DNA from: an uncultured Dehalococcoidia bacterium
GTDB taxonomy: Bacteria > Chloroflexota > Dehalococcoidia > Lucifugimonadales > Lucifugimonadaceae
DNA: 64,000 bases
Assembly: GCA_958295935.1 (NCBI GenBank)
Contig: OY282385.1
Location: 744,001-808,000, forward strand
Direction: 5' to 3'
The translations under genes were made by a program, and so were the position numbers. Position 1 is the first letter of the stretch. Every line of letters begins with the position of its first letter. The notes under the pieces are model-generated. The model saw only the letters and a list, made by a program, of their open reading frames with translations. It was not told the DNA's origin and made no database searches. Positions 1-64,000 of the stretch are shown piece after piece.

Positions 1-266
1 AGAGCGCTGATAGTAAGAGCGCCAGCGAGGGGAATCCAGGCCGCGCTGGACAAAGACATACCAAAGTCCTCTGCGATCGTAGGAAGCGCCACGCTGGAGA
101 ACACGGTGTCCATTGCGCCGATGAGATTCGCAGCGCCAAGCGCCCAGAAGATACGCCATCGCTGCACGCTCGCGGCATTCGGCAACGAGGCGGAGGCGGG
201 GCGCGCTTCAGTGTCGGCAGGCGGCGGGGTATCTACAACGCTGCGGGATATGTCTGAATCGCGCAT
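1..266 (-). CDS. MFS transporter, DHA2 (EmrB/QacA) type, N-terminal part
   Basis: Only the first 88 codons are present; the gene runs off the left edge. After a roughly 35-residue hydrophilic N-terminus the frame reads WRIFWALGAANLIGAMDT and then a motif of the form D-T-x-x-x-x-x-A-L-P-T-I-A-E-D-F, which is the characteristic first-helix motif (D-T-T-I-V-N-V-A-L-P-x-I) of 14-helix drug-proton antiporters. The translated piece continues into a second hydrophobic segment. Such proteins export drugs or metabolites across the inner membrane by proton antiport. Start chosen at the ATG at 264-266; no good Shine-Dalgarno is visible. Substrate cannot be inferred from this fragment. Confidence 0.75.
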   Translation of the reverse strand, partial: MRDSDISRSVVDTPPPADTEARPASASLPNAASVQRWRIFWALGAANLIGAMDTVFSSVALPTIAEDFGMSLSSAAWIPLAGALTISA

Positions 267-402
267 CGGCCTGGTACGGGCTCAAGGGCGAACGAGAAAA
301 CCCTATTCTCCGGCGCTGCCCCTAGTGAGGAAACCCGACTGCCAGACGGGAACGGGGCTTCCCATCCGCGTTGAGGAAATCTACTAGCGGGGTCTGACCT
401 AT

Positions 403-1257
403 CTACATGCCGCCCTGTCGAGGCGTTTCGTTGCCGGAGTCGGGTTTGCGAGAGACGTCTTGGAGGAATTTCTCGATTTCCGGGGACAGTTCCACCCGCT
501 CCTTGCCTTGCTGCTCCGTCGCCGACTCGGCTCGCTGGTCGTATTCGGTTTCGAATCTCTTGACCAACTCCTGGAGTTGCGGATTGTTCGACATCGCCTT
601 TGCAACCTGTCCATATTGGCGTTCGCCCATCTGAATCTCGGGCAGCTCGGAGCCAAAGCCGTACTGCGAACTGAGAGCCTTGAGAAGCCGCGCAGCTCCG
701 GCGTAGTCGTCATCGAGTTTCAGATAAAGGGGCAAGTGGACTATCAGGCTGAGAGTCTCGATGCCAATTTCCCGCCTGGCGCGGTCCGTCAACTGGCTCG
801 TGAGACTGGTGGGACCCTGGTAGCTGCTTCTGCCCATGCCCACGCCCCCAAAGTCGGCCGGAGGGGTCCAGCCCCGAGCGGAGCCGGTTACTCGTAACGG
901 TCGAGAGTGTGGTACGGAGTCGTACATACCCCCCACCAGTACGTATCGGGTCACTTCCAGCGTCCTGAGCATATCCAGCACACTATCGTTGAAATCCTCC
1001 GCGTTCGCGTGAGGTTCAATCATCTGGAGCAGCAGAAGGTCGGGTTCGGCGGACCTGCGGCCCAACAGGATAGAAGTGTTAGGCGCTCGCACCACGCGCC
1101 GGTTTCTAACGAACTTGATCTCAGGCCGGTAGCGCGTATAGTCATAGAAGCGGCTGGGGCGAGCAAGACGGCCGATCTCCCGCGCCGAAGTAAGCTTACG
1201 GAGACGGCCCATCGAGATGGCCCCTACGTTGCCAACGTTTACCCAAGGCCGCAGCAT
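403..1257 (-). CDS. PAC2 family protein
   Basis: A 284-residue protein of the PAC2 (proteasome assembly chaperone 2-like, PF09754) family. Visible family marks are the early glycine-rich turn (N-V-G-N-V-G, about residues 7-12), the F-Y-D-Y-T-R-x-R-P segment and the central D-F-G-G-V-G-M-G-R segment. The C-terminal 50 residues are charged and probably coiled. Archaeal and eukaryotic relatives assist proteasome assembly; bacterial members are uncharacterised. The ATG at 1257 sits inside the expected first beta strand: the same frame is open upstream to a stop near 1330 and reads L-I-V-G-D-F, so the true start may be a non-ATG codon such as CTG at 1321-1323. Isolated gene, convergent or divergent to neighbours. 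Confidence 0.75.
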   Translation of the reverse strand: MLRPWVNVGNVGAISMGRLRKLTSAREIGRLARPSRFYDYTRYRPEIKFVRNRRVVRAPNTSILLGRRSAEPDLLLLQMIEPHANAEDFNDSVLDMLRTLEVTRYVLVGGMYDSVPHSRPLRVTGSARGWTPPADFGGVGMGRSSYQGPTSLTSQLTDRARREIGIETLSLIVHLPLYLKLDDDYAGAARLLKALSSQYGFGSELPEIQMGERQYGQVAKAMSNNPQLQELVKRFETEYDQRAESATEQQGKERVELSPEIEKFLQDVSRKPDSGNETPRQGGM

Positions 1258-1566
1258 GGCGATACAGTGCGGATGACGGGGCGGCGGGTCAGGCCGCTCT
1301 ATTTCAAAGTCGCCAACGATCAGAAGTCACACTCCGTCCCGCCGTACAGGGCCAATTGCAATTAACCCATTATCACCGCTTGTCAAATCTCGCACCTGCC
1401 CTCAGAGTCAGCAGCGCACGGCCCACCCCCAAGCGATGTCAACAACATCGGTAGAAGGCAGCCAAGATAGCCGCTACGACAGGATTATACTTTTACGACG
1501 GGAGCGCGGCTCACACATTTCACGCGCCGTTAATCACGTTCTGGAGCCGCACCCGCACCGAGCACG
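1258..1566. other. intergenic region upstream of thrB
   Basis: No convincing gene apart from a possible N-terminal extension of the PAC2 frame up to about 1326. A TATACT hexamer at 1486-1491, about 75 bases before the thrB start, could be a -10 element, but no good -35 hexamer is placed 16-18 bases before it. Confidence 0.3.
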
Positions 1567-2469
1567 ATGCCCATGATCGACCAATTGACCGTGAGAGCGC
1601 CCGCAACGACCGCCAACATGGGGCCGGGGTTCGACTCGTTAGGGATGGCTTTGGATCTTTGGAATGAGGCGACCATTGCCTTGGGTGAACCCTCGATCTC
1701 CATCGACGGCGAGGGAGCCGCTGAATTGCCCCGTAACGAATCCAATTCAGTGGTCCAAGGAATTCACGCAGCTTTTCGAGAAGCCGGCAAGGAGGCTCCC
1801 AGCCTGACCGTTCAATGCAACAACGAAGTACCCCTTCGCAGGGGCTTTGGCAGTAGCGCAGCGGCCACAGTCGCAGGACTCATGGCCGGACTGGCTTTGG
1901 CCGGCTGCGATCCCGATCCTGCCCGGTTACTAGACTTGGTGGCAAGCATCGAAGGCCACCCGGACAACTCGGCCGCGGCCATCTACGGGGGATGCTGCAT
2001 CAGTGTGCTGGGCAAAGAGGGCTGGGTAGTCGATCAGGTGCCGTTACCCGAGAACTTGCACGCCGTGGCGTTCGTGCCGGACCTGCGAACCAGTACCACG
2101 GAAGCCAGGGCGATCTTGCCGAGACAGGTCAGCCGGGAAGACGCTGTGTTCAACCTGAGCAGGACTGCTCTGCTGGTCAACGCCCTTGGCAATGGGCGGC
2201 TGGATCTGCTGAGGGAGGCCACGGAGGACCGCCTGCACCAACCTCGACGAGGCGAAGCCTTTCCTGCAATGAAGACCATAATACGCGCCGCGTTGAACGG
2301 CGGCGCGCATGGCGCATTTCTATCCGGTTCCGGTCCTTCAGTGATCGCTCTTACGACCGGGCGCGAGGTAACCGTACTCTACGAAATGACCGAGGCGGCC
2401 AGGCGCCTCCAGCAGCCTGGACGGGGCATGGTCCTTCGCCCCTCTCCCTCTGGCGCCTGCATACTGTAG
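1567..2469 (+). CDS. thrB: homoserine kinase
   Basis: ATP-dependent phosphorylation of L-homoserine to O-phosphohomoserine, the branch step to threonine. The 300-residue length fits the family. GHMP-kinase marks are clear: the N-terminal A-P-A-T-T-A-N-M-G-P-G-F-D-S segment (about residues 10-23), the phosphate-binding motif P-L-R-R-G-F-G-S-S-A-A-A (about 92-103), and the C-terminal glycine-rich G-A-F-L-S-G-S-G-P-S segment near residue 250. The stop codon is two bases before the lysC start, so the two are co-transcribed and probably translationally coupled, putting first and committed steps of aspartate-derived amino acid synthesis together. Confidence 0.95.
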   Translation: MPMIDQLTVRAPATTANMGPGFDSLGMALDLWNEATIALGEPSISIDGEGAAELPRNESNSVVQGIHAAFREAGKEAPSLTVQCNNEVPLRRGFGSSAAATVAGLMAGLALAGCDPDPARLLDLVASIEGHPDNSAAAIYGGCCISVLGKEGWVVDQVPLPENLHAVAFVPDLRTSTTEARAILPRQVSREDAVFNLSRTALLVNALGNGRLDLLREATEDRLHQPRRGEAFPAMKTIIRAALNGGAHGAFLSGSGPSVIALTTGREVTVLYEMTEAARRLQQPGRGMVLRPSPSGACIL

Positions 2470-2471
2470 CG

Positions 2472-3710
2472 GTGAGCCAAGAACAGATCATAGTGCAAAA
2501 GTTCGGCGGGAGTTCCATCGCCGATCCCATTCGCATACGCGAAGTTGCCAGCCGTATCTGCCGCAGCAGGCTTGCAGGAGCGAATCTCGTCATAGTGGTG
2601 TCGGCAATGGGCAATACCACCGACGACCTCATCCGCCTGGCAGGTGAAACGGCCGGCGCAGACGGCGCCCCCAACCTGCGGGAGGTTGACACCCTCCTAT
2701 CGACCGGCGAGCTCGTAAGCGCCACGCTGATGGCCATCGCCATACAGTCCATGGGCCAAGACGTAGTGAGCCTTTCCGGAACTCAGGCGGGCATCAGAAC
2801 CGAGTCCACGCACGGTTCCGCCCGCATATCAGCCGTAGACCCGGCCAGACTGCGTAGAGAGTTGGACGCAGGCAGAATACTGATCGTGGCCGGTTTCCAG
2901 GGAGTCACCGAAATGGGCGACGTCACGACCCTCGGCCGTGGCGGGTCGGACACCACCGCGGTGGCGGTGGCAGCCGCGTTGGGCGCGGAGCGGTGCGAGA
3001 TATACACAGACGTTGACGGTATCTACACGTCCGACCCTCGGCTAGTGCCAGAAGCTCGTAAGCTGGCCGAGATTGGATACGAAGAGATGCTGGAGATGGC
3101 GATGCTCGGCGCGAAGATGAACCCACGCTCCATCGAGTTGGGCGCGGTATACAGCGTGCCCATGCTCGTAGCATCATCGTTCGCAGATGCGCCCGGCACA
3201 CTCATCCACGGAGGCGAACCAACTTTGGAAGTCCGCAGAGCGATTACCGGAATACCGGTCGACAGAAACGTGGCCAAGATAACAGTGCGAGGCGTCAAAG
3301 ACCGCCCCGGTGTGGCTGCGGCGCTTTTCGAGCCCCTCGCCGATGCCGGAATCAGTGTCGACGTGATCGTACAGAACGCCAGCGCAGACGGCCTGACCGA
3401 CATGACGTTCACCGTAGCGCGCGCAGACGTGCAGAGGGCTCTAGCGGTTGCCAGGGACCGGAGCGAAGTAGAATCTTCAGAAGTAACCGGCGACCCGGAC
3501 ATGGCCAAGGTGAGCGTAGTTGGAACAGGTATGCAGAACTCTCCGGGCTATGCCGCTCGCATGTTCCGGGCTCTGGCATCGGCCGGGGTCAACATCGAGA
3601 TGATCACCACCTCGGAAATTCGCATAACCTGCATTGTCCGAAGAGACCAGGCACAAGCGGCAGCGCAGGCCTTGCACGCAGCATTCAAACTGGACAAGGC
3701 TGCGGACTGA
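2472..3710 (+). CDS. lysC: aspartate kinase
   Basis: Phosphorylates L-aspartate, the first step towards lysine, methionine and threonine. The frame is open further upstream inside thrB, but the GTG at 2472-2474 gives V-S-Q-E-Q-I-I-V-Q-K-F-G-G-S-S, the normal N-terminus, and a 412-residue product of usual length. Kinase marks: K-F-G-G-S-S near residue 9, the G-R-G-G-S-D-T-T-A loop near 155, and Y-T-D-V-D-G-I-Y-T-S-D-P-R near 180. Two C-terminal ACT domains follow (about 265-335 and 345-410), the usual allosteric sites for lysine and/or threonine. Forms an operon with thrB. Confidence 0.95.
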   Translation: MSQEQIIVQKFGGSSIADPIRIREVASRICRSRLAGANLVIVVSAMGNTTDDLIRLAGETAGADGAPNLREVDTLLSTGELVSATLMAIAIQSMGQDVVSLSGTQAGIRTESTHGSARISAVDPARLRRELDAGRILIVAGFQGVTEMGDVTTLGRGGSDTTAVAVAAALGAERCEIYTDVDGIYTSDPRLVPEARKLAEIGYEEMLEMAMLGAKMNPRSIELGAVYSVPMLVASSFADAPGTLIHGGEPTLEVRRAITGIPVDRNVAKITVRGVKDRPGVAAALFEPLADAGISVDVIVQNASADGLTDMTFTVARADVQRALAVARDRSEVESSEVTGDPDMAKVSVVGTGMQNSPGYAARMFRALASAGVNIEMITTSEIRITCIVRRDQAQAAAQALHAAFKLDKAAD

Positions 3711-3740
3711 TACCGCTCCCCCATCCAACACGTAACCAAG

Positions 3741-4493
3741 TTGGCAATACCCGCCCTCTCTGTCATCGTCCCTGCCTACAACGAAGAGGCAGGCATAGAC
3801 GAAACGATTACCCGCTTGCTCGATTACCTGACCAGTGGCAAGCGGGAATGGGAGTTGATCGTCGTAAATGACGGCAGCGAGGACAATACAGCGCAGTTGG
3901 TCGCTGCCAAATCCAGCGGTGAACAGCGCATTCGCCTGATTGACGCACCCCACCGGGGAAAGGGAGCTGCAGTGCGAAGGGGAATGCTCGAGGCACGCGG
4001 GCGCTACCGATTTCTATGCGACGCTGATCTATCTATGCCCCCGGAGCACGTCGAGCGTTTCTTCGACGGAATCGGAGACGTTCCAAGTTTCGACGTAGCA
4101 ATAGGTTCCAGAGAGGCGCCCGGGGCCAGACGCATTGGAGAGCCGTGGCGCAGGCACTTTATCGGGCGGGCGTTCAATTGCCTCGTGCGGTTCACAGCCG
4201 TCAGGGGTATTGAGGACACTCAATGCGGGTTCAAGCTCTTCAGCGCGGCGGCGGCGGAAAACGTTTTCAGTATGCAGAGGCTGGACGGCTGGGCGTTCGA
4301 CGTGGAAATCCTGTTTCTGGCGCGAAAGGCGGGGTTCAGCATAGGCGAGGTGCCCATAGATTGGCGCTGTGACACCAACAGCCGGGTTGACCTACTGCGC
4401 GGCGGCAGCGCCTTTCTTGACGTGCTGAGGATCAGATTGAACGACGCGTTGGGCAAGTACCGCGTAGAGACGGCGGAGAGCGGTGACCCCTGA
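3741..4493 (+). CDS. family 2 glycosyltransferase, dolichyl-phosphate glucosyltransferase-like
   Basis: A 250-residue GT-A fold glycosyltransferase. The N-terminus S-V-I-V-P-A-Y-N-E-E, the V-V-N-D-G-S-x-D-N-T segment and the C-D-A-D-L-S-M-P-P metal-binding motif (about residue 94) are those of the ALG5/DPM1 group, which transfers a sugar from a nucleotide-sugar to polyprenyl phosphate at the cytoplasmic face of the membrane. Q-C-G-F-K-L-F near residue 160 is also typical. No membrane helices are evident, so it is probably peripheral. The start is TTG at 3741; the stop overlaps the start of the decayed gene that follows by 11 bases, which points to a former translationally coupled operon with the second glycosyltransferase. 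Confidence 0.85.
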   Translation: MAIPALSVIVPAYNEEAGIDETITRLLDYLTSGKREWELIVVNDGSEDNTAQLVAAKSSGEQRIRLIDAPHRGKGAAVRRGMLEARGRYRFLCDADLSMPPEHVERFFDGIGDVPSFDVAIGSREAPGARRIGEPWRRHFIGRAFNCLVRFTAVRGIEDTQCGFKLFSAAAAENVFSMQRLDGWAFDVEILFLARKAGFSIGEVPIDWRCDTNSRVDLLRGGSAFLDVLRIRLNDALGKYRVETAESGDP

Positions 4494-4715
4494 AACAACA
4501 GACACGGCCTTGCGCAGACTGCTGACGGAGGCTTGGACGATAGCGGCGGTCGGCCCGTTCCCCAAGCCTGACCGAGCCAGCCGCGTCATGGCGCCTTACT
4601 TGGGGATACCGGGTACGTATGCCCTCGGCCAATCCAGCTATCGACTCATGGAACGCTGTATGAAGATCGAGCCGCGCCGCCTGGCGACGGTCTGAAGATG
4701 TACTTCGCATGGTGA
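4483..4715 (+). pseudogene. decayed CoA-binding (YccU-like) protein gene
   Basis: The GTG frame from 4483 reads A-W-T-I-A-A-V-G-P-F-P-K-P-D-R-A-S-R-V-M-A-P-Y-L, matching the N-terminal Rossmann strand of CoA-binding domain proteins (COG1832). The next homologous stretch, G-Y-R-V-R-M-P-S-A-N-P-A-I-D-S, lies in the second frame at about 4604-4648, and L-Y-E-D-R-A-A-P-P-G-D lies in the third frame from about 4656 to a TGA at 4713-4715. The family is usually about 135 residues; only about 78 codons remain, so at least two frameshifts and a 3-prime deletion are implied. The 5-prime overlap with the upstream glycosyltransferase and the ATGGTGA overlap with the downstream one are preserved, showing the ancestral operon structure. 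Confidence 0.8.
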
Positions 4716-5470
4716 AGACGCCAACTGTGGGACAAGAAGTCGAACGGCCTCGTGTCGTGGCGGTCGTGCCCACGTACAACGAGCGTGAGAACCTGCCGGC
4801 CCTGTTCGAGCAACTCTCAGGCCTTGGCGTCGAGGGTATGCGGATACTGGTCGTCGATGACAACTCGCCGGACGGTACCGGTCAGCTCGCAGACCAGCTC
4901 GCAGACCGCAACCCCGGCGCAATAGAAGTCATACACCGGCCCGGGAAAATGGGCCTCGGGCAAGCTTACGTACACGGTTTTGGTCGCGCTCTCGAACTGG
5001 GCGCCGAGGCGGTCGTACAGATGGACGCCGACATGTCGCACCCGCCGGAGCACGTGCCAGTGATGCTAGACAAGCTGCGAGACTACGACGTCGTGGTCGG
5101 ATCGCGCTACGTGGCAGGCGGCGGAGGCGATCCGGCGTGGTCTTTTACTCGCCGGTTGATCAGCAGGTTAGGCAGCGCAGGCATCCGGCTGGTATTGGGG
5201 CTCAAGGTCAAAGACGCCACGTCCGGCTTCAAGGCCTTTAGAAGCGGGGCGTTGGAAGCGATCGGCATTGCCCGCGGCGCTGAGCTTTCGGGTTTCGGGT
5301 TTCAGGCTGAAGTGGCATACCGCTGCCAGCAGGCAGGGATGCAGGTCACCGAGCATCCCTTCGTATTCTTGGAGCGCAGAGAGGGTAAGTCCAAGATGTC
5401 CCTGGGTATAATGGCAGAGGCCTTCGCGCGTCTCACGCTGCTGCGCCTGCGCGGCTATCGCCGCGATTAG
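4709..5470 (+). CDS. polyprenol monophosphomannose synthase (DPM1-like glycosyltransferase)
   Basis: A 253-residue family 2 glycosyltransferase. [24 protein letters not shown] and [11 protein letters not shown] (about residues 112-122) are the classic DPM1 motifs: nucleotide-sugar binding, then the D-x-D metal site. D-A-T-S-G-F-K-A-F near residue 170 and F-x-E-R-x-x-G-x-S-K-M near residue 230 are the remaining signatures. The reaction is GDP-mannose plus polyprenyl phosphate to polyprenyl-phosphomannose, a donor for extracytoplasmic mannosylation. There is no C-terminal membrane domain, unlike the fused actinobacterial form. It ends the run that begins with the ALG5-like gene at 3741. Confidence 0.9.
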
Positions 5471-5474
5471 AACG

Positions 5475-5480
5475 TATACT
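5475..5480 (+). promoter_or_regulatory. -10 element of the tRNA-Pro promoter
   Basis: TATACT ends 16 bases before the mature tRNA 5-prime end, the right distance for a short 5-prime leader. No strong -35 hexamer is visible in the upstream coding sequence. Confidence 0.45.
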
Positions 5481-5496
5481 TAACCCATTGACCTTT

Positions 5497-5573
5497 CGGG
5501 GAGTGGCGCAGTTTGGTAGCGCGCTGCGTTCGGGACGCAGAGGTCCCGGGTTCAAATCCCGGCTCCCCGACCA
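5497..5573 (+). tRNA. tRNA-Pro (anticodon CGG)
   Basis: A 77-base cloverleaf. The acceptor arm pairs C-G-G-G-G-A-G at 5497-5503 with C-T-C-C-C-C-G at 5563-5569, the discriminator is A, and CCA is encoded at 5571-5573. The anticodon stem C-T-G-C-G / C-G-C-A-G encloses the loop T-T-C-G-G-G-A, giving anticodon CGG, which reads CCG codons. The T arm contains G-G-T-T-C-A-A-A-T. A CCCGGG site falls inside its T stem. Confidence 0.97.
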
Positions 5574-5621
5574 TATAAACGGCCCTTCACCCCTACGCCT
5601 CATGCGTCTTTCGGTAAAGAG

Positions 5622-5660
5622 AAACTGCCGCAGGCGGGAGGAGGAAGCCTGCGGCAGTTT
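5622..5660. terminator. bidirectional intrinsic terminator after tRNA-Pro
   Basis: A perfect 14-bp inverted repeat, 5622-5635 with 5647-5660 (arm beginning AAACTGCCGCAGG), enclosing an 11-base loop. The outer AAA/TTT ends make it usable from both strands: it would end the tRNA transcript and the convergent transcript of the exported-protein gene at 5720-6319. Confidence 0.85.
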
Positions 5661-5719
5661 GGATTGGGTTGGGTCAGGACCTGGGTCGAGTCGGTTCCCC
5701 TATGAGAGGTTTCAAACCC

Positions 5720-6319
5720 CTAATCCTCGTCCAAGTCATCAAATCCGTACTTCCCAAAATCCCCGCCGCCCATGCCCTCGCAGAAATCCGCCTTGCCGAA
5801 ACGGTCTTTCTCAGGCAGCAGTCGGCCTACGGCCTCAGGGCGGTCCTCGATCCAGTCGACTATCGCCGTCCGCTCCTGCTCGGTGATCAACCCCTTTGTA
5901 ACCATCCAGCCGAGTTTCTCTGAAGACCTTTCCGAGCCGCCGTGCAACTCTGCCAGTCCGAACTTGCCGTACCGTCCGATTTCGCCGGAGACTTCGGGCC
6001 AGGCGGACAGCCAGGAGCGAATCTCGGTTGCCTCGTCGGCAGTTATCACGTCTTTATCGACCGCGCCGGTAACAAAGGCCTCGACTTTGGCCTCCATCGC
6101 CTCGGTTTTCGCTTGGGACAGGGCAGACTTCAGGTCCTCCGCATCCACTCCCACGATCTCCGCCGCCCGTTCCACAATGTCTACCTCGCCCACGTCTGCC
6201 CTACCCCCGGTTTGCCCCCAGGCCATCGTCGCGCCCATCACGCCAGCCAGGACCAGCGCTCCGATCGCTACCATCACCGCCACCGTCTTTCTCTTCATCC
6301 TTCGCATCACAGTCTCCAT
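5720..6319 (-). CDS. exported acidic protein with repeated helix-turn segments
   Basis: A 199-residue protein with a basic N-terminus (M-R-R-M-K-R-K-T) and a hydrophobic stretch of about 20 residues ending A-W-G-Q-T, a probable Sec signal peptide cleaved near residue 36. The mature part is acidic and contains V-G-V-D-A-E-D-L-K-S-A-L-S-Q-A and two related helical units, I-T-A-D-E-A-T-E-I-R-S-W-L and I-T-E-Q-E-R-T-A-I-V-D-W-I, reminiscent of DUF2680-type secreted proteins. Function unknown; an envelope or extracytoplasmic role is inferred only from the signal peptide. It converges on the tRNA and shares its terminator. Confidence 0.7.
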   Translation of the reverse strand: METVMRRMKRKTVAVMVAIGALVLAGVMGATMAWGQTGGRADVGEVDIVERAAEIVGVDAEDLKSALSQAKTEAMEAKVEAFVTGAVDKDVITADEATEIRSWLSAWPEVSGEIGRYGKFGLAELHGGSERSSEKLGWMVTKGLITEQERTAIVDWIEDRPEAVGRLLPEKDRFGKADFCEGMGGGDFGKYGFDDLDED

Positions 6320-6630
6320 TCTGAGCTTTGTCGATGGAATCCGGACTCATCCATGGCAATCGTTAAGAGGCGTCACCAGGGCCGGATTCACGTTTCACTG
6401 TCAACACCCTAAGACCTAAAGTTTTAGATACTGTGAATAAATCATGGAGACTTTGTGTAGCATCCGACCACTGATTCCATACCTTTGGGGGGACGCATCT
6501 CGCGGCGTCCCGCGCCATCCCGGCCTCCAAGACAGAATCCGGACGTTAGGGCGTCCCCTGCACGGCCAACGCAGCATCACGTCCCTTCCGCGCCCATCCA
6601 CTCTACCGCCGCAGTACGACCCCGTCTCTA
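6320..6630. other. intergenic region with no supported gene
   Basis: Short frames exist on both strands but none shows recognisable protein features. A TTGACA hexamer lies on the minus strand near 6400, upstream of the exported-protein gene, but no matching -10 is found at normal spacing. Confidence 0.3.
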
Positions 6631-6852
6631 TCAGCGGGAAGACAAACTCGGCGTACGGTACTCTGGGGGCAGCAGGTTAGGCGCTCCATCCTCTATCTGG
6701 TACGTCTCGCCAAGTCGCTTGCAAGTAAGCGTCCCGGACATGATCTCATCGCCATTGGCCGACTCGATCTCCAGATCCAGATCGGCTTTGCACACCGGGC
6801 ACGCCAGGATCGCCATCATCTCTTTCTTCATGACTCCATGATCCCCGTTCAC
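6631..6852 (-). CDS. Trm112 family zinc-ribbon-like protein
   Basis: A 73-residue protein with M-A-I-L-A-C-P-V-C-K-A-D-L near the start and G-T-L-T-C-K-R-L-G-E-T-Y-Q-I-E-D-G-A-P-N-L-L-P-P at the end, the Trm112p-like (PF03966) pattern. The first Cys pair is intact, but the second is reduced to a single Cys (C-K-R-L instead of C-x-x-C), so zinc binding may be lost. Eukaryotic Trm112 activates several methyltransferases; bacterial members are poorly defined. The GTG start at 6852 overlaps the TGA of the upstream flavoprotein gene (GTGA), showing translational coupling; an internal ATG at 6831 is the alternative start. Confidence 0.85.
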   Translation of the reverse strand: MNGDHGVMKKEMMAILACPVCKADLDLEIESANGDEIMSGTLTCKRLGETYQIEDGAPNLLPPEYRTPSLSSR

Positions 6853-7826
6853 GTTGCTGCTCCGGTAGAGGCGCCTAGCTTCGACGGGTGTTCAGAGACG
6901 TAGGTGTAAGCCGACAGTGCTGCGACGGCTCCCTGTGCCGCAGCGGTAACCGTCTGCTTCAACGCTCCTGATGCGTCGGTGAGATCCCCGGCAGCGTAGA
7001 TCCCGGGCATGTTCGTCTGCATAAGCCGATTGACGTGCACCTCATCGGTCGCGGAGTTCAATTCCAGTTCCAGCTCGCGGGCGACCTGTGTGCGCGGATC
7101 CGCTCCGATCTCGATGAACAGGCCGTCCACGTCCAGCGAGTCCCGTCCCTCATAGGGCCTGCTGATGCAAATGCCCCGGAGTCCCTCTTCGTCCGAGCCC
7201 AGCAAGGCGGTCACTTCGGTCGACGTGAGCCGTGCTACGTTCCCGGTCTGTTCTAGGATGCGAAGCAGTACGGGTTCGGGTCTGGTGAAGCTTTCTCGCC
7301 GGTAGATCAAATACACCTGAGCAGCGTACTTGGCGATGAGTACAGCGCCCTCGACGGCTGCGCTGCCGCCGCCAACCACCGCCACACGCTTGCCGCGGTA
7401 GAGAGGCGCATCGCAGGTGGAGCAATATGAAACTCCTTTGCCAACCCATTCGTCCTCATGAGGCAGGTAGAGCTTGCGCCTCTCTCGACCGATGGCGAGT
7501 ATCACGGAGAGGGCCCGTACCGTAGACCCATCCTCCAGGTCGCACAGAAATGCATCGCCTTCAGGCCGCACGTGTACAAGGTCCGAAGAAACAAGGGGAA
7601 CTTCCAGCGCGTCGGTCTGTTCCTTGAACCTGAGCATGAGGTCGAATCCGTCAACGTCCAGGGCGCCGGGATAGTTTTCGATCAGGCCGCCGGTAGCGGT
7701 CTCTCCCCCAAACTGCTCCGCCGCCATCAGAGTATCCAACTGGTAGCGAGCGGAGTACAGGGCCGCTGCGTAAGCCGCGGCCCCCTGCCCTGCTATCAGT
7801 ACGTCCAGTGTTCTCATTTCACCCAT
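6849..7826 (-). CDS. thioredoxin-reductase-like FAD/NAD(P) oxidoreductase
   Basis: A 325-residue flavoprotein with the low-molecular-weight thioredoxin reductase layout: N-terminal FAD-binding segment (V-L-I-A-G-Q-G-A-A-A-Y-A-A, the usual G-x-G-P-A-G changed to G-Q-G-A-A-A), the redox pair C-S-T-C-D-A-P at about residues 134-140, the NAD(P)-binding G-G-G-S-A-A-V-E-G-A loop near residue 153, and the C-terminal FAD motif G-I-Y-A-A-G-D-L-T-D near residue 285. It would pass electrons from NADPH to a thioredoxin or similar disulfide protein. It is coupled to the Trm112-like gene downstream. Confidence 0.85.
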   Translation of the reverse strand: MGEMRTLDVLIAGQGAAAYAAALYSARYQLDTLMAAEQFGGETATGGLIENYPGALDVDGFDLMLRFKEQTDALEVPLVSSDLVHVRPEGDAFLCDLEDGSTVRALSVILAIGRERRKLYLPHEDEWVGKGVSYCSTCDAPLYRGKRVAVVGGGSAAVEGAVLIAKYAAQVYLIYRRESFTRPEPVLLRILEQTGNVARLTSTEVTALLGSDEEGLRGICISRPYEGRDSLDVDGLFIEIGADPRTQVARELELELNSATDEVHVNRLMQTNMPGIYAAGDLTDASGALKQTVTAAAQGAVAALSAYTYVSEHPSKLGASTGAAT

Positions 7827-7830
7827 CAGG

Positions 7831-7867
7831 CTTTCCGGCGCGAGCTTTCCGGCGCGAGCTTTCCGGC
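7831..7867. repeat. 14-bp tandem repeat
   Basis: Two complete copies and a partial third of ctttccggcgcgag directly upstream of the flavoprotein start. Confidence 0.9.
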
Positions 7868-8168
7868 ATAGGGCTTTACGAAATGCCAGTGGCGCAGGTA
7901 TCTACTCTGCTCGTATGCGTCTCCGGAAGATGTCCCTATGCCTCGCTGGGTTGACCTTGGAAGACCTGCTGGCCAAGCGTTGGCCTTTTCCCACCTTCTA
8001 TCTTAACGAAGAATGGATTTTCCCATAGCCCAACCAAGTTGAGCGGGGAAGGCTCCTTGGGCCGGCAGCAAGTTTCCGACAAGGTAGCAGCCGCACTCTC
8101 CCACGATTTCATGAATGTCGATTGCCCGATTGCCCTTTAGTGACGGCATGATTAGCATTATGGATTGT

Positions 8169-8197
8169 CCGGCAACCATACGCCGGCAACGTTTTTT
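8169..8197 (+). terminator. possible terminator or attenuator hairpin before the GGR-like gene
   Basis: C-C-G-G-C at 8169-8173 pairs with G-C-C-G-G at 8182-8186, followed after five bases by six T residues (8192-8197). The ribosome site AGGAG starts only four bases later. The stem is short, so this is weak as a terminator. The rest of the 388-bp gap 7827-8214 shows no gene. Confidence 0.35.
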
Positions 8198-8214
8198 GAC
8201 AGGAGTCTTCCTTA

Positions 8215-9390
8215 TTGTTAGATGCCATCGTCATCGGAGCCGGCCCGGCTGGCAACCAGGCAGCTATCAAGCTGAGCGGTCGCGGCCACTCGGTTCTGGT
8301 ACTCGACTACCGATCCAATATTGGTGACAAACTCTGCACCGGCATCATCGGGCGCGAGTGCGCCGAACGTTTCGAGTTGCCGGACCGTTTCGTCTACCAC
8401 CGAGCCAAATCGGTAACCATTTGCCCCGCCTTGGGCGATCCCGTGCGGGTGTCGCGTGAGCGGGAACATGCGTACGTCGTAGACCGGGTCGGTTTCGTCG
8501 CTCATCTCGCCGATCGGGCCATGCGCGCCGGCTCCGAATATAGGCTGCGACGCCGGGTAACCGGGCTGGACGTGCTGCAAGACCGGGTAAGGATCTCCGC
8601 CAACGGTCCGGACGGCCCGGAAACGCACGAGGCCAGGGCCGCGGTCATCGCAAGCGGTTACTCGACGGGGTTGGCAAAATTGGCGGGACTGCAACCGGCC
8701 CCCAAGGGGGCGTTTGCCGCCCAGGTGCCGCTGCGCGGCCTGGCCCTGGACGAGGTAAAGGTGTTTCTGCGCGGCCCATTGCCTCGCGGGTACTTCGGTT
8801 GGCTCGTCCCTGCCGGCCCGGACAGGGCCTTGGCCGGCGTGCTTGGCAGGGAGCGATCGAGCCGCGCTTTGCCGCAATTGCTGGACGCCATAGGGAAAGA
8901 CGGGACGAGCTTCCGGCCAGATGGCCCAGCCATGTCTTGGGGCGTACCGCTGAAGCCCCCGGCGCGCACCTATGCCCATCGCATTCTGCTTGCCGGCGAT
9001 GCCGCAGGCCAGGTGAAGCCAACTACCGGCGGAGGCATCTACTACTCTTTGCTGTCTGGCGAATTGGCCGCGGACGCGCTGGCCGACGCGCTCGATGAGG
9101 ATGACCTGAATGAACGTTCGCTCAAGAGATACGAACTCGCCTGGAAGTCCATGCTCGGACGGGAGTTGAGGGTGGGTTACATCGCACGCGCCATATACGA
9201 GAGGATGAACGACCGTTCGATAGGGAGCATAGTTCGTATCGCCGCGTCCAACGGGATACTGAGCGAGCACGTTAGTTTCGACTGGCACGCCGACATCGTC
9301 ACGCGGGGACTCAAATACCCTCGTTTCGATTCCATACTCGCGCCATTTAGAGAAACGAATCGGGCGGGTGTGTCGGGCAACGGCAAGTAA
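8215..9390 (+). CDS. geranylgeranyl-reductase family FAD-dependent oxidoreductase
   Basis: A 391-residue flavoprotein starting at TTG 8215, with AGGAG at 8201-8205. It opens with the dinucleotide-binding motif A-I-V-I-G-A-G-P-A-G-N-Q-A-A and later shows the second FAD motif L-A-G-D-A-A-G-Q-V-K-P-T-T-G-G-G-I (about residues 259-275), the arrangement of the digeranylgeranylglycerophospholipid/geranylgeranyl reductase group. C-T-G-I-I-G at about residue 41 corresponds to the family's C-x-G-x-x-x segment that gates the active site. Likely reduces isoprenoid chains of quinones, carotenoids or lipids; the actual substrate is not defined. 23 bases upstream of leuS and probably co-transcribed with it. 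Confidence 0.8.
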   Translation: MLDAIVIGAGPAGNQAAIKLSGRGHSVLVLDYRSNIGDKLCTGIIGRECAERFELPDRFVYHRAKSVTICPALGDPVRVSREREHAYVVDRVGFVAHLADRAMRAGSEYRLRRRVTGLDVLQDRVRISANGPDGPETHEARAAVIASGYSTGLAKLAGLQPAPKGAFAAQVPLRGLALDEVKVFLRGPLPRGYFGWLVPAGPDRALAGVLGRERSSRALPQLLDAIGKDGTSFRPDGPAMSWGVPLKPPARTYAHRILLAGDAAGQVKPTTGGGIYYSLLSGELAADALADALDEDDLNERSLKRYELAWKSMLGRELRVGYIARAIYERMNDRSIGSIVRIAASNGILSEHVSFDWHADIVTRGLKYPRFDSILAPFRETNRAGVSGNGK

Positions 9391-9413
9391 CCCCAAGATC
9401 AGGAGTTGTTCCG

Positions 9414-11906
9414 TTGACCACTGCCAGGCATAAGCCGCAACCCGCCAAAGCGCCCAGCGCACGCTACGCGCCCCGCGATATCGAGCCGGGCTGGCAGAGA
9501 CGCTGGAACGATAGCGGCCTTTACTCGACCAAGGACCGGGTAGAGGGTAAGGAGAACTGGTTTGCCCTCACGATGTTTCCCTACCCCTCCGGCGACCTCC
9601 ACATAGGCCACTGGTTCGCGTTCACCGGCGGGGACGTTGGCGCGCGCTTCAAGCGCATGCAGGGCTACAACGTGCTGCATCCTCAGGGCTTCGATGCCTT
9701 CGGCCTTCCCGCGGAAAACGCCGCCATATCCCGCAACGTCCACCCGCGCAGCTGGACCTACGAGCGCATAGACCACATGCGCCGCCAGTTTGATCTGATG
9801 GGAAACTCATACGACTGGTCGCGGCAGATCGTCACCTGCGACCCGGAATACTATCGCTGGAACCAGTACTTCTTCCTGAAACTGTTCCAGGCTGGACTCG
9901 CATACCGCGCCAAGGGGCCGGCCAACTGGTGCCCGCAAGACCAGACTACTCTGGCCAACGAACAGGTCAAGGACGGCGAGTGCGAACGGTGCGGCACCGA
10001 GGTGGAGCGGCGCGAATTGCCACAGTGGTTCTTCCGCATAACCCGGTATGCCGACGAGATGCTGGAGATGGACACCATCGACTGGCCAGAGAAGATCAAG
10101 GTGATGCAGCGCAACTGGATCGGCCGCTCGGAGGGCGTCACCGTTGCCTTCGACGTGGACGAGTTCGCGCCGGGTGAGAAGATTGAAACCTTCACTACGC
10201 GCATCGACACGATCTACGGCGTAACCTTTGTGGTGCTCGCGCCTGAGTACCCCCTGGTAGGTGCGCTCACACAGCCCGAGCAGCGAGCAGCGGTGGAGGA
10301 GTACACGGCAAGAGCTCGGCGGGAGAGCGAGATAGAGCGCACCTCCACGGAACGCGAAAAGACCGGCGTATTCACCGGCGCGTATTGCAGGAACCCCCTC
10401 AACGGCGAACGCGTGCCCGTGCTGGTAGGAGACTATGTTCTCGCCTCTTACGGCACAGGCGCCGTCATGGGCGTGCCGGCACACGATACGCGCGACTTTG
10501 TATTCGCCAAAAAGTATGACCTCCCGATCAGGGTGGTCGTAGCGCCGGACGACTGGCGCGGCGAGGAACTGTCCGAGGCGTACCTCGGACATGGCGCTCA
10601 GGTCAATTCAGACGAATTCGACGGCATCCCAAGCTCCGAGGGCATGAGCAGGATCGCCGACAAGATCGAGGCGAACCGCTGGGGCCGCCGGGACGTTACC
10701 TACCATCTGCGGGACTGGCTCATATCTCGCCAGCGCTATTGGGGAACTCCGATCCCTATCGTCTATTGCGACTTATGCGGAACTGTGCCCGCGCCAGAAG
10801 ACCAGTTGCCCGTGCTGCTGCCCGATCAGGCAGACTTCAGGCCGACCGGACAGTCTCCGCTCACGCTCGACCCCGATTTCGTGAATACCGAGTGCCCCAA
10901 ATGCCACGGGCCAGCCACGCGGGAAACGGACACCATGGACACCTTCATGGATTCATCGTGGTACCACCTGCGCTTCACCAGTCCGTCCGAAGCAGGACGG
11001 CCATTCAGCCCGAATGGCATAAAGGCGTGGGCGCCCGTCCACCAGTACACCGGGGGCATGGAACACGCCGTCATGCACCTGCTGTACGCCCGCTTCTTCA
11101 ACAAGGCGTTGCGGGACATGGGTTTCGTGGACTTCGACGAGCCGTACACGAGGCTGTTCAGCCACGGCGTGATGACCACGCAGCTGGGGCGCATATCGAA
11201 GCGCAGCAACCCGCTGGCGCCAGACCCTCTAGTGGCCCGTTACGGCGCGGACACCATCCGCTGCTATCTGATGTTCCTGGGGCCGTGGGATGTCGGCGGC
11301 GCATGGACAGGGTCAGGCATCAACGGCGTTTCCCGCTGGCTAAACCGGGTTTGGGATCTGGCCCAGCGCAACCCTGAGCTTCTCCGCGCAATGGAGCCGG
11401 ACGAAGCCGCAGAGCGGGAGCTCCTGCGGGCAGCCCATGCAACGACTCGCAAAGTCACCAACGACATGGGCGCGTTCAAGTTCAACACCTCCATAGCGGC
11501 GTTGATGGAGTATTCAAACGAACTGGCGCGGCTGTGGGAGCGAGGGGGCATTTCACCCGCCGCATGGCGGGACGCCGTCGAGCGGCTGCTGCTGCTGGCC
11601 GCGCCGCTGGCTCCCCACGTCACCGAGGAATTGTGGGAACGCACCGGTCGCGAGTACTCGATACACCAGCAGAGTTCGCCGGGCTGGAACGACAGCCTGG
11701 CGGCCGCGGACAACGTGACCATAGTCGTGCAGGTGAACGGCAGAGTGCGCGACCAACTGGAATTGCCGGCTGAAGTGACGGAGAAAGAGGCCGTAGACGC
11801 GGCGCTCGCCAGCGAACGAGTGATGCGCCACATGGAAAACGGCGAAGTCGTCAAGAAGATATACGTACCCGGTCGGCTGGTGAATCTGGTGGTGCGGCCG
11901 GGTTAG
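9414..11906 (+). CDS. leuS: leucyl-tRNA synthetase
   Basis: Class I aminoacyl-tRNA synthetase charging tRNA-Leu. The 830-residue length is normal. M-F-P-Y-P-S-G-D-L-H-I-G-H-W near residue 55 is the HIGH motif; the zinc-type C-x-x-C pairs and the CP1 editing domain (around residues 230-420, with a G-T-G-A-V-M-G-V-P-A-H-D segment) are present; W-Y-H-L-R-F and Y-G-A-D-T-I-R mark the catalytic C-half, and an anticodon-binding domain follows. The KMSKS loop is unusual: the expected K-M-S-K-S-x-G-N is replaced by R-I-S-K-R-S-N just before P-D-x-L-V-A-R-Y-G-A-D. Start is TTG at 9414, preceded by AGGAG at 9401-9405. Confidence 0.95.
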   Translation: MTTARHKPQPAKAPSARYAPRDIEPGWQRRWNDSGLYSTKDRVEGKENWFALTMFPYPSGDLHIGHWFAFTGGDVGARFKRMQGYNVLHPQGFDAFGLPAENAAISRNVHPRSWTYERIDHMRRQFDLMGNSYDWSRQIVTCDPEYYRWNQYFFLKLFQAGLAYRAKGPANWCPQDQTTLANEQVKDGECERCGTEVERRELPQWFFRITRYADEMLEMDTIDWPEKIKVMQRNWIGRSEGVTVAFDVDEFAPGEKIETFTTRIDTIYGVTFVVLAPEYPLVGALTQPEQRAAVEEYTARARRESEIERTSTEREKTGVFTGAYCRNPLNGERVPVLVGDYVLASYGTGAVMGVPAHDTRDFVFAKKYDLPIRVVVAPDDWRGEELSEAYLGHGAQVNSDEFDGIPSSEGMSRIADKIEANRWGRRDVTYHLRDWLISRQRYWGTPIPIVYCDLCGTVPAPEDQLPVLLPDQADFRPTGQSPLTLDPDFVNTECPKCHGPATRETDTMDTFMDSSWYHLRFTSPSEAGRPFSPNGIKAWAPVHQYTGGMEHAVMHLLYARFFNKALRDMGFVDFDEPYTRLFSHGVMTTQLGRISKRSNPLAPDPLVARYGADTIRCYLMFLGPWDVGGAWTGSGINGVSRWLNRVWDLAQRNPELLRAMEPDEAAERELLRAAHATTRKVTNDMGAFKFNTSIAALMEYSNELARLWERGGISPAAWRDAVERLLLLAAPLAPHVTEELWERTGREYSIHQQSSPGWNDSLAAADNVTIVVQVNGRVRDQLELPAEVTEKEAVDAALASERVMRHMENGEVVKKIYVPGRLVNLVVRPG

Positions 11907-11975
11907 GGGCAACCTCGGAAACTGGGGCAACGCCCTGAGCCCCGCCTGATCTCACCGGTAAAGGAGATATGGTGC

Positions 11976-12833
11976 ATGGCCCTGCTGGACAACGAAACGC
12001 AACTTTCGGTATTGGTGGACGGGCTGGACCATCCTGAAGGCATCGCGAGCGGCCCCGACGGAGCCGCTTACGCCGGCGGAGAGGCAGGTCAGCTGTACCG
12101 CATCGACGTCGGCCGAAGCGAGTTCGAGGAGGTCGCCAACACCGGCGGGTTCCTGCTGGGCATGGCCGTGGATGCGGCCGGCAACGTGTACGCGTGCGAC
12201 CTGGTCAACCGCTGCGTCCAGAAGATCACGCCTCGGGGCGAGGTGAGCGTCTACTCCTCCGGTCCTGCGCATGAGCCGATGAGCGTGCCCAACTACCCCG
12301 CCTTCGATGCCGAGGGGAATCTGTACGTGTGCGACTCAGGGGGCTGGAAGGAGGATAGCGGGCGTATCTTCAAGGTCGCGCCGGGCGGGGATGCCGTGGT
12401 CTGGAACCGGACGCTCAAGGAGTTCCCGAACGGCCTGTGCCTCGGGCCCGGCGGGGATTGCCTGTACGCGGCGATGAGCCTGAATCCTCCCCGCATAGAA
12501 AGGATCGAGATCCTGCCCGACGGCACAGCCGGAAGCTCCCAAACTGTGGTCGAACTGCCCCGCGCGGTGCCGGACGGAGTCGCGTTCGACACTGAAGGCA
12601 ACCTGTACGTGTCGTGCTACCGGCCTGACGCCATCTACCGCCTGAGCAAGGGCGGCGATCTGGAAACGTTGGCCGAAGATTACGAGGGCACGATCATGGC
12701 GGCGCCGACCAACATCGCCTTCTGCGGTGAGAAGAGAGACGTCCTGCTAGGCGCAAACCTAGGCAGATGGCACGTCACCCGCTACGAGGCAGGCAAGACT
12801 GGCCTGCCCTTGAACTATCCGGACCTGGGCTAA
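11976..12833 (+). CDS. SMP-30/gluconolactonase/LRE-family beta-propeller
   Basis: A 285-residue protein made of repeated strands of the type G-N-V-Y-A-C-D, G-N-L-Y-V-C-D and G-N-L-Y-V-S-C-Y, characteristic of the six-bladed SMP-30/NHL-like propeller. Family members are calcium-dependent sugar lactonases or related hydrolases; the substrate here cannot be told. No signal peptide is visible, so it is probably cytoplasmic. A good AAGGAG ribosome site lies about nine bases before the ATG. It is separated by 69 bases from leuS and followed by the 214-bp repeat array. Confidence 0.8.
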   Translation: MALLDNETQLSVLVDGLDHPEGIASGPDGAAYAGGEAGQLYRIDVGRSEFEEVANTGGFLLGMAVDAAGNVYACDLVNRCVQKITPRGEVSVYSSGPAHEPMSVPNYPAFDAEGNLYVCDSGGWKEDSGRIFKVAPGGDAVVWNRTLKEFPNGLCLGPGGDCLYAAMSLNPPRIERIEILPDGTAGSSQTVVELPRAVPDGVAFDTEGNLYVSCYRPDAIYRLSKGGDLETLAEDYEGTIMAAPTNIAFCGEKRDVLLGANLGRWHVTRYEAGKTGLPLNYPDLG

Positions 12834-12905
12834 AGGGGGCCGCAGAGGCGCGGGCTACGCAGCTCCAAGCCGAAGTGCATTTTCGACAGCGGCTTCGGTG
12901 AGGGG

Positions 12906-13848
12906 GTCATGGGGCTCACTGCCGGGGTACGCTGCGCGGCCCGGCGTCACAGCTACGATAGAGAGGGCAGGCGGTTGTGGATCATGAATTAACCGCAAAC
13001 CCCTTTGCGAATCACAAAAAGGGTTTAGTGAGCCACAAACCGACTTGTCGTTAACAGGTGAGCATCAAAAGACTCGCCTCCCCTCAGCCACGTTCAGCTC
13101 GGTAAAGGCGAGAGAGGGGGTCATGGGGCTCACTGGGACACGCTGTGCGGCCCGGTGCCACAGCGCGATAGAGAGGGCAGGCGGTTGTGGATAGAGAGGG
13201 CGGGTGAATTGTGAATCATGAATTAACCGCAAACGCCTTTGTGAATCACAAAAAGGGTTTGGTGAGCCACAAACCGACTTGTCGTTAACCGGTGAGCATC
13301 AAAAGACTCGCCTCCCCTAGCCACGTTCAGAAGCTCGATAAAGGCGGGGGGGGGGGGGAGTCATGGGTCTCGCCGGGGTACGCTTGGGGGGAGACAAGCC
13401 AACTGGCACTTCGCCAGGGGGTCATGGGGCTCACTGCCGGGGTACGCTGTGCGGCCCGGTGTCACGGCTACGCTAGAGAGGGCGGGTGGTTGTGAATCAC
13501 GAATTAACGGCAAACCCCTTTGCGAATCACAAAAAGGGTTTGGTGAGCCACAAACCGACTTGTCGTTAACCGGTGAGCATCAAAAGACTCGCCTTCCCTC
13601 AGCCACGTTCAGAAGCTCAGTAAAGGCGGGGGGAGTCATGGGTCTCGCCGGGACACGCTGTGCGGCCCGGTGTCACAGCTACGATAGAGAGGGCAGGCGG
13701 TTGTGGATCATGAATTAACCGCAAACGCCTTTGTGAATCACAAAAAGGATTTGGTGAGCCACAAACCGCCTTGTCGTTAACGGGTGAGCATCAAAAGACC
13801 CGCCTCCCCTCAGCCACGTTCAGAAGTTCGGTAAAGGCGAGGGGAGGG
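12906..13848. repeat. four-copy imperfect tandem repeat, unit about 214 bp
   Basis: Each unit starts with GTCATGGG[G/T]CTC. Units: 12906-13119 (214 bp), 13120-13359 (240 bp, with an internal duplication around 13191-13215), a truncated piece at 13360-13420, 13421-13634 (214 bp) and 13635-13848 (214 bp). Within each unit are two inverted repeats: AACCCCTTT against AAAAAGGGTT, and CTCGCCT against AGGCGAG. A homopolymer of about 13 G residues lies near 13347-13359. No plausible protein is encoded. The array occupies the whole gap between the SMP-30 gene and the protease gene stop at 13851, marking the edge of the accessory island. Confidence 0.95.
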
Positions 13849-13850
13849 CT

Positions 13851-14693
13851 TTATTCGGTTTGCGTTTCTGGAGCAGTAGCTTGTTCGCTAGGATTGGGCT
13901 TATTAACAGCGATTTCAATGGTCTCCTGTATCAAATCGTTAGGCACTACTATAACCAAACCCGAATTCTCCTCGAATATCATTCTTGTTCGTCCGGTCTG
14001 TTTGCTTGTAGCAAATTCTTGATATGTCAGATAGGAAGAGATCATACCAATCAGCTGGGCACGGTTGTTGTACTTCGTACCATGTATGGCGAAGTCGTCT
14101 GGTTTAGTGATAACTGGCCCACCACTGTTACCAGGAAAGACAGCGGCATCAATAAGTATGGTTCGTGAGTTGCCACTCAACCAATCTCTAACACGGGCGA
14201 TACATCCTTGCCGGACGATTGCGTAGTTCCGCTCTTCCCCTGCTTGACCTAACGGGAACCCCAGTATGAAGACACCATCTCCTTCACTAATTTGAAGATC
14301 TTTCGCTTGGTCCAACGTAAGTTGATGGTCGTCATGAAAGTATTTAAATTCTATGCCGTCATTCTCCAACAAGTCCACGGCAATTGGGATTACTGCTACG
14401 TCACAATTAGAATCAGGATGTCCTGTCCAAAGTGGTGAACCATTGGGGCTCTTCAGATTCAAATCGTAGATCTTTGAATCTGAACCAATTGGGCGGTTGA
14501 AGCGCGCCTTTAACATGTGAACATTCCTAAAAACATGGCGATTAGTTACAAGGAATATTATGCACTGCCCATCAGATTTTTCAACGTGATAACAGCACAA
14601 AAAGCCCGTGGCTTTGTACTGAATCTCATCATCTGGAGTCAGCGACCCGAGGGCAACAACCGTATCCAAATAGAAAGGTGGGAGAAGAGCCAT
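13851..14693 (-). CDS. trypsin-like serine protease without signal peptide
   Basis: A 280-residue chymotrypsin-fold peptidase. The catalytic triad can be placed: His53 in V-T-N-R-H-V-F, Asp98 in N-C-D-V-A-V-I-P-I, and Ser190 in F-P-G-N-S-G-G-P-V. There is no signal peptide, membrane helix or PDZ domain, so it should act in the cytoplasm, unlike HtrA/Deg proteases. The gene is more AT-rich than its surroundings. It starts 24 bases after the hsdS stop and is the last gene of the minus-strand island series, its own stop abutting the repeat array. Intracellular trypsin-like enzymes of this kind are found as effectors in some bacterial conflict systems; that role is inferred. Confidence 0.8.
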   Translation of the reverse strand: MALLPPFYLDTVVALGSLTPDDEIQYKATGFLCCYHVEKSDGQCIIFLVTNRHVFRNVHMLKARFNRPIGSDSKIYDLNLKSPNGSPLWTGHPDSNCDVAVIPIAVDLLENDGIEFKYFHDDHQLTLDQAKDLQISEGDGVFILGFPLGQAGEERNYAIVRQGCIARVRDWLSGNSRTILIDAAVFPGNSGGPVITKPDDFAIHGTKYNNRAQLIGMISSYLTYQEFATSKQTGRTRMIFEENSGLVIVVPNDLIQETIEIAVNKPNPSEQATAPETQTE

Positions 14694-14717
14694 GACAACT
14701 TTTTTTACAAGAACGGA

Positions 14718-16004
14718 TCACTTGTCGATGCGAAGCCGACCTGACACCAGCCTAGGCAACAGCGTATCACGCAACACGCCCAAAGTGCGGGATTCGCGCT
14801 CGTTCAAAACCACGCGGTTGTAGAGAGGGCGAGCAAGTCCGTCGAAGGCTCTCATGGCTGCCGTATCCGGCACGGCGACAGCGAGTCGGCGGAAGTTGCT
14901 CTTGTTGATTTCAAGGAACGTCGAGCCGTTGGCATGGTTGATTATCTCCTCTTGGGACGCCTCGCACCAGTAGAGCATGAACAGATTCGACATCCCCTCA
15001 TGGGGCATGATACCGATAAAGCCTTGGTTGATTGCTACTGGGACCTCGGCAATCGCAAGGTAGCCGATTGGTGCCCTTGAAGACATGAGAACGGCGCCAT
15101 GTGGCAGAAGGCCGGAGCCAATCTTGCCCAAACCAGCATCCGTGATCTTACGCTCAGTGTCCAAGAGGACTGGCGTGGAGAGAGCGGCCAGGTCTCGCGG
15201 CGTTGCCCAACAATGAATCCCGCCTTCCCAGTATTGGACCTGCTTGGTACTGGGCGTAGTACCTCCGACTACGGTGGCCACCTCCCCCAACGCCCTCACC
15301 TCCCACCCCTCCGGCACATCCCCCAGCTCCGACCCCACCAACCGATCCGGGAACAACCCCGCGATTTCCGCGGGTAGCCCCGCATCCCGCCCCGCCATCT
15401 TCGCTCGCACCGGCTCGAAATCCACGAACCACGACTTGAACAGCGCACGCGCCATCCCCTCCAGCGTCTCGTTCATACGCCGGTTCAGCTCGATCTTGTC
15501 GTCCAGCGTCCCCAGCACGTGGGCGATGGCCCGCTGCTCAGCCAACGGCGGGAGTGGGATGCTCACCGACTCAAGATCGCTTGGCCTGATAGACGGATAC
15601 GCCGACGTGCTGTTTTCCGCTATCGAATGAAGGTAATCGACGACGTGATCCTGTGCTAGGAACCAGTAGACGAAGCCTGTGTCGGCAACGCTATCCCTCG
15701 CTCTTATGACTGCAAACCCCGTTGACGCTAGAAAGTTATCAGGGACGTTCTTCATCAACCCAAAGTGTTTCTGATTCGGGCGAACTGTGGAGTACACGAT
15801 GTCGCCTTGCTCAACCTTTCTACGTGCTCGGCTCGGAATCTTATCTGTGCCCGTAACGAGATGTTGAATTTCCGATATCCGGTTCTCGGTGATATTCCCG
15901 GTATCCAGATAATTCACAAACGACCAGCCTTCTTTGGGGGAATAGGTAGCGCCGTTGAGTTCAGCGATGTCCCCCAGCGTCACCTCGCGCCATTTACCCT
16001 CCAA
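14718..16004 (-). CDS. hsdS: type I restriction-modification specificity subunit (orphan HsdS)
   Basis: A 428-residue HsdS with two target-recognition domains. The first (about residues 1-140) ends in I-P-L-P-P-L-A-E-Q-R-A-I-A-H-V-L-G-T-L-D-D-K-I-E-L-N, the conserved helical spacer; a second copy begins E-L-G-D-V-P-E-G-W-E-V near residue 225 and ends in the distal helix with L-L-P-R-L-V-S-G. The two domains each contact half of a bipartite DNA target. No hsdM or hsdR lies in the window. It is followed closely by the protease gene and preceded by a 162-bp gap with a palindromic repeat. Confidence 0.9.
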   Translation of the reverse strand: MEGKWREVTLGDIAELNGATYSPKEGWSFVNYLDTGNITENRISEIQHLVTGTDKIPSRARRKVEQGDIVYSTVRPNQKHFGLMKNVPDNFLASTGFAVIRARDSVADTGFVYWFLAQDHVVDYLHSIAENSTSAYPSIRPSDLESVSIPLPPLAEQRAIAHVLGTLDDKIELNRRMNETLEGMARALFKSWFVDFEPVRAKMAGRDAGLPAEIAGLFPDRLVGSELGDVPEGWEVRALGEVATVVGGTTPSTKQVQYWEGGIHCWATPRDLAALSTPVLLDTERKITDAGLGKIGSGLLPHGAVLMSSRAPIGYLAIAEVPVAINQGFIGIMPHEGMSNLFMLYWCEASQEEIINHANGSTFLEINKSNFRRLAVAVPDTAAMRAFDGLARPLYNRVVLNERESRTLGVLRDTLLPRLVSGRLRIDK

Positions 16005-16092
16005 ACTTCGACTCCCTTCCCATCATTGCTTGTCTGCTTATCCAGTTTAATACGCTTTGTGCTGACCGTCTTGAATGCCCCAATCCGTACCC

Positions 16093-16117
16093 GTAGGGGC
16101 GATTCGCGAATCCCCCT
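16093..16117. repeat. REP-like palindrome
   Basis: GTAGGGGC followed by the 12-bp palindrome GATTCGCGAATC and then CCCC. It lies between the MNT gene and hsdS and shares its GTAGGGGC head and layout with the palindrome at 45481-45505. Confidence 0.7.
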
Positions 16118-16166
16118 CAACCCCCGCGCACTCTTCGCAGTCCCGCCACACAGATACTTGCGAGAC

Positions 16167-16475
16167 TCAAGCCTCATAGATGGAAATCCTCGTCTGCTCC
16201 ACTGATTGCAGGAAATAGGGGTTCCTGATGGCAGACTCCACCACGAGGTCCACTGGCCGTCCGAAGAGCCCCGCGAGAGCCTCCAACAGCCCAAAGTAGG
16301 CATCCGAGTACGCGCCGAGAGCCGCTGGCTGGAACTCAACCAGGAAGTCCAAATCGCTTCCGTCCGGAAGGCGCCCGCTCGTTGAGGCAGACCCGAACAG
16401 GTCAAGCCGTTGCACGCCGTAACGAAGACAGAGGGTCTTCAGTTCGTCGGCCCGCTCCTCGATAGCGGAGATCAT
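16167..16475 (-). CDS. MNT-type minimal nucleotidyltransferase
   Basis: A 102-residue protein; start chosen at the ATG at 16475 because GGAAGGAG ends five bases before it, although the frame is open to a TTG at 16511. It carries the pol-beta nucleotidyltransferase motif L-F-G-S-A-x(9)-G-S-D-L-D-F-L-V (Gly28-Ser29, Asp41, Asp43). MntA proteins are antitoxins that AMPylate a HEPN ribonuclease toxin, but no HEPN gene lies beside it: the upstream neighbour, 57 bases away, is a PIN-domain protein, and the downstream one is hsdS. Either the HEPN partner was lost or the enzyme acts with the PIN protein. Confidence 0.85.
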   Translation of the reverse strand: MISAIEERADELKTLCLRYGVQRLDLFGSASTSGRLPDGSDLDFLVEFQPAALGAYSDAYFGLLEALAGLFGRPVDLVVESAIRNPYFLQSVEQTRISIYEA

Positions 16476-16532
16476 CGCTTCTCCTTCCGGCTCGGATGAA
16501 ACTCTATCCAAGTCGAGGCCGCCACTGCTCCA

Positions 16533-17012
16533 TCAGGCAGCTCTTCTACCCGGCGCGGCACAAGCGGCTCTATTAAGCAAACCTCGATGGGTTTCGGAGA
16601 AGTCCTTCCCTCTGTTAGTTGTATAGATTTTGCCGCGTGGCCTACTGACTAACCGCGGATTACCGAAGTCTTCATGTAGCTTTACATCATTTGAATACAG
16701 GAGACGCGCGCCACTGATTTCGGCTAAGGCAATGATATGCTCGTCATCTGACTCGCATTTTCCCTGTCTCTTCAACTGCTCCGTTAGTGTGTTGACGCTG
16801 TCGTCGTTCACACGTATGATCCTTCCTCGTCTTAGTGCATCTTGTGCCCATATCTCAAAGTATCTTACCATGGAGAGTTCATCACTCAGTTTGCCACCAA
16901 CAACCAATCGACCTTTTCTTGTGTTTATCCAATCAAAGAATTTCTCCCCAGCCGGCGGCCTATTTAAGCCGAACACCTGACTACAGACGTTCGCGTCAAC
17001 TATCGCACACAC
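16533..17012 (-). CDS. PIN-domain ribonuclease-like protein
   Basis: A 159-residue protein with the acidic residues of a PIN active site: Asp6 in A-I-V-D-A-N-V, Asp44/Glu45 in S-D-E-L-S, Asp89-Asp90 in E-S-D-D-E-H-I-I-A-L-A, and Asp109 in Y-S-N-D-V-K-L. PIN domains cut single-stranded RNA and are toxins of VapBC systems. It starts at GTG 17012, 21 bases after the ATPase stop, and there is no VapB-like antitoxin next to it, so ATPase and PIN form a natural pair. The C-terminus beyond residue 140 is low in recognisable structure. Confidence 0.8.
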   Translation of the reverse strand: MCAIVDANVCSQVFGLNRPPAGEKFFDWINTRKGRLVVGGKLSDELSMVRYFEIWAQDALRRGRIIRVNDDSVNTLTEQLKRQGKCESDDEHIIALAEISGARLLYSNDVKLHEDFGNPRLVSRPRGKIYTTNRGKDFSETHRGLLNRAACAAPGRRAA

Positions 17013-17033
17013 GTTCTCTATCCTCGCCGGCTC

Positions 17034-18377
17034 TTATCTCTTCCAGAGAAATCTGGACGTCTCCTCCATGAAGAAATTGCGGTAATTATCGGGGGCATTC
17101 AAGAGGTTTCCTTCCTCGTCTATTTCGAGCGAGTGAATCCGGACGTCCAAGTCGCCGCGCTCGAAATAGAGAATCGAAACGTCATCAGGCTTCAATGAAG
17201 ACTTTCCATCTCTTACATCCATGCGCACGCGGTCGATCAGGTGGTCGCTGTGCGTCTCGACCACCAACTGGCGCTGGGGACCGGCCACTTGACAGAACAG
17301 GCTGCCCAACGCGGCCTGCGCGCTGGGATGCAGATGCACCTCCGGCTGCTGAAGCAAGAACACATCCCGCTGGCCCTCGTGCAGCAGTTCGGTTATCACG
17401 GGCAGCGCCTGGCTAACCCCGTACCCCACGTCGATCAAGTTACGCGCTGGTCCCTTAGCTCGCTTAGCTCTGCCTCCAAATCTTCTAACCTGGATTTGAA
17501 AAGGGTCGCTGCCTTTCTTTCCTAGTCTTTTGATAGAGATCTCGTCAAAGAGGCCGGCCGATTTTCCAAAATCTTCAAGCCGCTTCTTGAGATCAGCCCA
17601 TTCCTCACCCTTGGAAGACATTTCGGCCAGATACATGGGTTCGTATTCACCTTCAGGGTCAGATGTGAACGGTGAAGGGTCGTACGTACGGCGAGGCTTG
17701 GAACGGACGGGCGCGCTTGCGAATGGTCGGTGTTGATGCATACTGTGAAAAGTCAGACGGTTTAAAGATATACGATCCTGTGTATTAAACGGTGGAGAAT
17801 TTTCGAGCGGCACAAATTTAACCAATTGGGACTGATCGTCTCGAAAGATTATGCCTATCAGAAAGTGGTAAGGCGGAAACATTGGATCATCTTCGGAAAT
17901 ATACGGAAGCCTGGTTTTTGTTGGAATTTGTGCTTTCCAAGCTCCCTTATCCGTTCCAATTTCAAGAGCATATGACTCACCGGGTATAATTGATTCCTTA
18001 ATCCATGCCTCCTCGCGCGAACTATAGCGTCTCACAGGAACAGGTGCAGTGCCGCTCTGTGCGAAAGTGAACTCAAATTTGATCTGCGATCTATTTTCGA
18101 GCTCAGGTCTGAAGCTGAATCCTGCTTCGAACGTGTCGGCTCTGCCGCCCCGGCCACCTCTATGGTGTGCAATCTCGTCGAAGCTCCCGAGGTCGTACGG
18201 GGCTTCCTTGAAGTCTGGATTCTCGGAACTGTATAGGAGATCCAAGAGCACGCGGATCATTGCCATGAATGATGTCTTGCCGGTGCTGTTCTCGCCGACG
18301 AGCAGGGTAAGCGGCGCGAGACGGGCAGTTTGTTTCTCGCCAAAACAGCGGTAGTTCTCTAGCGTGATCGAGTCCAT
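17034..18377 (-). CDS. ABC/OLD-type AAA ATPase (DUF3696-like)
   Basis: A 447-residue SMC/RecF-fold ATPase. N-terminal I-T-L-E-N-Y-R-C-F-G precedes Walker A G-E-N-S-T-G-K-T-S at residues 28-36. The C-half has a degenerate signature segment D-V-G-Y-G-V-S-Q, Walker B V-F-L-L-Q-Q-P-E-V-H-L-H-P near 339-351, and the H-loop V-V-E-T-H-S-D-H near 372-379. It ends in N-Y-R-N-F-F-M-E-E, as in DUF3696 proteins. The usual acidic pair before Pro in Walker B is Q-Q, but the catalytic Glu of P-E is kept. No TOPRIM domain is fused; the nuclease activity would come from the adjacent PIN protein. Middle part is AT-rich, suggesting transfer. Confidence 0.85.
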   Translation of the reverse strand: MDSITLENYRCFGEKQTARLAPLTLLVGENSTGKTSFMAMIRVLLDLLYSSENPDFKEAPYDLGSFDEIAHHRGGRGGRADTFEAGFSFRPELENRSQIKFEFTFAQSGTAPVPVRRYSSREEAWIKESIIPGESYALEIGTDKGAWKAQIPTKTRLPYISEDDPMFPPYHFLIGIIFRDDQSQLVKFVPLENSPPFNTQDRISLNRLTFHSMHQHRPFASAPVRSKPRRTYDPSPFTSDPEGEYEPMYLAEMSSKGEEWADLKKRLEDFGKSAGLFDEISIKRLGKKGSDPFQIQVRRFGGRAKRAKGPARNLIDVGYGVSQALPVITELLHEGQRDVFLLQQPEVHLHPSAQAALGSLFCQVAGPQRQLVVETHSDHLIDRVRMDVRDGKSSLKPDDVSILYFERGDLDVRIHSLEIDEEGNLLNAPDNYRNFFMEETSRFLWKR

Positions 18378-18434
18378 TGGGGTTCACTCACTTACATAAG
18401 GTACTGACGGCAGGATAGCACACGGCGTTTCATC

Positions 18435-18781
18435 CTAGCGCAGGAGACGCAGGCAGAACCAGAAGTTGTCGATCCGGTCATATCGCAGGGTGAGTCCTAT
18501 CACGGGTCTACGGTCGGCGAGTCTGAGTGCGGCGCCGTCCAAGTCTGGGGGATCAGGTCGCTCCGGGTCAGCCCGCGTTGGTCCATGTAGAACTTGATGG
18601 CGGCGGCGGGGCTTGGGTAGCCCATCGGGTGGCGCCTGTCCTCGTAATGTTCAACGAGATCGACGAGAACGTCGAACTCGTCGCTCTCGTAGGTACCCTC
18701 CTCGGCGTCGAATATCTCGTCAATGCGCACGAGTGCACGATCCAGATCCTCGTCGGTACGGATTGGCTTGACGTCGACCAT
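18435..18781 (-). pseudogene. collapsed HigA antitoxin fused out of frame to an ImmA/IrrE peptidase remnant
   Basis: The ATG frame 18781-18500 starts like the COG5499 HigA antitoxin (V-K-P-I-R-T-D-E-D, E-A-I-K-F-like A-A-I-K-F-Y-M-D-Q-R-G-L-T-R-S-D-L-I-P) and then stops being alignable exactly where the HTH should continue. In the next frame the DNA reads L-D-G-A-A-L-R-L-A-D-R-R-P-V-I-G-L-T-L-R (then Y-D-R-I-D-N-F-W-F), the strand just before the H-E-x-x-H helix of ImmA/IrrE metallopeptidases, ending at TAG 18435-18437 before that helix. A deletion has therefore removed the end of higA and the start of the peptidase gene. Good ribosome site AGGAGG before the ATG. Confidence 0.85.
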
Positions 18782-18783
18782 TT

Positions 18784-18892
18784 CTACACCTCCTCTGCGT
18801 TTATGCGGTCATATTCAGCTTACCGCACGGTACCAAGTGAGTAGGCGGCCCTCCGCGTCGGGGCGGCGTTCCCAGAACTCTCGGACGGGCAT
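18784..18892 (-). pseudogene. collapsed HigB toxin
   Basis: From the ATG at 18892 the frame reads M-P-V-R-E-F-W-E-R-R-P-D-A-E-G-R-L-L-T-W (then Y-R-A-V-S and a stop), the N-terminus of the HigB family (typically L-R-E-F-x-x-x-x-P-D-A-E-x-P-L-x-x-W-Y). In a second frame the adjoining bases read A-E-Y-D-R-I-N-A-E-E-V followed by TAG at 18784-18786, the HigB C-terminus (H-A-E-Y-D-K-I-N-A-E). About 60 central residues are missing. The end lies two bases before the higA start, the normal higBA spacing. Confidence 0.85.
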
Positions 18893-18927
18893 TTCACTTC
18901 GCCCCGCGCTGGTCGTGCAGAAAGGCC

Positions 18928-19782
18928 TTATACGGCTGCCAGTTCGAAGATGGGCGCGTTGCCGCGGGAGCGGCGTTCCAGTTCGCCTAGTTCGGACGGA
19001 TCCAGCGGCGTGAAATCTCGGGCTATCTCTACGCCGAGGCGGAACAGTTCGGGGTCTCCGGGCGGCAGGGCGGCCACTACGGGTTGGGACAATGCGAATC
19101 GCAGTGCGAGCGCCGCGAGTTCGGGGTCATCCACTGGGTAGTACCAGCAATTTTGGCGTGCGCGCGGCTGGTTTTCGGCGAGTTTGTATTGGGCCATAGC
19201 CTTGAGCGCCAGTACGGCGACGCCTTTCCGACGCGCCTTTTCCACCACCTGCGGCCCAAAGCCCGACTCGAAGTAGTTCACCCAGTTGACGGGAAAGAGC
19301 GTGGAGTCGAATCGGAATTGGTCCATCAGTTCGAGGGCGACCTCTGCGGAGTGGGCCGAGAAGCCGAGATAGCGCACCAAGCCTTGTTCTCTGGCCTTGA
19401 CGAAGGTTTCCAACGCGCCTGCCGGGCCTAGGGCGCGCCGTAGGTCTTCTCTGGTTTTCATGGAGTGAAGCTGGTACAGATCGAATTGGGCGGTCCGGAG
19501 CAGGCGTAGGGAATTTTCGAGGTCGGCTCTTGCGCCCGCGGCGTCCCGCCTGGTGGTCTTGCAGGCCAGGAATACCTCGTTTCGCCAGGGTGCGAGCGCC
19601 GGGCCGAGCATCTCCTGGGCGTTTCCGTATGCGGGCGCCACGTCGAAGTAGTTGATGCCCTGGTCTATCGCCCATCCGACGTCATCGCTCGCTTGCCGCG
19701 AGGTCACTCCCTTGACGACGATGCCTCCAAAGCCGACTATCGACAGGTCGACGCCGGTATTGCCGTAGGGCCGTTTTTGCAT
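18928..19782 (-). CDS. aldo/keto reductase
   Basis: A 284-residue TIM-barrel oxidoreductase using NADPH. Start chosen at the ATG at 19782, giving M-Q-K-R-P-Y-G-N-T-G-V-D-L-S, with GGAAGGAA upstream; an earlier ATG at 19827 is in frame but less likely. G-I-N-Y-F-D-V-A-P-A-Y-G contains the catalytic Asp and Tyr, A-C-K-T-T the Lys, and Y-Q-L-H-S-M the His. V-R-Y-L-G-F-S and N-W-V-N-Y are further family marks. Reduces carbonyls of sugars or xenobiotics; substrate not assignable. It lies 114 bases downstream of the enolase-family gene on the same strand, perhaps in one catabolic unit. Confidence 0.85.
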   Translation of the reverse strand: MQKRPYGNTGVDLSIVGFGGIVVKGVTSRQASDDVGWAIDQGINYFDVAPAYGNAQEMLGPALAPWRNEVFLACKTTRRDAAGARADLENSLRLLRTAQFDLYQLHSMKTREDLRRALGPAGALETFVKAREQGLVRYLGFSAHSAEVALELMDQFRFDSTLFPVNWVNYFESGFGPQVVEKARRKGVAVLALKAMAQYKLAENQPRARQNCWYYPVDDPELAALALRFALSQPVVAALPPGDPELFRLGVEIARDFTPLDPSELGELERRSRGNAPIFELAAV

Positions 19783-19895
19783 TGTTCCATTCCTTCCGCT
19801 GTCCCTGAACACCTTTTCTTCATACACCCCGCCCTACCCGCTTATCCGGGCCGGAAGCAGGCGCGTGCAAAGGCGCTATGTGTTGGCGTGCGGGT

Positions 19896-21077
19896 TCAGT
19901 GGGCGGGGCCTGCCGCGCTGCTCCGCAGTTGACGGAGCCGCGCTCCGGTGTAGGCGAGTTCCTCGAGCTTGTCTTCATCGATTTCGATGCCCAGGCCGGG
20001 GCCCTCGGGCACGACCAGGCAAGAGTCCTCGTACCTGACCCTCTCCGCCGCGCAGTCCTGCTGATAGAGCAGCGGGCCCGCCGGGTCGCATGGGGCGTCT
20101 ATGGAATCGAGCGAGGCCATCACGTGGGCCGCGGCCGCGGTGCCGATGCTCAGCTCCTGCGTGGTGCCGTGCAGAGTGCCCAGTCCGATGGAGTGCGCGA
20201 AGTCGAACAGGTACTTGGCTCGCGCTATCCCGTTGCCGCAGGTGGCGATGTTGGCGAGGTCTACCGCCTCGTGCTCCTTGAAGAGCAGCAGGTCTTCTTC
20301 GCTGTTCAGGTGCTCGCTGATCGGCCTGCCCAGCTGACGGCGGAGTTCGGCCATGCCTTTAACATCCCGCATCTCCACCCGCGAGGCGTAGTTTCCCACC
20401 CAGCTCACGCGCCCCCTGGATCGTCTGGACACGCTTTCGGCGAGTTCGTAGCCGTAATCCCAGAATCGGCGCAAGATGGCGAGGGCATCCTGCCAGTGGA
20501 AGCGGCCCGACAGATCAAAGGACTTGATGTCCACGCTGTCTCCGAATTCTTTGTGAAAGGCGCTGAGCCAGGCCGCCTCGGACTCTACGTTGTATCCGAT
20601 GTACTTCCGTATACGATGCTGGCCCATATCGACCACTCTGCCCACTCTGCGCAGGTTGTCTCGCACTTCCTGGGCCGGGTCTTCGTCATCCGGCGTTGCC
20701 ATCGGGAAGATGGGGTAGCAGAAGGGGATCCGGTCTCTCCGCTTGCCGCCGAGCAGCACGTATACGGGCGCTCCGAGGATCTTGCCGAGCAGATCGTATA
20801 GTGCGATGTCGAACGCGGGCGCAAGGATGCCGTCGAGGCGGTCCATAGCGCCGGAGACGTCCAGGGGGTCGGCGCCTGCGATGCGGTGATTCGCCTCCTC
20901 CTCGAGTTGCCCGAAGTTTGGAAAGTCGGAACCCGGGTGTATGTGGGACAGGTCTGACCACTCCCCCCAGCCCGTATGGCCGGAGTCGGTGTCGACGCGC
21001 ACCATGAGGTGCTCACTGATGGCGCCGGTCTCCCGGTACGTTTCGATCAGAAAAAACTTGCAACCCGTGACGTGCAT
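19896..21077 (-). CDS. enolase-superfamily protein (mandelate racemase/muconate lactonizing type), divergent
   Basis: A 393-residue protein with an N-terminal capping domain (V-R-V-D-T-D-S-G-H-T-G-W-G-E) and a C-terminal barrel (I-A-L-Y-D-L-L-G-K-I-L-G-A-P-V-Y). Family members abstract a proton alpha to a carboxylate, usually dehydrating acid sugars. The barrel metal ligands seem to be Asp188, Glu214 and Glu255 (S-F-D-L-S, L-A-E-S, I-S-E-H). The general base K-x-K on strand 2 is not clear: the corresponding segment reads R-K-Y-I-G-Y (157-162), so chemistry may differ from mandelate racemase. Followed by the aldo/keto reductase. Confidence 0.85.
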   Translation of the reverse strand: MHVTGCKFFLIETYRETGAISEHLMVRVDTDSGHTGWGEWSDLSHIHPGSDFPNFGQLEEEANHRIAGADPLDVSGAMDRLDGILAPAFDIALYDLLGKILGAPVYVLLGGKRRDRIPFCYPIFPMATPDDEDPAQEVRDNLRRVGRVVDMGQHRIRKYIGYNVESEAAWLSAFHKEFGDSVDIKSFDLSGRFHWQDALAILRRFWDYGYELAESVSRRSRGRVSWVGNYASRVEMRDVKGMAELRRQLGRPISEHLNSEEDLLLFKEHEAVDLANIATCGNGIARAKYLFDFAHSIGLGTLHGTTQELSIGTAAAAHVMASLDSIDAPCDPAGPLLYQQDCAAERVRYEDSCLVVPEGPGLGIEIDEDKLEELAYTGARLRQLRSSAAGPAH

Positions 21078-21288
21078 GTCGTCGCTCCTCTGGATGGGTG
21101 TGCCGCCCGCTACAAGATACCACTGCCAAGCGCGGGAGACAGGGGAACCCAGGCGGGCGCGGCGGGCCAGTACTATGCTGCTAAAGTAAGGGGAATGGGT
21201 GCGGTCGTCCAGCTGCGGGCTTTTAGCGGACTGGACCGGCGGCTATAAGGTCACGCCGCCGCCCTGCCCTGAAGCCGGAGGGACGCCG

Positions 21289-21714
21289 TTGGAGCTAGAG
21301 TACGCTTTCCTGTGCGATTACGCGGACCAAGGACAAAAGTTGACCGCGGTGGGAATCGGCATCGACGCGATCCATGCCCCGGAGGTTCCGGTCGTGCATC
21401 CGATGATCTTTGCGGTTGCGGGGATACGGTTCGAGCGTCCGGAGACCAATCGCGCCAGGCGCCTGGAGGTTGAGCTGGTCGATGCGGACGGCAATCCGGT
21501 TATACCCCGTCTGGAGGCTGAGATGCAGGTGGGCCCTCCTGCACCCGGATTCAGCTTCCAGCGTCAGCGGATAGTACTAGGCATCAACGGGGCAACGTTC
21601 CCTAGATACGGCGACTACGAGGTCAACTGGCTAATGGACGGAGTGGTACTGCGCTCGACTCCCCTAAAGGTGTTGCCAATTCCTGAGCAGAATCCCGCCC
21701 CGCCCTCTCCATGA
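21289..21714 (+). CDS. DUF6941 family protein
   Basis: About 141 residues from the TTG at 21289, which has GGAGGG six bases upstream; the frame is open to 21199 but the extension has no family match. The protein begins L-E-L-E-Y-A-F-L-C-D-Y-A and contains V-G-I-G-I-D-A-I-H-A-P and G-D-Y-E-V-N-W-L-M-D-G-V, a pattern of small beta-rich proteins now grouped as DUF6941. Function unknown. Stands alone between the divergent enolase-family gene and the convergent recG. Confidence 0.7.
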   Translation: MELEYAFLCDYADQGQKLTAVGIGIDAIHAPEVPVVHPMIFAVAGIRFERPETNRARRLEVELVDADGNPVIPRLEAEMQVGPPAPGFSFQRQRIVLGINGATFPRYGDYEVNWLMDGVVLRSTPLKVLPIPEQNPAPPSP

Positions 21715-21750
21715 ACTGAGCCGGGGCCTTGGAGCAGGCCGGAAAACTCA

Positions 21751-24216
21751 CTAGGAGATGCCGGCCGGTTTAGCAATGGTCTGACGCCGCATCTCCCGTA
21801 CAAGTCCGGAATGAACCGGGTTTTTGAGCGAAGGATCAGCCTCTATGATTTTTTCCGCCTCCTTGCGCGCCCCCACGAGGAGGTCCCGGTCTTCGATAGT
21901 CGCAACCTTCAGGTCGGGCCAGCCGCTCTGCTTTGCGCCAAGGTACTCGCCAGGCCCCCGCATCTTCAGATCTGCCTCGGCCAACTCGAAACCGTCGGAC
22001 AGCTTTTCGACAGTCGAGAGCCTTGCCCCTGCATCCGGGGATGGGTCGTCCGCCAGGAGTATGCAGCTGCTGCCGCCCGTCCCCCTGCCCACCCTACCCC
22101 GAAACTGGTGCAACTGGGCCATGCCGAAGCGGTCGGCGCTTTCGATCAGCATAACCGTGGCGTTCGGCACATCCACGCCCACCTCTATGACAGGGGTTGA
22201 GACCAGAGCCTGGGTCTTTCCACTGCGAAAGGAGTCCATAGCCGCCCGTTTATCGCCGATCTTCATGCGGCCGTGAAGCAGCCCTACTTCCAGGCCAGCC
22301 AGTTCACCGCCCCGCAGCCTCTCGTATTCGACGGTGGCCGCGCGGGCATTGACTTGATCGGATTCCTCGATCAGGGGGCATACGATGAAAGCCTGTCTGC
22401 CCGCGGCAGCTTCCCGCTTGACGAGGCGGTAGGCGGAGCGGCGATCCTGTATGGAGCGGGCCCATCTGGTTGAAATCGGCTTGCGCCCTTTCGGCATCTC
22501 TCGCAGTGTGGACAGTTCAAGGTCGCCAAACACCGTCAGCGCAAGTGAGCGAGGAATGGGCGTGGCGGACATTACGAGCAGGTGCGGGCGCGGCGTTCGC
22601 TCGGCCAATATGCCGCGCTGCTCCACGCCGAAGCGGTGTTGCTCATCTACGACGAGCAGAGCGAGGCGCGGTATGTAGACGGCGTCCTGGAACAGCGCGT
22701 GCGTACCTATGAGGATGTCTATCTTCCCGTCTGCGACCATCTCCCGAACGCGTGATGCGGCCGACTTGCGCATGCTTCCAGTGAGTAGCGCCAAAGTGAT
22801 GGTGCTTCCGTCAAGGTCCGCCTCAGCGACGGCCTCCGGCAGTTCATGGGATGGTTTGGCCTCAAGCTGGCGGGATGCACTAAGGAAATGCTGCTCGGCC
22901 AGCACCTCAGTGGGGGCCATGAAGGCGCCTGTGTGTTCGCTCGCGGCGGCAAGCAACGCAGCGAGCGCAACAACGGTTTTGCCGCTGCCGACCTCACCCT
23001 GGAGCATTCGGCCCATGGGGACAGGGCGGGAAATGTCTTGCAGAATGGTGTCCAAGGCTTCCCGCTGGTCATGGGTCAGCGAGAAGTCGAGCCCTTCCAC
23101 AAACTTTCTGGCGACAACCTGGCCGCCCTCGATCGGGACTCCTCCTCGCCTTTCGGCCCAGTCCTGCTTGCGTCTGAGAGCCGCAAGCTGATTCAGAAAG
23201 AGCTCGTCGAAGGCGAGCCGTTCCCGCGCCTCTGCATATTCCTCGTGGGTGGCCGGGAAGTGCATGCGGCGGATGGACTCTGCCAGACTACGCATCCCCA
23301 GGCGCTTCAATACCGCTTGGGGAATGTGATCCTGGATCATAGAGAGGCCAGCGCTCAGGGCGCGCTGTGCAGCGTTGCGAATGGTGCGCTGCGGAAGTCC
23401 CTCCGTTGACGGGTAGATAGGAAGCAGATTGCCTGCGTGGACGAGTTTGCCTGGGTCTGAGGCAACCACCTCGTATTCGGGGTTCTCCATCTGAGCGCGG
23501 CCACGATATTCGTTGACTCGTCCGCTGACGGCCAGCCTAACGCCCGGCCTGAGCCGCTCGGCGAGGTAGGCTTGCCTGAACCAGGTAACGGTCAACAGGC
23601 CGGTGCTGTCATTGATGACTATCCGCGCCGCGCCTGGCGGCGGGCCGATGCGGATAGCCTCGGCTCGTGTAACTGTGCCGATCACCGTTGTTTCGTCGTC
23701 CACTGAAAGAACGGCGACCGGCGTCACCTTGGAGTAGTCGACGTGTCGGGTTGGGAATAGGTAGAGAATGTCCCGAAGTGTGGCAACGCCGATTCGCTCG
23801 AATCTTGGACGGTTTGAGGCGCTGATGAAGCGCAGGCTGGCAAGCGGAGAGTCGAGGGTAACGCGCGGCCTGGGGGCAGGGGACGCGTGCGAGGCGGCTC
23901 TCGAGGGGCGGGCGGGTCTTGCCGGTCGGGACGGGGCGCCGCGCGATTGAGATATGCGCTTATCTGCTGCGGCTGCCCATGCCTTGCGTTGGGGGACACT
24001 CAGTTCTGCATAGCGCCGGATTGCTGGCGGAAACAGGCTCGCAAGCCAAGGCAGTACGGCCCGCGATTCTTCGAGGAATCGGTCGAGTCCGCCTATGACG
24101 GCCGAGTTATCGAATCCGCGTTCCCGCTCCAGGGAGAGGATGCCGTGCAAGGCACGTCTCTTTTCCGCGTAGCCGGGGGGGGCGCGGAGTATGGGCTTCT
24201 TGCACGCTGCGGCCAC
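21751..24216 (-). CDS. recG: ATP-dependent DNA helicase RecG
   Basis: Branch-migrating helicase that remodels stalled forks and Holliday junctions. The N-terminal helical region (L-S-L-E-R-E-R-G-F-D-N-S-A-V-I-G-G-L) is of the extended Chloroflexota/Thermotoga-like type. It is followed by the OB-fold wedge domain (around residues 150-260), the helicase core with Walker A G-E-V-G-S-G-K-T-V-V-A, D-E-Q-H-R-F-G-V, S-A-T-P-I-P-R-S and Q-F-R-G-R-V-G-R-G, and a C-terminal TRG-like end. The GTG at 24216 is the best open start in this frame, but a second frame beginning at 24415, overlapping the fakB stop as TAATG, would join it if one base were removed. See the repeat at 24153-24240. Confidence 0.93.
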   Translation of the reverse strand: MAAACKKPILRAPPGYAEKRRALHGILSLERERGFDNSAVIGGLDRFLEESRAVLPWLASLFPPAIRRYAELSVPQRKAWAAAADKRISQSRGAPSRPARPARPSRAASHASPAPRPRVTLDSPLASLRFISASNRPRFERIGVATLRDILYLFPTRHVDYSKVTPVAVLSVDDETTVIGTVTRAEAIRIGPPPGAARIVINDSTGLLTVTWFRQAYLAERLRPGVRLAVSGRVNEYRGRAQMENPEYEVVASDPGKLVHAGNLLPIYPSTEGLPQRTIRNAAQRALSAGLSMIQDHIPQAVLKRLGMRSLAESIRRMHFPATHEEYAEARERLAFDELFLNQLAALRRKQDWAERRGGVPIEGGQVVARKFVEGLDFSLTHDQREALDTILQDISRPVPMGRMLQGEVGSGKTVVALAALLAAASEHTGAFMAPTEVLAEQHFLSASRQLEAKPSHELPEAVAEADLDGSTITLALLTGSMRKSAASRVREMVADGKIDILIGTHALFQDAVYIPRLALLVVDEQHRFGVEQRGILAERTPRPHLLVMSATPIPRSLALTVFGDLELSTLREMPKGRKPISTRWARSIQDRRSAYRLVKREAAAGRQAFIVCPLIEESDQVNARAATVEYERLRGGELAGLEVGLLHGRMKIGDKRAAMDSFRSGKTQALVSTPVIEVGVDVPNATVMLIESADRFGMAQLHQFRGRVGRGTGGSSCILLADDPSPDAGARLSTVEKLSDGFELAEADLKMRGPGEYLGAKQSGWPDLKVATIEDRDLLVGARKEAEKIIEADPSLKNPVHSGLVREMRRQTIAKPAGIS

Positions 24217-24415
24217 GTTTCTTCTCCGCGTAGCCGGGGGCCTCTACGCCTTCGTTCTGATTGGCAGGTTGTCTTTGCCGCCTGACTTCGTTGGGTGAGC
24301 GAGTGCGAGTACCGGCGTCCAGGTTCCTGAATTGCCTCTTTCGTCGCGCAGCAGTAGCCGGGTCACGGGTGGTCCCAGGTTCGGGCTGAGGTTTTTCCGC
24401 AGCCACCCGGCTCAT
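24107..24415 (-). other. possible true N-terminus of RecG, out of frame
   Basis: The ATG at 24415 overlaps the fakB stop (TAATG), a classic coupled start. Its frame reads A-P-G-Y-A-E-K-K-R-G at the first copy of the local repeat, whereas the RecG frame reads A-P-P-G-Y-A-E-K-R-R at the second. Beyond the eight-G run at 24175-24182 this frame loses sense and stops at 24107. Removing one G, or one 61-bp repeat copy, would join the two frames. Confidence 0.5.
24153..24240. repeat. 61-bp tandem duplication within the recG 5-prime region
   Basis: Two 27-base stretches, 24153-24179 and 24214-24240, are nearly identical (both contain ccgcgtagccggggg) and are offset by 61 bp, which is one more than a multiple of three. 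The lower copy is extended to a run of eight G residues at 24175-24182. Confidence 0.8.
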
Positions 24416-25269
24416 TACTCCCTTGCTTTAACGTAACCGGCTCCCAACATGCCAGGGCCCAGGTACGTCCCCACCACGGGGCCTTGACGCGCAACCGTCA
24501 CCTCGCCGGTCGTGACGTATCTCCGCGTGTCGGCCGCGACCTCTTCTGCGAGTTGCGGTTCCGTGGTGTACATGATGGCCAAGTGGGAAAGGGGTGCGTC
24601 CCTTGCGATGATGCCCTTGATCTTGTCTATACCCTTGTTCTTCGACCTGGCCCTGTCCAGTGGGTGGACTATGCCGTCTTTGAGTTCCAGCATGGGTTTT
24701 AGGCGGAGCAGGGAGCCGAGGTAGAGACTGGCCTTACCGATACGCCCGCCCTTGTAGAGGTACTCCAGAGTCTCTACCAAGCCGAGGAAACGCGCCCTTG
24801 CGCTGATATCGCGTGCCACCTCCAAAGCGTCATCGACGCTGGCGCCGGCCTGCACGGCCTCGGCCACTCCTATGGCCGCCCACCCCAGGGCCATGGACGC
24901 TTGCAGGGTGTCCACGACCTCCACGCGGGGGCCCTCGCCGCCGAGCTCGTCTCGAGCTTGTACAGCCGCGGTGTGCGTTGCGCTGAGCTTGGAAGACAGG
25001 TGCAGCGACAAGACGGCGTCGTGGTCGGCGCCCAACTCCTTGTAGGTCTCTACGAAAGAGACGACAGAGGGCTGCGAGGTGGTCGGGAACTCTTCGGCCT
25101 GCTCAAGCCGTTGGTAGAACTCCTCGGCCTTCATGGTGACCCCGTCGAGGTATGCGTCGAGCCCAAATCTCACGTTGAGCGGGACCACCCGGATGCCGTA
25201 TGAAGCGGCAAGCTGGGGGGGTATGTCAGCGGTGCTGTCCGTAACTACTGCGATTCTCATTTTTTTCAC
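24415..25269 (-). CDS. fakB: DegV family fatty-acid-binding protein (FakB-like)
   Basis: A 284-residue two-domain DegV protein. V-V-T-D-S-T-A-D-I-P (residues 8-17) carries the carboxylate-binding Ser/Thr, and F-P-T-T-S-Q-P-S at about 61-68 is the second conserved loop; Y-K-G-G-R-I-G-K near residue 168 is the typical Arg-containing motif. FakB presents a bound fatty acid to the kinase FakA, which forms acyl phosphate for phospholipid synthesis. The fakA-like gene lies upstream in the same direction (102 bases between), making a clear pair. recG follows with an overlapping or nearly overlapping start. Confidence 0.9.
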   Translation of the reverse strand: MKKMRIAVVTDSTADIPPQLAASYGIRVVPLNVRFGLDAYLDGVTMKAEEFYQRLEQAEEFPTTSQPSVVSFVETYKELGADHDAVLSLHLSSKLSATHTAAVQARDELGGEGPRVEVVDTLQASMALGWAAIGVAEAVQAGASVDDALEVARDISARARFLGLVETLEYLYKGGRIGKASLYLGSLLRLKPMLELKDGIVHPLDRARSKNKGIDKIKGIIARDAPLSHLAIMYTTEPQLAEEVAADTRRYVTTGEVTVARQGPVVGTYLGPGMLGAGYVKARE

Positions 25270-25371
25270 CGTCCACAGTTGAGTTTCAGGAAACTCTTTC
25301 TGGCTGAAGTGGCTTGTCGTGCTGAAATTCCAATGGGCAGACCGGATCTGGCAGAAGCGGTCGGCGATACA

Positions 25372-27054
25372 TTACTCGATAGAGAACAGGAATTCGTAGT
25401 GCGGCTGACCACCGTACACCTGTTCCACTTCGATGCCAGGGATAGATTCTTGGAGGATTCCGGCAATGTCGTTGGCGCGGCTCTCCTCCACTCCGCCGCC
25501 GCGGTACAGAGTGATGAGCTCCCCCTCGCAGGCGCCGCTTCCGACGGTCTCGATCAGGACCTCCGGCAATTCTTCCCCACAGGCTTTGACCTCTCCCTCC
25601 ATCAGTCCTGTGTACAGGCCCTCGACGATATCGACGCCGCCGATCGAAACATCGCGAGTCGCTCTGAACACGGCGCCGTCGCTTACCTCCTCCACTGCGG
25701 CGGCCATTGCTTCTGCGTTTACGTCAAGGTCAGAGTCGGGCAACATGGCCAAGATCGCTGAGATGCCGTGTTGCATGGATACCGTCGGCACCACTCGCAC
25801 GTTCTTCGACGTGAGCCCGGATGCCTCTTTCGCAGTCCCCACCACGTTCTTGTTGTTGGGCAGAAGGAGGACGTTTTCGGAGGGGGCCTGCTCGACCGCA
25901 TCGACCAGTTCTCTAACGCTGGGGTTCATGCTGTCCCCGCCGGTAACCACGCTGCACGCTCCCAAGCCGGCGTTCAAGAATAGTTGGCGCATACCTTCCC
26001 CAGCCGCAACTGCCACGACCGCCAACGGGATCATCTCGGGCGGGGTTTCTGCGTTCGCGTCCCTGCGCCTGTCGTCGGCCCACTCTTTGGTCTGCTCGTC
26101 CATGTTCTTGATGTCGATGTTGGATATCGAGCCCAATGAGCAAGCAAAAGTGAGGGCCTTGCCGGGGTCCTCCAAGTGCACGTGGATCTTCACGAGAGTG
26201 TCGTCCCCGGCGACGACCGACGAGCGGCCCATGGTGGATAGCCTCAAGCGGATGTCCGGCAGATCGAGGTTTTGCCCCTCCAGGGCGAACACGGTGCAGT
26301 AGCCCCATATCTCTTCTTGCACCGCGTCCAGGAACTCTTCCCGCACCGGCGTTCCCGCGGTATGAACCTGTCCGTTCACCTCCGGCGGAAGTATGACGAC
26401 ACCGCCATCCCCTTCTCCCCGCAGGGCCTGAAGCGCGCCGAACAGCATGATAGTGAAGCCGTATCCTCCCGAATCGACGACTCCCGCTTCCTGAAGTACG
26501 TCGAGCATTTCGGGCGTGCGCTTAGTGGTGTCGAGGGCGCGGTCTGCCGTGACTGCAAGTACAGATTCGAAGCCCGGGGAGTCGTGCAGGGCCTGCTCCG
26601 CAGCGTCTGCGCATTCACGAAACACGGTGAGCATCGTACCCTCGCGCGGATTGGGTACGACGGAGTAAGCGATTTCCGACGTGCGGCGCATTCCGTTGGC
26701 GAACCCCTGTCCGCTAACCTCGTACCCGTCCCGCAGGGCCTCGGCCAGTCCTTTGAAGAACTGGGCGAGGATGAGTCCGCTATTGCCTCGCGCGCCGAGC
26801 AGGGCGGCTCGGGCCATCCTGGCCGTAGTGAGGGAGAGGTTTTCGCGGGGTGCGGAATCCATCTCTCCGTTGATGGAGCGCATGGTGAGAAACATGTTGG
26901 TTCCAGTGTCACCATCGGGTACAGGGAAGACGTTGAGCGCGTTGATCCGCTCCCTATTGACCTCTATCGCACGCATAGACGCCTTGACGAGCCGCAGAAG
27001 TTCATCAGGCGCTATGCCAACGCGCTGGGCTGTCTCGGCCGGTTCTGAGTTCAT
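25372..27054 (-). CDS. fakA: fatty acid kinase catalytic subunit (DAK2/YloV family)
   Basis: A 560-residue protein with an N-terminal DAK2 (dihydroxyacetone-kinase-like) ATP-binding domain. I-N-A-L-N-V-F-P-V-P-D-G-D-T-G-T-N-M (about residues 38-55) holds the Asp residues for Mg-ATP, and L-L-G-A-R-G-N-S-G and V-V-D-S-G-G-Y-G-F are the further loops. The C-terminal half (from about residue 330) is the DegV-like dimer and substrate part, including L-L-P-N-N-K-N-V near residue 390. It phosphorylates fatty acids held by FakB. Divergently placed to rpmB across a 239-bp gap; this fakA-rpmB arrangement is common in bacteria. Confidence 0.93.
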   Translation of the reverse strand: MNSEPAETAQRVGIAPDELLRLVKASMRAIEVNRERINALNVFPVPDGDTGTNMFLTMRSINGEMDSAPRENLSLTTARMARAALLGARGNSGLILAQFFKGLAEALRDGYEVSGQGFANGMRRTSEIAYSVVPNPREGTMLTVFRECADAAEQALHDSPGFESVLAVTADRALDTTKRTPEMLDVLQEAGVVDSGGYGFTIMLFGALQALRGEGDGGVVILPPEVNGQVHTAGTPVREEFLDAVQEEIWGYCTVFALEGQNLDLPDIRLRLSTMGRSSVVAGDDTLVKIHVHLEDPGKALTFACSLGSISNIDIKNMDEQTKEWADDRRRDANAETPPEMIPLAVVAVAAGEGMRQLFLNAGLGACSVVTGGDSMNPSVRELVDAVEQAPSENVLLLPNNKNVVGTAKEASGLTSKNVRVVPTVSMQHGISAILAMLPDSDLDVNAEAMAAAVEEVSDGAVFRATRDVSIGGVDIVEGLYTGLMEGEVKACGEELPEVLIETVGSGACEGELITLYRGGGVEESRANDIAGILQESIPGIEVEQVYGGQPHYEFLFSIE

Positions 27055-27293
27055 GTGCCCTTATTTCCCACTGGAAGCAGCGATTTCGGCTATGCCGCCT
27101 CGGCTGATTCATGGATCATCCGCAAGTTGCCGCCCTTGGTAGTGCATGTTAGCGTAGAGACGTTAGCCGAACAAAGTTGCCTTGTTGCCGCGCGGCGCGG
27201 TTCGACGCCAAGCCGGGGGTCTTACCACAGGCGAAAACGCGGAAATGCTGCTGGCAACGTAGAACTTCACTGCTTCGTTTCGAGGAAATCATC

Positions 27294-27476
27294 ATGGCCA
27301 AGTGCTCCGTCTGCGGCAAAGGCCCACAGTTTGGCAACAACCGAAGCCATTCCATGCGCGCGACCCGCAAGATGTGGAAGCCGAACGTTTCCAAGCGCAA
27401 CCTGGTCATCAACGGACAGAGGCAGCGGATAAACGTCTGCACACGCTGCCTGCGAACTTTCCACAAAGTCCGTTAA
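27294..27476 (+). CDS. rpmB: 50S ribosomal protein L28 (bL28)
   Basis: A 60-residue ribosomal protein. M-A-K-C-S-V-C-G-K-G-P-Q-F-G-N-N-R-S-H-S and the C-terminal C-T-R-C-L-R-T-F show the zinc-binding C-x-x-C pair form. The ATG at 27294 has GAGGA at 27282-27286; the longer open frame from 27177 is not needed. Binds 23S rRNA near the tRNA exit region. Confidence 0.97.
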   Translation: MAKCSVCGKGPQFGNNRSHSMRATRKMWKPNVSKRNLVINGQRQRINVCTRCLRTFHKVR

Positions 27477-27605
27477 CAGCCTCGTTAGAGTGGTTTGACC
27501 CGGCGGCGGCTCGTAGACTCCGGGTACCGGATCAGCTCTACTCGTCGGCGCACGTTGGCACGTATCCGAGCAGTTGGAACGGACGCGGATGCCGAGCTCG
27601 CCCGG

Positions 27606-28268
27606 TCAGCCCGCGGCGGCTCGGAGGGCTTTCACTGCGACTCGGACATTTCCGGTTCCGTCGAATACTCCGGAGCCGGATATGAGCGTTCGAGCGCCGG
27701 CGCGGACAGCGGCGGCAATGTTGTTCGCCTTGATGCCCCCATCGACGGCGATTTCAACCTTTCGCCCCATGTCGTCTGCCATGGCCCGCAGCGTGCGAAT
27801 CCTGGGCAGGGCCTCGGGCATGAACGGCTGTCCGCCAAATCCCGGTTCCACAGACATGACGAGCGTCCGATCCACCAAGAGGAGCAGGTCAGCGACGTCC
27901 TCCACCGGAGTTGCCGGTTTGAAAGACACCGCGGGCCTCATGCCGGCTTGACGCGCAGCGTCGACAGTCCTGGCAACGTCGCTGCACGCTTCGACGTGCA
28001 CAGTGTAGATATCCGCTCCGGCGCCGGCGAAAGCTTCGGAGAATCGCATCGGCTCCGCGACCATCATATGCACGTCTATAGGCAGGCTGGTCGCCGACCT
28101 CACTGCGTTCAGAACGGGTACTCCGACCGTGATGTTGGGCACAAAGCGGCCGTCCATCACGTCGAAGTGTATCTCGTCGCAACCGGCGTTCTCCGCTTCC
28201 TGCACCTCTTCTACCAAGCGTCCGAAGTCTGCGCTCAGCAGAGACGCGGAAATCCTGATCGAGTTCAC
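27606..28268 (-). CDS. rpe: ribulose-phosphate 3-epimerase
   Basis: Interconverts ribulose 5-phosphate and xylulose 5-phosphate in the pentose phosphate pathway. The 220-residue barrel shows S-A-S-L-L-S-A-D-F, the metal-binding H-F-D-V-M-D-G-R-F-V-P-N segment, D-V-H-M-M-V, and S-V-E-P-G-F-G-G-Q-P-F-M. C-terminal D-G-G-I-K and G-S-G-V-F bind phosphate. The GTG at 28268 with GGGAGG just upstream is preferred; a GTG at 28286 overlapping the argH stop is the alternative. Co-transcribed with argH. Confidence 0.93.
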   Translation of the reverse strand: MNSIRISASLLSADFGRLVEEVQEAENAGCDEIHFDVMDGRFVPNITVGVPVLNAVRSATSLPIDVHMMVAEPMRFSEAFAGAGADIYTVHVEACSDVARTVDAARQAGMRPAVSFKPATPVEDVADLLLLVDRTLVMSVEPGFGGQPFMPEALPRIRTLRAMADDMGRKVEIAVDGGIKANNIAAAVRAGARTLISGSGVFDGTGNVRVAVKALRAAAG

Positions 28269-28279
28269 AGTACCTCCCG

Positions 28280-29677
28280 CTACCACTCGCCGGCCGTATG
28301 GGCGATCCAGATTCTTCGGTAGGCGTCCTGTAGGGCCTGTCTGACCCTGCGCGGGGCCGTTCCACCGGGGAGGTCGCGGGCCGTTATGGAGGACTCTACC
28401 GAGATGCGCGGCGCTTCCTGGCCAAAATGTTCAGACGCCTGCCGCAGTTCGTCCGGCGAAAGGTCGCCAAGTTGTCTGCCAGACTGCTGAGCGAGCCGGG
28501 TAAGTTGGGTAACAACCACGTGCGCTCGCCGGAAGGGCACGCCCTTTTGCACGAGGTAGTCGGCGTAATCAGTGGCTAACGCGGCACTCTCGTCCACCGC
28601 TTTCCTCATCCGATCCGCTGCGAAAGCGGCGCTCCCCACCATGCCCGCAGCCGCATCGAGGCACGCGAGTACGGTGTCCGCTGCATCGAACAGAGGCGGC
28701 TTGTCCTCCTGCATGTCGCGGTTATAGGTGAGCGGAAGACCTTTCATAGTCGTCAGGAGCGAGGTGAGGGATCCATATACGCGCCCGGTCTTGCCCCGGA
28801 CCAGTTCTGCAAAGTCCGGGTTTCGCTTTTGGGGCATGATGCTGGAGCCAGAGGTGAATCGTTCCGACATCCTGACGAATCCGAACTCATCTGACGACCA
28901 GATGGTCAACTCTTCAGCCAGGCGCGACATGTGCATCATGCACGCGGCGGATGAGTACAGGAAGTCCAGCATGTAGTCGCGGTCTGAAACGGCGTCCATG
29001 CTGTTGGCGCTGATCCGCGAGAATCCGAGTTCAGCAGCCACCGATTCCCGGTCAAGCTGATAAGGAACGCCTGACATTCCTCCGCTTCCCAGGGGCAGCA
29101 CGTCGGCCGCGGCGCGAGCTGCCGCGAATCGGACGGCATCGCGGTCGAACATTTCGAAATACGCCAACAGATGGTGCGCAAGGAGCGCCGGCTGCCCGCG
29201 CTGTAAGTGGGTATAGCCAGGCATTACCGTTGCCGCGTGTCCGGCAGCCTGTTGCAGCAACGCTCTCTGAAGGGATCTCACCGCCTGCACGGCCGCGGTC
29301 GAGGCGCGCGCGGTATACAAGCGGCTATCCGTCGCCACCTGGTCGTTGCGGGAACGGCCGGTGTGCAGCCGACCGGCCGTTTCGCCTATCAATTCAAAGA
29401 GCCTGGACTCCACGTTCATGTGGATGTCTTCGAGCTCTCGCTTCCACGTGAACTCACCCGTTGCTATCTCGGTTTCGATCTGCCGTAGACCTCCAACGAT
29501 GCTGTCGGCGGCGGGCTGATCTATGATGCCCTGCCGGGCCAACATCCGGGCATGCGCTATCGAGCCTGCAATGTCCTCGCGGTACATCCGCCGGTCTGCA
29601 TCGAGCGACACGGTGAAGTCGTTGGCCAACTGAGCGCCTCTCGCGCTTGCAGCCGGGTCTGTGAGACTAGCATCCAT
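28280..29677 (-). CDS. argH: argininosuccinate lyase
   Basis: Cleaves argininosuccinate to arginine and fumarate, the final arginine step. The protein (465 residues from the ATG at 29677) has R-E-D-I-A-G-S-I-A-H-A-R-M-L-A near its start, T-G-R-S-R-N-D-Q-V-A-T-D, and the signature loop G-S-S-I-M-P-Q-K-R-N-P-D with the catalytic Ser. The usual initial W-G-G-R-F motif is not seen; the N-terminus reads A-S-A-R-G-A-Q-L-A-N-D-F instead. A TTG at 29725 is an alternative start. argG lies 1.7 kb away on the same strand, separated by an oppositely oriented oxidase gene. Confidence 0.93.
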   Translation of the reverse strand: MDASLTDPAASARGAQLANDFTVSLDADRRMYREDIAGSIAHARMLARQGIIDQPAADSIVGGLRQIETEIATGEFTWKRELEDIHMNVESRLFELIGETAGRLHTGRSRNDQVATDSRLYTARASTAAVQAVRSLQRALLQQAAGHAATVMPGYTHLQRGQPALLAHHLLAYFEMFDRDAVRFAAARAAADVLPLGSGGMSGVPYQLDRESVAAELGFSRISANSMDAVSDRDYMLDFLYSSAACMMHMSRLAEELTIWSSDEFGFVRMSERFTSGSSIMPQKRNPDFAELVRGKTGRVYGSLTSLLTTMKGLPLTYNRDMQEDKPPLFDAADTVLACLDAAAGMVGSAAFAADRMRKAVDESAALATDYADYLVQKGVPFRRAHVVVTQLTRLAQQSGRQLGDLSPDELRQASEHFGQEAPRISVESSITARDLPGGTAPRRVRQALQDAYRRIWIAHTAGEW

Positions 29678-30049
29678 CGGGTAAGCGCCTGAGATTCTAT
29701 TGTCAGAGCGGGCCTGCGCGCGCAAAGCTTAAGCGAGCATGAGGCTCGGCGCATAGCGCCCGCCGGAAAACGACTTGGCCACAGCAAAGGGACAAGAGCA
29801 AATTGCTGCCCGCTTCTGAGAGTACTCTCGAATACGGCGGACCATCTTCGGGTAAGCGCGAACCTCACCCTCGCCTAATCCAGCCGGGGAGACTTTCGTA
29901 CAGTTCCCAATCGCAGGGTTCCATGCACCGGCTTTCACCATCACCCCGGCCCTGTCACTCGATGGTAGACGGGCGCTCTCGCCCCACCCGGATACGGGCC
30001 GCGAGAGGTATCCAAAGACGGGTAAATTGAAAGTGAACGGAGATGACGG
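29678..30049. other. divergent intergenic region, argH / flavoprotein
   Basis: 372 bases without a supported gene. A minus-strand frame covers most of it but has no recognisable domain. It should hold the promoters of argH and of the oxidase at 30050; I see no strong -35/-10 pair. Confidence 0.3.
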
Positions 30050-31225
30050 ATGAGACATTCAGCCGATGCGGTAATCATAGGCGGCGGAGTAATGGGCGCC
30101 AGCGCCGCGTACCACCTGGCAATGAGGGGCTGCCTCAACGTCGTGCTGCTGGAGGCCCGGTCGTTGGCCGCCGGGGGCACCGGCCACTCCGGCGCCATCG
30201 TCAGACAGCACTACTCTCAAGACGTGACGACTCTGCTTGCGCTGCACTCGGTGGAGATGTTCGAGCGCTTTGAGAGCCTCACGGGCCGCGCAGGGATATT
30301 TCACCAGACTGGGTGGATCAAGCTCGGCTCTCCCGATGCCGTGGAGGCGATGGCTCGTAACGCGTCGCGGCACCGCGAACTGGGCGTGGAGGTGAAGGAG
30401 ATACTCCCAGAGGATCTGGGCGGCTTCATTCCCGACATCAACGTGGAGGGGATAGGCGCGGCTCTGTTCGAGCCGCGCGGCGGTTACGCCGACCCGGTAG
30501 GGACGACTCAGGGGTTTGCGGAAAAGGCGCGACAGCTTGGCGCGGCAGTCATGGAGGGAGTCAGGGCCGTGAACATACGGGTCGAGGGTTCTCGCGTCGT
30601 CGGGGTGGAGACAGACTCCGGGCTGATCGAAACGCAGGTCGTGGTGAACGCCGCCGGGCCGTGGGGTGCAAAGGTGGCGTCATGGGCAGGATTGGAAACC
30701 CCCATTACCGTTACTCGCGAGCAGGACGTCCTGCTGCGGTGCGACAAAGCCCCGGACGTGACCCGCTACGCCGTCTCCGACGGCGTGGACCGCATCTACT
30801 GGCGGCCGTACAAGGGAAACGTGCTCCTGGTCGGGGACGGACACCCAAAAGACGTGGAGACGGCAGACCCCGACGAGTACAACCCCGAGGCTGACGGCTC
30901 GTTCAGAGAGATGATCATGGAGCGATTGCGCGTGAGGTTTCCCGGCCCTTCCGAAGGGTTCGAGATTGTCGGCGGATATGCCAGCCTGTACGACACGACT
31001 CCCGACTGGCACCCGTTGATCGGGCGCGATTCCGATCTATCGGGCTACGTACATTGCAACGGTTTCAGCGGGCACGGATTCAAATTAGGCCCCGCGGTGG
31101 GGAAGGTCGTGGCAGAGGAGATTCTCGATAGCAGGGCGCACACGATCGACATATCCTCGCTAAGGCCGGGGCGCTTCAGGGAAAATGCGCTATTGGAAGG
31201 CAGTTACGCAGGCAACCAGGCATGA
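30050..31225 (+). CDS. DAO/sarcosine-oxidase-beta-like FAD oxidoreductase
   Basis: A 391-residue flavoprotein of the D-amino-acid oxidase family. V-I-I-G-G-G-V-M-G-A-S-A-A-Y-H-L-A binds the ADP of FAD; L-L-E-A-R-S and G-G-T-G-H-S-G-A-I-V-R follow, and the C-terminal Y-V-H-C-N-G-F-S-G-H-G-F-K-L-G-P closes the flavin site, as in sarcosine and dimethylglycine oxidases. Likely oxidises a secondary or tertiary amine or an amino acid. It sits between argH and argG on the opposite strand, so it is not part of arginine synthesis. Confidence 0.85.
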   Translation: MRHSADAVIIGGGVMGASAAYHLAMRGCLNVVLLEARSLAAGGTGHSGAIVRQHYSQDVTTLLALHSVEMFERFESLTGRAGIFHQTGWIKLGSPDAVEAMARNASRHRELGVEVKEILPEDLGGFIPDINVEGIGAALFEPRGGYADPVGTTQGFAEKARQLGAAVMEGVRAVNIRVEGSRVVGVETDSGLIETQVVVNAAGPWGAKVASWAGLETPITVTREQDVLLRCDKAPDVTRYAVSDGVDRIYWRPYKGNVLLVGDGHPKDVETADPDEYNPEADGSFREMIMERLRVRFPGPSEGFEIVGGYASLYDTTPDWHPLIGRDSDLSGYVHCNGFSGHGFKLGPAVGKVVAEEILDSRAHTIDISSLRPGRFRENALLEGSYAGNQA

Positions 31226-31261
31226 GTTGCGCCAGCGCGCCGGCGGGGATCTGTCGCACCG

Positions 31262-31378
31262 TTAGGCAAAGGCCTCTGCCGGAAAGAGGTGTTTTAGATA
31301 CTGATCTTTGAGTTGAGCGCGTTGCACGTTCCCGGCGATGACGAGCGGTTGCCGCAGGATCGAAAGGGAGATTTTCCC
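31262..31378 (-). pseudogene. possible C-terminal gene remnant
   Basis: The minus frame from about 31378 to a TAA at 31262-31264 reads L-V-I-A-G-N-V-Q-R-A-Q-L-K-D-Q-Y-L-K-H-L and ends F-P-A-E-A-F-A, which has the look of a real protein end (hydrophobic strand then amphipathic helix) rather than random sequence. There is no start codon and no room for a full gene before argG ends at 31405. I do not recognise the family. Confidence 0.3.
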
Positions 31379-31404
31379 AGGGGGGCGGCGGGCCAGCCCG
31401 CGCC

Positions 31405-32628
31405 TCATCTTGCCTCTCGCATAGTTTGGGTGCGCGACTGGGTGCGCGCGGGCAAGGAGTAGATGTCTATGAAGCCCGTGGCCGAATCGTGTTGGAACGC
31501 GTCCTGCGTGGAGTAGGTCGCCAGGCCGAAGTCGTAAAGTGAGTACGGCGACCGGCGGCCGGCTACGACGGCTGATCCCTTGTGCAGCCTGACGCGCACT
31601 TCGCCTGTTGCGTAGCGCATGGCGCTATCGGTAAAGGCATCGAGATTTTCCCTCAGCTGGGAAAACCATCGCCCGTCGTAAACAAGGTCTGAATAGGTCT
31701 GGGCGAGTTGCCACTTGATCCGCTGCTGCTCGCGTGTAAGGACGGCTGTTTCGAGCGCCCTCAGCGCTGCGTGAAGCACGACCGCGGCGGGTGTTTCGTA
31801 AACCTCGCGCGACTTGATGCCGACCAAGCGGTTCTCCAGGTGATCGACACGCCCCACTCCATGGCTGCCCGCAATGGCATTCAATCGGTCTATGAGCGTC
31901 ACGCCCCCAAGGCTTTCGCCGTTCAGAGCTACCGGGCTGCCGCACTCGAAAGCGATTTCCACCTCCTCAGGTTCCGACGGCGTCCGGTGGACCGGGACGG
32001 TCCATGAGTAAGCGTCTTCCGGCGGGGTTGCCCAAATGTCCTCCAGGTCTTCTCCTTCTATCGCCTGTCCCCAGAGGTTGCGGTCGATGGAGTAGACGCG
32101 CTGGTCTTCACCCACTTCTCTCAGGGGCAGCCCCGCCCGTGCAGCGTAGGCTTTTTCCTCGTCGCGAGTCATGCCCCACTCCCTAGCGGGAGCAACGATC
32201 CGCAACGGTTCTCCGTGGGCGGCCAGGGTCTTTATACCGGCGTCGAAACGCACCTGATCATTGCCTTTGCCGGTGCAGCCGTGCGCGACCGCGGAGGCTC
32301 CGACCTTCTGGGCCGCCTCGACCAGCTTCTTGGCCATAAGGGGACGGCCGAGCGCGGTTGAGAGAGGATAGACGTCCTCGTACATAGCCCCGGCCTTCAG
32401 GCCGCGAAAGACGTATTCGCTTACGAACTCGTCCTTTACGTCCCATACAAGAGACTGGGATGCCCCTGCGCGGTACGCCCGATCCTCCACCCCCTCCAGC
32501 TCCGGACCTCCGCCCAGATCCAAAGTGAGGGTCACGACGTCCATGTCGTACTGCTCTCTGATCCAGACGACGGAGATCGTCGAGTCCATACCGCCGCTGT
32601 ACGCCAAGACACACTTCTGCTTTGACAT
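31405..32628 (-). CDS. argG: argininosuccinate synthase
   Basis: Joins citrulline and aspartate with ATP. The 407-residue protein opens V-L-A-Y-S-G-G-M-D-S-T, the PP-loop of N-type ATP pyrophosphatases, with Met in the common Leu position. G-C-T-G-K-G-N-D-Q-V-R-F near residue 119 and Y-S-I-D-R-N-L-W-G near residue 178 are the citrulline and aspartate sites. Upstream lies a 397-bp gap with a possible structured leader. Confidence 0.95.
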   Translation of the reverse strand: MSKQKCVLAYSGGMDSTISVVWIREQYDMDVVTLTLDLGGGPELEGVEDRAYRAGASQSLVWDVKDEFVSEYVFRGLKAGAMYEDVYPLSTALGRPLMAKKLVEAAQKVGASAVAHGCTGKGNDQVRFDAGIKTLAAHGEPLRIVAPAREWGMTRDEEKAYAARAGLPLREVGEDQRVYSIDRNLWGQAIEGEDLEDIWATPPEDAYSWTVPVHRTPSEPEEVEIAFECGSPVALNGESLGGVTLIDRLNAIAGSHGVGRVDHLENRLVGIKSREVYETPAAVVLHAALRALETAVLTREQQRIKWQLAQTYSDLVYDGRWFSQLRENLDAFTDSAMRYATGEVRVRLHKGSAVVAGRRSPYSLYDFGLATYSTQDAFQHDSATGFIDIYSLPARTQSRTQTMREAR

Positions 32629-33025
32629 TTCTCTTTGCTCTCACAGACTCCCCGTTGAAGCGAGGGTGAACGTCGTTCTCATCACCGATCAAGGCTCTTG
32701 CCCGTCTTGTGCGGGCAACACAGTCGAAGAAAGATACTCCCGACCAATCTCGAACCACGGTTTCAGGATTCGGCTTTCGCCGGGGAGAGGATTGCTCAAA
32801 GGTCTTATGATGAGAGAGGGATTTTCGCGTCGCACGTTCAGGGCCGTGCACGAGGATTTTCATCCATCCTCTAATTGTAAGGACGCGGACGGTCTTGCAT
32901 ACGGGTCAACGTTCCTGTTGAGAGACCAACGGGACGTGCTGGACGACGGCGCCGGGGAACACAGGGAATCGTCGCGCGGAAAGCAGGCCGAACGATTTTG
33001 CGGCGATGGGCGTAGGCGTGTTTGG
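32629..33025 (-). promoter_or_regulatory. argG upstream region, possible structured leader
   Basis: No gene is supported. On the minus strand TACAAT (revcomp at 32874-32879) could be a -10 element, giving a leader of about 240 bases. The leader can form GAGGAT/ATCCTC at its start and a 7-bp hairpin TTGCCCG/CGGGCAA near 32695-32715. No T-box consensus or terminator was found. Confidence 0.3.
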
Positions 33026-33682
33026 TCAGGCCAGGGGTGTGGTAAACAACCGCTCGTAGCGTGCGCCTCTGGGTCCGAGGTGGCTTCGGAAGAGCGCAAA
33101 TTCTTTGATGGGGAAGCTGACGGCCCGCGGGGATGAGGCAAGCCACGCCTCGCCGATGGCAACAGCCATCCGTCCCCTGGCGTCTCTGCGCAGCCGGGCT
33201 ACGGTTGTGTGTGGGTGGTAACGGCGCCGGTCAGGCGTGATCCCAAAGACGGTCATAGCGCCTTCCACCCGGGCTTGCAGACGAATTAGGCGCTGCACCT
33301 CGCCCTTGAACCCGGCCCAAAGCGCGCCCGGTCTACTCGGCGAGGGAAATACGCCGGTTTCCCCAAGTTCGAGTTCAAACCGACCCGATTGCTTGGCCGC
33401 GCCCTCAAGAAGATGCGCGATCTCAGTCGTCCTGGCCGGCTCTATCCCGCCCACGAACTTGAGGGTCAAGTGCATCCCTCCGGGAGAGACCGTCTGTATG
33501 AAACGTCGTTGGCGCGACGGCATCCGCTCCACCAACCCTGACAAGCTCAACTGCACCCGACGCGGCAACTGCACGGCGACGAAAGTGCGCCACAGCTCAT
33601 CGGGAGCGACAGGGTCCGTCGTTCTGATGAGCGAGTTGATCGGTTCGTCGTCCGATTGTCGAGGCGAAGTAGAGTGGTCCAT
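33026..33682 (-). CDS. thpR: RNA 2',3'-cyclic phosphodiesterase (LigT/ThpR)
   Basis: A 2H-phosphoesterase of about 218 residues. The two catalytic His-x-Thr motifs are H-L-T-L-K-F-V-G and H-P-H-T-T-V-A-R, spaced as usual. It opens 2',3'-cyclic phosphates on RNA ends. The frame is open to 33790, but that would run into the divergent gene at 33755; ATG 33682 (M-D-H-S-T) is taken, and the recognisable domain starts at L-W-R-T-F-V-A-V-Q-L-P. The N-terminal 30 residues are doubtful. Confidence 0.88.
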   Translation of the reverse strand: MDHSTSPRQSDDEPINSLIRTTDPVAPDELWRTFVAVQLPRRVQLSLSGLVERMPSRQRRFIQTVSPGGMHLTLKFVGGIEPARTTEIAHLLEGAAKQSGRFELELGETGVFPSPSRPGALWAGFKGEVQRLIRLQARVEGAMTVFGITPDRRRYHPHTTVARLRRDARGRMAVAIGEAWLASSPRAVSFPIKEFALFRSHLGPRGARYERLFTTPLA

Positions 33683-33754
33683 GAGCAATGGCATTAAACT
33701 GAACTGGTCATAGTCCCGGCCATTTCCTGGACGATTTCCCAGAGAGAGACAGAC

Positions 33755-34909
33755 ATGAAGATAACTTCCGTGAAGCCATTCCTGGTGCATCCGGGTTGGC
33801 GCAAGAACTGGCTGTTCGTAAAGGTCGAGACCGACTCAGGCATCCATGGCTGGGGCGAAGCTTACACGCAGGCCGACCGGGACCGCACTACCGCCGTACA
33901 CGTGGAGGAACTGGAGCGTTACCTGACTGGACTCGACCCGTTCAACATCAAGCGCTTCACACAAACCGCCTGGGACGACTACGGACAGCGGCGAGGCTCT
34001 ATGGAGATGTTCAGCGCCGTCAGCGGCATCGAGCAGGCGCTCTGGGATATTGTGGGCAAAGCGGTTGACGAGCCAGTCTACCGGCTGCTTGGCGGCGCAT
34101 ACCGTGATCGCATCCGGGTGTACGCAAATGGTTGGTACTGGGGGGCTGCGAGCGGAGACGACTACGCCAAAATGGCGGAACAGACGCTGGAGAAAGGGTT
34201 CTCGGCGCTGAAGTTCGACCCTATATCCGGTCCATGGCGCTATCACCCCGGGTCACGAGCAATCGACGACGCGGCGCATAAGGTGCGCAGGGTACGGGAG
34301 GCGGTGGGGCCGAACGTGGATCTGCTAATCGAGATACATCGGCGCCTGGCGCCCATGCACGCAATTGACCTGGCCGGTCAGATAGCGGAGTACCGGCCCT
34401 TCTGGTTCGAGGAGCCCTGCCCCGCGGAAAACCTGCGCGCTCTCGCGGAGATACGTAGGCAGATAAACATACCGGTGGTAACGGGCGAGGCGATCTATGG
34501 CAAGGCGGGTTTTGCGCAAGTATTCGAGAGCCGCGCTGCCGACGTCATCAACCCCGACGTGGCCAACACAGGGGGGATTCTGGAGCTGAAGGAGATTGCG
34601 GCTATGGCCGAGCCGCACTACGTGGCGGTGTCCCCGCACAACTACAACTCTACGGTGATGGCGTTGGCGGCTACCGTGCACGCGTCGGCCACAATGCCCA
34701 ATTTCCTGATTACCGAGTACTTCGTGCCCTTTAGCGAGGTGGGCAAGCAGGTCTCGAACCAGTTGGTTCCTGAGAACGGCTACGTATCACTGCCTGACAC
34801 GCCGGGGCTGGGCGTGGATATAGATGAGTCGGCTCTGGAGCGGTTCTCGTTCCGAAGGTATCCGGCGCGGCGCGTGCGCACCCCTGGCGAGGAGGCGACG
34901 GGCAGTTAG
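33755..34909 (+). CDS. enolase-superfamily acid-sugar dehydratase (galactonate dehydratase-like)
   Basis: A 384-residue mandelate racemase/muconate lactonizing family enzyme. Metal ligands can be placed at Glu193 (L-I-E-I-H), Glu219 or Glu220 (F-W-F-E-E-P) and Glu245 (V-T-G-E-A), with His295 in S-P-H-N-Y and Lys153 in A-L-K-F-D, matching the D-galactonate dehydratase group more closely than the paralogue at 19896-21077. Predicted to remove water from an aldonic acid. AGAGAGA precedes the ATG. Part of the catabolic enzyme repertoire of this genome. Confidence 0.88.
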   Translation: MKITSVKPFLVHPGWRKNWLFVKVETDSGIHGWGEAYTQADRDRTTAVHVEELERYLTGLDPFNIKRFTQTAWDDYGQRRGSMEMFSAVSGIEQALWDIVGKAVDEPVYRLLGGAYRDRIRVYANGWYWGAASGDDYAKMAEQTLEKGFSALKFDPISGPWRYHPGSRAIDDAAHKVRRVREAVGPNVDLLIEIHRRLAPMHAIDLAGQIAEYRPFWFEEPCPAENLRALAEIRRQINIPVVTGEAIYGKAGFAQVFESRAADVINPDVANTGGILELKEIAAMAEPHYVAVSPHNYNSTVMALAATVHASATMPNFLITEYFVPFSEVGKQVSNQLVPENGYVSLPDTPGLGVDIDESALERFSFRRYPARRVRTPGEEATGS

Positions 34910-35108
34910 GTTTGGAGCGGGGATGCGCCCGCCACAAACCTCAGCCTCAGGTAGAGGCGGAGTTTTCCGGCCAGTACGCTGCCCGCAGTTCCGGCTCTGC
35001 GGCGAGGCCTTGAGCGGCTTCTACGAAACGTCTTGCGGTGTGGAGGGCTACTTTAAGAAGGTTGATCATTGTGGCTTTCGTGTTTCTGTCAAGTAATGGG
35101 GGGCAAAT
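34910..35108. other. region downstream of the attenuator-like hairpin
   Basis: Between the enolase-family stop and the terminator there is a 40-codon minus-strand frame at 34947-35069 starting M-I-N-L-L-K-V-A-L-H. It has no recognised family and no ribosome site. A TTGACA on the minus strand near 35085-35090 could be a -35 element with AATGAT 16 bases further on. Confidence 0.3.
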
Positions 35109-35194
35109 AAAAAACCCCTGCGAACCGGATGCAGGGGGAAGTCCGTCAAGCAACGAGCCGTTTTTTGGCACTACGCGGACGCGCCACCCCCTGC
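35109..35194 (-). promoter_or_regulatory. attenuator-like alternative hairpins
   Basis: Read on the minus strand: arm 1 GCAGGGGG (35187-35194), arm 2 CCCCCTGC (35131-35138) and arm 3 GCAGGGG (35115-35121) followed by TTTTTT (35109-35114). Arms 2 and 3 make an intrinsic terminator with a 9-base loop. Arms 1 and 2 make an 8-bp alternative helix, supported by an inner GTCCG/CGGAC helix (35176-35180 with 35141-35145) and an innermost GCC/GGC hairpin. The two folds exclude each other, as in amino-acid attenuators. Arm 1 lies inside the coding part of the Cys-rich leader peptide. Confidence 0.6.
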
Positions 35195-35248
35195 GGGCTG
35201 ACAGGAACAAGTACAAGCGCACATCGTTTGAGGCGTGATCTCCTTCAT
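35171..35248 (-). CDS. cysteine-rich leader peptide (25 codons)
   Basis: ATG 35248 to TAG 35171. The middle reads M-C-A-C-T-C-S-C, four Cys codons in seven. It begins three bases after the predicted transcription start, so it would be translated leaderless or from the second ATG (35224), with AAGGAG 15 bases upstream. A ribosome stalled on the Cys codons leaves arm 1 free to pair with arm 2 and block the terminator; a ribosome that reaches the stop covers arm 1 and allows termination. No cysteine or sulfur gene lies downstream, so the target is missing or unrecognised. Confidence 0.5.
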   Translation of the reverse strand: MKEITPQTMCACTCSCQPAGGGASA

Positions 35249-35257
35249 AACCCGCTC

Positions 35258-35285
35258 AGTATACTACGGCGCAGCCGGGGCGCAA
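35258..35285 (-). promoter_or_regulatory. promoter of the leader-peptide unit
   Basis: On the minus strand TTGCGC (35280-35285) and TATACT (35258-35263) are separated by 16 bases, placing the start of transcription near 35251. Confidence 0.6.
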
Positions 35286-35478
35286 CACTTATGGCGCAGT
35301 TTCTAGCGCAAGACGGCTTCGGATTTTTTTCCTGACTAGCGGCCTATGCCCGTGAGAGGTATACGCCGGGGAAGCGAGCCGGCTTTCAGCATCGTCTTTG
35401 GATCGGGGTTTTCGGACTCCGGCCCCGCGTAGGAGTGCAGGGCCGGTTGTCTGCCGAAAAGACAATTACGCAAAGGCC

Positions 35479-36336
35479 TCAATCCGGGGAAGCGGGGGCA
35501 AGGCCAAGCAGCCTGGAGGCGTTCTGGCCGAGTACAAGTTGCTCGTCGGAAAGGGGCATACCGGCTGCTCGTAGTCCAGCCAGGGCCCTCGCCTGACTAA
35601 CAAGCGGGTAGTCAGAGCCAAACAGTACTCGCTCGGCGCCGCAAGAGGCCGCGGCCACGTTGAACACGTCGGGCCGGTACAGGTATGGAAAAGCTGCGGA
35701 ATCGAAGTAGGCGCGGGCCAACGACTTTCGCACTTCCGGCATGAGGGCGTAGAACGGCAGGCCGCCGCCAAAGTGCGCAAATATGAACTCATTGGAAGGG
35801 TAGGCTCTAACAAGGGCCTCCAACATGTCCGGAGTAACCGACCCCTTACCGCGATAGGCGTGGCCCACCGGCTCAGATGCGTGGAACAACACGGGGATTG
35901 CCAACTCGCGGGTTGCGTCGAGCAAAGGCGCCAGAATCGCCAGGTCTGCATCCGCTATGCCCTGTGAATCGGGATGAAGTTCACCCACTCCTCGGGCGCC
36001 TGCCTCCACGCAACGGCGGATCTCTGTAACTGCCTCCGTACCCCATAGTGGATTAACGCTGCAAAACGGCACGATTCGCCCCGGATGGGATCGCGCCGCC
36101 TCGAGTATGTAGTCGTTGGACGTGCGGGCGACGCCGGCGTCCGTCCATCCGTAGCCGGCAGCTACGGATAGGTCTACACCGGTGCGGTCCATCTCTTCGA
36201 CCAGTTCGCAGGCGGTTGCTAAACGGCTCCGGCTGTCGGCGAACAGATCGCGAAAAGTGGCGTCCAGGCGGCGAATGCGCTGCCCGTCGAGGCGGAACTC
36301 GGCGGGCAGTATGTGAGTGTGAGAATCGACTATCAC
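35479..36336 (-). CDS. amidohydrolase-family metal-dependent hydrolase
   Basis: A 285-residue TIM-barrel hydrolase of the COG2159 (amidohydrolase 2) group. D-S-H-T-H-I-L at the N-terminus gives two metal ligands; V-L-F-H-A-S-E near residue 150, F-A-H-F-G-G-G near 192 and F-G-S-D-Y-P-L near 247 supply the rest. Members hydrolyse or decarboxylate cyclic and aromatic carboxylates. After its stop 230 bases pass before the leader-peptide promoter; nothing else is seen there. Confidence 0.85.
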   Translation of the reverse strand: MIVDSHTHILPAEFRLDGQRIRRLDATFRDLFADSRSRLATACELVEEMDRTGVDLSVAAGYGWTDAGVARTSNDYILEAARSHPGRIVPFCSVNPLWGTEAVTEIRRCVEAGARGVGELHPDSQGIADADLAILAPLLDATRELAIPVLFHASEPVGHAYRGKGSVTPDMLEALVRAYPSNEFIFAHFGGGLPFYALMPEVRKSLARAYFDSAAFPYLYRPDVFNVAAASCGAERVLFGSDYPLVSQARALAGLRAAGMPLSDEQLVLGQNASRLLGLAPASPD

Positions 36337-36731
36337 CGTTGCGGGTCAAGTGTAAACCGTGATTCGCATGAATGATCGGACGGAATGACAGCGGGGCAAC
36401 CAGGCAGCTCTCGCGGTATCGCGAGGGTCTCGGCGCGGTATGAAAATGGCGATGAGCCGCGCCGGCGTGGGTGCAGGAACGAGTACATGATGGCCCCCGG
36501 AACCGACCCGTCGGTCCATGAGGACCGGCAGGCCCCTCCTTGCCGCCGATTCCGGCGGAGGCAATGATGGACGGTCACGCGGCAGAGGCGCCGGAGCCAG
36601 GAACGGACGGCCACGAATCGGAACGCGCCAGATGCAGGATGAAGTGAAAGATATACTGGATAGCTGAGCCGAACCGCATCTTGCGCGAACCTACTTGCTC
36701 GCCGAGGGGTTCCCACAGCCCCACGTAAGAA
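36337..36731. other. divergent intergenic region upstream of the DUF362 gene
   Basis: 395 bases without a supported gene. TATACT at 36652-36657, about 75 bases before the DUF362 start, is a possible -10 element without a clear -35. Confidence 0.3.
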
Positions 36732-37874
36732 ATGTCCAACTCACAAATCATGTCCCCAGACGTACTGACCAAGCCTGACTTACGGCGCGCCAAGCCGCTG
36801 CTCGGCAAGGTGGCGGTCCTCTATACGACGCCGGAGACGGTGCTGAAGGACTATAGCCGCCTGATGGAGTTGGCGGACTACCGCTCGGCGCTCCTGCCCG
36901 ACACCAAGACACTGCTCAAGGTGAACATTTCGTGGCAGCACTACTATCCCGCCTGCTCCACGGCGCCGTGGCAGATCGAGGGAGTTGCAAACACCCTGCG
37001 CCAAGGCGGGTACGAAGATCTGCTGGCCGCACACAACGGCACGGTCGTAGTAGACCCCTTCGAGGGGAGGGTGAAGAACAAGCACGCCGCGGTGGAGGAG
37101 CGGTTGGGGTTGCCGCACGTGGTGCTGGACGTACCCCCGGTCAAGTGGGTGCGGTATCGGCCTTCAGCCAAAATGCTCGTGCTGGACGAGGTTTACAAGG
37201 ACGGTCTGTACGTTCCCGACATCCTCCCGGGTACGAATATCGTTCAGCTTCCCACCGTCAAGACACACGTGTTCACGACCATGACGGGGGCTTTGAAGAA
37301 CGCCTTTGGAGGGCTGTTGCACCGCTACCGGCATTGGACCCATTCGGTGATCCACGAGACGTTGGTGGACCTCTTGCAGATACAGAAGGAGATTCACGCC
37401 GGGCTGTTCGCGGTGATGGACGGCACGTTTGCCGGCGACGGGCCGGGGCCTCGCGCAATGCGGGTGCACACGAAGAACGTGATCCTGGCGAGCGCAGATC
37501 AGGTCGCTATCGACTCGGTAGCCGCGCAGATGATGGGCTTCGACCCGATGAGCATCCCCATGATCCGTATCGCCCATGAGCATGGTTTGGGCGTAGGCAA
37601 TCCGTCTGAAATCGAGTTCTTGGGGGACGACGTTCAGGGCGTAAACTGGCGTTTCGCATCCAGTGAGAGCACCTTTGCGAGTCGGGGGCAGCGTCTCATC
37701 TACCACGGCCCTCTAAAACCGCTGGAGAACCTTTTGCTAAGGTCTCCGCTGACGCCGTGGGCGTTTTGGGCGTCTAACGCCTACCACAATGATTTCTGGC
37801 TGCGCTTCATTGGCCGCAAGCGTATACGCGAGGCGATGAAGACTCCCTGGGGCCAATTGTTCCAGAGGTATTGA
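36732..37874 (+). CDS. DUF362 domain-containing protein
   Basis: A 380-residue protein with the DUF362 core: L-L-K-V-N-I-S-W near residue 60, L-P-T-V-K-T-H-V-F-T-T-M-T-G-A-L-K-N-A-F-G near residue 173, and V-A-I-D-S-V-A-A-Q-M-M-G-F near residue 257. Many DUF362 proteins carry an iron-sulfur domain, but no C-x-x-C-x-x-C cluster is present here, so this is the short form. Function is unknown; links with quinone and redox metabolism are suggested only by other genomes. Confidence 0.85.
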   Translation: MSNSQIMSPDVLTKPDLRRAKPLLGKVAVLYTTPETVLKDYSRLMELADYRSALLPDTKTLLKVNISWQHYYPACSTAPWQIEGVANTLRQGGYEDLLAAHNGTVVVDPFEGRVKNKHAAVEERLGLPHVVLDVPPVKWVRYRPSAKMLVLDEVYKDGLYVPDILPGTNIVQLPTVKTHVFTTMTGALKNAFGGLLHRYRHWTHSVIHETLVDLLQIQKEIHAGLFAVMDGTFAGDGPGPRAMRVHTKNVILASADQVAIDSVAAQMMGFDPMSIPMIRIAHEHGLGVGNPSEIEFLGDDVQGVNWRFASSESTFASRGQRLIYHGPLKPLENLLLRSPLTPWAFWASNAYHNDFWLRFIGRKRIREAMKTPWGQLFQRY

Positions 37875-37897
37875 CCGGATCCTTTAGCCGCGGCGAG

Positions 37898-38218
37898 CTA
37901 GGCCCCCGCCGGTGGGTGGCCGTTGCCGCCGGGATGGGGCGGTATGTCGTTTGTGTAGACGCCCAGGTCGCGGCCCTGGTGTACGTGGAGGACGAATTCA
38001 TCCCGCTGTACGCCAATGGCGTCGATGATGTTCTCGTCCACAATCGAGGCGATGTCCTGTATGCCCGCCTGCGTAACGCTCTCTTCCACGGTAAGTGTGC
38101 CGTGGATCATCGACGAGGTGAAGTGCAGGTCGAGCCGTCCCACGGGGCTGCCATCCTCGACGATGGTATAGCACTCAGAGTGTGGAGTTCTGCATTCGCG
38201 TTCGAAGAAGAATGTCAT
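37898..38218 (-). CDS. conserved hypothetical protein
   Basis: A 106-residue protein from ATG 38218, 29 bases after the proA stop in the same direction. It has no recognised domain. The composition and mixed beta pattern (C-Y-T-I-V-E-D-G-S-P-V-G-R-L-D-L-H-F) look like a genuine small soluble protein. The end is Pro/Gly-rich and may be disordered. Probably read from the proBA transcript. Confidence 0.6.
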   Translation of the reverse strand: MTFFFERECRTPHSECYTIVEDGSPVGRLDLHFTSSMIHGTLTVEESVTQAGIQDIASIVDENIIDAIGVQRDEFVLHVHQGRDLGVYTNDIPPHPGGNGHPPAGA

Positions 38219-38247
38219 GTGTTGCCACCGTCCCGGGTGTGCGGGAT

Positions 38248-39525
38248 CTAGGTCCTGACGTGGCCGTTTCCCCTGACCAGCCACTTGTAGCTAGTCAGTT
38301 CTCGCAGGCCCATCGGCCCTCTTGCGTGGAGCTTGTTGGTGCTGATCGCCACCTCTGCGCCGAGGCCGAACTCGCCGCCGTCGTTGAAACGAGTGGAGGC
38401 GTTGACGAACACTGCCGCCGCGTCCACCCTGGCGAGGAACGATTCTGCCGTTTCAGAATCTTCCGTGATGATCGCTTCGGAATGGCCTGACCCGTACTTG
38501 TCAATGTGCTCCAATGCCTGGCCCAGTCCGTCCACGACCTTCACCGCCGCGATCAAGTCGAGGAACTCAGTACCAAAGTCTTCCTCTGCGGCCGCTTTGC
38601 GGATGGCGCCGTTTCCATCCGACCGGAGAATCGATAACGCCCTGGGGTCGCATCGCATTTCAACTCCGTAGTTGCCGAATTCGCGAGAGAGAGCCGGGAG
38701 GAAGCTGTCCGCCGCGTCGGAATGCACGAGCACGGTGTCCAGAGCATTGCACACCGTCGGCCGCTGGACCTTGGCGTTGATCACTATGTCTTTGGCCGCG
38801 TCGAGGTCTGCCGCGGCGTCCACGTAGGTGTGGCACACACCGATACCTCCGGTGACCGCGGGCATTGCGGCGTTCTCCGCCACGAAACGGACCAGTTCTG
38901 CACTGCCCCGGGGCACTATGAGGTCGATCTCGTCTTTCATACCCAGCATTTCCCGTACCAGGGATCGGTCGGTGGACGCCACGAACTGCACCGCGTCTCT
39001 AGGCAGACCGCCTGCGGGCAGAGAATCGGCGATGATGCCCGCCAAGGCTCGATTGGTTTCCAACGCCTCCTTGCCGCCGCGCAGTATGACGGAGTTGGAA
39101 GATTTGAGGCACAGGGAAGCGATATCCACGGTGACGTTAGGCCGGCTCTCGTATATGACTCCGATGACTCCGAGCGGCACGGTGATTCGCTGAATGCGAA
39201 GGCCGTTGGGCCTTGCGGTCTCGTCCAGCGTCACGCCAATCGGGTCTGGCAACCGTGCGATAGCCCTGACGGCGTCGGCCATGCCGTTGATGCGCTCGTC
39301 ATCGAGCATCATCCGCTCGATCACGTGCTCTCCGAGACCAGCGCGCTGCGCTGCGGACAGGTCGGACGCGTTGGCCTTCAGTACCTCGCCGCAGCGGTCG
39401 TACAGGGCGGCGGACAAGTCGTGTAGGAAGGCATTGCGCGCGTCTTCCGACGAGGCTGCCAGTTCGGCGGCCGCGGTGCGCGCTTTGCCGGCTTGGTCTT
39501 TGAGGTCAACTGTCGCGATGGTCAT
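38248..39525 (-). CDS. proA: gamma-glutamyl phosphate reductase
   Basis: Reduces gamma-glutamyl phosphate to glutamate semialdehyde for proline synthesis. From the ATG at 39525 (M-T-I-A-T-V-D-L-K) the product is 425 residues, normal for the family; the longer open frame upstream has no homologous look. Y-E-S-R-P-N-V-T-V-D, L-R-G-G-K-E-A and the catalytic Cys in Q-R-P-T-V-C-N-A-L-D-T are present. It follows proB by 85 bases and forms the proBA operon. Confidence 0.95.
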   Translation of the reverse strand: MTIATVDLKDQAGKARTAAAELAASSEDARNAFLHDLSAALYDRCGEVLKANASDLSAAQRAGLGEHVIERMMLDDERINGMADAVRAIARLPDPIGVTLDETARPNGLRIQRITVPLGVIGVIYESRPNVTVDIASLCLKSSNSVILRGGKEALETNRALAGIIADSLPAGGLPRDAVQFVASTDRSLVREMLGMKDEIDLIVPRGSAELVRFVAENAAMPAVTGGIGVCHTYVDAAADLDAAKDIVINAKVQRPTVCNALDTVLVHSDAADSFLPALSREFGNYGVEMRCDPRALSILRSDGNGAIRKAAAEEDFGTEFLDLIAAVKVVDGLGQALEHIDKYGSGHSEAIITEDSETAESFLARVDAAAVFVNASTRFNDGGEFGLGAEVAISTNKLHARGPMGLRELTSYKWLVRGNGHVRT

Positions 39526-39610
39526 TGGGATCGCCCTGAATCGAAGAAGTGTGTCATTTGACTTTACAAGAACATCGACTGACGGAGCAGCGGCAAATCG
39601 TCCGGAAGGT

Positions 39611-40792
39611 TCACACCACGGCCATGTTGTCCCGGTGAACCACTTCGGGGCCGTATTCATGGCCGAGCAGTTCCCGGACTTCCTCGGAGTTGTGTCCTTT
39701 GATGGCTTCCAAATCACTTGAGCTGTAGTTAGCCACTCCCCATGCAACCGCCTTGCCGGTCGTTTCCTTTATGGCGACTATGTCGCCGCGCTCGAAGCCG
39801 CCTTCCACGTCCGTAATTCCGGCGGGCAGGAGGCTCTTCCCGCCATTCCTGACCGCAGCAACGGCGCCCCCGTCGATCACAACGCCGCCGCGATGTTCGG
39901 ATACGCCCGTCAAAACCCATCGCTTTCGGCTCTCCATGCGCGACACGCCGGAGTGGAATCGAGTACCTATAGCCTCTCCGTCACATAGGAGGAGGATGGC
40001 ATCCGGCACTCTGCCCGATGCGATGACGACCTCGGCGCCGGATGCGGTAGCCAGTCTGGCCGCCTCTACTTTGCTTGCCATGCCTCCCCGGCCGCGCCCA
40101 TCGCGCGAATCTCCGGCTGCTGCGATGATCCGGGCGTCGATCTCGCGCACCTCCGGGATGATGCGCGCCGCAGGGTCTACGGTCGGGTCGCTGGTGAATA
40201 GGCCGTCCATTTCTCCCAATAGAACAAGCAGGTCGGCGTCGATGGCGTTAGCCACCATGGCCGAAAGACGGTCGTTGTCTCCGTATGCGTCGGCCTTGAG
40301 TTCGTCAACCGCCACCACGTCGTTTTCGTTGATGATGGGCAGCGCGCCGATTTCTATGAGGGTTTCTAGGGTGTTGCGAAAGTTGAGGTAACCGAGGCGC
40401 CGCTGCAGGTCTCCGCGCGTCACCAAGGCTTGGGCAACCGTAACGTCATGTGCATCGAAGAGCCGCTCATAGAGATGCATCAGCTTTGCCTGTCCTATTG
40501 CGGCAAGGGCCTGCCGGTAAGCCAACGTGCTCCTGCCCATTCGGGTACCCGGCGCGCTGGCTGCGAGGGCTTCCCTTCCCAGAGCGACTGCGCCTGACGT
40601 GACGATGAGCGCCTCTATTCCTCGACGGCGAACCTCGACGATCTGCTTCGCCAGCCGGGTCGCCATCTGCACGTCGAGGGTGTCGCGTCCTGCCGTGAGC
40701 AGGTTGCTACCCAGTTTTACGACCACCCGGCGCGGTGTCTTCGGCCTATTTTTCCGCGCGGCCCTGCGAGCGGCGCGGGACGTGGAAGTCAA
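39611..40792 (-). CDS. proB: glutamate 5-kinase
   Basis: First step of proline synthesis. Start taken as TTG at 40792, with GGAG six bases before it, which gives a 393-residue protein; the open frame continues further but without homologous sequence. R-V-V-V-K-L-G-S-N-L-L, T-S-G-A-V-A-L-G, N-E-N-D-V-V-A-V-D-E and Y-G-D-N-D-R-L-S-A mark the kinase domain; K-R-W near residue 280 opens a C-terminal PUA domain (about 285-385). Divergent from mfd. Confidence 0.93.
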   Translation of the reverse strand: MTSTSRAARRAARKNRPKTPRRVVVKLGSNLLTAGRDTLDVQMATRLAKQIVEVRRRGIEALIVTSGAVALGREALAASAPGTRMGRSTLAYRQALAAIGQAKLMHLYERLFDAHDVTVAQALVTRGDLQRRLGYLNFRNTLETLIEIGALPIINENDVVAVDELKADAYGDNDRLSAMVANAIDADLLVLLGEMDGLFTSDPTVDPAARIIPEVREIDARIIAAAGDSRDGRGRGGMASKVEAARLATASGAEVVIASGRVPDAILLLCDGEAIGTRFHSGVSRMESRKRWVLTGVSEHRGGVVIDGGAVAAVRNGGKSLLPAGITDVEGGFERGDIVAIKETTGKAVAWGVANYSSSDLEAIKGHNSEEVRELLGHEYGPEVVHRDNMAVV

Positions 40793-40838
40793 GTGGATCT
40801 CCGTGCAAGGGTTCGGCGATGAGGAGGGGCAGGACTGT

Positions 40839-40844
40839 ATTATA
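40839..40844 (-). promoter_or_regulatory. possible -10 of the proBA promoter
   Basis: TATAAT on the minus strand 46 bases before the proB start, in the 181-bp gap shared with mfd. No fitting -35 hexamer. Confidence 0.4.
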
Positions 40845-40973
40845 TGTATAGGCGAATGGCTGCCCCTCTGCGCGGTCTGAGCCTGTGAGCCGACATATGC
40901 GAGAGGCTGGGGAGCGTTCCCTGGCCGCTTCGCCCTTGGGCAGTATGCAGTACATGTCCCTTCGAAAATCTGA

Positions 40974-43900
40974 ATGACGCTTGGCGGCTTGCTCCCGCTG
41001 ATTGCCCGCAACAGCCGATTCATCGAGCTGATCGAAAGCCTTCGTCCCGGGGGCGCTCGTGGGTCCGTAATAGCGCCTGACGCGGCCAACTCGTACTTGG
41101 CCGCGGCTCTCTGGCGCAGCTTCGACGCGCCCGTAGCGGTACTGACCCCGACTCCTGAAACGGCCCGGTGGCTGTCAGACCAATTGCACGTATGGCTTTC
41201 AGACGCGCCGGTGTTCCAGTTTGCCGAGACTGAATACATCCCGTTCGAGAGGTACACGCCGGATCTGTTGAGCTCTCACGAGCGTCTCAGGGCGCTCTCG
41301 GCGCTGCGAGATTACCGCTCCGGCTCCAAGCCTCCGCTGGTAGTTGCATCCGTGCAGGCGGCGGCACAGACGACCATAGAGCGCGACGCGTTCAGCCGCT
41401 CTACCAGAACGATAAGCGTCGGAGACACAATCGACCTCAACGAGCTGATCAACCATTGGGTCGCTATCGGGTACCGGATAGAGGCGACTGCCGAGACGCC
41501 TGGTTCTGCCAGCCGCAGAGGGGGCATCCTGGACGTGTTCCCGGTGACGTCTTCGCATCCGGCCCGGATCGAGCTCTTTGGGAACGAGGTAGAGAGTATC
41601 CGGCTGTTCGACGCCCTTACCCAACGTTCCACCGGTGCAGCCGATTCGATCACTGTTCCCCCGGCCCAAGAGACCTTGCCCGAGGTTGCCGCCGAGGAGC
41701 GAGTCGAAGAAGCCCTTGGCCGCCTCAACCTGGATTCTTGCCGTCCGGATCTACAACATCGGATACCGCTGGAGTTGGGTCAGGCTCTTAGAGGGGAACT
41801 TACGGAGGGCCTCAGCTTCTATTCGGGATTCTTCAACAGCGGGACTCTGTTGGACTACCTGCCGGAGGGTGCGCTGCTGATTGTGCTGAGGCCGTCCGCA
41901 GTGGAGGACGCGGCCCGATCGGGAGACTCACGTCTGCGCGGCCTACGCGAGCGCAAGGAACGGCGAGGCGAGGCGCCGCGCGGTTTCCCACTGGCGCGCG
42001 TCGATTGGGGAATACTGGCCGACTCCATATCGCGCCGCGCCAGGGCGCTGGAAGTGTCGCCGTGGGGAGTTGAGCGGCCCGGCGTCGGGGAGATAGAGCC
42101 CCAGAAGGACGAATCCGGCGTTGCGGCCATCGAGGGATCTCCGGGTGAGCCCATGAGGTTGCCCCTGGAAGCTGCGCCCCTGACCGGTCGGGGTATAGAG
42201 CAAACGCTGGACCTGGCGGAGCAGGGCCGAAACACGGGCCGGCGGTACGTGTTCATGACCAACCATGCGCTGCGGGTGGCCGACGTGGCCGCGGAACGGG
42301 ATTTGAAGGTGCGGGCCGAAACCAATCTGGCCGACGAACCCGCACCCGGCGATTTGCGCATCATGCAGGGACACCTGCGAGAGGGTTTCACCCTTGGGGG
42401 GCGCAGTAGAGACGGTTTCACGTTACTCACCGACCACGAGATCTTCGGGGTGCGGAAGGAACGCCGCCGGGTGCGCAGGCGTCCGGTACGCAAGGGGCCG
42501 GCGTTGGAGCAACTCAAGCCCGGTTCGTTCGTGGTTCACGTAGAGCACGGCGTGGGGCGTTTCACCGGTACGCAAGTGATGGATACTCACGACGGGCGCG
42601 AGTTCCTCGTCCTCGAGTACGCCAACGACGATAAGTTGTACGTGCCCGCCGAACACTTGGACCGCGTCCAACTCTATCGCGGCTCTAGCGACTCTCCGCC
42701 GCGTCTGACCCGTTTGGGCACTCAGGAATGGGTGCGCGCCAAGGCGAGGGCCCAACGGGCAACGGAACAATTGGCCGGCGAGTTGATAGCCCTGTACGCG
42801 GCCCGTTCCGTAACCAAGGGCTTCAACAGCGATCCGGACACGCCCTGGCAGGACGCGCTGGAGGCCAGCTTCCCATATGAGGAGACGCCGGACCAGCTTG
42901 CAACGATAGAGGCCGTCAAGGCGGACCTCGTTTCATCCCGCCCCATGGACCGCCTGGTTTGCGGGGACGTGGGATACGGCAAGACCGAGGTGGCGCTGCG
43001 TGCAGCGTTCAAGGTCGTGCAATCGGGGCGCCAGGTGGTCATCCTCGTTCCCACGACTGTGCTTGCCCAGCAGCATTTCGCCACGTTCAGGGAACGACTG
43101 GCGCCATTTCCCGTGAAGATAGAGATGCTGTCCCGCTTTCGCAGCAACCATAAACAGAGAGAAATCGTGGAGGGTTTGGCGGACGGCAAGGTAGACATAT
43201 GCATAGGCACTCACCGCCTTTTGCAACGGGACGTATCGATCAAGGACCTGGGCTTGGCGGTCATCGACGAAGAGCACAAATTCGGCGTGTCCCACAAGGA
43301 ACGGTTGAAGCGGCTGCGAACGCAGGTGGACGTGCTGACACTATCCGCCACGCCGATCCCCCGCACGCTGCACATGGCGTTGGCCGGAGTGCGGGACATG
43401 AGCACTATCGATACGCCCCCGGAGGAGCGGCTCCCCATAAAGACATACGTGTCCGAGGAGAACGACGACCTGCTGCGGGAGGCGATACTGCGGGAGCTGG
43501 ACCGTGGAGGCCAGGTGTTCTTCTTGCACAACCGCGTGGGTTCTATAGATCGAGTGGCCGCGCAGGTGCACAAGCTGGCTCCTGAAGCGCGCATCGGCAT
43601 CGGCCACGGCCAGATGCCTGCGGATGAGTTGGAAAGCGTGATGGCCGACTTCTCAGAGCGCAGGTTCGACGTGCTGGTGTGCACCACGATCATCGAGTCC
43701 GGTATCGACCTGCCAAACGTGAACACGCTCGTGGTGGATCGGGCCGACGTGTTCGGTCTGTCCCAGCTGTATCAGCTACGAGGCCGCATCGGACGAGGCG
43801 CCAACCGTGCGTATGCCTATTTGATGGTGCCCCGCGGCAAACAGCTGACTGAGACAGCCGAGCAGCGCTTGAACACGATCCTCGCGGCGACCGAGTTGGG

Positions 43901-44555
43901 TGTTGGATTCCAGATTGCCATGCGCGACCTGGAGATACGAGGCATGGGCAACATTCTGGGCGCAGAGCAAAGCGGGCACATAGCAGCGGTCGGATTCGAC
44001 CTCTATTCGAAGCTCCTGGCCGACACGGTGCGCGACCTCAGATCGGGAGGCGACGCAGCGCGGCGGATTCCAATGGAGTTCTCGACGGTTCGGGTGGACC
44101 TCGGTCTCGATGCCCGCATTCCCGACAACTTCATAGAAGATTTGGCCCAGCGCCTGAGCGTCTACCAGCGTCTTGCCAGAATGCACTCCGCGGCGGAGAT
44201 CGACGATCTGCGGGAGGAACTATGGGACCGCTTTGGCCCGGTACCCCGAAACGTAGACCTACTGCTGGACTGCGCGCGCATCAAGGCGCTGGCGGAGGAG
44301 TCCGGCGTAGACTCGGTCGTGGCCGCGGAAGACGTGCTGGTACTTTCTCTCAAGGACTCCACCGGAGGGGCTAGACGCGCCCTGCAAAACGCTTTGGGAC
44401 GCGGGGCGCGGGTGGGTCACATGCAAATACGGATGGACATCGACCGCGAAGAGGACGTCTGGCTGGAGGAGTCGAAGGAGGTTCTCAGCAGACTAAAGCA
44501 GTTTCGCCAGCGTATGCTGGGGGCGCTGCACGCATCGGGCGCAGCTGCAAGCTGA
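40974..44555 (+). CDS. mfd: transcription-repair coupling factor
   Basis: A 1193-residue DNA translocase that removes RNA polymerase stalled at lesions and recruits UvrA. The N-terminal UvrB-like module covers about residues 1-400. A CarD/RID domain follows (L-K-P-G-S-F-V-V-H-V-E-H-G-V-G-R-F near residue 515). The translocase has Walker A V-G-Y-G-K-T-E-V-A-L, D-E-E-H-K-F-G-V and S-A-T-P-I-P-R-T-L, and the TRG motif is in Q-L-R-G-R-I-G-R. The C-terminal TRCF domain is complete. Single-gene unit. Confidence 0.96.
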   Translation: MTLGGLLPLIARNSRFIELIESLRPGGARGSVIAPDAANSYLAAALWRSFDAPVAVLTPTPETARWLSDQLHVWLSDAPVFQFAETEYIPFERYTPDLLSSHERLRALSALRDYRSGSKPPLVVASVQAAAQTTIERDAFSRSTRTISVGDTIDLNELINHWVAIGYRIEATAETPGSASRRGGILDVFPVTSSHPARIELFGNEVESIRLFDALTQRSTGAADSITVPPAQETLPEVAAEERVEEALGRLNLDSCRPDLQHRIPLELGQALRGELTEGLSFYSGFFNSGTLLDYLPEGALLIVLRPSAVEDAARSGDSRLRGLRERKERRGEAPRGFPLARVDWGILADSISRRARALEVSPWGVERPGVGEIEPQKDESGVAAIEGSPGEPMRLPLEAAPLTGRGIEQTLDLAEQGRNTGRRYVFMTNHALRVADVAAERDLKVRAETNLADEPAPGDLRIMQGHLREGFTLGGRSRDGFTLLTDHEIFGVRKERRRVRRRPVRKGPALEQLKPGSFVVHVEHGVGRFTGTQVMDTHDGREFLVLEYANDDKLYVPAEHLDRVQLYRGSSDSPPRLTRLGTQEWVRAKARAQRATEQLAGELIALYAARSVTKGFNSDPDTPWQDALEASFPYEETPDQLATIEAVKADLVSSRPMDRLVCGDVGYGKTEVALRAAFKVVQSGRQVVILVPTTVLAQQHFATFRERLAPFPVKIEMLSRFRSNHKQREIVEGLADGKVDICIGTHRLLQRDVSIKDLGLAVIDEEHKFGVSHKERLKRLRTQVDVLTLSATPIPRTLHMALAGVRDMSTIDTPPEERLPIKTYVSEENDDLLREAILRELDRGGQVFFLHNRVGSIDRVAAQVHKLAPEARIGIGHGQMPADELESVMADFSERRFDVLVCTTIIESGIDLPNVNTLVVDRADVFGLSQLYQLRGRIGRGANRAYAYLMVPRGKQLTETAEQRLNTILAATELGVGFQIAMRDLEIRGMGNILGAEQSGHIAAVGFDLYSKLLADTVRDLRSGGDAARRIPMEFSTVRVDLGLDARIPDNFIEDLAQRLSVYQRLARMHSAAEIDDLREELWDRFGPVPRNVDLLLDCARIKALAEESGVDSVVAAEDVLVLSLKDSTGGARRALQNALGRGARVGHMQIRMDIDREEDVWLEESKEVLSRLKQFRQRMLGALHASGAAAS

Positions 44556-44693
44556 CCCATACAGGTATCCTGCCGTAGGGTCTGAGTCGTATCGCCTTGG
44601 TCATTGGAAGGAATGGCCGGGGAACCGTCCGGCGCTTCCGGTAAAGGCTCGTGACGCAACGTCCGCGCTGTCAGAAAAGCAGGAGAGAAGACG

Positions 44694-45497
44694 ATGGCCA
44701 GGGTTCCGGATAACGTCAATCGGAAGATTACGCGCCGCGCAGAATTGATGGGCCGGCATCCGGCTGATCGGCCGTGGGCCGAGATGCTGATATCCGATGG
44801 TCGGAACCACGCCGTGTGGATTTCGGGCCCTCCCAGCACGCCGCCTGATCCACACCTACACCCGGACTTCAACGAGTGGTGGATAGCGCTGGACGGCAAG
44901 ACCAGATGGCAGATAGGCCAGTACGAGCCGATAGTGGCGGAATGGGGTGACGTGGTGATGGCCCCTGCCGGCTTTTGCCATGACATACGCCCCTGGGCAG
45001 GCGGTCAGGCGGTCAGGTTGGGAGTGACGCACCCTGAAAGCAACCACGACATCAAGGGAATCGCGCCGTGCAGGCTCATACCGGTTGACCCGGGTCTAGA
45101 CCCGCCGAACTTGATCCACACGTCTTTGAAGGGCCTTCTGGACCGGCATGGCTCGGACAGGGGATGGAAGGAGGTGGTGATACTGGACGAGCGCAATCGA
45201 GCTTTGATAACGCACGAGATGCCCGGGACCAAGAACCGCCGGACGTGGCACCCGAACATGCGCAAGTGGTGGGTCGTGCTCGACGGAGAGCTTGAGTGGA
45301 GCATAGGCGATGACGAACCGGTACTCGCCAAGCGGGGCGACGTGGTGTTCGTCGGAAGTGAAACGCCTCATGAGATCCGCACCGTCGGGAACTCGCCCTC
45401 CATCAGGATCACTATCACCGCGCCGGACATCGTGCACCACTACCCAGACGACCCGGACGCACCGCCGTTGCCGCCGCCGCGTAGGGGCCGTTCGTGA
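44694..45497 (+). CDS. bicupin protein
   Basis: A 267-residue protein with two cupin barrels. The first has D-P-H-L-H-P-D-F-N-E-W-W and G-D-V-V-M-A-P-A-G-F-C-H; the second R-T-W-H-P-N-M-R-K-W-W and G-D-V-V-F-V-G-S-E-T-P-H, so His/Glu metal ligands are best kept in the first. Related to 3-hydroxyanthranilate dioxygenase-like and auxin-binding-type cupins; the reaction is not assignable. AGGAG precedes the ATG. The stop codon falls inside the palindrome at 45481-45505. Confidence 0.8.
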   Translation: MARVPDNVNRKITRRAELMGRHPADRPWAEMLISDGRNHAVWISGPPSTPPDPHLHPDFNEWWIALDGKTRWQIGQYEPIVAEWGDVVMAPAGFCHDIRPWAGGQAVRLGVTHPESNHDIKGIAPCRLIPVDPGLDPPNLIHTSLKGLLDRHGSDRGWKEVVILDERNRALITHEMPGTKNRRTWHPNMRKWWVVLDGELEWSIGDDEPVLAKRGDVVFVGSETPHEIRTVGNSPSIRITITAPDIVHHYPDDPDAPPLPPPRRGRS

Positions 45498-45505
45498 ACG
45501 GCCCT
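45481..45505. repeat. REP-like palindrome between convergent genes
   Basis: GTAGG then GGCCGTTC GTGAACGGCC; the arms GGGCCGTTC and GAACGGCCC pair perfectly. The TGA of the bicupin gene (45495-45497) lies in the loop side. Its GTAGGGGC head is shared with the element at 16093. It could also work as a two-way terminator for the convergent bicupin and hsdS genes. Confidence 0.75.
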
Positions 45506-45522
45506 GCCCGCCCGCGAACGAC

Positions 45523-46830
45523 TCAACTCGCCCCCGCCTCGCGCACGTCCAGCTTGCCCGTAACCGCATCGGCGATCAGGCGGGTGCGGTACTCCTCCAG
45601 CAACTCGACCTGACGACGGGCCCGGGCGGCCGCGGCGTCGATTCGTGCAGTTGCCCGGTCGACGTACTCGACGATGGCGGCCTGCTCGGAGAGCGGCGGG
45701 AGGGCAACCCTGACATCTCCAAGCTCGCCTTCGCTGATTGCAGGGACGGGACCCGGCTTGGCAATAACCGCTAGGTCTATATGCCGCAACAACAATAGAG
45801 TGAAATCTGAATCTCCACGAGTAACGATGCAGCCCATCAGATTGTTGTCGATGCTGGATGGATGTGTTAAGACGCGCCGCTTATTTGTTAGCATAGCGCC
45901 GCCGACCTTTGGAAAGATGATAGTCCCTGCCGGAAAGATCGTTGCTTTCAATGTCTTGGCTGTATTACGAGAAACTGAGTTATTACTAGTGTTCATAAAT
46001 ATGTCATTGCCAGGAAGATTCATGTCAGAAACCTTGAAGAAGGGAATCTCTTGGTCTTGCTGGCCTTGTTGCGCAATAGGAAATCCAACCCCGCTCTTGA
46101 GTACCCCCAAGCGTTTCAAAGCTAGCAAATCCCAGTGGGCGGGCACATCGCCGAGCCAGGGGACGCCGGAGGGCTTGAGGGGGACGTTGGGGTCTAGGCC
46201 GCGGGTGACGGCTTGGTTGATGAGGGCCTGCCGTTCCTCCTGGAGCAGTTCGACGAGCCGTTTCTTGGCGGTGACGTAGCTGCGAATGCGTTGGTCGGCG
46301 TGGTCGAGGTAGCGGACGATGGCCCGCTGCTCGGAAACCGGCGGAAGAGGAACATTCATGTTGCCAATGAATTGCCAATTGGCACGGGGCATCTTTGCTC
46401 CAAAGGTCGAGGCGTCTATCGCATCGATAACCGACTTGGAACGCAGCAGTTGCTCAAGATACCTTGACGACAAGTTGGCAACGCTGGATCGAAGCACCAA
46501 GAATTCTCCTACACAAACCCCGCTCCGGTTTGGGTAGGTGACTTTCGCCAAGTAGGGCCTCAGCTTGCCGAAAAGCACGTCGCCAGCCCGAAACCGCTTC
46601 ACCTGACTATCAAAGCTAACGTCATCGCCAGCAGCGGCAAACCTGCCCGTCCAGCTCTCAACGTGTTCAAGGGCAAGGTAAATATCGTCATGCCTTGTTT
46701 CGCTGGTGAGGTCAACTACGTTGGCGACGTGATTCTTCAACCGCCGCACCTCCCAATGCGCCGGCACGTCGCCGAGCCAGGGGATGCCGGAAGGCCTGTA
46801 GGCGGGATAGGGTCGAAGGGTGGTGGTCAC
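45523..46830 (-). CDS. hsdS: type I restriction-modification specificity subunit (second orphan HsdS)
   Basis: A 435-residue HsdS; start taken at GTG 46830 because homologous sequence begins at R-P-Y-P-A-Y-R-P-S-G-I-P-W-L-G-D. Two target-recognition domains start with near-identical segments, P-S-G-I-P-W-L-G-D-V-P-A-H-W-E and P-S-G-V-P-W-L-G-D-V-P-A-H-W-D, and end with P-L-P-P-V-S-E-Q-R-A-I and A-L-P-P-L-S-E-Q-A-A-I plus long helices. No hsdM or hsdR is adjacent. The second recognition domain is AT-rich compared with the conserved helices. Confidence 0.9.
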   Translation of the reverse strand: MTTTLRPYPAYRPSGIPWLGDVPAHWEVRRLKNHVANVVDLTSETRHDDIYLALEHVESWTGRFAAAGDDVSFDSQVKRFRAGDVLFGKLRPYLAKVTYPNRSGVCVGEFLVLRSSVANLSSRYLEQLLRSKSVIDAIDASTFGAKMPRANWQFIGNMNVPLPPVSEQRAIVRYLDHADQRIRSYVTAKKRLVELLQEERQALINQAVTRGLDPNVPLKPSGVPWLGDVPAHWDLLALKRLGVLKSGVGFPIAQQGQQDQEIPFFKVSDMNLPGNDIFMNTSNNSVSRNTAKTLKATIFPAGTIIFPKVGGAMLTNKRRVLTHPSSIDNNLMGCIVTRGDSDFTLLLLRHIDLAVIAKPGPVPAISEGELGDVRVALPPLSEQAAIVEYVDRATARIDAAAARARRQVELLEEYRTRLIADAVTGKLDVREAGAS

Positions 46831-46915
46831 GGTAAGCCCATCATAGTCCGCTGTATCCGTACCTAGCGCCGCACGCCACAACCAACCCCCACAGCGAGCT
46901 AGAAAAAAAGAGTAC

Positions 46916-48013
46916 TCAGCCGTCCAGGATTTCAACGGCTACAAGTTCGCTTGAGCCGTCTACGTCCATCTGCAGGGTCTGTCTGGCGCTGCCCGCAGCG
47001 GGGCGCGCGAGTTGGATTCGGTGCATCTTGCCGGAGACGTTCAGAGAGTAGGTCAGCGCGGGAGAGGCGTCTTCGAGCGGGGTTTCGAGAAGCTGCCGCA
47101 TTCGTTCGCGAGCGTTGGCCTGAGCTTCATCCACGGTGGTTCTGGTGAAGCTCACGGTTGAGCCCGGAGCGGCCTGAGCCAATGCCGGGAGGTCCACGCT
47201 CGCGACCACTCCGATCTTGGCGTACCCCCCGGTGGTCTGGCGGTCAGCCAAAAGGACTATCGGCTTGCCGTCACCAGGCACCTGGACAGAGCCAAAGACG
47301 ACGGCATCCGACACGATGTCGTACCGTCCATCCACGGCCTCGACCTGCGGCCCGTCCAGGCGGACTCCCTGCCTGTCCGAGCGGTCAGTGACGGTGTACT
47401 CCCCGCCGTAGAAAGCATCCACTCCGGCAATCGTGAAGGCGTCCTCCTGGGGACCGGGCACTACACGCAGCGCGGTATGCCGCGTGCTTTGCGGCCGTAG
47501 GCTGGCGGGCACGCGTTGCAGACCGGGCTCACCGGAGGTTTGACCTACAGGCAACTCTGCATTGGGCTTGAGCGGGCCTCCATCGAGTCCACCCAGACCG
47601 GAGCCTGTGTGAGTCGAGCGCGCTCCCAGCACCGGGCGGGTTGCGATTCCTCCCGCGACACATAGATAGGCCCGAAGTCCTTCAATTGGGCCGCTGAAGG
47701 CAAGGCGGGATCCCGCTGGAACGCGGAAAGATTCCCACTCCGGGACAGGAACGCCGCCGAGCTGCGCGCCGAGGTTTCCGCCGGTTACTGCGATGACAGT
47801 CTCCTGCGGAAACGCGAACTCAGCGCCGCCGAGCGTGACCTCGATAACCGCGGCGTCCGGCGTGTTGCCAACCAGGCGGTTTCCCAGCAGTAGGGCTTCC
47901 GCGTCCATCGCTCCGCCGACGGATACTCCGAACTTCTGGTAGCCGCGCCTGCCGGAGTCCTGGATCAGGGAGAGGATTCCGGGTGAAATGACCTGTATGA
48001 CTTCCACGGTCAT
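46916..48013 (-). CDS. pxpC: 5-oxoprolinase subunit C (biotin-dependent carboxyltransferase-like)
   Basis: A 365-residue protein of the AHS2 family. P-G-I-L-S-L-I-Q-D-S-G-R-R-G-Y-Q near the start, G-A-M-D-A-E-A-L-L-L-G-N-R-L-V-G, and D-R-Q-T-T-G-G-Y-A-K-I-G are conserved. With PxpA and PxpB it hydrolyses 5-oxoproline to glutamate with ATP. Its ATG overlaps the pxpB stop by four bases (ATGA). Confidence 0.92.
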   Translation of the reverse strand: MTVEVIQVISPGILSLIQDSGRRGYQKFGVSVGGAMDAEALLLGNRLVGNTPDAAVIEVTLGGAEFAFPQETVIAVTGGNLGAQLGGVPVPEWESFRVPAGSRLAFSGPIEGLRAYLCVAGGIATRPVLGARSTHTGSGLGGLDGGPLKPNAELPVGQTSGEPGLQRVPASLRPQSTRHTALRVVPGPQEDAFTIAGVDAFYGGEYTVTDRSDRQGVRLDGPQVEAVDGRYDIVSDAVVFGSVQVPGDGKPIVLLADRQTTGGYAKIGVVASVDLPALAQAAPGSTVSFTRTTVDEAQANARERMRQLLETPLEDASPALTYSLNVSGKMHRIQLARPAAGSARQTLQMDVDGSSELVAVEILDG

Positions 48014-48765
48014 GCGGTTCCCGGGAGTCGTTTCAACTGGTACTCTCCCGCCTCGACGCTTGAAGCAATCGCTTGGTATTGGTCAGGATCGACCGGCTCG
48101 AAGCGCACCAGGCTGCCTGGCAGTATGGCTGCCGGAGGGTTGGCCTGGGAGTCGAACAGCTTGACCGGGGTATGGCCTATGATCTGCCATCCGCCGGGGC
48201 TATCGTTGGGATACACGCCGGTCTGTGACTCCGCAATGCCCACGGAGCCGCCTGGGACGCGCACTCTGGGGGTTTTGAGGCGGGGGCAAGCGATGCGCTC
48301 ATCCATGCCGCCGAGGTAAGGGAAGCCGGGCGCAAAGCCGAGCATGAAGACGCGGTAGTCCGTGCCGGAGTGGATGCCGATCACGTCCTGCTCGGACAAG
48401 CCGCTGTGCTCGGCCACCGTCTGCAGGTCGGCGCCTGACTCGCCTCCGTACGCGACGGGGATCTTTACCACGATCTTGGCCGCATCGCCGTTTCCGACGG
48501 GCGGTTTGATCTGTTCGACGATTTTCCGCAGGCGGCTCGATACGTCCTCGTACCCGATTGCATGCAGGTCGTACTGGACCAGCAATGAACGGTACGTGGG
48601 CACCAGCTCCTGGAAGCCCTCGATGGATGCGGCCTCTACCGCCGAGGCCAGCGAATAGACCAGGTCGTTGGTCTCAGGGTCTATTCGATCGCCAAATTCG
48701 ACCAGTGCGGCCGAGTCGCCGGCAGGGAGGATCTTGGGGCTTGGGCGTTCAGGGTGTGCCGTCAC
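48010..48765 (-). CDS. pxpB: 5-oxoprolinase subunit B (AHS1/KipI-like)
   Basis: A 251-residue AHS1-family protein starting at GTG 48765, seven bases after the pxpA stop. L-P-A-G-D-S-A-A-L-V-E-F-G, V-P-T-Y-R-S-L-L-V-Q-Y-D, F-M-L-G-F-A-P-G-F-P-Y-L-G and S-P-G-G-W are the family's conserved blocks. It forms the ATP-dependent ring-opening enzyme with PxpC. Confidence 0.93.
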   Translation of the reverse strand: MTAHPERPSPKILPAGDSAALVEFGDRIDPETNDLVYSLASAVEAASIEGFQELVPTYRSLLVQYDLHAIGYEDVSSRLRKIVEQIKPPVGNGDAAKIVVKIPVAYGGESGADLQTVAEHSGLSEQDVIGIHSGTDYRVFMLGFAPGFPYLGGMDERIACPRLKTPRVRVPGGSVGIAESQTGVYPNDSPGGWQIIGHTPVKLFDSQANPPAAILPGSLVRFEPVDPDQYQAIASSVEAGEYQLKRLPGTA

Positions 48766-48772
48766 GACGCTA

Positions 48773-49546
48773 TCAGGGTACGATCTGTGACATAGGCTTG
48801 ATCTCGATACCGGCGGCTTCGAGTTCTCGTCGCAGGGATGCCGCGAGCTCCACCGCTCCTGCGGTATCTCCGTGCAGGCAGATCGAGTCTGCCTGAAAGT
48901 CTATGTCGCTGCCGTCCACCGCCTCCACCTTGCCTTCGGTGACGAGCCTCAGGGACCGCTCGATGACCAGTCCCTCGTCGTGGATAACCGCCCCGGGCAG
49001 TGATCGCGGCGCGAGCTTGCCGTCCGGCGTGACGGCGCGGTCGGCGTAGCACTCACGAGCAATCCGCACGCCTGCTGCGCGTGCGACCTGCTCCCATTCG
49101 GACCCTGCCAGCACCATGTGTATGAGCGATGGGTCGAAAGCCTTGACGGCCTCCACTATGGCCGAGGCTTCGGCCGGGTCTCGCACGGCCTTGTTGTACA
49201 TGGCGCCGTGCGGCTTGACGTGTTGCAGGCCGCCATTGGTGAACGCGGATAGGGCGCCGACCTGATAGGTGACGCAGTTTCGGACCTCATCCGGTGTCAT
49301 TGACATGTCACGGCGGCCAAAGCCGACGAGGTCGGGATAGGCCGGATGTGCGCCGACGCGCACGCCGTTGTCCTCTGCCAGTTTGACGGTCCTGGCCATG
49401 CAGTCCGGGTCGCCTGCGTGGAAACCTGTGGCGACGTTGACCGAGGTGACCTGCTTGATGATCTCCTCGTCCAGACCCATACGGTACGACCCGAATGATT
49501 CTCCGAGGTCGCTGTTGAAGTCGATTACACCGGTTGGAGACGCCAT
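48773..49546 (-). CDS. pxpA: 5-oxoprolinase subunit A (LamB/YcsF family)
   Basis: A 257-residue protein with I-D-F-N-S-D-L-G-E-S-F-G, N-V-A-T-G-F-H-A-G-D-P, V-G-A-H-P-A-Y-P-D, H-V-K-P-H-G-A-M-Y-N and C-L-H-G-D, all characteristic. First gene of the pxpABC operon, which salvages 5-oxoproline formed from glutamine, glutathione breakdown or peptides. Confidence 0.95.
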   Translation of the reverse strand: MASPTGVIDFNSDLGESFGSYRMGLDEEIIKQVTSVNVATGFHAGDPDCMARTVKLAEDNGVRVGAHPAYPDLVGFGRRDMSMTPDEVRNCVTYQVGALSAFTNGGLQHVKPHGAMYNKAVRDPAEASAIVEAVKAFDPSLIHMVLAGSEWEQVARAAGVRIARECYADRAVTPDGKLAPRSLPGAVIHDEGLVIERSLRLVTEGKVEAVDGSDIDFQADSICLHGDTAGAVELAASLRRELEAAGIEIKPMSQIVP

Positions 49547-49752
49547 GTTCTAAAGCCTCGCGTAAGTTTCAGAAGCCTTTCTCCCCCATCTGCGGCTGGG
49601 GGCCTGAGATTACAGAGTAGCACAGGCGGAGATGCCCTCTGAATGATGCGGATGGGCTGTTTCGTCGGTTGGAGTAACGGGTCGCTCTTGGCAGAACCAC
49701 AGGGTCCAGGAAGGGCCTTCCCAGATGGGGGAAGTTAGAGTGCGCTCCTACA

Positions 49753-49834
49753 AGAGTAGGGCTGAGGAGAAAGCGTCGGTGAGCGCACCGTGAAGAGTAG
49801 GGCTGAGGAGAAAGCGTCGGTGGGCGCGCCGTGA
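49753..49834. repeat. 41-bp tandem repeat, two copies
   Basis: 49753-49793 and 49794-49834, differing at two positions near the end; the unit starts AGAGTAGGGCTGAGGAGAAA. It lies just downstream of radC. The remaining 305-bp gap 49547-49851 shows no gene. Confidence 0.92.
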
Positions 49835-49851
49835 GGCGAGCGGAATTTGCT

Positions 49852-50592
49852 TCAATCGAAGCCGAGGTTGCAATCTCGCATCGATATGAACCTCCCTCGG
49901 CCGATGATGACGTGGTCGATCAGTTCCACTTCGAGCAGGCGGCCGGCCTTGACGAGTCTGGAGGTGGTGGCGATGTCGTCGGAGCTTGGGGTAGGGTCTC
50001 CTGACGGGTGATTGTGTGCGACCGCTATGGATGGGCAGTTGCGTTTCAGTGCGCTGGCGTAGACTTCTGCGGTGCGTACGATGGATGAGTTGACGCTGCC
50101 GACGTAGAGTTTCTCCACTTCGATCACCTGGTTCTTCATGTTCAGCAGAATGACCTTGAAGCACTCGCGGCTGAGGTACGCCATTTCGGGAGACAGCATA
50201 TTGGCTATGTCCTCCGGACTGTTGACGTAGGGTCGATCCATCGGATCGGGCGATGCTACGCGCTTGCCAAGCTCGATTCCGGCGAGCAACTGGCACGCTT
50301 TTGCGCTGGAGATTCCCTTTTCCGCGCAGAGGTCGTGAACCGATGCGCGAGCGAGTTCGTCCAGGCCGCCGAAATCTCTAAGCAAACGCTGAGCCATGAC
50401 GAGGACGTTTTCACCCTTGAGGCCCGTCCTGAGCAAGATGGCCATGAGTTCGGCGTTTGACAAGCTCGAAGGCCCGTATGCGCTGAGGCGCTCCCGCGGT
50501 CGCTCTCCCGACGGGAAATCTCTGATGGCCAATGCTGCGGGACGACCATTGGCCGGGAGGGTTTCCAAGGGTTTCGGGGCTGTCGCTTGCAC
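49852..50592 (-). CDS. radC: RadC-family JAB/MPN metalloprotein
   Basis: A 246-residue protein with an N-terminal helix-hairpin-helix part and a C-terminal JAMM domain whose zinc motif is complete: V-A-H-N-H-P-S-G-D-P-T-P-S-S-D-D. The original link to radiation repair has been withdrawn in Escherichia coli; the biochemical role is unknown, and family copies are common on mobile elements. This one has the normal chromosomal length. Confidence 0.93.
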   Translation of the reverse strand: MQATAPKPLETLPANGRPAALAIRDFPSGERPRERLSAYGPSSLSNAELMAILLRTGLKGENVLVMAQRLLRDFGGLDELARASVHDLCAEKGISSAKACQLLAGIELGKRVASPDPMDRPYVNSPEDIANMLSPEMAYLSRECFKVILLNMKNQVIEVEKLYVGSVNSSIVRTAEVYASALKRNCPSIAVAHNHPSGDPTPSSDDIATTSRLVKAGRLLEVELIDHVIIGRGRFISMRDCNLGFD

Positions 50593-50757
50593 TTACTTCG
50601 CTCCACGTTGATAACTGCTACGGAAAGTTACGCGCCTAGCAGACCGTACTCAAAGAGGACTGTCACTCGACCGTATTTTGGCGGTCCGTGGAATGTGCGG
50701 CGCGGCGAAGGAGATCCGCTTGAAAGCGGAGACGAAGAGGGCGCTCTCTACTGCGGA

Positions 50758-51879
50758 TTACAACGGCAGGGCAACCATTTCTCCCGTCTGGCAGGAGCGC
50801 GTTACGGCGTCTGTGAACTCCATGTACTTCACGCCGTCCACGAAGTTGGTGTGTGTGACGGGTTCAAGGCCGCGTATGGCGTTTATGAACTCCTCTTCCA
50901 CTCGCCAGGCGCCTTTCTTCTCGGGGGGTACGTCGATCCGGGCGAGGCCGGAGTCTCCCCTCCTGCCGCCGCGTATGCGTACTCCCGGGTCTAGCGAGTT
51001 CGAGGCGTTCGGTGAGTCGAGCCGCAAGGTGCCTTCGGTACCGTAGATCCAGCATTCGAATTCCTGACACAATCCTGCGGACTGGGTGACGGTGTAGTTG
51101 AAGGTTCCGCCGGAGTGAAGGCTGCAAAGCACGTCCAGATGATCCGGTATCGGCGCCGACATTCGGCGCCCGGCGGCATTCTTGCGGTGCTTCACGACCG
51201 TCTGACCCAAGGCCTGTACGGACGAGGCCGGGCCTACCCAGCGCATCAGGGCCTCGTAGAAGATACCCATCATCATGATGTTGTTGCCGGATAAGTCCCT
51301 GTCGTGTCTCCAGTGGAGGGGTGCGTCGTAGTCAGGGAAATCGCTGCCTATGGCGATCTGCGCTCTGACGTTTATCACGTCGCCCACGTATCCCTCGGAA
51401 ATGAGGTCGATGATAGTGCGGTCTACGCCGAGCGTATGGGGAGCAGGGACAACCTGGGTCACGAGGTGCGGGTTGGCGCGTGACACCGCGAGCATGTCAC
51501 TCGCCTCATCGGCGTTCATAGCCATCCTGGCCTCGACGAGGACATGCTTGCCATTCTCTAGCGCCGCCACTGTACAAGGGTGGTGCATGTACGGCCATGT
51601 TCCAATGCACACGGCGTCCAGGTCGTCGTCCTCGACGAGCTCAAGCCAATCGCCGTAGACGTTGGTTATGCCGAAGTCTTCTGCGGCTCTCCTGCTGGAC
51701 TCGAGCGTGCGGTTGACGACGCCTGCGACCTCCACTCCCTTCTGAGCCTTGAGGCCCGGAATGTGGCGGGTTCGAGTGTTTGCTCCCGCGCCTATGACGC
51801 CCACTCTGATAGTGTCTTCGCCAGTCTCAGCGCCGTCAGCCATTTCGTCGTCAGCCATTTCCATTTCGTTGTCAGCCAT
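50758..51879 (-). CDS. Gfo/Idh/MocA-family oxidoreductase
   Basis: A 373-residue NAD(P)-dependent dehydrogenase. After a repetitive acidic N-terminus (M-A-D-N-E-M-E-M-A-D-D-E-M-A-D), which may be start-site ambiguity, it has V-G-V-I-G-A-G-A-N-T-R and G-K-H-V-L-V-E-A-R, where the usual E-K-P has become E-A-R. Substrates of this family are sugars and cyclitols. A more internal start at about residue 13 would still leave the whole Rossmann domain. Confidence 0.85.
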   Translation of the reverse strand: MADNEMEMADDEMADGAETGEDTIRVGVIGAGANTRTRHIPGLKAQKGVEVAGVVNRTLESSRRAAEDFGITNVYGDWLELVEDDDLDAVCIGTWPYMHHPCTVAALENGKHVLVEARMAMNADEASDMLAVSRANPHLVTQVVPAPHTLGVDRTIIDLISEGYVGDVINVRAQIAIGSDFPDYDAPLHWRHDRDLSGNNIMMMGIFYEALMRWVGPASSVQALGQTVVKHRKNAAGRRMSAPIPDHLDVLCSLHSGGTFNYTVTQSAGLCQEFECWIYGTEGTLRLDSPNASNSLDPGVRIRGGRRGDSGLARIDVPPEKKGAWRVEEEFINAIRGLEPVTHTNFVDGVKYMEFTDAVTRSCQTGEMVALPL

Positions 51880-51907
51880 TTCTCAGGTCCTTTTTCGTTG
51901 TTCGTTG

Positions 51908-51968
51908 GAGCGTCCTCATGCTTCGCCGAGCGTCCTCACGCTGCGCCGGAGCGTCCTCATGCTTTGCC
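51908..51968. repeat. 20-bp tandem repeat, three copies
   Basis: Three imperfect copies of GAGCGTCCTCATGCTTCGCC at 51908-51927, 51928-51948 and 51949-51968, just upstream of the oxidoreductase gene. Confidence 0.9.
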
Positions 51969-52155
51969 TGGCGGGAAGTTTACCGCAACTCTTCGCCGCG
52001 CCCACAGCCTGATCCTATTTCATCGGCCGGGATGACAAACCGCACCGCACCGCTTTGCCTGCGCGCCAGAGAAATACGCCGTTCGTGAAGTTGCGGGGTG
52101 AGAAGATAGAGCCTACGGTGAAGAAAAGCCCCCCAAAAAAGTTAGATCGGGGTTG

Positions 52156-52240
52156 AATCCCTGCAGAGCGGGAAGAGCCGCGCCCGCCTCCAGCCAGCCG
52201 GCGCGTCGTCCGGTTAAATCCCCGTAGAGCGGGAAGAGCC
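52156..52240. repeat. 24-bp direct repeat pair
   Basis: Copies at 52156-52179 and 52217-52240 share the core AGAGCGGGAAGAGCC. They are 61 bp apart in the 444-bp gap 51880-52323, which otherwise has no supported gene. Confidence 0.8.
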
Positions 52241-52323
52241 CCAAGCCAATGGGCCGAGGCAGGTCTTGTAACGTCCCAGGGGGGTGAAACGAAAGCGGTC
52301 GAGCCGGACAAGGGAGGGAGCCA

Positions 52324-52641
52324 TTGCACGTAACGGCGAAAGAAGTTGAGCTAACCGGTGAAGGAGTCCGTATCGTCTGGCAGGATGGTCGCGTCTACGT
52401 ATACCCGTATCGCCATCTAAGACTCCAGTGCGCTTGCGCCGGGTGCGTGGAGGAGATGACCGGCAGGTCTATTCTCAACGTTGCTTCGGTGCCCAATGAC
52501 GTGATCGTAGTGGACTGGATCCCGGTGGGCCGTTATGCCCTGCAGTTCCTGTGGTCTGATGGGCACCAAACGGGCATATACCCTTTCGAGATGTTGCTTC
52601 GCATCGCGCAGCAGGATGACGCAGTGGTGCGCGAGGATTGA
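52324..52641 (+). CDS. DUF971 (GBBH-like) protein
   Basis: A 105-residue protein of the DUF971 family: V-R-I-V-W-Q-D-G-R-V-Y-V-Y-P-Y-R-H-L-R, C-A-C-A-G-C-V-E-E, and Y-A-L-Q-F-L-W-S-D-G-H-Q-T-G-I-Y-P-F. The C-A-C-A-G-C segment could bind a metal. Relatives occur beside Mrp/ApbC iron-sulfur carriers, which is not the case here. Start is TTG 52324 with GGGAGG upstream. The next gene starts directly after its stop. Confidence 0.9.
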   Translation: MHVTAKEVELTGEGVRIVWQDGRVYVYPYRHLRLQCACAGCVEEMTGRSILNVASVPNDVIVVDWIPVGRYALQFLWSDGHQTGIYPFEMLLRIAQQDDAVVRED

Positions 52642-54684
52642 TTGGCGTTGTGGGCGGCGCACAGATTGGCCTGGATTGGGCTGGTCTGCCTACTGGCAGC
52701 TTTCTTGCTATCGGCTTGCAGATCCGGTTCTCCACCGGCCTCTGAACAGCCGACTGCCAGGCCAACCGACACCGCTACCGCGCCAGCACAGGAACAGCCG
52801 ACTGCGACACCGGTAACCAAACCGGTTCCGGCCTCGAACATTCCGTACTCGACACCCACCGCGACGCCGGCGCCCGTGCAGCCCTCAGCGGCGAACATTC
52901 CGGCTTCCGAGCCGGCGAAAGGGATCATGGACGCCGCGCTGGAGCGGATGCTCGCCTCCGCGAGCTTTACGTTCGAGATCAGCGCCCATCTAGAAATTGT
53001 GTCTAGCGACAGCACTCGCGACGTTCCGGTTACATACACCGGTGTGGTTCGACTTGGCTACGGCTATAGTTCGGCCGATATTGTGGCCGCCCTACCCGAT
53101 GAGACAGTCGAATCGCGGGTTATAGCTATGGATTTCACCACGTACGTCCTAGACGCGTCGGCCCATGACTGGGACATCATCCGGGCTGAGAGTCCGTATT
53201 TCATCGATCCAAGCAGCCTCTTCCTCCCGCGACCGGATGACCTCATCAACCTGACAGTCACCGGCCAAGAGGAGCTCGATGGAATCAAGGCGTACGCGAT
53301 ATCGGGCAGGCTGCCAGAGGTCGAGGTGGGCGGCGCCAGAGGCGCGCTCGACGTCATCTACCGGATCGGCGTAGATGATGGCCTTATGCGACAGTTCGAG
53401 GCGACGGGAGAGCTGAAGCCGGGCGGTGCCGGAACGCTGTTCGGAGACTTGGGCGTGGAGGAAGCTTCGATCAGGCTAACCGCCAGGCTGTCGGGGCATG
53501 GAGACCGGGTTGAAATAGTTACGCCTGATCTGGCAGTGGGGCGCTTTGGGCATCAGGCGGTATTGCTGGACGATGGGCGCGTCCTCGTGGGTGGCGGATT
53601 CTCCGGTTTTGCCAACAATAACGTCATCGCGCCGTTCCCGTTAGGGCTGGTTCAGATTTACAACCCCACCACGGGCCTATGGTGGATACCAGAACCCCTT
53701 GAGGGGCCGGCGATCACGTACTCCACCGCCAAGCTTGCCGACGGCCGAGTCCTGTTCGTGGGAGTTCAGGGGGAGAGCGAAGAGCATATCGCGGCGACGG
53801 CCAGCTTCTTCGACCCCGACACGAACTCATTCACTCAGCAGCCGGGCCCGGCGTTGCCGCGTCTGTTTCCGGAGGTTGTACTGCTCCGGGACGGCAGAGC
53901 GCTGGTTGCCGGAGGATTGGACGTCTCAGAGTTTTTCGATTCCCAATCACCTTATTCACGACCGAAGAACGTCGACTCGGTCGAGGTATTCGATCCTCAA
54001 ACCGGGGTTTGGGAGCAGGCTGCGGCCATGAACTCTACCGCCGAGGAACAAAGGGTCACTTTGCTGCGCGATGGGCGCGTGCTCGCGGTGACCGTCAATA
54101 CGGACCCAAATATCGATCCAACAGAAGAACCGACGGTTCGCATGGACATCTACGACCCCTCGATCGATTCATGGACGCGCATCAACAGCGCAGGGAACGC
54201 GGGTACAGAACCGGAGGAAGCCGTTCTCCAGGATGGCAGAGTTCTGTTTACGAATACGATGCAACCGGGTCCGTCGTCGGGAGGATTGCAAAGCGGCAGA
54301 ACGGATATTGGCAGGAACGAAGCAGCAACCGCCATGACGTACGATCCCGTTACCGGCGTCTGGGCGTCGGCCGGACAGATGAGCCACTGGCGGGTTGGTC
54401 ACGCTCTGACCTTGCTGGCCGACGGCCGAGTACTCGCGACAGGCGGTCTCGATCCTTTGCAGAGTTCCGACCTTTCGGGCTACGCGCTGTACGCGTCCAC
54501 AGAGATATTCGATCCTGGTGAGAACTCGTGGTCTCCAGGGCCTGATCTGACAGAGCCAAGGCGGGAGCACACGGCGATTCTCATGCCCGATGGGAGAGTA
54601 CTGGTTGCCGGAGGCATAGGTCTGGCGCCGGAGAACGAGGAGATATACCCGCTGCGATCGGTCGAGTTCATCGATCCGGGTTAG
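52642..54684 (+). CDS. lipoprotein with LppX-like domain and Kelch repeats
   Basis: A 680-residue surface protein. A signal peptide with lipobox L-L-S-A-C (Cys26) anchors it to the membrane; a Pro/Thr/Ala-rich linker covers about residues 30-90. Residues 95-300 resemble the LppX/LprG lipid-carrier-like fold (T-F-E-I-S-A-H-L, Y-A-I-S-G-R-L). From residue 300 on, about six units of the form L-x-D-G-R-V-L-V-x-G-G with Y/F-D-P-x-T-x-x-W make a Kelch/galactose-oxidase-type propeller. TTG start right after the DUF971 stop. Probably a ligand-binding protein outside the cell. Confidence 0.85.
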   Translation: MALWAAHRLAWIGLVCLLAAFLLSACRSGSPPASEQPTARPTDTATAPAQEQPTATPVTKPVPASNIPYSTPTATPAPVQPSAANIPASEPAKGIMDAALERMLASASFTFEISAHLEIVSSDSTRDVPVTYTGVVRLGYGYSSADIVAALPDETVESRVIAMDFTTYVLDASAHDWDIIRAESPYFIDPSSLFLPRPDDLINLTVTGQEELDGIKAYAISGRLPEVEVGGARGALDVIYRIGVDDGLMRQFEATGELKPGGAGTLFGDLGVEEASIRLTARLSGHGDRVEIVTPDLAVGRFGHQAVLLDDGRVLVGGGFSGFANNNVIAPFPLGLVQIYNPTTGLWWIPEPLEGPAITYSTAKLADGRVLFVGVQGESEEHIAATASFFDPDTNSFTQQPGPALPRLFPEVVLLRDGRALVAGGLDVSEFFDSQSPYSRPKNVDSVEVFDPQTGVWEQAAAMNSTAEEQRVTLLRDGRVLAVTVNTDPNIDPTEEPTVRMDIYDPSIDSWTRINSAGNAGTEPEEAVLQDGRVLFTNTMQPGPSSGGLQSGRTDIGRNEAATAMTYDPVTGVWASAGQMSHWRVGHALTLLADGRVLATGGLDPLQSSDLSGYALYASTEIFDPGENSWSPGPDLTEPRREHTAILMPDGRVLVAGGIGLAPENEEIYPLRSVEFIDPG

Positions 54685-54907
54685 GGTGATGCGAAGCTGC
54701 GCCAGGCGTTCTGACGTAGAGTGAGTCGAGCAGTCTCGCGGAAGCTCGCGTCACGTCGCGCACTGCCCGATCGAACGCCGGCCTGTTGACCTTGGACGGA
54801 GTCCGGAAACCGCTGATCTTGCGAATGTATTGCAGGGCCGCTGCGCTGACCTCTTCATCCGTCGGCTCGCTGTAAGGCGGTCTGAGTGTCTTGATGCTCC
54901 TGCACAT
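54668..54907 (-). CDS. DUF2277 family protein
   Basis: A 79-residue protein. M-C-R-S-I-K-T-L-R-P-P, T-D-E-E-V-S-A-A-A-L-Q-Y-I-R-K-I-S-G-F-R and A-F-D-R-A-V-R-D-V-T correspond to the small helical DUF2277 family, frequent in Actinobacteria and Chloroflexota. Function unknown. It overlaps the end of the convergent lipoprotein gene by 17 bases. Confidence 0.85.
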   Translation of the reverse strand: MCRSIKTLRPPYSEPTDEEVSAAALQYIRKISGFRTPSKVNRPAFDRAVRDVTRASARLLDSLYVRTPGAASHHPNPDR

Positions 54908-55112
54908 GGTCTCCGTCTCTCCGGCAATGCTTTCCTGCGAGTCAGACAGTTTCTTCAGGCATCTTAAAGCTACCCGCCGCGGCGGTGAAACGCACCGATG
55001 CGGGCGTCTCTCGAACTGCCCACGCAGATACCCTACCGCTCACGAGTGGTGCGAACGCGAAGGAGGTCCATACAAGCCGCGGCGGGGTTCCGGACGGCTG
55101 CCGGCCACGCAA

Positions 55113-56198
55113 TTACACGTTCAGCAGGTTTTTGACGGTGCCGGCTACGGCGGCCTCGTCGGGGATGAAGGCGGCTTCGAGTCCGCGGTTGTATGGCATG
55201 GGAGTGTGGGGGCCGGTTACCCGCTTGATCGGTGCGTCGAGGTAGTCGAAGGCTTTTTCGGAGACGACTGCGGCCACTTCGGAGGCCATGCTGGCTCTGG
55301 GCGTGTCCTCGTCCACTATGACTATCCGGTTTGTCTTGGCCACCGAGTCGAGGAAGATTTCTTCGTCCAGGGGTGAGACGCTGAGCAGGTCGACTACTTC
55401 TGCGTCGATGCCCTCCTTGGCCAATTGTTCTGCGGCGTTCTTGCAGACCGGGGAGGTCCAGGACATTCCGACGATGGTGACGTCTTTGCCTTCCCTTAGC
55501 AGGCGTCCCTTGCCTATGTCGATGGTGTAGCTCTGGTCTGGTACGAAGCCGGTGGTGTTGATGAGTTTCTTGTGGTTGCACACCATGACGGGGTCATCGT
55601 CCCGTATGGCTGCGGCGAGTAGTCCTCGCACGGTGTATGCATCGGAGGGTACGACGACTTTCAGGCCGGGTATGTGGGCGAGTATGGAGTAGAAGTTGGA
55701 GGAGTGTTGTGCGGCGTGTCCCGTGCCTCCTCCGGATCTAGCGAACATGGTGATGGGGACTTTGGTTTGCCCTCCAAACATGTAGCGGCTCTTGGCGGCG
55801 TTGGAGAGTAGTTGGTCGAATGCCACGGCCACGAAGTCGAAGTACATGAGGTCTACGACGGGCCTCGTGCCTGTGAGGGCGGCTCCTACGGCGGCGCCGA
55901 GGAAGCCTGCCTCGGATATGGGGGTATCGCGGATTCTTTCGGGCCCGAAGTCTTGTATGAGGCCCTTCGTGGCGGCAAATGGGCCGCCCCAGGCGTCCAG
56001 TGGCTTGCCTTCTTCGTCGGTGCGTCCTGCGCCTCCGGCGATGTCCTCGCCCATGATGAATACGTCAGGGTCCCGGTTGAGTTCGTCCCGTAGGGTGCGG
56101 TTGAAGGTTTCCCGGTATGTGGTTTCCCGGCCGGGCACGTCGAATCCGGGGCCGAGCGGCTGATGGGATGCGGCGGCGGGAGCTTCTGTCGTGGTCAT
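55113..56198 (-). CDS. pdhB: 2-oxo-acid dehydrogenase E1 component, beta subunit
   Basis: A 361-residue transketolase-fold protein. M-G-E-D-I-A-G-G-A-G, P-I-S-E-A-G-F-L-G-A-A-V-G-A-A, and V-V-P-S-D-A-Y-T-V-R-G-L-L are typical of pyruvate/acetoin dehydrogenase E1 beta. With the alpha subunit 37 bases upstream it decarboxylates a 2-oxo-acid using thiamine diphosphate. E2 and E3 genes are not in the window. Confidence 0.9.
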   Translation of the reverse strand: MTTTEAPAAASHQPLGPGFDVPGRETTYRETFNRTLRDELNRDPDVFIMGEDIAGGAGRTDEEGKPLDAWGGPFAATKGLIQDFGPERIRDTPISEAGFLGAAVGAALTGTRPVVDLMYFDFVAVAFDQLLSNAAKSRYMFGGQTKVPITMFARSGGGTGHAAQHSSNFYSILAHIPGLKVVVPSDAYTVRGLLAAAIRDDDPVMVCNHKKLINTTGFVPDQSYTIDIGKGRLLREGKDVTIVGMSWTSPVCKNAAEQLAKEGIDAEVVDLLSVSPLDEEIFLDSVAKTNRIVIVDEDTPRASMASEVAAVVSEKAFDYLDAPIKRVTGPHTPMPYNRGLEAAFIPDEAAVAGTVKNLLNV

Positions 56199-56235
56199 TC
56201 CGTATGGTTCCTGAAGTGTGCGGGGTTGGGGGTCA

Positions 56236-57228
56236 TCATCGCAGCCCCTGGAGTGGGTTGCTGTAGCTTACGTACACGTCGGAGTAAAGTTCGTCGAGGT
56301 GGGGCATGGGGCTGTTCTCGGCGAATTCGACGGCGTCGAGCATTTCCTGATCTATTTCTTTCCTGATGGCAGTTAGGCGGTCTTGGGACATTAGGGCCTG
56401 TTCTGCGACCCTCGTCTCAAAGTTTCTGATGGCGTCGCGGGCGTGCCAGGAGTCTTCCTCTTCCTTGCTGCGGTACTTATGGGGCTCGTCGGCGTGGAAG
56501 TGTCCATGGTAGCGGTAGGTCTTGAGTTCGATCAGCGAGGGGCCTTCGCCTCGCCTTGCGCGTGCTATTGCCTCTCCTGCGGCGTCGTAAACTGCGAACG
56601 CGTCCATCCCGTCCACCGTGACTCCGGGCATGGAGTAGGACTGTGCTCGGTCTGCGATGTCTCCCACGGCCACTGCGTACTCCACCGGGGTGGCCTCGGC
56701 GTAGTGGTTGTTCTCACATGCAAAGACGACGGGGAGTTTCCATACCGAGGCGAGATTCATGCTCTCGTGTAGTACTCCCTGCCCATTGGCGCCGTCTCCG
56801 AAGAATGCGACTCCGACGGAGTCGTAGCCTTTGTACTTGGCAGTGAGAGCGGCGCCGACTGCAAGGGGTATGCCGGCGCCCACGATAGCGTTGGCTCCCA
56901 GCATTCCCTTTGTGAAGTCTGCGATGTGCATGGAGCCGCCTTTTCCCTTGCATTGGCCGGTAGCCTTGCCGAATATCTCGGCCATCATGCGTTTGGCGTC
57001 CAGTCCCTTGGCGATGCAGTGGCCATGGCCTCTGTGAGTGGAGGATATCCAGTCCTTATCGGTCAGGTGCGCGCAGATACCGGTTGGGCCCGCTTCCTGT
57101 CCGTCGGAGCTGTGTGTGACTCCCATGGACTTTCCCTTGAAGGTCTGCTCGAGCATGGTTTCTTCGAAACGGCGGATCCGATACATGGTGGTGTACATCC
57201 ACGCGAGCTTGTCGGGCGGTATATCCAT
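56236..57228 (-). CDS. pdhA: 2-oxo-acid dehydrogenase E1 component, alpha subunit
   Basis: A 330-residue E1 alpha. The thiamine-diphosphate motif is G-D-G-A-N-G-Q-G with C-E-N-N-H-Y about 30 residues later; G-K-G-G-S-M-H-I and Y-R-Y-H-G-H-F-H-A-D are further signatures, the last with Phe-His-Ala in place of the usual S-x-S phosphorylation loop. Of the pyruvate/acetoin type. First gene of the pair. Confidence 0.92.
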   Translation of the reverse strand: MDIPPDKLAWMYTTMYRIRRFEETMLEQTFKGKSMGVTHSSDGQEAGPTGICAHLTDKDWISSTHRGHGHCIAKGLDAKRMMAEIFGKATGQCKGKGGSMHIADFTKGMLGANAIVGAGIPLAVGAALTAKYKGYDSVGVAFFGDGANGQGVLHESMNLASVWKLPVVFACENNHYAEATPVEYAVAVGDIADRAQSYSMPGVTVDGMDAFAVYDAAGEAIARARRGEGPSLIELKTYRYHGHFHADEPHKYRSKEEEDSWHARDAIRNFETRVAEQALMSQDRLTAIRKEIDQEMLDAVEFAENSPMPHLDELYSDVYVSYSNPLQGLR

Positions 57229-57405
57229 GTGAGTTGCCTCTACTTTTTTGCGCCTGAGCGTCGATGCTCATGGCTAGTCCGCTGGTCGGCTGAGCGGTAT
57301 GCGCTTTGCGGTGGGAGTCCTTGATCTTACAGGGCAAATCCTAGCAAATGTAAGTGAGCGGCCTCATTGGTGGAAGTTGCGGCCTGGTTCGGATCCCAAG
57401 CGGTC

Positions 57406-57574
57406 GGCGCTGAACGCTCCTTGTTGCCTAGCCTCTACTGGCCGTCCCGGCTGGCGGGTCTGCATTCGCCGGGTCTGGGGAGAGAGGTTGCAACCTCAAG
57501 CGGGCAGGCCATCGGGGCCGTGTGTGTTCGGTGGCCTGGCCGGTGTCCGTACCGGTTGGGGAACACAGGGCAGC
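57406..57574. repeat. diverged 170-bp element, copy A
   Basis: Aligns with 60230-60399 over its full length in the same orientation, about 60-65% identical by eye. Best conserved parts: GGCG[C/T]TGAACGC at the left, GT[A/G]CC[G/A]TTGGGGAACA at the right. Lies in the 473-bp gap between pdhA and the restriction gene. The pattern might be an old coding remnant or a structured RNA. Confidence 0.6.
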
Positions 57575-57701
57575 GGCGCGACGACGGAGGAGGGAGTGGG
57601 TGTTGGGGCAGGTATGGCGTCGCATTTTATCATCCTCACTCAAAGCGTCGATCATCTAACGTACATGTTCAGTGAGATACTCGCAACAGAAAGGTGTTGC
57701 G

Positions 57702-58643
57702 CTAGAATAACTTATCCGTAATCCGCACTGTGTAATGGAACACTTCGTTCAGGAAAGCTATCCACGGCCTGCCGCCGCGAATAAGATCATCGAGCAGGAA
57801 TGTTTTGGTAATTCCAGCCTCGTCCAGACGTTCTCGCATTTCATGTGTAAAAATTCCGGCGACCAAAATGTTAGTACAGCCAGGAGGTGTAGCTTCAAAA
57901 CTCTTGTGTATTGCGCCAAGTCTTTCCAGAGCTCCCGCCGGATCTTTACCGCCTTTTATTTCGATAGTTGCAACAATCGAAGAGCTACACTGCGCGGTGT
58001 GTCTAAACTCAATATCAGGTTCTGAACGATAATACATAGAATAGCCATTGGGAAGACTAAATTGAGTGCCCTCACGATTGCCAGAAAGGATAAGTTGCTC
58101 GTCTTGCAGCCATTCCTTGATTCGTATTTTAACAAGATTTTCAGCGTCCTGCCCAATTACATTCCGCATAGTACCATCCAGCCCAATGCCTATGTTGGCA
58201 ATGATATTTCTGTATCCGTTTTCGATCGTCCAGTTAGAGGACCCTTCAATAACTGACGATATCACTGCATTATATAGCTGGGCGACTTGAATGCTTTGGC
58301 CGTAGTTTATGGGGGTTGTCCGCGTACCACGCTCCCAAGAGTCCACTGATGCCGCTATATCAGCAACCCGCTTCCTTGGCAAGAGCGCGATTCCTCGATA
58401 GTATTCAGACACTTCTGGATGTTGTCGGAGCAGTCGGGGATGAGCAAATACCAATCGAGGGTCAATTCCAGCATCTACAACGTGGTTCCATGCATCCGGG
58501 CTGATCGCCAATTCGCATAGTGGAAGAAACAGAAGTTCATCTTCAAACGACAAGATTTGTTGTCGAAGAGTCAAATCAGTTCTCTGTCGAATTCTTTCCG
58601 AGATCAAGACTGAGCGGGCTTGGGCGTCTTGCAATTTAGACAT
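57702..58643 (-). CDS. XcyI-family type II restriction endonuclease
   Basis: A 313-residue protein from ATG 58643, which overlaps the methyltransferase stop by eight bases; the longer open frame to 58775 is discarded because it lies inside the methyltransferase gene. The look (E-R-I-R-Q-R-T-D-L-T, H-P-R-L-L, N-R-E-G-T-Q-F-S-L-P-N-G-Y-S) is of the XcyI group. A PD-(D/E)xK site is suggested by E-P-D-I-E-F followed by A-T-I-E-I-K-G-G. XcyI, Cfr9I and relatives cut CCCGGG; that specificity is inferred. AT-rich. Confidence 0.8.
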   Translation of the reverse strand: MSKLQDAQARSVLISERIRQRTDLTLRQQILSFEDELLFLPLCELAISPDAWNHVVDAGIDPRLVFAHPRLLRQHPEVSEYYRGIALLPRKRVADIAASVDSWERGTRTTPINYGQSIQVAQLYNAVISSVIEGSSNWTIENGYRNIIANIGIGLDGTMRNVIGQDAENLVKIRIKEWLQDEQLILSGNREGTQFSLPNGYSMYYRSEPDIEFRHTAQCSSSIVATIEIKGGKDPAGALERLGAIHKSFEATPPGCTNILVAGIFTHEMRERLDEAGITKTFLLDDLIRGGRPWIAFLNEVFHYTVRITDKLF

Positions 58644-60105
58644 CGCAGCGCACCCACTTGTACACGCACTTCCGCAGCTCACGGCGCCCGAACCGGCCCA
58701 TCTGCTGGCTGGAGTTGCCCTTCCCTCTGGGCAGCACCCAGATCCGCTCGCACCTGAACCCGGACTGTTCAGCAAAATCAGATAGTACCAAATCTACCGG
58801 GATTTCTTCCCCGTGGTACTGTACGTTATCATTGACCATAAACACGGTACCGCCAGGTCTGACAATGCGGCCTAATTCCGCGACGATTACTGCCATTTCC
58901 AGAAAATAACCCTCGATCAGTCGGATCACGTGGGGATTGCCCAGTTCACTTGAGTGGTCTCGGAGAATGTCTACCACCTCGTGAATGGCATTTTGTGCAT
59001 CGCTCATTCCAAGTGCAGCCGCAATGAGATCGGAGTTCGAGTAAATTTGTTGCAGCCATTCGCGCTTAGGCTTGTTTTCCACTGTAGCCGATAGCATTTG
59101 CTGCCTCAGTGTCTTGAAATCATCCTGTCCGTATCCAAGCCAAGCAAGCTCAAGGGCATATGTCCGGGTGTAGTCGTATCTGTTAGCATAAGGCGGCGAA
59201 GTGATTACCATATCGAAAGCGTTGTCTGCTATCTTTCTCAACAGTTGTAAGCTTGACCCTGTTAGAAACGTAGGCATACTTCTACCGTAGAGTTCTTTCA
59301 AGGGTTCGACGTCTTCTTTGATCTCTTCAAGGCGAGTGTACAGCGCTTCCTGAAATCGCAGGATTTTACCCTTGTGTATTCGTGATCTGAGCTTTCGGTC
59401 TGCGCGGTAATCCCAGCGAAGATACTGTCCATCCTTGCGCGTATAGCTCACGGATTCCAGGATACTCATGCATGCGAGATTCATCACGGTCTTAATCGTG
59501 ATGTCATCTATCGTAGCTATGAACTCTCTTGCTCGTGCAATTTCTAACTCAGTTTCCTGTGGGAAGGCTGCTTGTGTGATGCGGACATGTGGAAAAGCAT
59601 GTTGCTCAGCAGCTTTTTTATAAGATTTTACATGCTCAATCAAAGATTTGGCCGCCGAACTATACGCATCAGAGTGAAAGCCATTGGCCGCGCGTGCGAC
59701 GGCTTTTCCAGCGATGACCCCCACGGGCATGATTTCAATTCCGGTTGCTCGTAGTCCTCTGCCCGCTGCTATCAGTGGAGTTGTACCCATGCCTGAAAAG
59801 GGATCGAGCACGGAGTCAGGCTGTACGTCATCGATGAGCCGTTCTACGAGTCCACGGGAGAAGCTTTCCTTGTATTTCAACCACCGGAAACCTGGGAGGT
59901 CTCGGTTGCCCTGGTACGACACCGCCTTGCGGGTCAAGGTCGGATCGACTATCAGGCGCGATCTGAATCGCTCGTGGAGGGAACGCCGCTCGTTCACAGA
60001 CCCACCGTTCGGGGACTCGATATGGTTTGTGAATCGACCGTTTGGCATGCTTGAACGGGATCTCCGTAGCGAGGGAATTGGTTTGGAGCGAACGTCGGCC
60101 TTCAT
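58636..60105 (-). CDS. type II DNA methyltransferase, probably N4-cytosine
   Basis: A 489-residue methyltransferase. The S-adenosylmethionine motif S-V-L-D-P-F-S-G-M-G-T-T (Asp101) precedes the catalytic M-V-I-T-S-P-P-Y-A-N-R-Y-D-Y near residue 310; T-S-P-P-Y is the form of N4-methylcytosine enzymes. It protects the target of the overlapping XcyI-type nuclease. Lower GC than the flanking pdh and act genes, so the pair is probably imported. Confidence 0.88.
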   Translation of the reverse strand: MKADVRSKPIPSLRRSRSSMPNGRFTNHIESPNGGSVNERRSLHERFRSRLIVDPTLTRKAVSYQGNRDLPGFRWLKYKESFSRGLVERLIDDVQPDSVLDPFSGMGTTPLIAAGRGLRATGIEIMPVGVIAGKAVARAANGFHSDAYSSAAKSLIEHVKSYKKAAEQHAFPHVRITQAAFPQETELEIARAREFIATIDDITIKTVMNLACMSILESVSYTRKDGQYLRWDYRADRKLRSRIHKGKILRFQEALYTRLEEIKEDVEPLKELYGRSMPTFLTGSSLQLLRKIADNAFDMVITSPPYANRYDYTRTYALELAWLGYGQDDFKTLRQQMLSATVENKPKREWLQQIYSNSDLIAAALGMSDAQNAIHEVVDILRDHSSELGNPHVIRLIEGYFLEMAVIVAELGRIVRPGGTVFMVNDNVQYHGEEIPVDLVLSDFAEQSGFRCERIWVLPRGKGNSSQQMGRFGRRELRKCVYKWVRCDV

Positions 60106-60229
60106 GCTATGACTTTCGCGGGGCTGATCAAGTTGTTGGAGAATGCCGTCAGACTCCGAGTTGGCAAGATTGACACCGTCAATCGCACCACGCCATCCGA
60201 ACTCCGCCGATTTCGGATACCGAGCGGGC

Positions 60230-60399
60230 GGCGTTGAACGCGTTCCCTGCTATCCGGCCCTCGTTAGTCGTTCCTGCTGCCGGGTCTTGGACTCGCAGGG
60301 TTTCAGCGGGATTGTAACCTTGAGTCGGCCCAACATTGGCGCGGTGTCTCAATGGCTTGGGCTGCTGGCTGCCTGTACCATTGGGGAACAGTGGGCTAC
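60230..60399. repeat. diverged 170-bp element, copy B
   Basis: Second copy of the element at 57406-57574, same orientation. The two bracket the restriction-modification pair as direct repeats. In one frame it reads I-V-T-L-S-R-P-N-I-G-A-V-S-Q-W against V-A-T-S-S-G-Q-A-I-G-A-V-C-V-R-W in copy A. Confidence 0.6.
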
Positions 60400-60488
60400 A
60401 GGGTTCCTACAAGGGTTGAGCGGGGTTCAGCCTGATCGACATCCCCACCGCCTCACCTCACTCACGACTCATGTCCGCCGGAGCGAAA

Positions 60489-60884
60489 ATGGCCCAGATC
60501 TGGATCGAAGTAGAAGAGAATCCCAACTGTGGCTACCTGCCGCTCAGGACCTACTCGTCCATCGGGGAAGAGAGGTCTGCGACGTCGGTTCTGGTGGCCT
60601 ATTCTTCGGACGAGGGGCGGACGGAGGTTACGGGCTGGAGTTCGGAGGGCGGGGGGTCTCAGTGCGCGGTGCGCTGGGTTCGAGTCGGCGATTCGGGGGA
60701 GGGTGAATCTATCCTCGTCTATGGAGACGATTGGGGCGTTCGGCTCAGGCCAGAGGGCAGCCCGTCGAACTGGGACCTGGCGGCGCCCGACCAAAGCGGG
60801 GAGCCGTACCTGTTGATTTCTCCAAGTGCGGATATCCAGCCGTCCAGCGGCGCCGGAGACAGAGGCGATACGGGGAATCGTTGA
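60489..60884 (+). CDS. hypothetical protein
   Basis: A 131-residue frame from ATG 60489, with GGAG six bases upstream. It reads M-A-Q-I-W-I-E-V-E-E-N-P-N-C-G-Y-L-P and later alternating strands with Asp/Gly turns (I-L-V-Y-G-D-D-W-G-V-R-L), like a small beta-rich protein. No family recognised; the C-terminus is Ser/Gly-rich. It is more protein-like than the opposite-strand frame. Confidence 0.5.
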   Translation: MAQIWIEVEENPNCGYLPLRTYSSIGEERSATSVLVAYSSDEGRTEVTGWSSEGGGSQCAVRWVRVGDSGEGESILVYGDDWGVRLRPEGSPSNWDLAAPDQSGEPYLLISPSADIQPSSGAGDRGDTGNR

Positions 60885-60895
60885 GCCAGATCTAG

Positions 60896-60992
60896 CAGGT
60901 ACGTGAAGGAAAGGCAGAACACGCGCCACCGGCAGCGTTGCACTCCTAGGCGATGCCTACAGGTACGTGAACGAAGGGGCAGGACACGCGCC
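60896..60992. repeat. 32-bp imperfect direct repeat pair
   Basis: Copies at 60896-60927 and 60960-60992, both starting CAGGTACGTGAA and ending ACACGCGCC. Confidence 0.75.
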
Positions 60993-61086
60993 CGCCGTCC
61001 TGTCTCCTCACTATTTTGCAACCTTGGACGACTGGCGGGGGGACGTAGGGCGCGATCGAGGGCGCCGCGTTGACGCGGGGAGTTAT

Positions 61087-61380
61087 CTACCGGCCAGGAT
61101 TGGATGGAGAGTCGGGTGGTTGAGGGTCTTCGTCATCGGGGCGTTCGGGGTTTGTGTGGTCGTCGTACGGTCCGGAGGCTGAGAACAATGGGTCTTCCGG
61201 GTTTTCCGGTTGGTCCAGGGTGGATCTGCCGGTTGGCGATTCAGCCGTGCTGGAGAGTCCGGGTACACCCATCAGCCTAGCCGTGGAATCGATGGCGCTT
61301 GCGACTCCGAGCGCGGCCCATTTCAAGAACCTGCGGCGGTTCTGTTCCTGGGGACGTCCGGGATCCTGTTCGCGTTCCAT
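61087..61380 (-). CDS. small Tat-signal protein
   Basis: A 97-residue protein from ATG 61380. Q-N-R-R-R-F-L-K-W-A-A-L-G-V-A-S-A-I (residues 13-30) is a twin-arginine signal (R-R-x-F-L-K). The mature part is short, Pro/Asp-rich and probably unstructured (T-N-P-E-R-P-D-D-E-D-P-Q-P-P-D). It could be a decayed or very small exported protein. It is divergent from the respiratory genes that follow. Confidence 0.65.
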   Translation of the reverse strand: MEREQDPGRPQEQNRRRFLKWAALGVASAIDSTARLMGVPGLSSTAESPTGRSTLDQPENPEDPLFSASGPYDDHTNPERPDDEDPQPPDSPSNPGR

Positions 61381-61636
61381 GTTCCTGTGCTCTACGGCGG
61401 AGCGGCAGCGAAAGCCTCGTAGGAGGTCTCGTCTCATTCCCTGCGGCTTCCGGCTGTGTTGGTTTGAACCGTCTCTGCTTACCTTGACCTCTATATTTAG
61501 GTCGTGATACTTTTCACACGTGCTTTCACAGTGTCCTCAGCTGTGATCGGCGCGGAGTTACAGAGGCCGCCCGCTTGGGCGTTCTCCATCAACGTGTGAG
61601 GCAACTGGAACCTGTCCCCGGAGTCGCCTTTTTCAA

Positions 61637-61930
61637 GTGGATCCGAACACGACCACAGGCGCTGACTGGGCATTGACCAGTACGTCTCTCAAGTTGCTCT
61701 GGCTGACCCTGCCGCTTGCGCTCACTGCGGGGCTTTCGCTACTCACGGCTCATGCGGTGATTCCGTCTGCCGTGGCGACTCGTACAATCCCTGAACGGTG
61801 GGAACTGCTGAGGAAGCCTCTCTACGCGCTTGGCCTGCTGTCGGTTGTGGGGATTGGTATCACGCTTGCATTCACGGCGCTAGAGGCTGAGCCGTTCCTA
61901 ACCAGGGTCTACAGCCGATACTGGCAGTGA
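61637..61930 (+). CDS. small membrane protein of the respiratory cluster
   Basis: A 97-residue protein from GTG 61637 with two hydrophobic helices (about residues 15-43 and 63-82). It lies 50 bases upstream of the pentaheme cytochrome gene on the same strand, so it may be an accessory subunit of that complex. No family recognised. Confidence 0.6.
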   Translation: MDPNTTTGADWALTSTSLKLLWLTLPLALTAGLSLLTAHAVIPSAVATRTIPERWELLRKPLYALGLLSVVGIGITLAFTALEAEPFLTRVYSRYWQ

Positions 61931-61980
61931 ACATGTCTGCAACAGTCTACTGCGCGTTTTCGCTCCGGGGTTTCCACTGA

Positions 61981-62703
61981 TTGGCGTCTCTGCTCGAGTT
62001 CATTAAAGAGAAGCACAGGACAACGCCGCTCTGGATCAAGGCGCTGGCGCCGGTCCTGTTATTGGGCGGATTGGCCGTCTTTGCGGTGACCGGTGCGGTT
62101 ACCGCGTTCGTCATCACAGCCTGGCTGGGCCAGCCCATTCCGGTGTTGGGCTTCGACCAGACTGTAAAGCAGCCGATCGCGTTTCCTCACACAATCCACG
62201 CCGGTACGGGGTTGTTCCCCAGCACAGGCTTGCCTGGTCAGTTCATCGACGGTTTGGAGATGGACTGTACTTTTTGCCACCGGACGGTGACTTCACAGGC
62301 GAATGCCGGCGTGCCTCCGGTGGCGCTGTGCAGCTACTGCCACAAGGTGATAGGCCCGGAGGAAAACCCGGAACTGGCCAAACTGCGGAAAGCGGCCGGG
62401 CTTACCGAGGAGGATCCTTCTCCGATCAATTGGAAACGGGTGCACCGTCTGCCGGACCACGTGCGCTTTGTGCACGAGCCTCATATCCGCTACCTGACCC
62501 AGCACCCCTCAGAGATCAGGAACGCCGCTCCCGGGGTCAATCAACTGTCTGAAGCGTTGCCCTCACAGGTATGCTCTACTTGTCACGGAGACGTAGCTTC
62601 CATGCTCGAGGTAAAGCAGGTGGAGGCTCTGAAGATGGGGCAGTGTGTCGATTGCCACCGCGAGAACGAGGCTCCCACCGACTGCACCGTTTGCCACCAC
62701 TAG
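61981..62703 (+). CDS. actA: membrane-anchored pentaheme cytochrome c (ActA-like)
   Basis: A 240-residue protein from TTG 61981. One N-terminal helix (about residues 18-48) anchors a periplasmic domain with five C-x-x-C-H sites at 96-100, 117-121, 198-202, 222-226 and 235-239, and extra His residues for axial ligation. This is the layout of ActA of alternative complex III, a quinol:electron-acceptor oxidoreductase that replaces bc1. The following gene supports that identity. Confidence 0.85.
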   Translation: MASLLEFIKEKHRTTPLWIKALAPVLLLGGLAVFAVTGAVTAFVITAWLGQPIPVLGFDQTVKQPIAFPHTIHAGTGLFPSTGLPGQFIDGLEMDCTFCHRTVTSQANAGVPPVALCSYCHKVIGPEENPELAKLRKAAGLTEEDPSPINWKRVHRLPDHVRFVHEPHIRYLTQHPSEIRNAAPGVNQLSEALPSQVCSTCHGDVASMLEVKQVEALKMGQCVDCHRENEAPTDCTVCHH

Positions 62704-62731
62704 CATTTCCCCACGCCTGAGATTGAGTGAG

Positions 62732-64000
62732 TTGAAGAAGCTTACACGCAGACAGTTCATGGTTCTGAGCGGCAAGGCCGCTACAGGGGCCGTGATCTTC
62801 GTGGCGTGCGGTCTTCCGGAGAGGGAGCTGATCGTTCAGAGCCCGGTAGAGCTCCCGGAGGATCTGGTGCGCGGCGAGGATGCTTGGTTCGCCACGACTT
62901 GGGGCGACATGCCCGGGGGCGACGGTCTTATAGTGCGGGTGATGGAGGGTAGAGCGAAGAAGGTGGCGGGCAACCCGGATTTTCCGGTTAACGCTGGCAA
63001 GCAGAGCGTGCGTCATGACGCTGCGCTTCAGCTTCTGTATCACCCGGACCGCATTTCCCGGCCGTTGATGCGCCGCAGCAAGGGCGGTGCGCTCAACCCC
63101 ATCTCCTGGGCTGAAGCGGAGATTGAGATGATCAATGCGCTGGAAGCGGCGGGCGGGGTTACCGTGGTAACGAACCCGCTGCGCGGCCATCTGGGGTTGG
63201 TGGCTGAGCAGTTTGCCGCGCTGTATGGAGGCCGGCACATCGCTTTCGACGCGGTTGAGCAGGGAGTTCTGCACGGAGCGGTGGATCGTGTGTTCGGGCA
63301 GAGTTCCTTGCCGGATCTGGACATTGGCGAGGCCCAAGCGGTGTTGTCTTTCGGGGCAGACTGGTTGAGTACGTGGGTCTCACCGGTCAGCCTGTCGGTC
63401 AAATACGGGCAGTTCCGGGGTCAGGGACATCGCGGCTACCTGGTACACGTGGAGCCTCGAATGTCGATGACTGCGGCTGCGGCTGATCTCTGGATCGCGC
63501 CACGGCCCGGAACCGAGGGCGAGGTGGCTCTTTCGATTGCGAAGGAGATCATCGACCACGGCTGGGCATCGTCTGGCGACATAGGGGCCTTCATGGAGAA
63601 CATGCCGGATGGCGCGCTGGATAATTACGGGGCGTCTGCGGTTGCGGAACGCTCCGGCGTGCCTGAAGAGCGTCTCAAGAGGGCGGCAGAAAAGCTTGGT
63701 ACGAACCGGCCTGCCTTGGCTTTCGCCGGCGGCAGCACAGGAGCGCACGCCAACGGCAGTTTCAACCTGAGCGCGATCTATTCTCTCAACTACCTGCTTG
63801 GGTCCGTGGGGTCCAAGGGCGGGATCCGCTCGAACCCGGCATCGCCGCTTAGCGGGGTGCCTTCGTCGGCCACCGGGGCATCGCTGGAGGAATGGGAAAA
63901 TGAAATCGCGCAGTGGCGCGGGGGCAACGTGAGAACGGTGATCGTCCGGGGCGCGGACATCGTGCACGGACTGCCCGCTTCGGTTGAAGTGAAGGGTGCG
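62732..64000 (+). CDS. actB: alternative complex III subunit ActB, N-terminal part
   Basis: Open to the right edge (423 codons). Start is TTG 62732. L-T-R-R-Q-F-M-V-L is a Tat signal, with a lipobox-like F-V-A-C at residue 26. The domain resembles molybdopterin oxidoreductases (L-I-V-R-V-M-E-G-R-A-K-K-V-A-G-N-P-D, L-L-Y-H-P-D-R), but the N-terminal Cys motif for a [4Fe-4S] cluster is absent: the corresponding part reads T-T-W-G-D-M-P-G-G-D-G. That loss is typical of ActB, in which the first domain has no cofactor and the C-terminal domain (outside the window) holds the iron-sulfur clusters. Confidence 0.85.
   Translation, partial: MKKLTRRQFMVLSGKAATGAVIFVACGLPERELIVQSPVELPEDLVRGEDAWFATTWGDMPGGDGLIVRVMEGRAKKVAGNPDFPVNAGKQSVRHDAALQLLYHPDRISRPLMRRSKGGALNPISWAEAEIEMINALEAAGGVTVVTNPLRGHLGLVAEQFAALYGGRHIAFDAVEQGVLHGAVDRVFGQSSLPDLDIGEAQAVLSFGADWLSTWVSPVSLSVKYGQFRGQGHRGYLVHVEPRMSMTAAAADLWIAPRPGTEGEVALSIAKEIIDHGWASSGDIGAFMENMPDGALDNYGASAVAERSGVPEERLKRAAEKLGTNRPALAFAGGSTGAHANGSFNLSAIYSLNYLLGSVGSKGGIRSNPASPLSGVPSSATGASLEEWENEIAQWRGGNVRTVIVRGADIVHGLPASVEVKGA

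Follow-up and report, generated by a model that had tools for sequence, protein, structure and literature searches.

The poly-Cys leaders of mycobacteria have no conserved terminator hairpin (PMC1262725), and actinobacterial Cys leaders have likewise been described without conserved terminators (PMC1262725, PMC4633059); their control is cited as translational in PMC13236596, which points to Canestrari 2020. The uORFC-8-2 motif, located upstream of cysS in Rhodobacterales, is a predicted Cys-codon attenuator with an intrinsic terminator (PMC8632094). A search of open-licence papers yielded no account of cysteine attenuation in Chloroflexota. Here, we describe a locus in a 2.75-Mb genome, located in a stretch of 64,000 nucleotides (the window, which is the whole stretch of DNA that was analyzed), that we predict to be a ribosome-mediated transcription attenuator sensing charged tRNA-Cys and controlling one gene, which encodes a tiny Cys-free protein. 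We assign this reading a probability of roughly 0.85, a figure that covers the attenuator and its small-protein target and not a role of that protein as an effector.

The first-pass annotation of this DNA had described a 25-codon frame with four Cys codons in seven, mutually exclusive arms forming an 8-bp antiterminator and a 7-bp terminator, and six T residues, and all of these were found as it had described them, with every part of the switch on the minus strand and at the positions that it had given (Table 1). Arms 2 and 3 pair over 8 bp and arms 3 and 4 over 7 bp, and the arm that had been placed inside the frame after the Cys codons is arm 2. The calculated energies in the window are −6.7 kcal/mol for the 1:2 hairpin, −20.7 kcal/mol for 2:3, and −13.6 kcal/mol for 3:4; since 2:3 is stronger than 3:4, termination in cysteine-replete cells depends on the ribosome or on 1:2 pairing. 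The promoter that had been claimed is plausible, but its −35 box is weak. The leader ATG lies 9 nt past the −10 box, which would give the leader mRNA almost no untranslated 5' end; 19 of 26 loci have a −10-like box 6 to 11 nt ahead of this ATG, versus 18% at random positions. Another promoter candidate, TTGACA...AATGAT (35092-35065, between the terminator and the small open reading frame [ORF]), was rejected because its −10 element overlaps the ATG and cannot serve that start codon.

Table 1. Features of the leader, the small ORF, and the flanking genes in the window
Feature	Coordinates	Strand	Description
Amidohydrolase gene (PF04909)	35479..36336	-	Upstream neighbor, also on the minus strand; serves as a synteny marker and is not assigned to the switch
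Promoter-like element	35258..35285	-	TTGCGC (35285-35280), 16 nt, TATACT (35263-35258); read from the sequence
Leader frame	35171..35248 (35248-35171)	-	MKEITPQTMCACTCSCQPAGGGASA; 25 codons, Cys at codons 10, 12, 14, and 16 (35221-35201)
Arm 1	35201..35207	-	UUCCUGU; overlaps the last Cys codon; able to pair with arm 2
Arm 2	35187..35194 (35194-35187)	-	GCAGGGGG; in the leader frame, directly 3' of the Cys codons; supplies the 5' half of the antiterminator
Arm 3	35131..35138	-	CCCCCTGC as DNA, CCCCCUGC as RNA; common to antiterminator and terminator
Arm 4 and U-tract	35109..35121	-	GCAGGGG (35121-35115) and U6 (T6, 35114-35109); intrinsic terminator
Target gene (small ORF)	34947..35069 (35069-34947)	-	40-aa protein MINLLKVALHTARRFVEAAQGLAAEPELRAAYWPENSAST; 40-codon frame 3' of the terminator; homologues in 29 genomes
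Imperfect inverted repeat	34908..34941	-	AGGTTTG...CAAACCT; located between the small ORF and the converging gene; read from the sequence
Enolase-superfamily gene	33755-34909	+	Next gene in the window; convergent with the small ORF

A DNA search of the whole region against 60 relatives matched only the window itself, because the DNA of the relatives is too diverged; a protein search found them. The first homologues came from searching the small protein against 76 genomes of the family, and every genuine one has a poly-Cys frame and a terminator upstream. When a profile was run over 250 genomes of the order, it picked up a diverged form, 44 residues long, in another genus (g9), leader included, and two more g9 genomes were recovered with the covariance model of the leader described below. 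In total, the small protein was found in 29 genomes of one SAR202 order (the window's own genome, 4 of g11, 16 of g12, 7 of g9, and G151), nearly all of them Candidatus Lucifugimonadaceae, with a poly-Cys leader ahead of every copy. G151 is a contig of another family; its leader runs off the contig end, and what is left of it matches the covariance model. Outside the order, the protein was absent from samples of 393 genomes of the class and 400 of the phylum, apart from a match in G528 that is antisense to a coding gene and was discarded as spurious; a match in G229 that lies inside a long frame was discarded as well. The cultured Candidatus Lucifugimonas marina JH1073 (placed by NCBI in Chloroflexota, Dehalococcoidia, SAR202 cluster, Candidatus Lucifugimonadaceae) has the module too, with a small protein of 35 amino acids, and its loci L118 and L004 are both located on chromosome CP046147 (3,094,136 bases). 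The relatives, in which the first-pass annotation had proposed to look for the leader with its arms and for the content downstream, hold a poly-Cys leader, the arms, and the same small protein; the Cys codons and the arms, on whose conservation it had made its case depend, are both conserved, and the feature survived. L103, L118, and other g12 leaders carry a second, C-terminal Cys cluster (ACCTC or similar) past arm 2, which is missing from the window and the g9 copies; two stall sites in the g12 leaders may tune the response.

In all 26 loci compared, arm 3 is able to pair with either arm 2 (6 to 12 bp) or arm 4 (6 to 10 bp), and arm 4 is followed by a U-tract of at least 5 in 26/26. A short candidate 1:2 pairing of 4 to 8 bp between the Cys-codon region and arm 2, which would complete a trp-type logic, is also present in 26/26 loci. 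In an alignment of 18 sequences from which the window was left out, the 2:3 helix is 95.7% paired and has both-sided compensatory changes at 4 of 9 pairs (12 cells); neither this cell count nor the covariation score was matched in any of 500 shuffles, counts in which the kinship among the sequences remains, and slid versions of the helix scored far lower. Swapping arm 3 between loci reduced pairing (246 observed versus a maximum of 240 in 5,000 permutations). The covariation that had been suggested as a check was found for 2:3, whereas for the terminator helix 3:4 both-sided changes were seen with anchored arms, from which the support for this helix comes, and none on the MAFFT alignment. RNAalifold, run on a 26-row alignment, mostly missed the arms and had those of g9 misaligned; anchored arms and a g9-free alignment were used instead. 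The covariance model, R1, built from 18 leaders with the window excluded, recovered the window with an E value of 1.8e-10, and no Rfam family's gathering score was reached by the window leader or by ten relatives' loci.

We propose that, when cysteine is ample, the ribosome would translate past the Cys codons as far as the stop codon and hinder arm 2, so that arms 3 and 4 would pair and transcription would stop at a length of about 140 nt. With Cys-tRNA in short supply, the ribosome would stall at the Cys codons and disrupt the 1:2 hairpin; arm 2 would then pair with arm 3, no terminator would form, and the protein of 34 to 44 amino acids would be made. The geometry of the leader would suit this model, as a ribosome at the first Cys codons should leave arm 2 free and a passing one should hinder it. 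Comparison of the genomes shows that the parts are conserved and linked, that the arms can pair in alternative ways with compensatory change in 2:3, that the small protein is under coding selection, and that like leaders precede sulfur genes in relatives; we infer that the ribosome stalls, that the terminator is read through, and that cysteine is what is sensed.

Further poly-Cys leaders with terminators were obtained in the same order from weaker matches of the covariance model and from a pattern scan, and Pfam assignments were made for the targets of ten representatives. The genes downstream of these sister leaders include PAPS_reduct (cysH, cysD) with cysN or ATP sulfurylase (sat), cysH-cysDN, Sulf_transp with TusA-like, NIR_SIR sulfite reductase, ThiF with a PALP enzyme, AhpC/TSA peroxiredoxin, DUF4395, and TauE. 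Most sister leaders precede genes of sulfur assimilation and cysteine synthesis, and the presence of similar leaders ahead of sulfate, sulfite, thiosulfate, and cysteine genes supports cysteine sensing. The proposal of the first-pass annotation that ribosome position on Cys codons governs attenuation is also supported by the Cys codons, arms, and terminator kept in all module-bearing relatives. A strict leader pattern matched 7 of 10 family members and 1 of 284 other genomes of the class, in which others a reversed control gave 4 matches. The window's own genome yielded no second Cys leader in the scans used, other matches to the poly-Cys pattern there being different frames that lack the leader-arm-terminator architecture. 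Its cysH, which is followed by sat (L259, G000:C1:1238508-1239029, minus strand), is without a Cys leader, unlike the cysH of related genera, so that the case for sensing in this genome rests on the relatives.

The leader could be real and its signal a different one, namely thiol-oxidative stress or a modification of or damage to tRNA-Cys that slows the Cys codons. L183, L193, and L258, whose Cys codons come in runs (CCCCCC or CCCNCC), do precede AhpC/TSA peroxiredoxin genes, which suggests that thiol stress is a component of the response and that thiol defense is under cysteine control; however, the assimilation and biosynthesis genes behind most sister leaders make a stress signal unlikely. 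Cys leaders are also found upstream of DUF4395 genes (L239, L246, L247, and L253), suggesting that DUF4395 belongs to cysteine or sulfur metabolism. L188 (G164:C21:6697-6816) has six consecutive Cys codons and a terminator; the frame that comes next has no assigned function. L202 (G005:C9:38006-38120, minus strand) has a leader that reads, from the sequence, as the Met-codon-rich frame MELFVKTMNMNMMMTFLKGDV, and a terminator, with downstream genes resembling O-acetylhomoserine sulfhydrylase and metX; it is likely a methionine attenuator.

The small ORF, from which the first-pass annotation had passed on with the remark that there was no recognized target gene, is a gene conserved in 29 genomes and linked to the leader. 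Its relatives encode proteins of 34 to 44 amino acids, with substitutions mainly at third codon positions and a pN/pS of 0.25 to 0.39, and by these measures it is a protein-coding gene under purifying selection. Neither Cys nor Met after the start occurs among the 954 residues of 26 copies, an absence that is suggestive but, as the copies are related, supplies no statistic. Searches of Pfam, NCBIfam, and PDB sequences returned no relative, and by the same searches the target of the window copy is not a known sulfur gene. The predicted structure is a single helix spanning residues 4 to 32 (mean pLDDT of 69.7, which is low confidence), and this helix is amphipathic, with a moment of 0.60 across 18 residues. 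No clear Shine-Dalgarno site was seen at the small ORF. The idea of a C-terminal CysK-binding tail (GLGI motif) was dropped, as most copies have this motif in an internal position.

The product that matters might instead be the terminated leader RNA or the leader peptide, acting in trans, with the small ORF secondary. An RNA of ∼140 nt would be released in the cysteine-replete state, and such action has been proposed for rnTrpL/peTrpL of Sinorhizobium (PMC7298713). A trans-acting RNA, however, would need neither the conservation of the small ORF as a protein nor its constant link to the leader, and the leader peptides differ from one another except at the Cys codons and arms; we therefore regard this alternative as quite improbable. 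Among the outcomes that the first-pass annotation had listed (a small RNA, a short peptide, or a lost target), the peptide came close, whereas the conserved 40-codon frame tells against an RNA-only product and a lost target.

Read-through might alternatively yield an antisense RNA that regulates the enolase-superfamily gene, which does converge on the small ORF in the window. This neighbor is not conserved, however: downstream of the small ORF, the relatives have PhyH, methionine aminopeptidase-like, or other genes on either strand, while the leader/small-ORF pair persists and the loci examined, those of g9 among them, have an amidohydrolase gene upstream. Moreover, a terminator-like hairpin is located directly 3' of the small ORF in three g9 genomes by a computed scan (and in two more by eye), which indicates that the unit holds one gene, and antisense control is thus very improbable. 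In the window, the inverted repeat past the small ORF is a possible transcript end, without a U-tract. A chance combination of a short ORF and a terminator without function, for which nothing but the weak −35 box speaks, can be dismissed, given that the combination of a poly-Cys short ORF, three compatible arms, and a T-run was found at one place in the window and in 0 of 150 first-order shuffles (by itself, the 4-Cys pattern has an expectation of 0.10 per window), that an independently built model matches it, and that 29 copies are conserved.

SAR202 bacteria make up 10 to 30% of deep-sea planktonic prokaryotes (PMC10444878), and Cys leaders in the relatives of the window's genome front genes for sulfate, sulfite, thiosulfate, cysteine, and thiol defense. 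The window copy, by its regulation alone, singles out a small protein that lacks an annotation and, beyond its start, has no sulfur amino acids, as a candidate cysteine-starvation effector. Tentatively, and by analogy with anti-TRAP in tryptophan control, this protein might be induced by starvation and adjust the supply or use of cysteine; our guess would be that it forms an amphipathic helix and binds to an enzyme, a regulator, or the membrane. It could, with similar reserve, found a new family of cysteine-starvation effectors without sulfur amino acids that are governed by a Cys attenuator of their own and act on the cysteine or sulfur metabolism of SAR202.

Like the leaderless, poly-Cys short ORFs found in mycobacteria and other Actinobacteria, the leader described here is a short, apparently leaderless, Cys-rich frame with sulfur or cysteine targets in relatives; it differs in its intrinsic terminator (26/26 loci) with alternative pairing, its phylum, and its small-protein target. 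With uORFC-8-2 it shares predicted ribosome-mediated attenuation, Cys codons, and an intrinsic terminator, but the Cys codons of that motif are a tandem pair rather than clusters, its target is cysteinyl-tRNA synthetase, and its hosts are alphaproteobacteria. The 1:2, 2:3, and 3:4 alternatives and the codons for the sensed amino acid are those of classical trp/his-type attenuators, whereas the amino acid sensed here would be cysteine and the target is one small protein and not a biosynthetic operon. In Bacillus subtilis, uncharged tRNA similarly turns on a small protein, anti-TRAP (rtpA/yczA), that tunes the pathway of that amino acid (PMC11255114); its sensor includes a T-box, it is a zinc protein with no shown sequence link to ours, and the equivalent role here is a proposal. 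TrpM (trpX) of Streptomyces (PMC5036795) is also a small protein tied to amino acid metabolism, but its gene lies within the trpCXBA locus. The mechanism that we propose is thus already known; what is new is the lineage in which it is found and its dedication to a single tiny protein.
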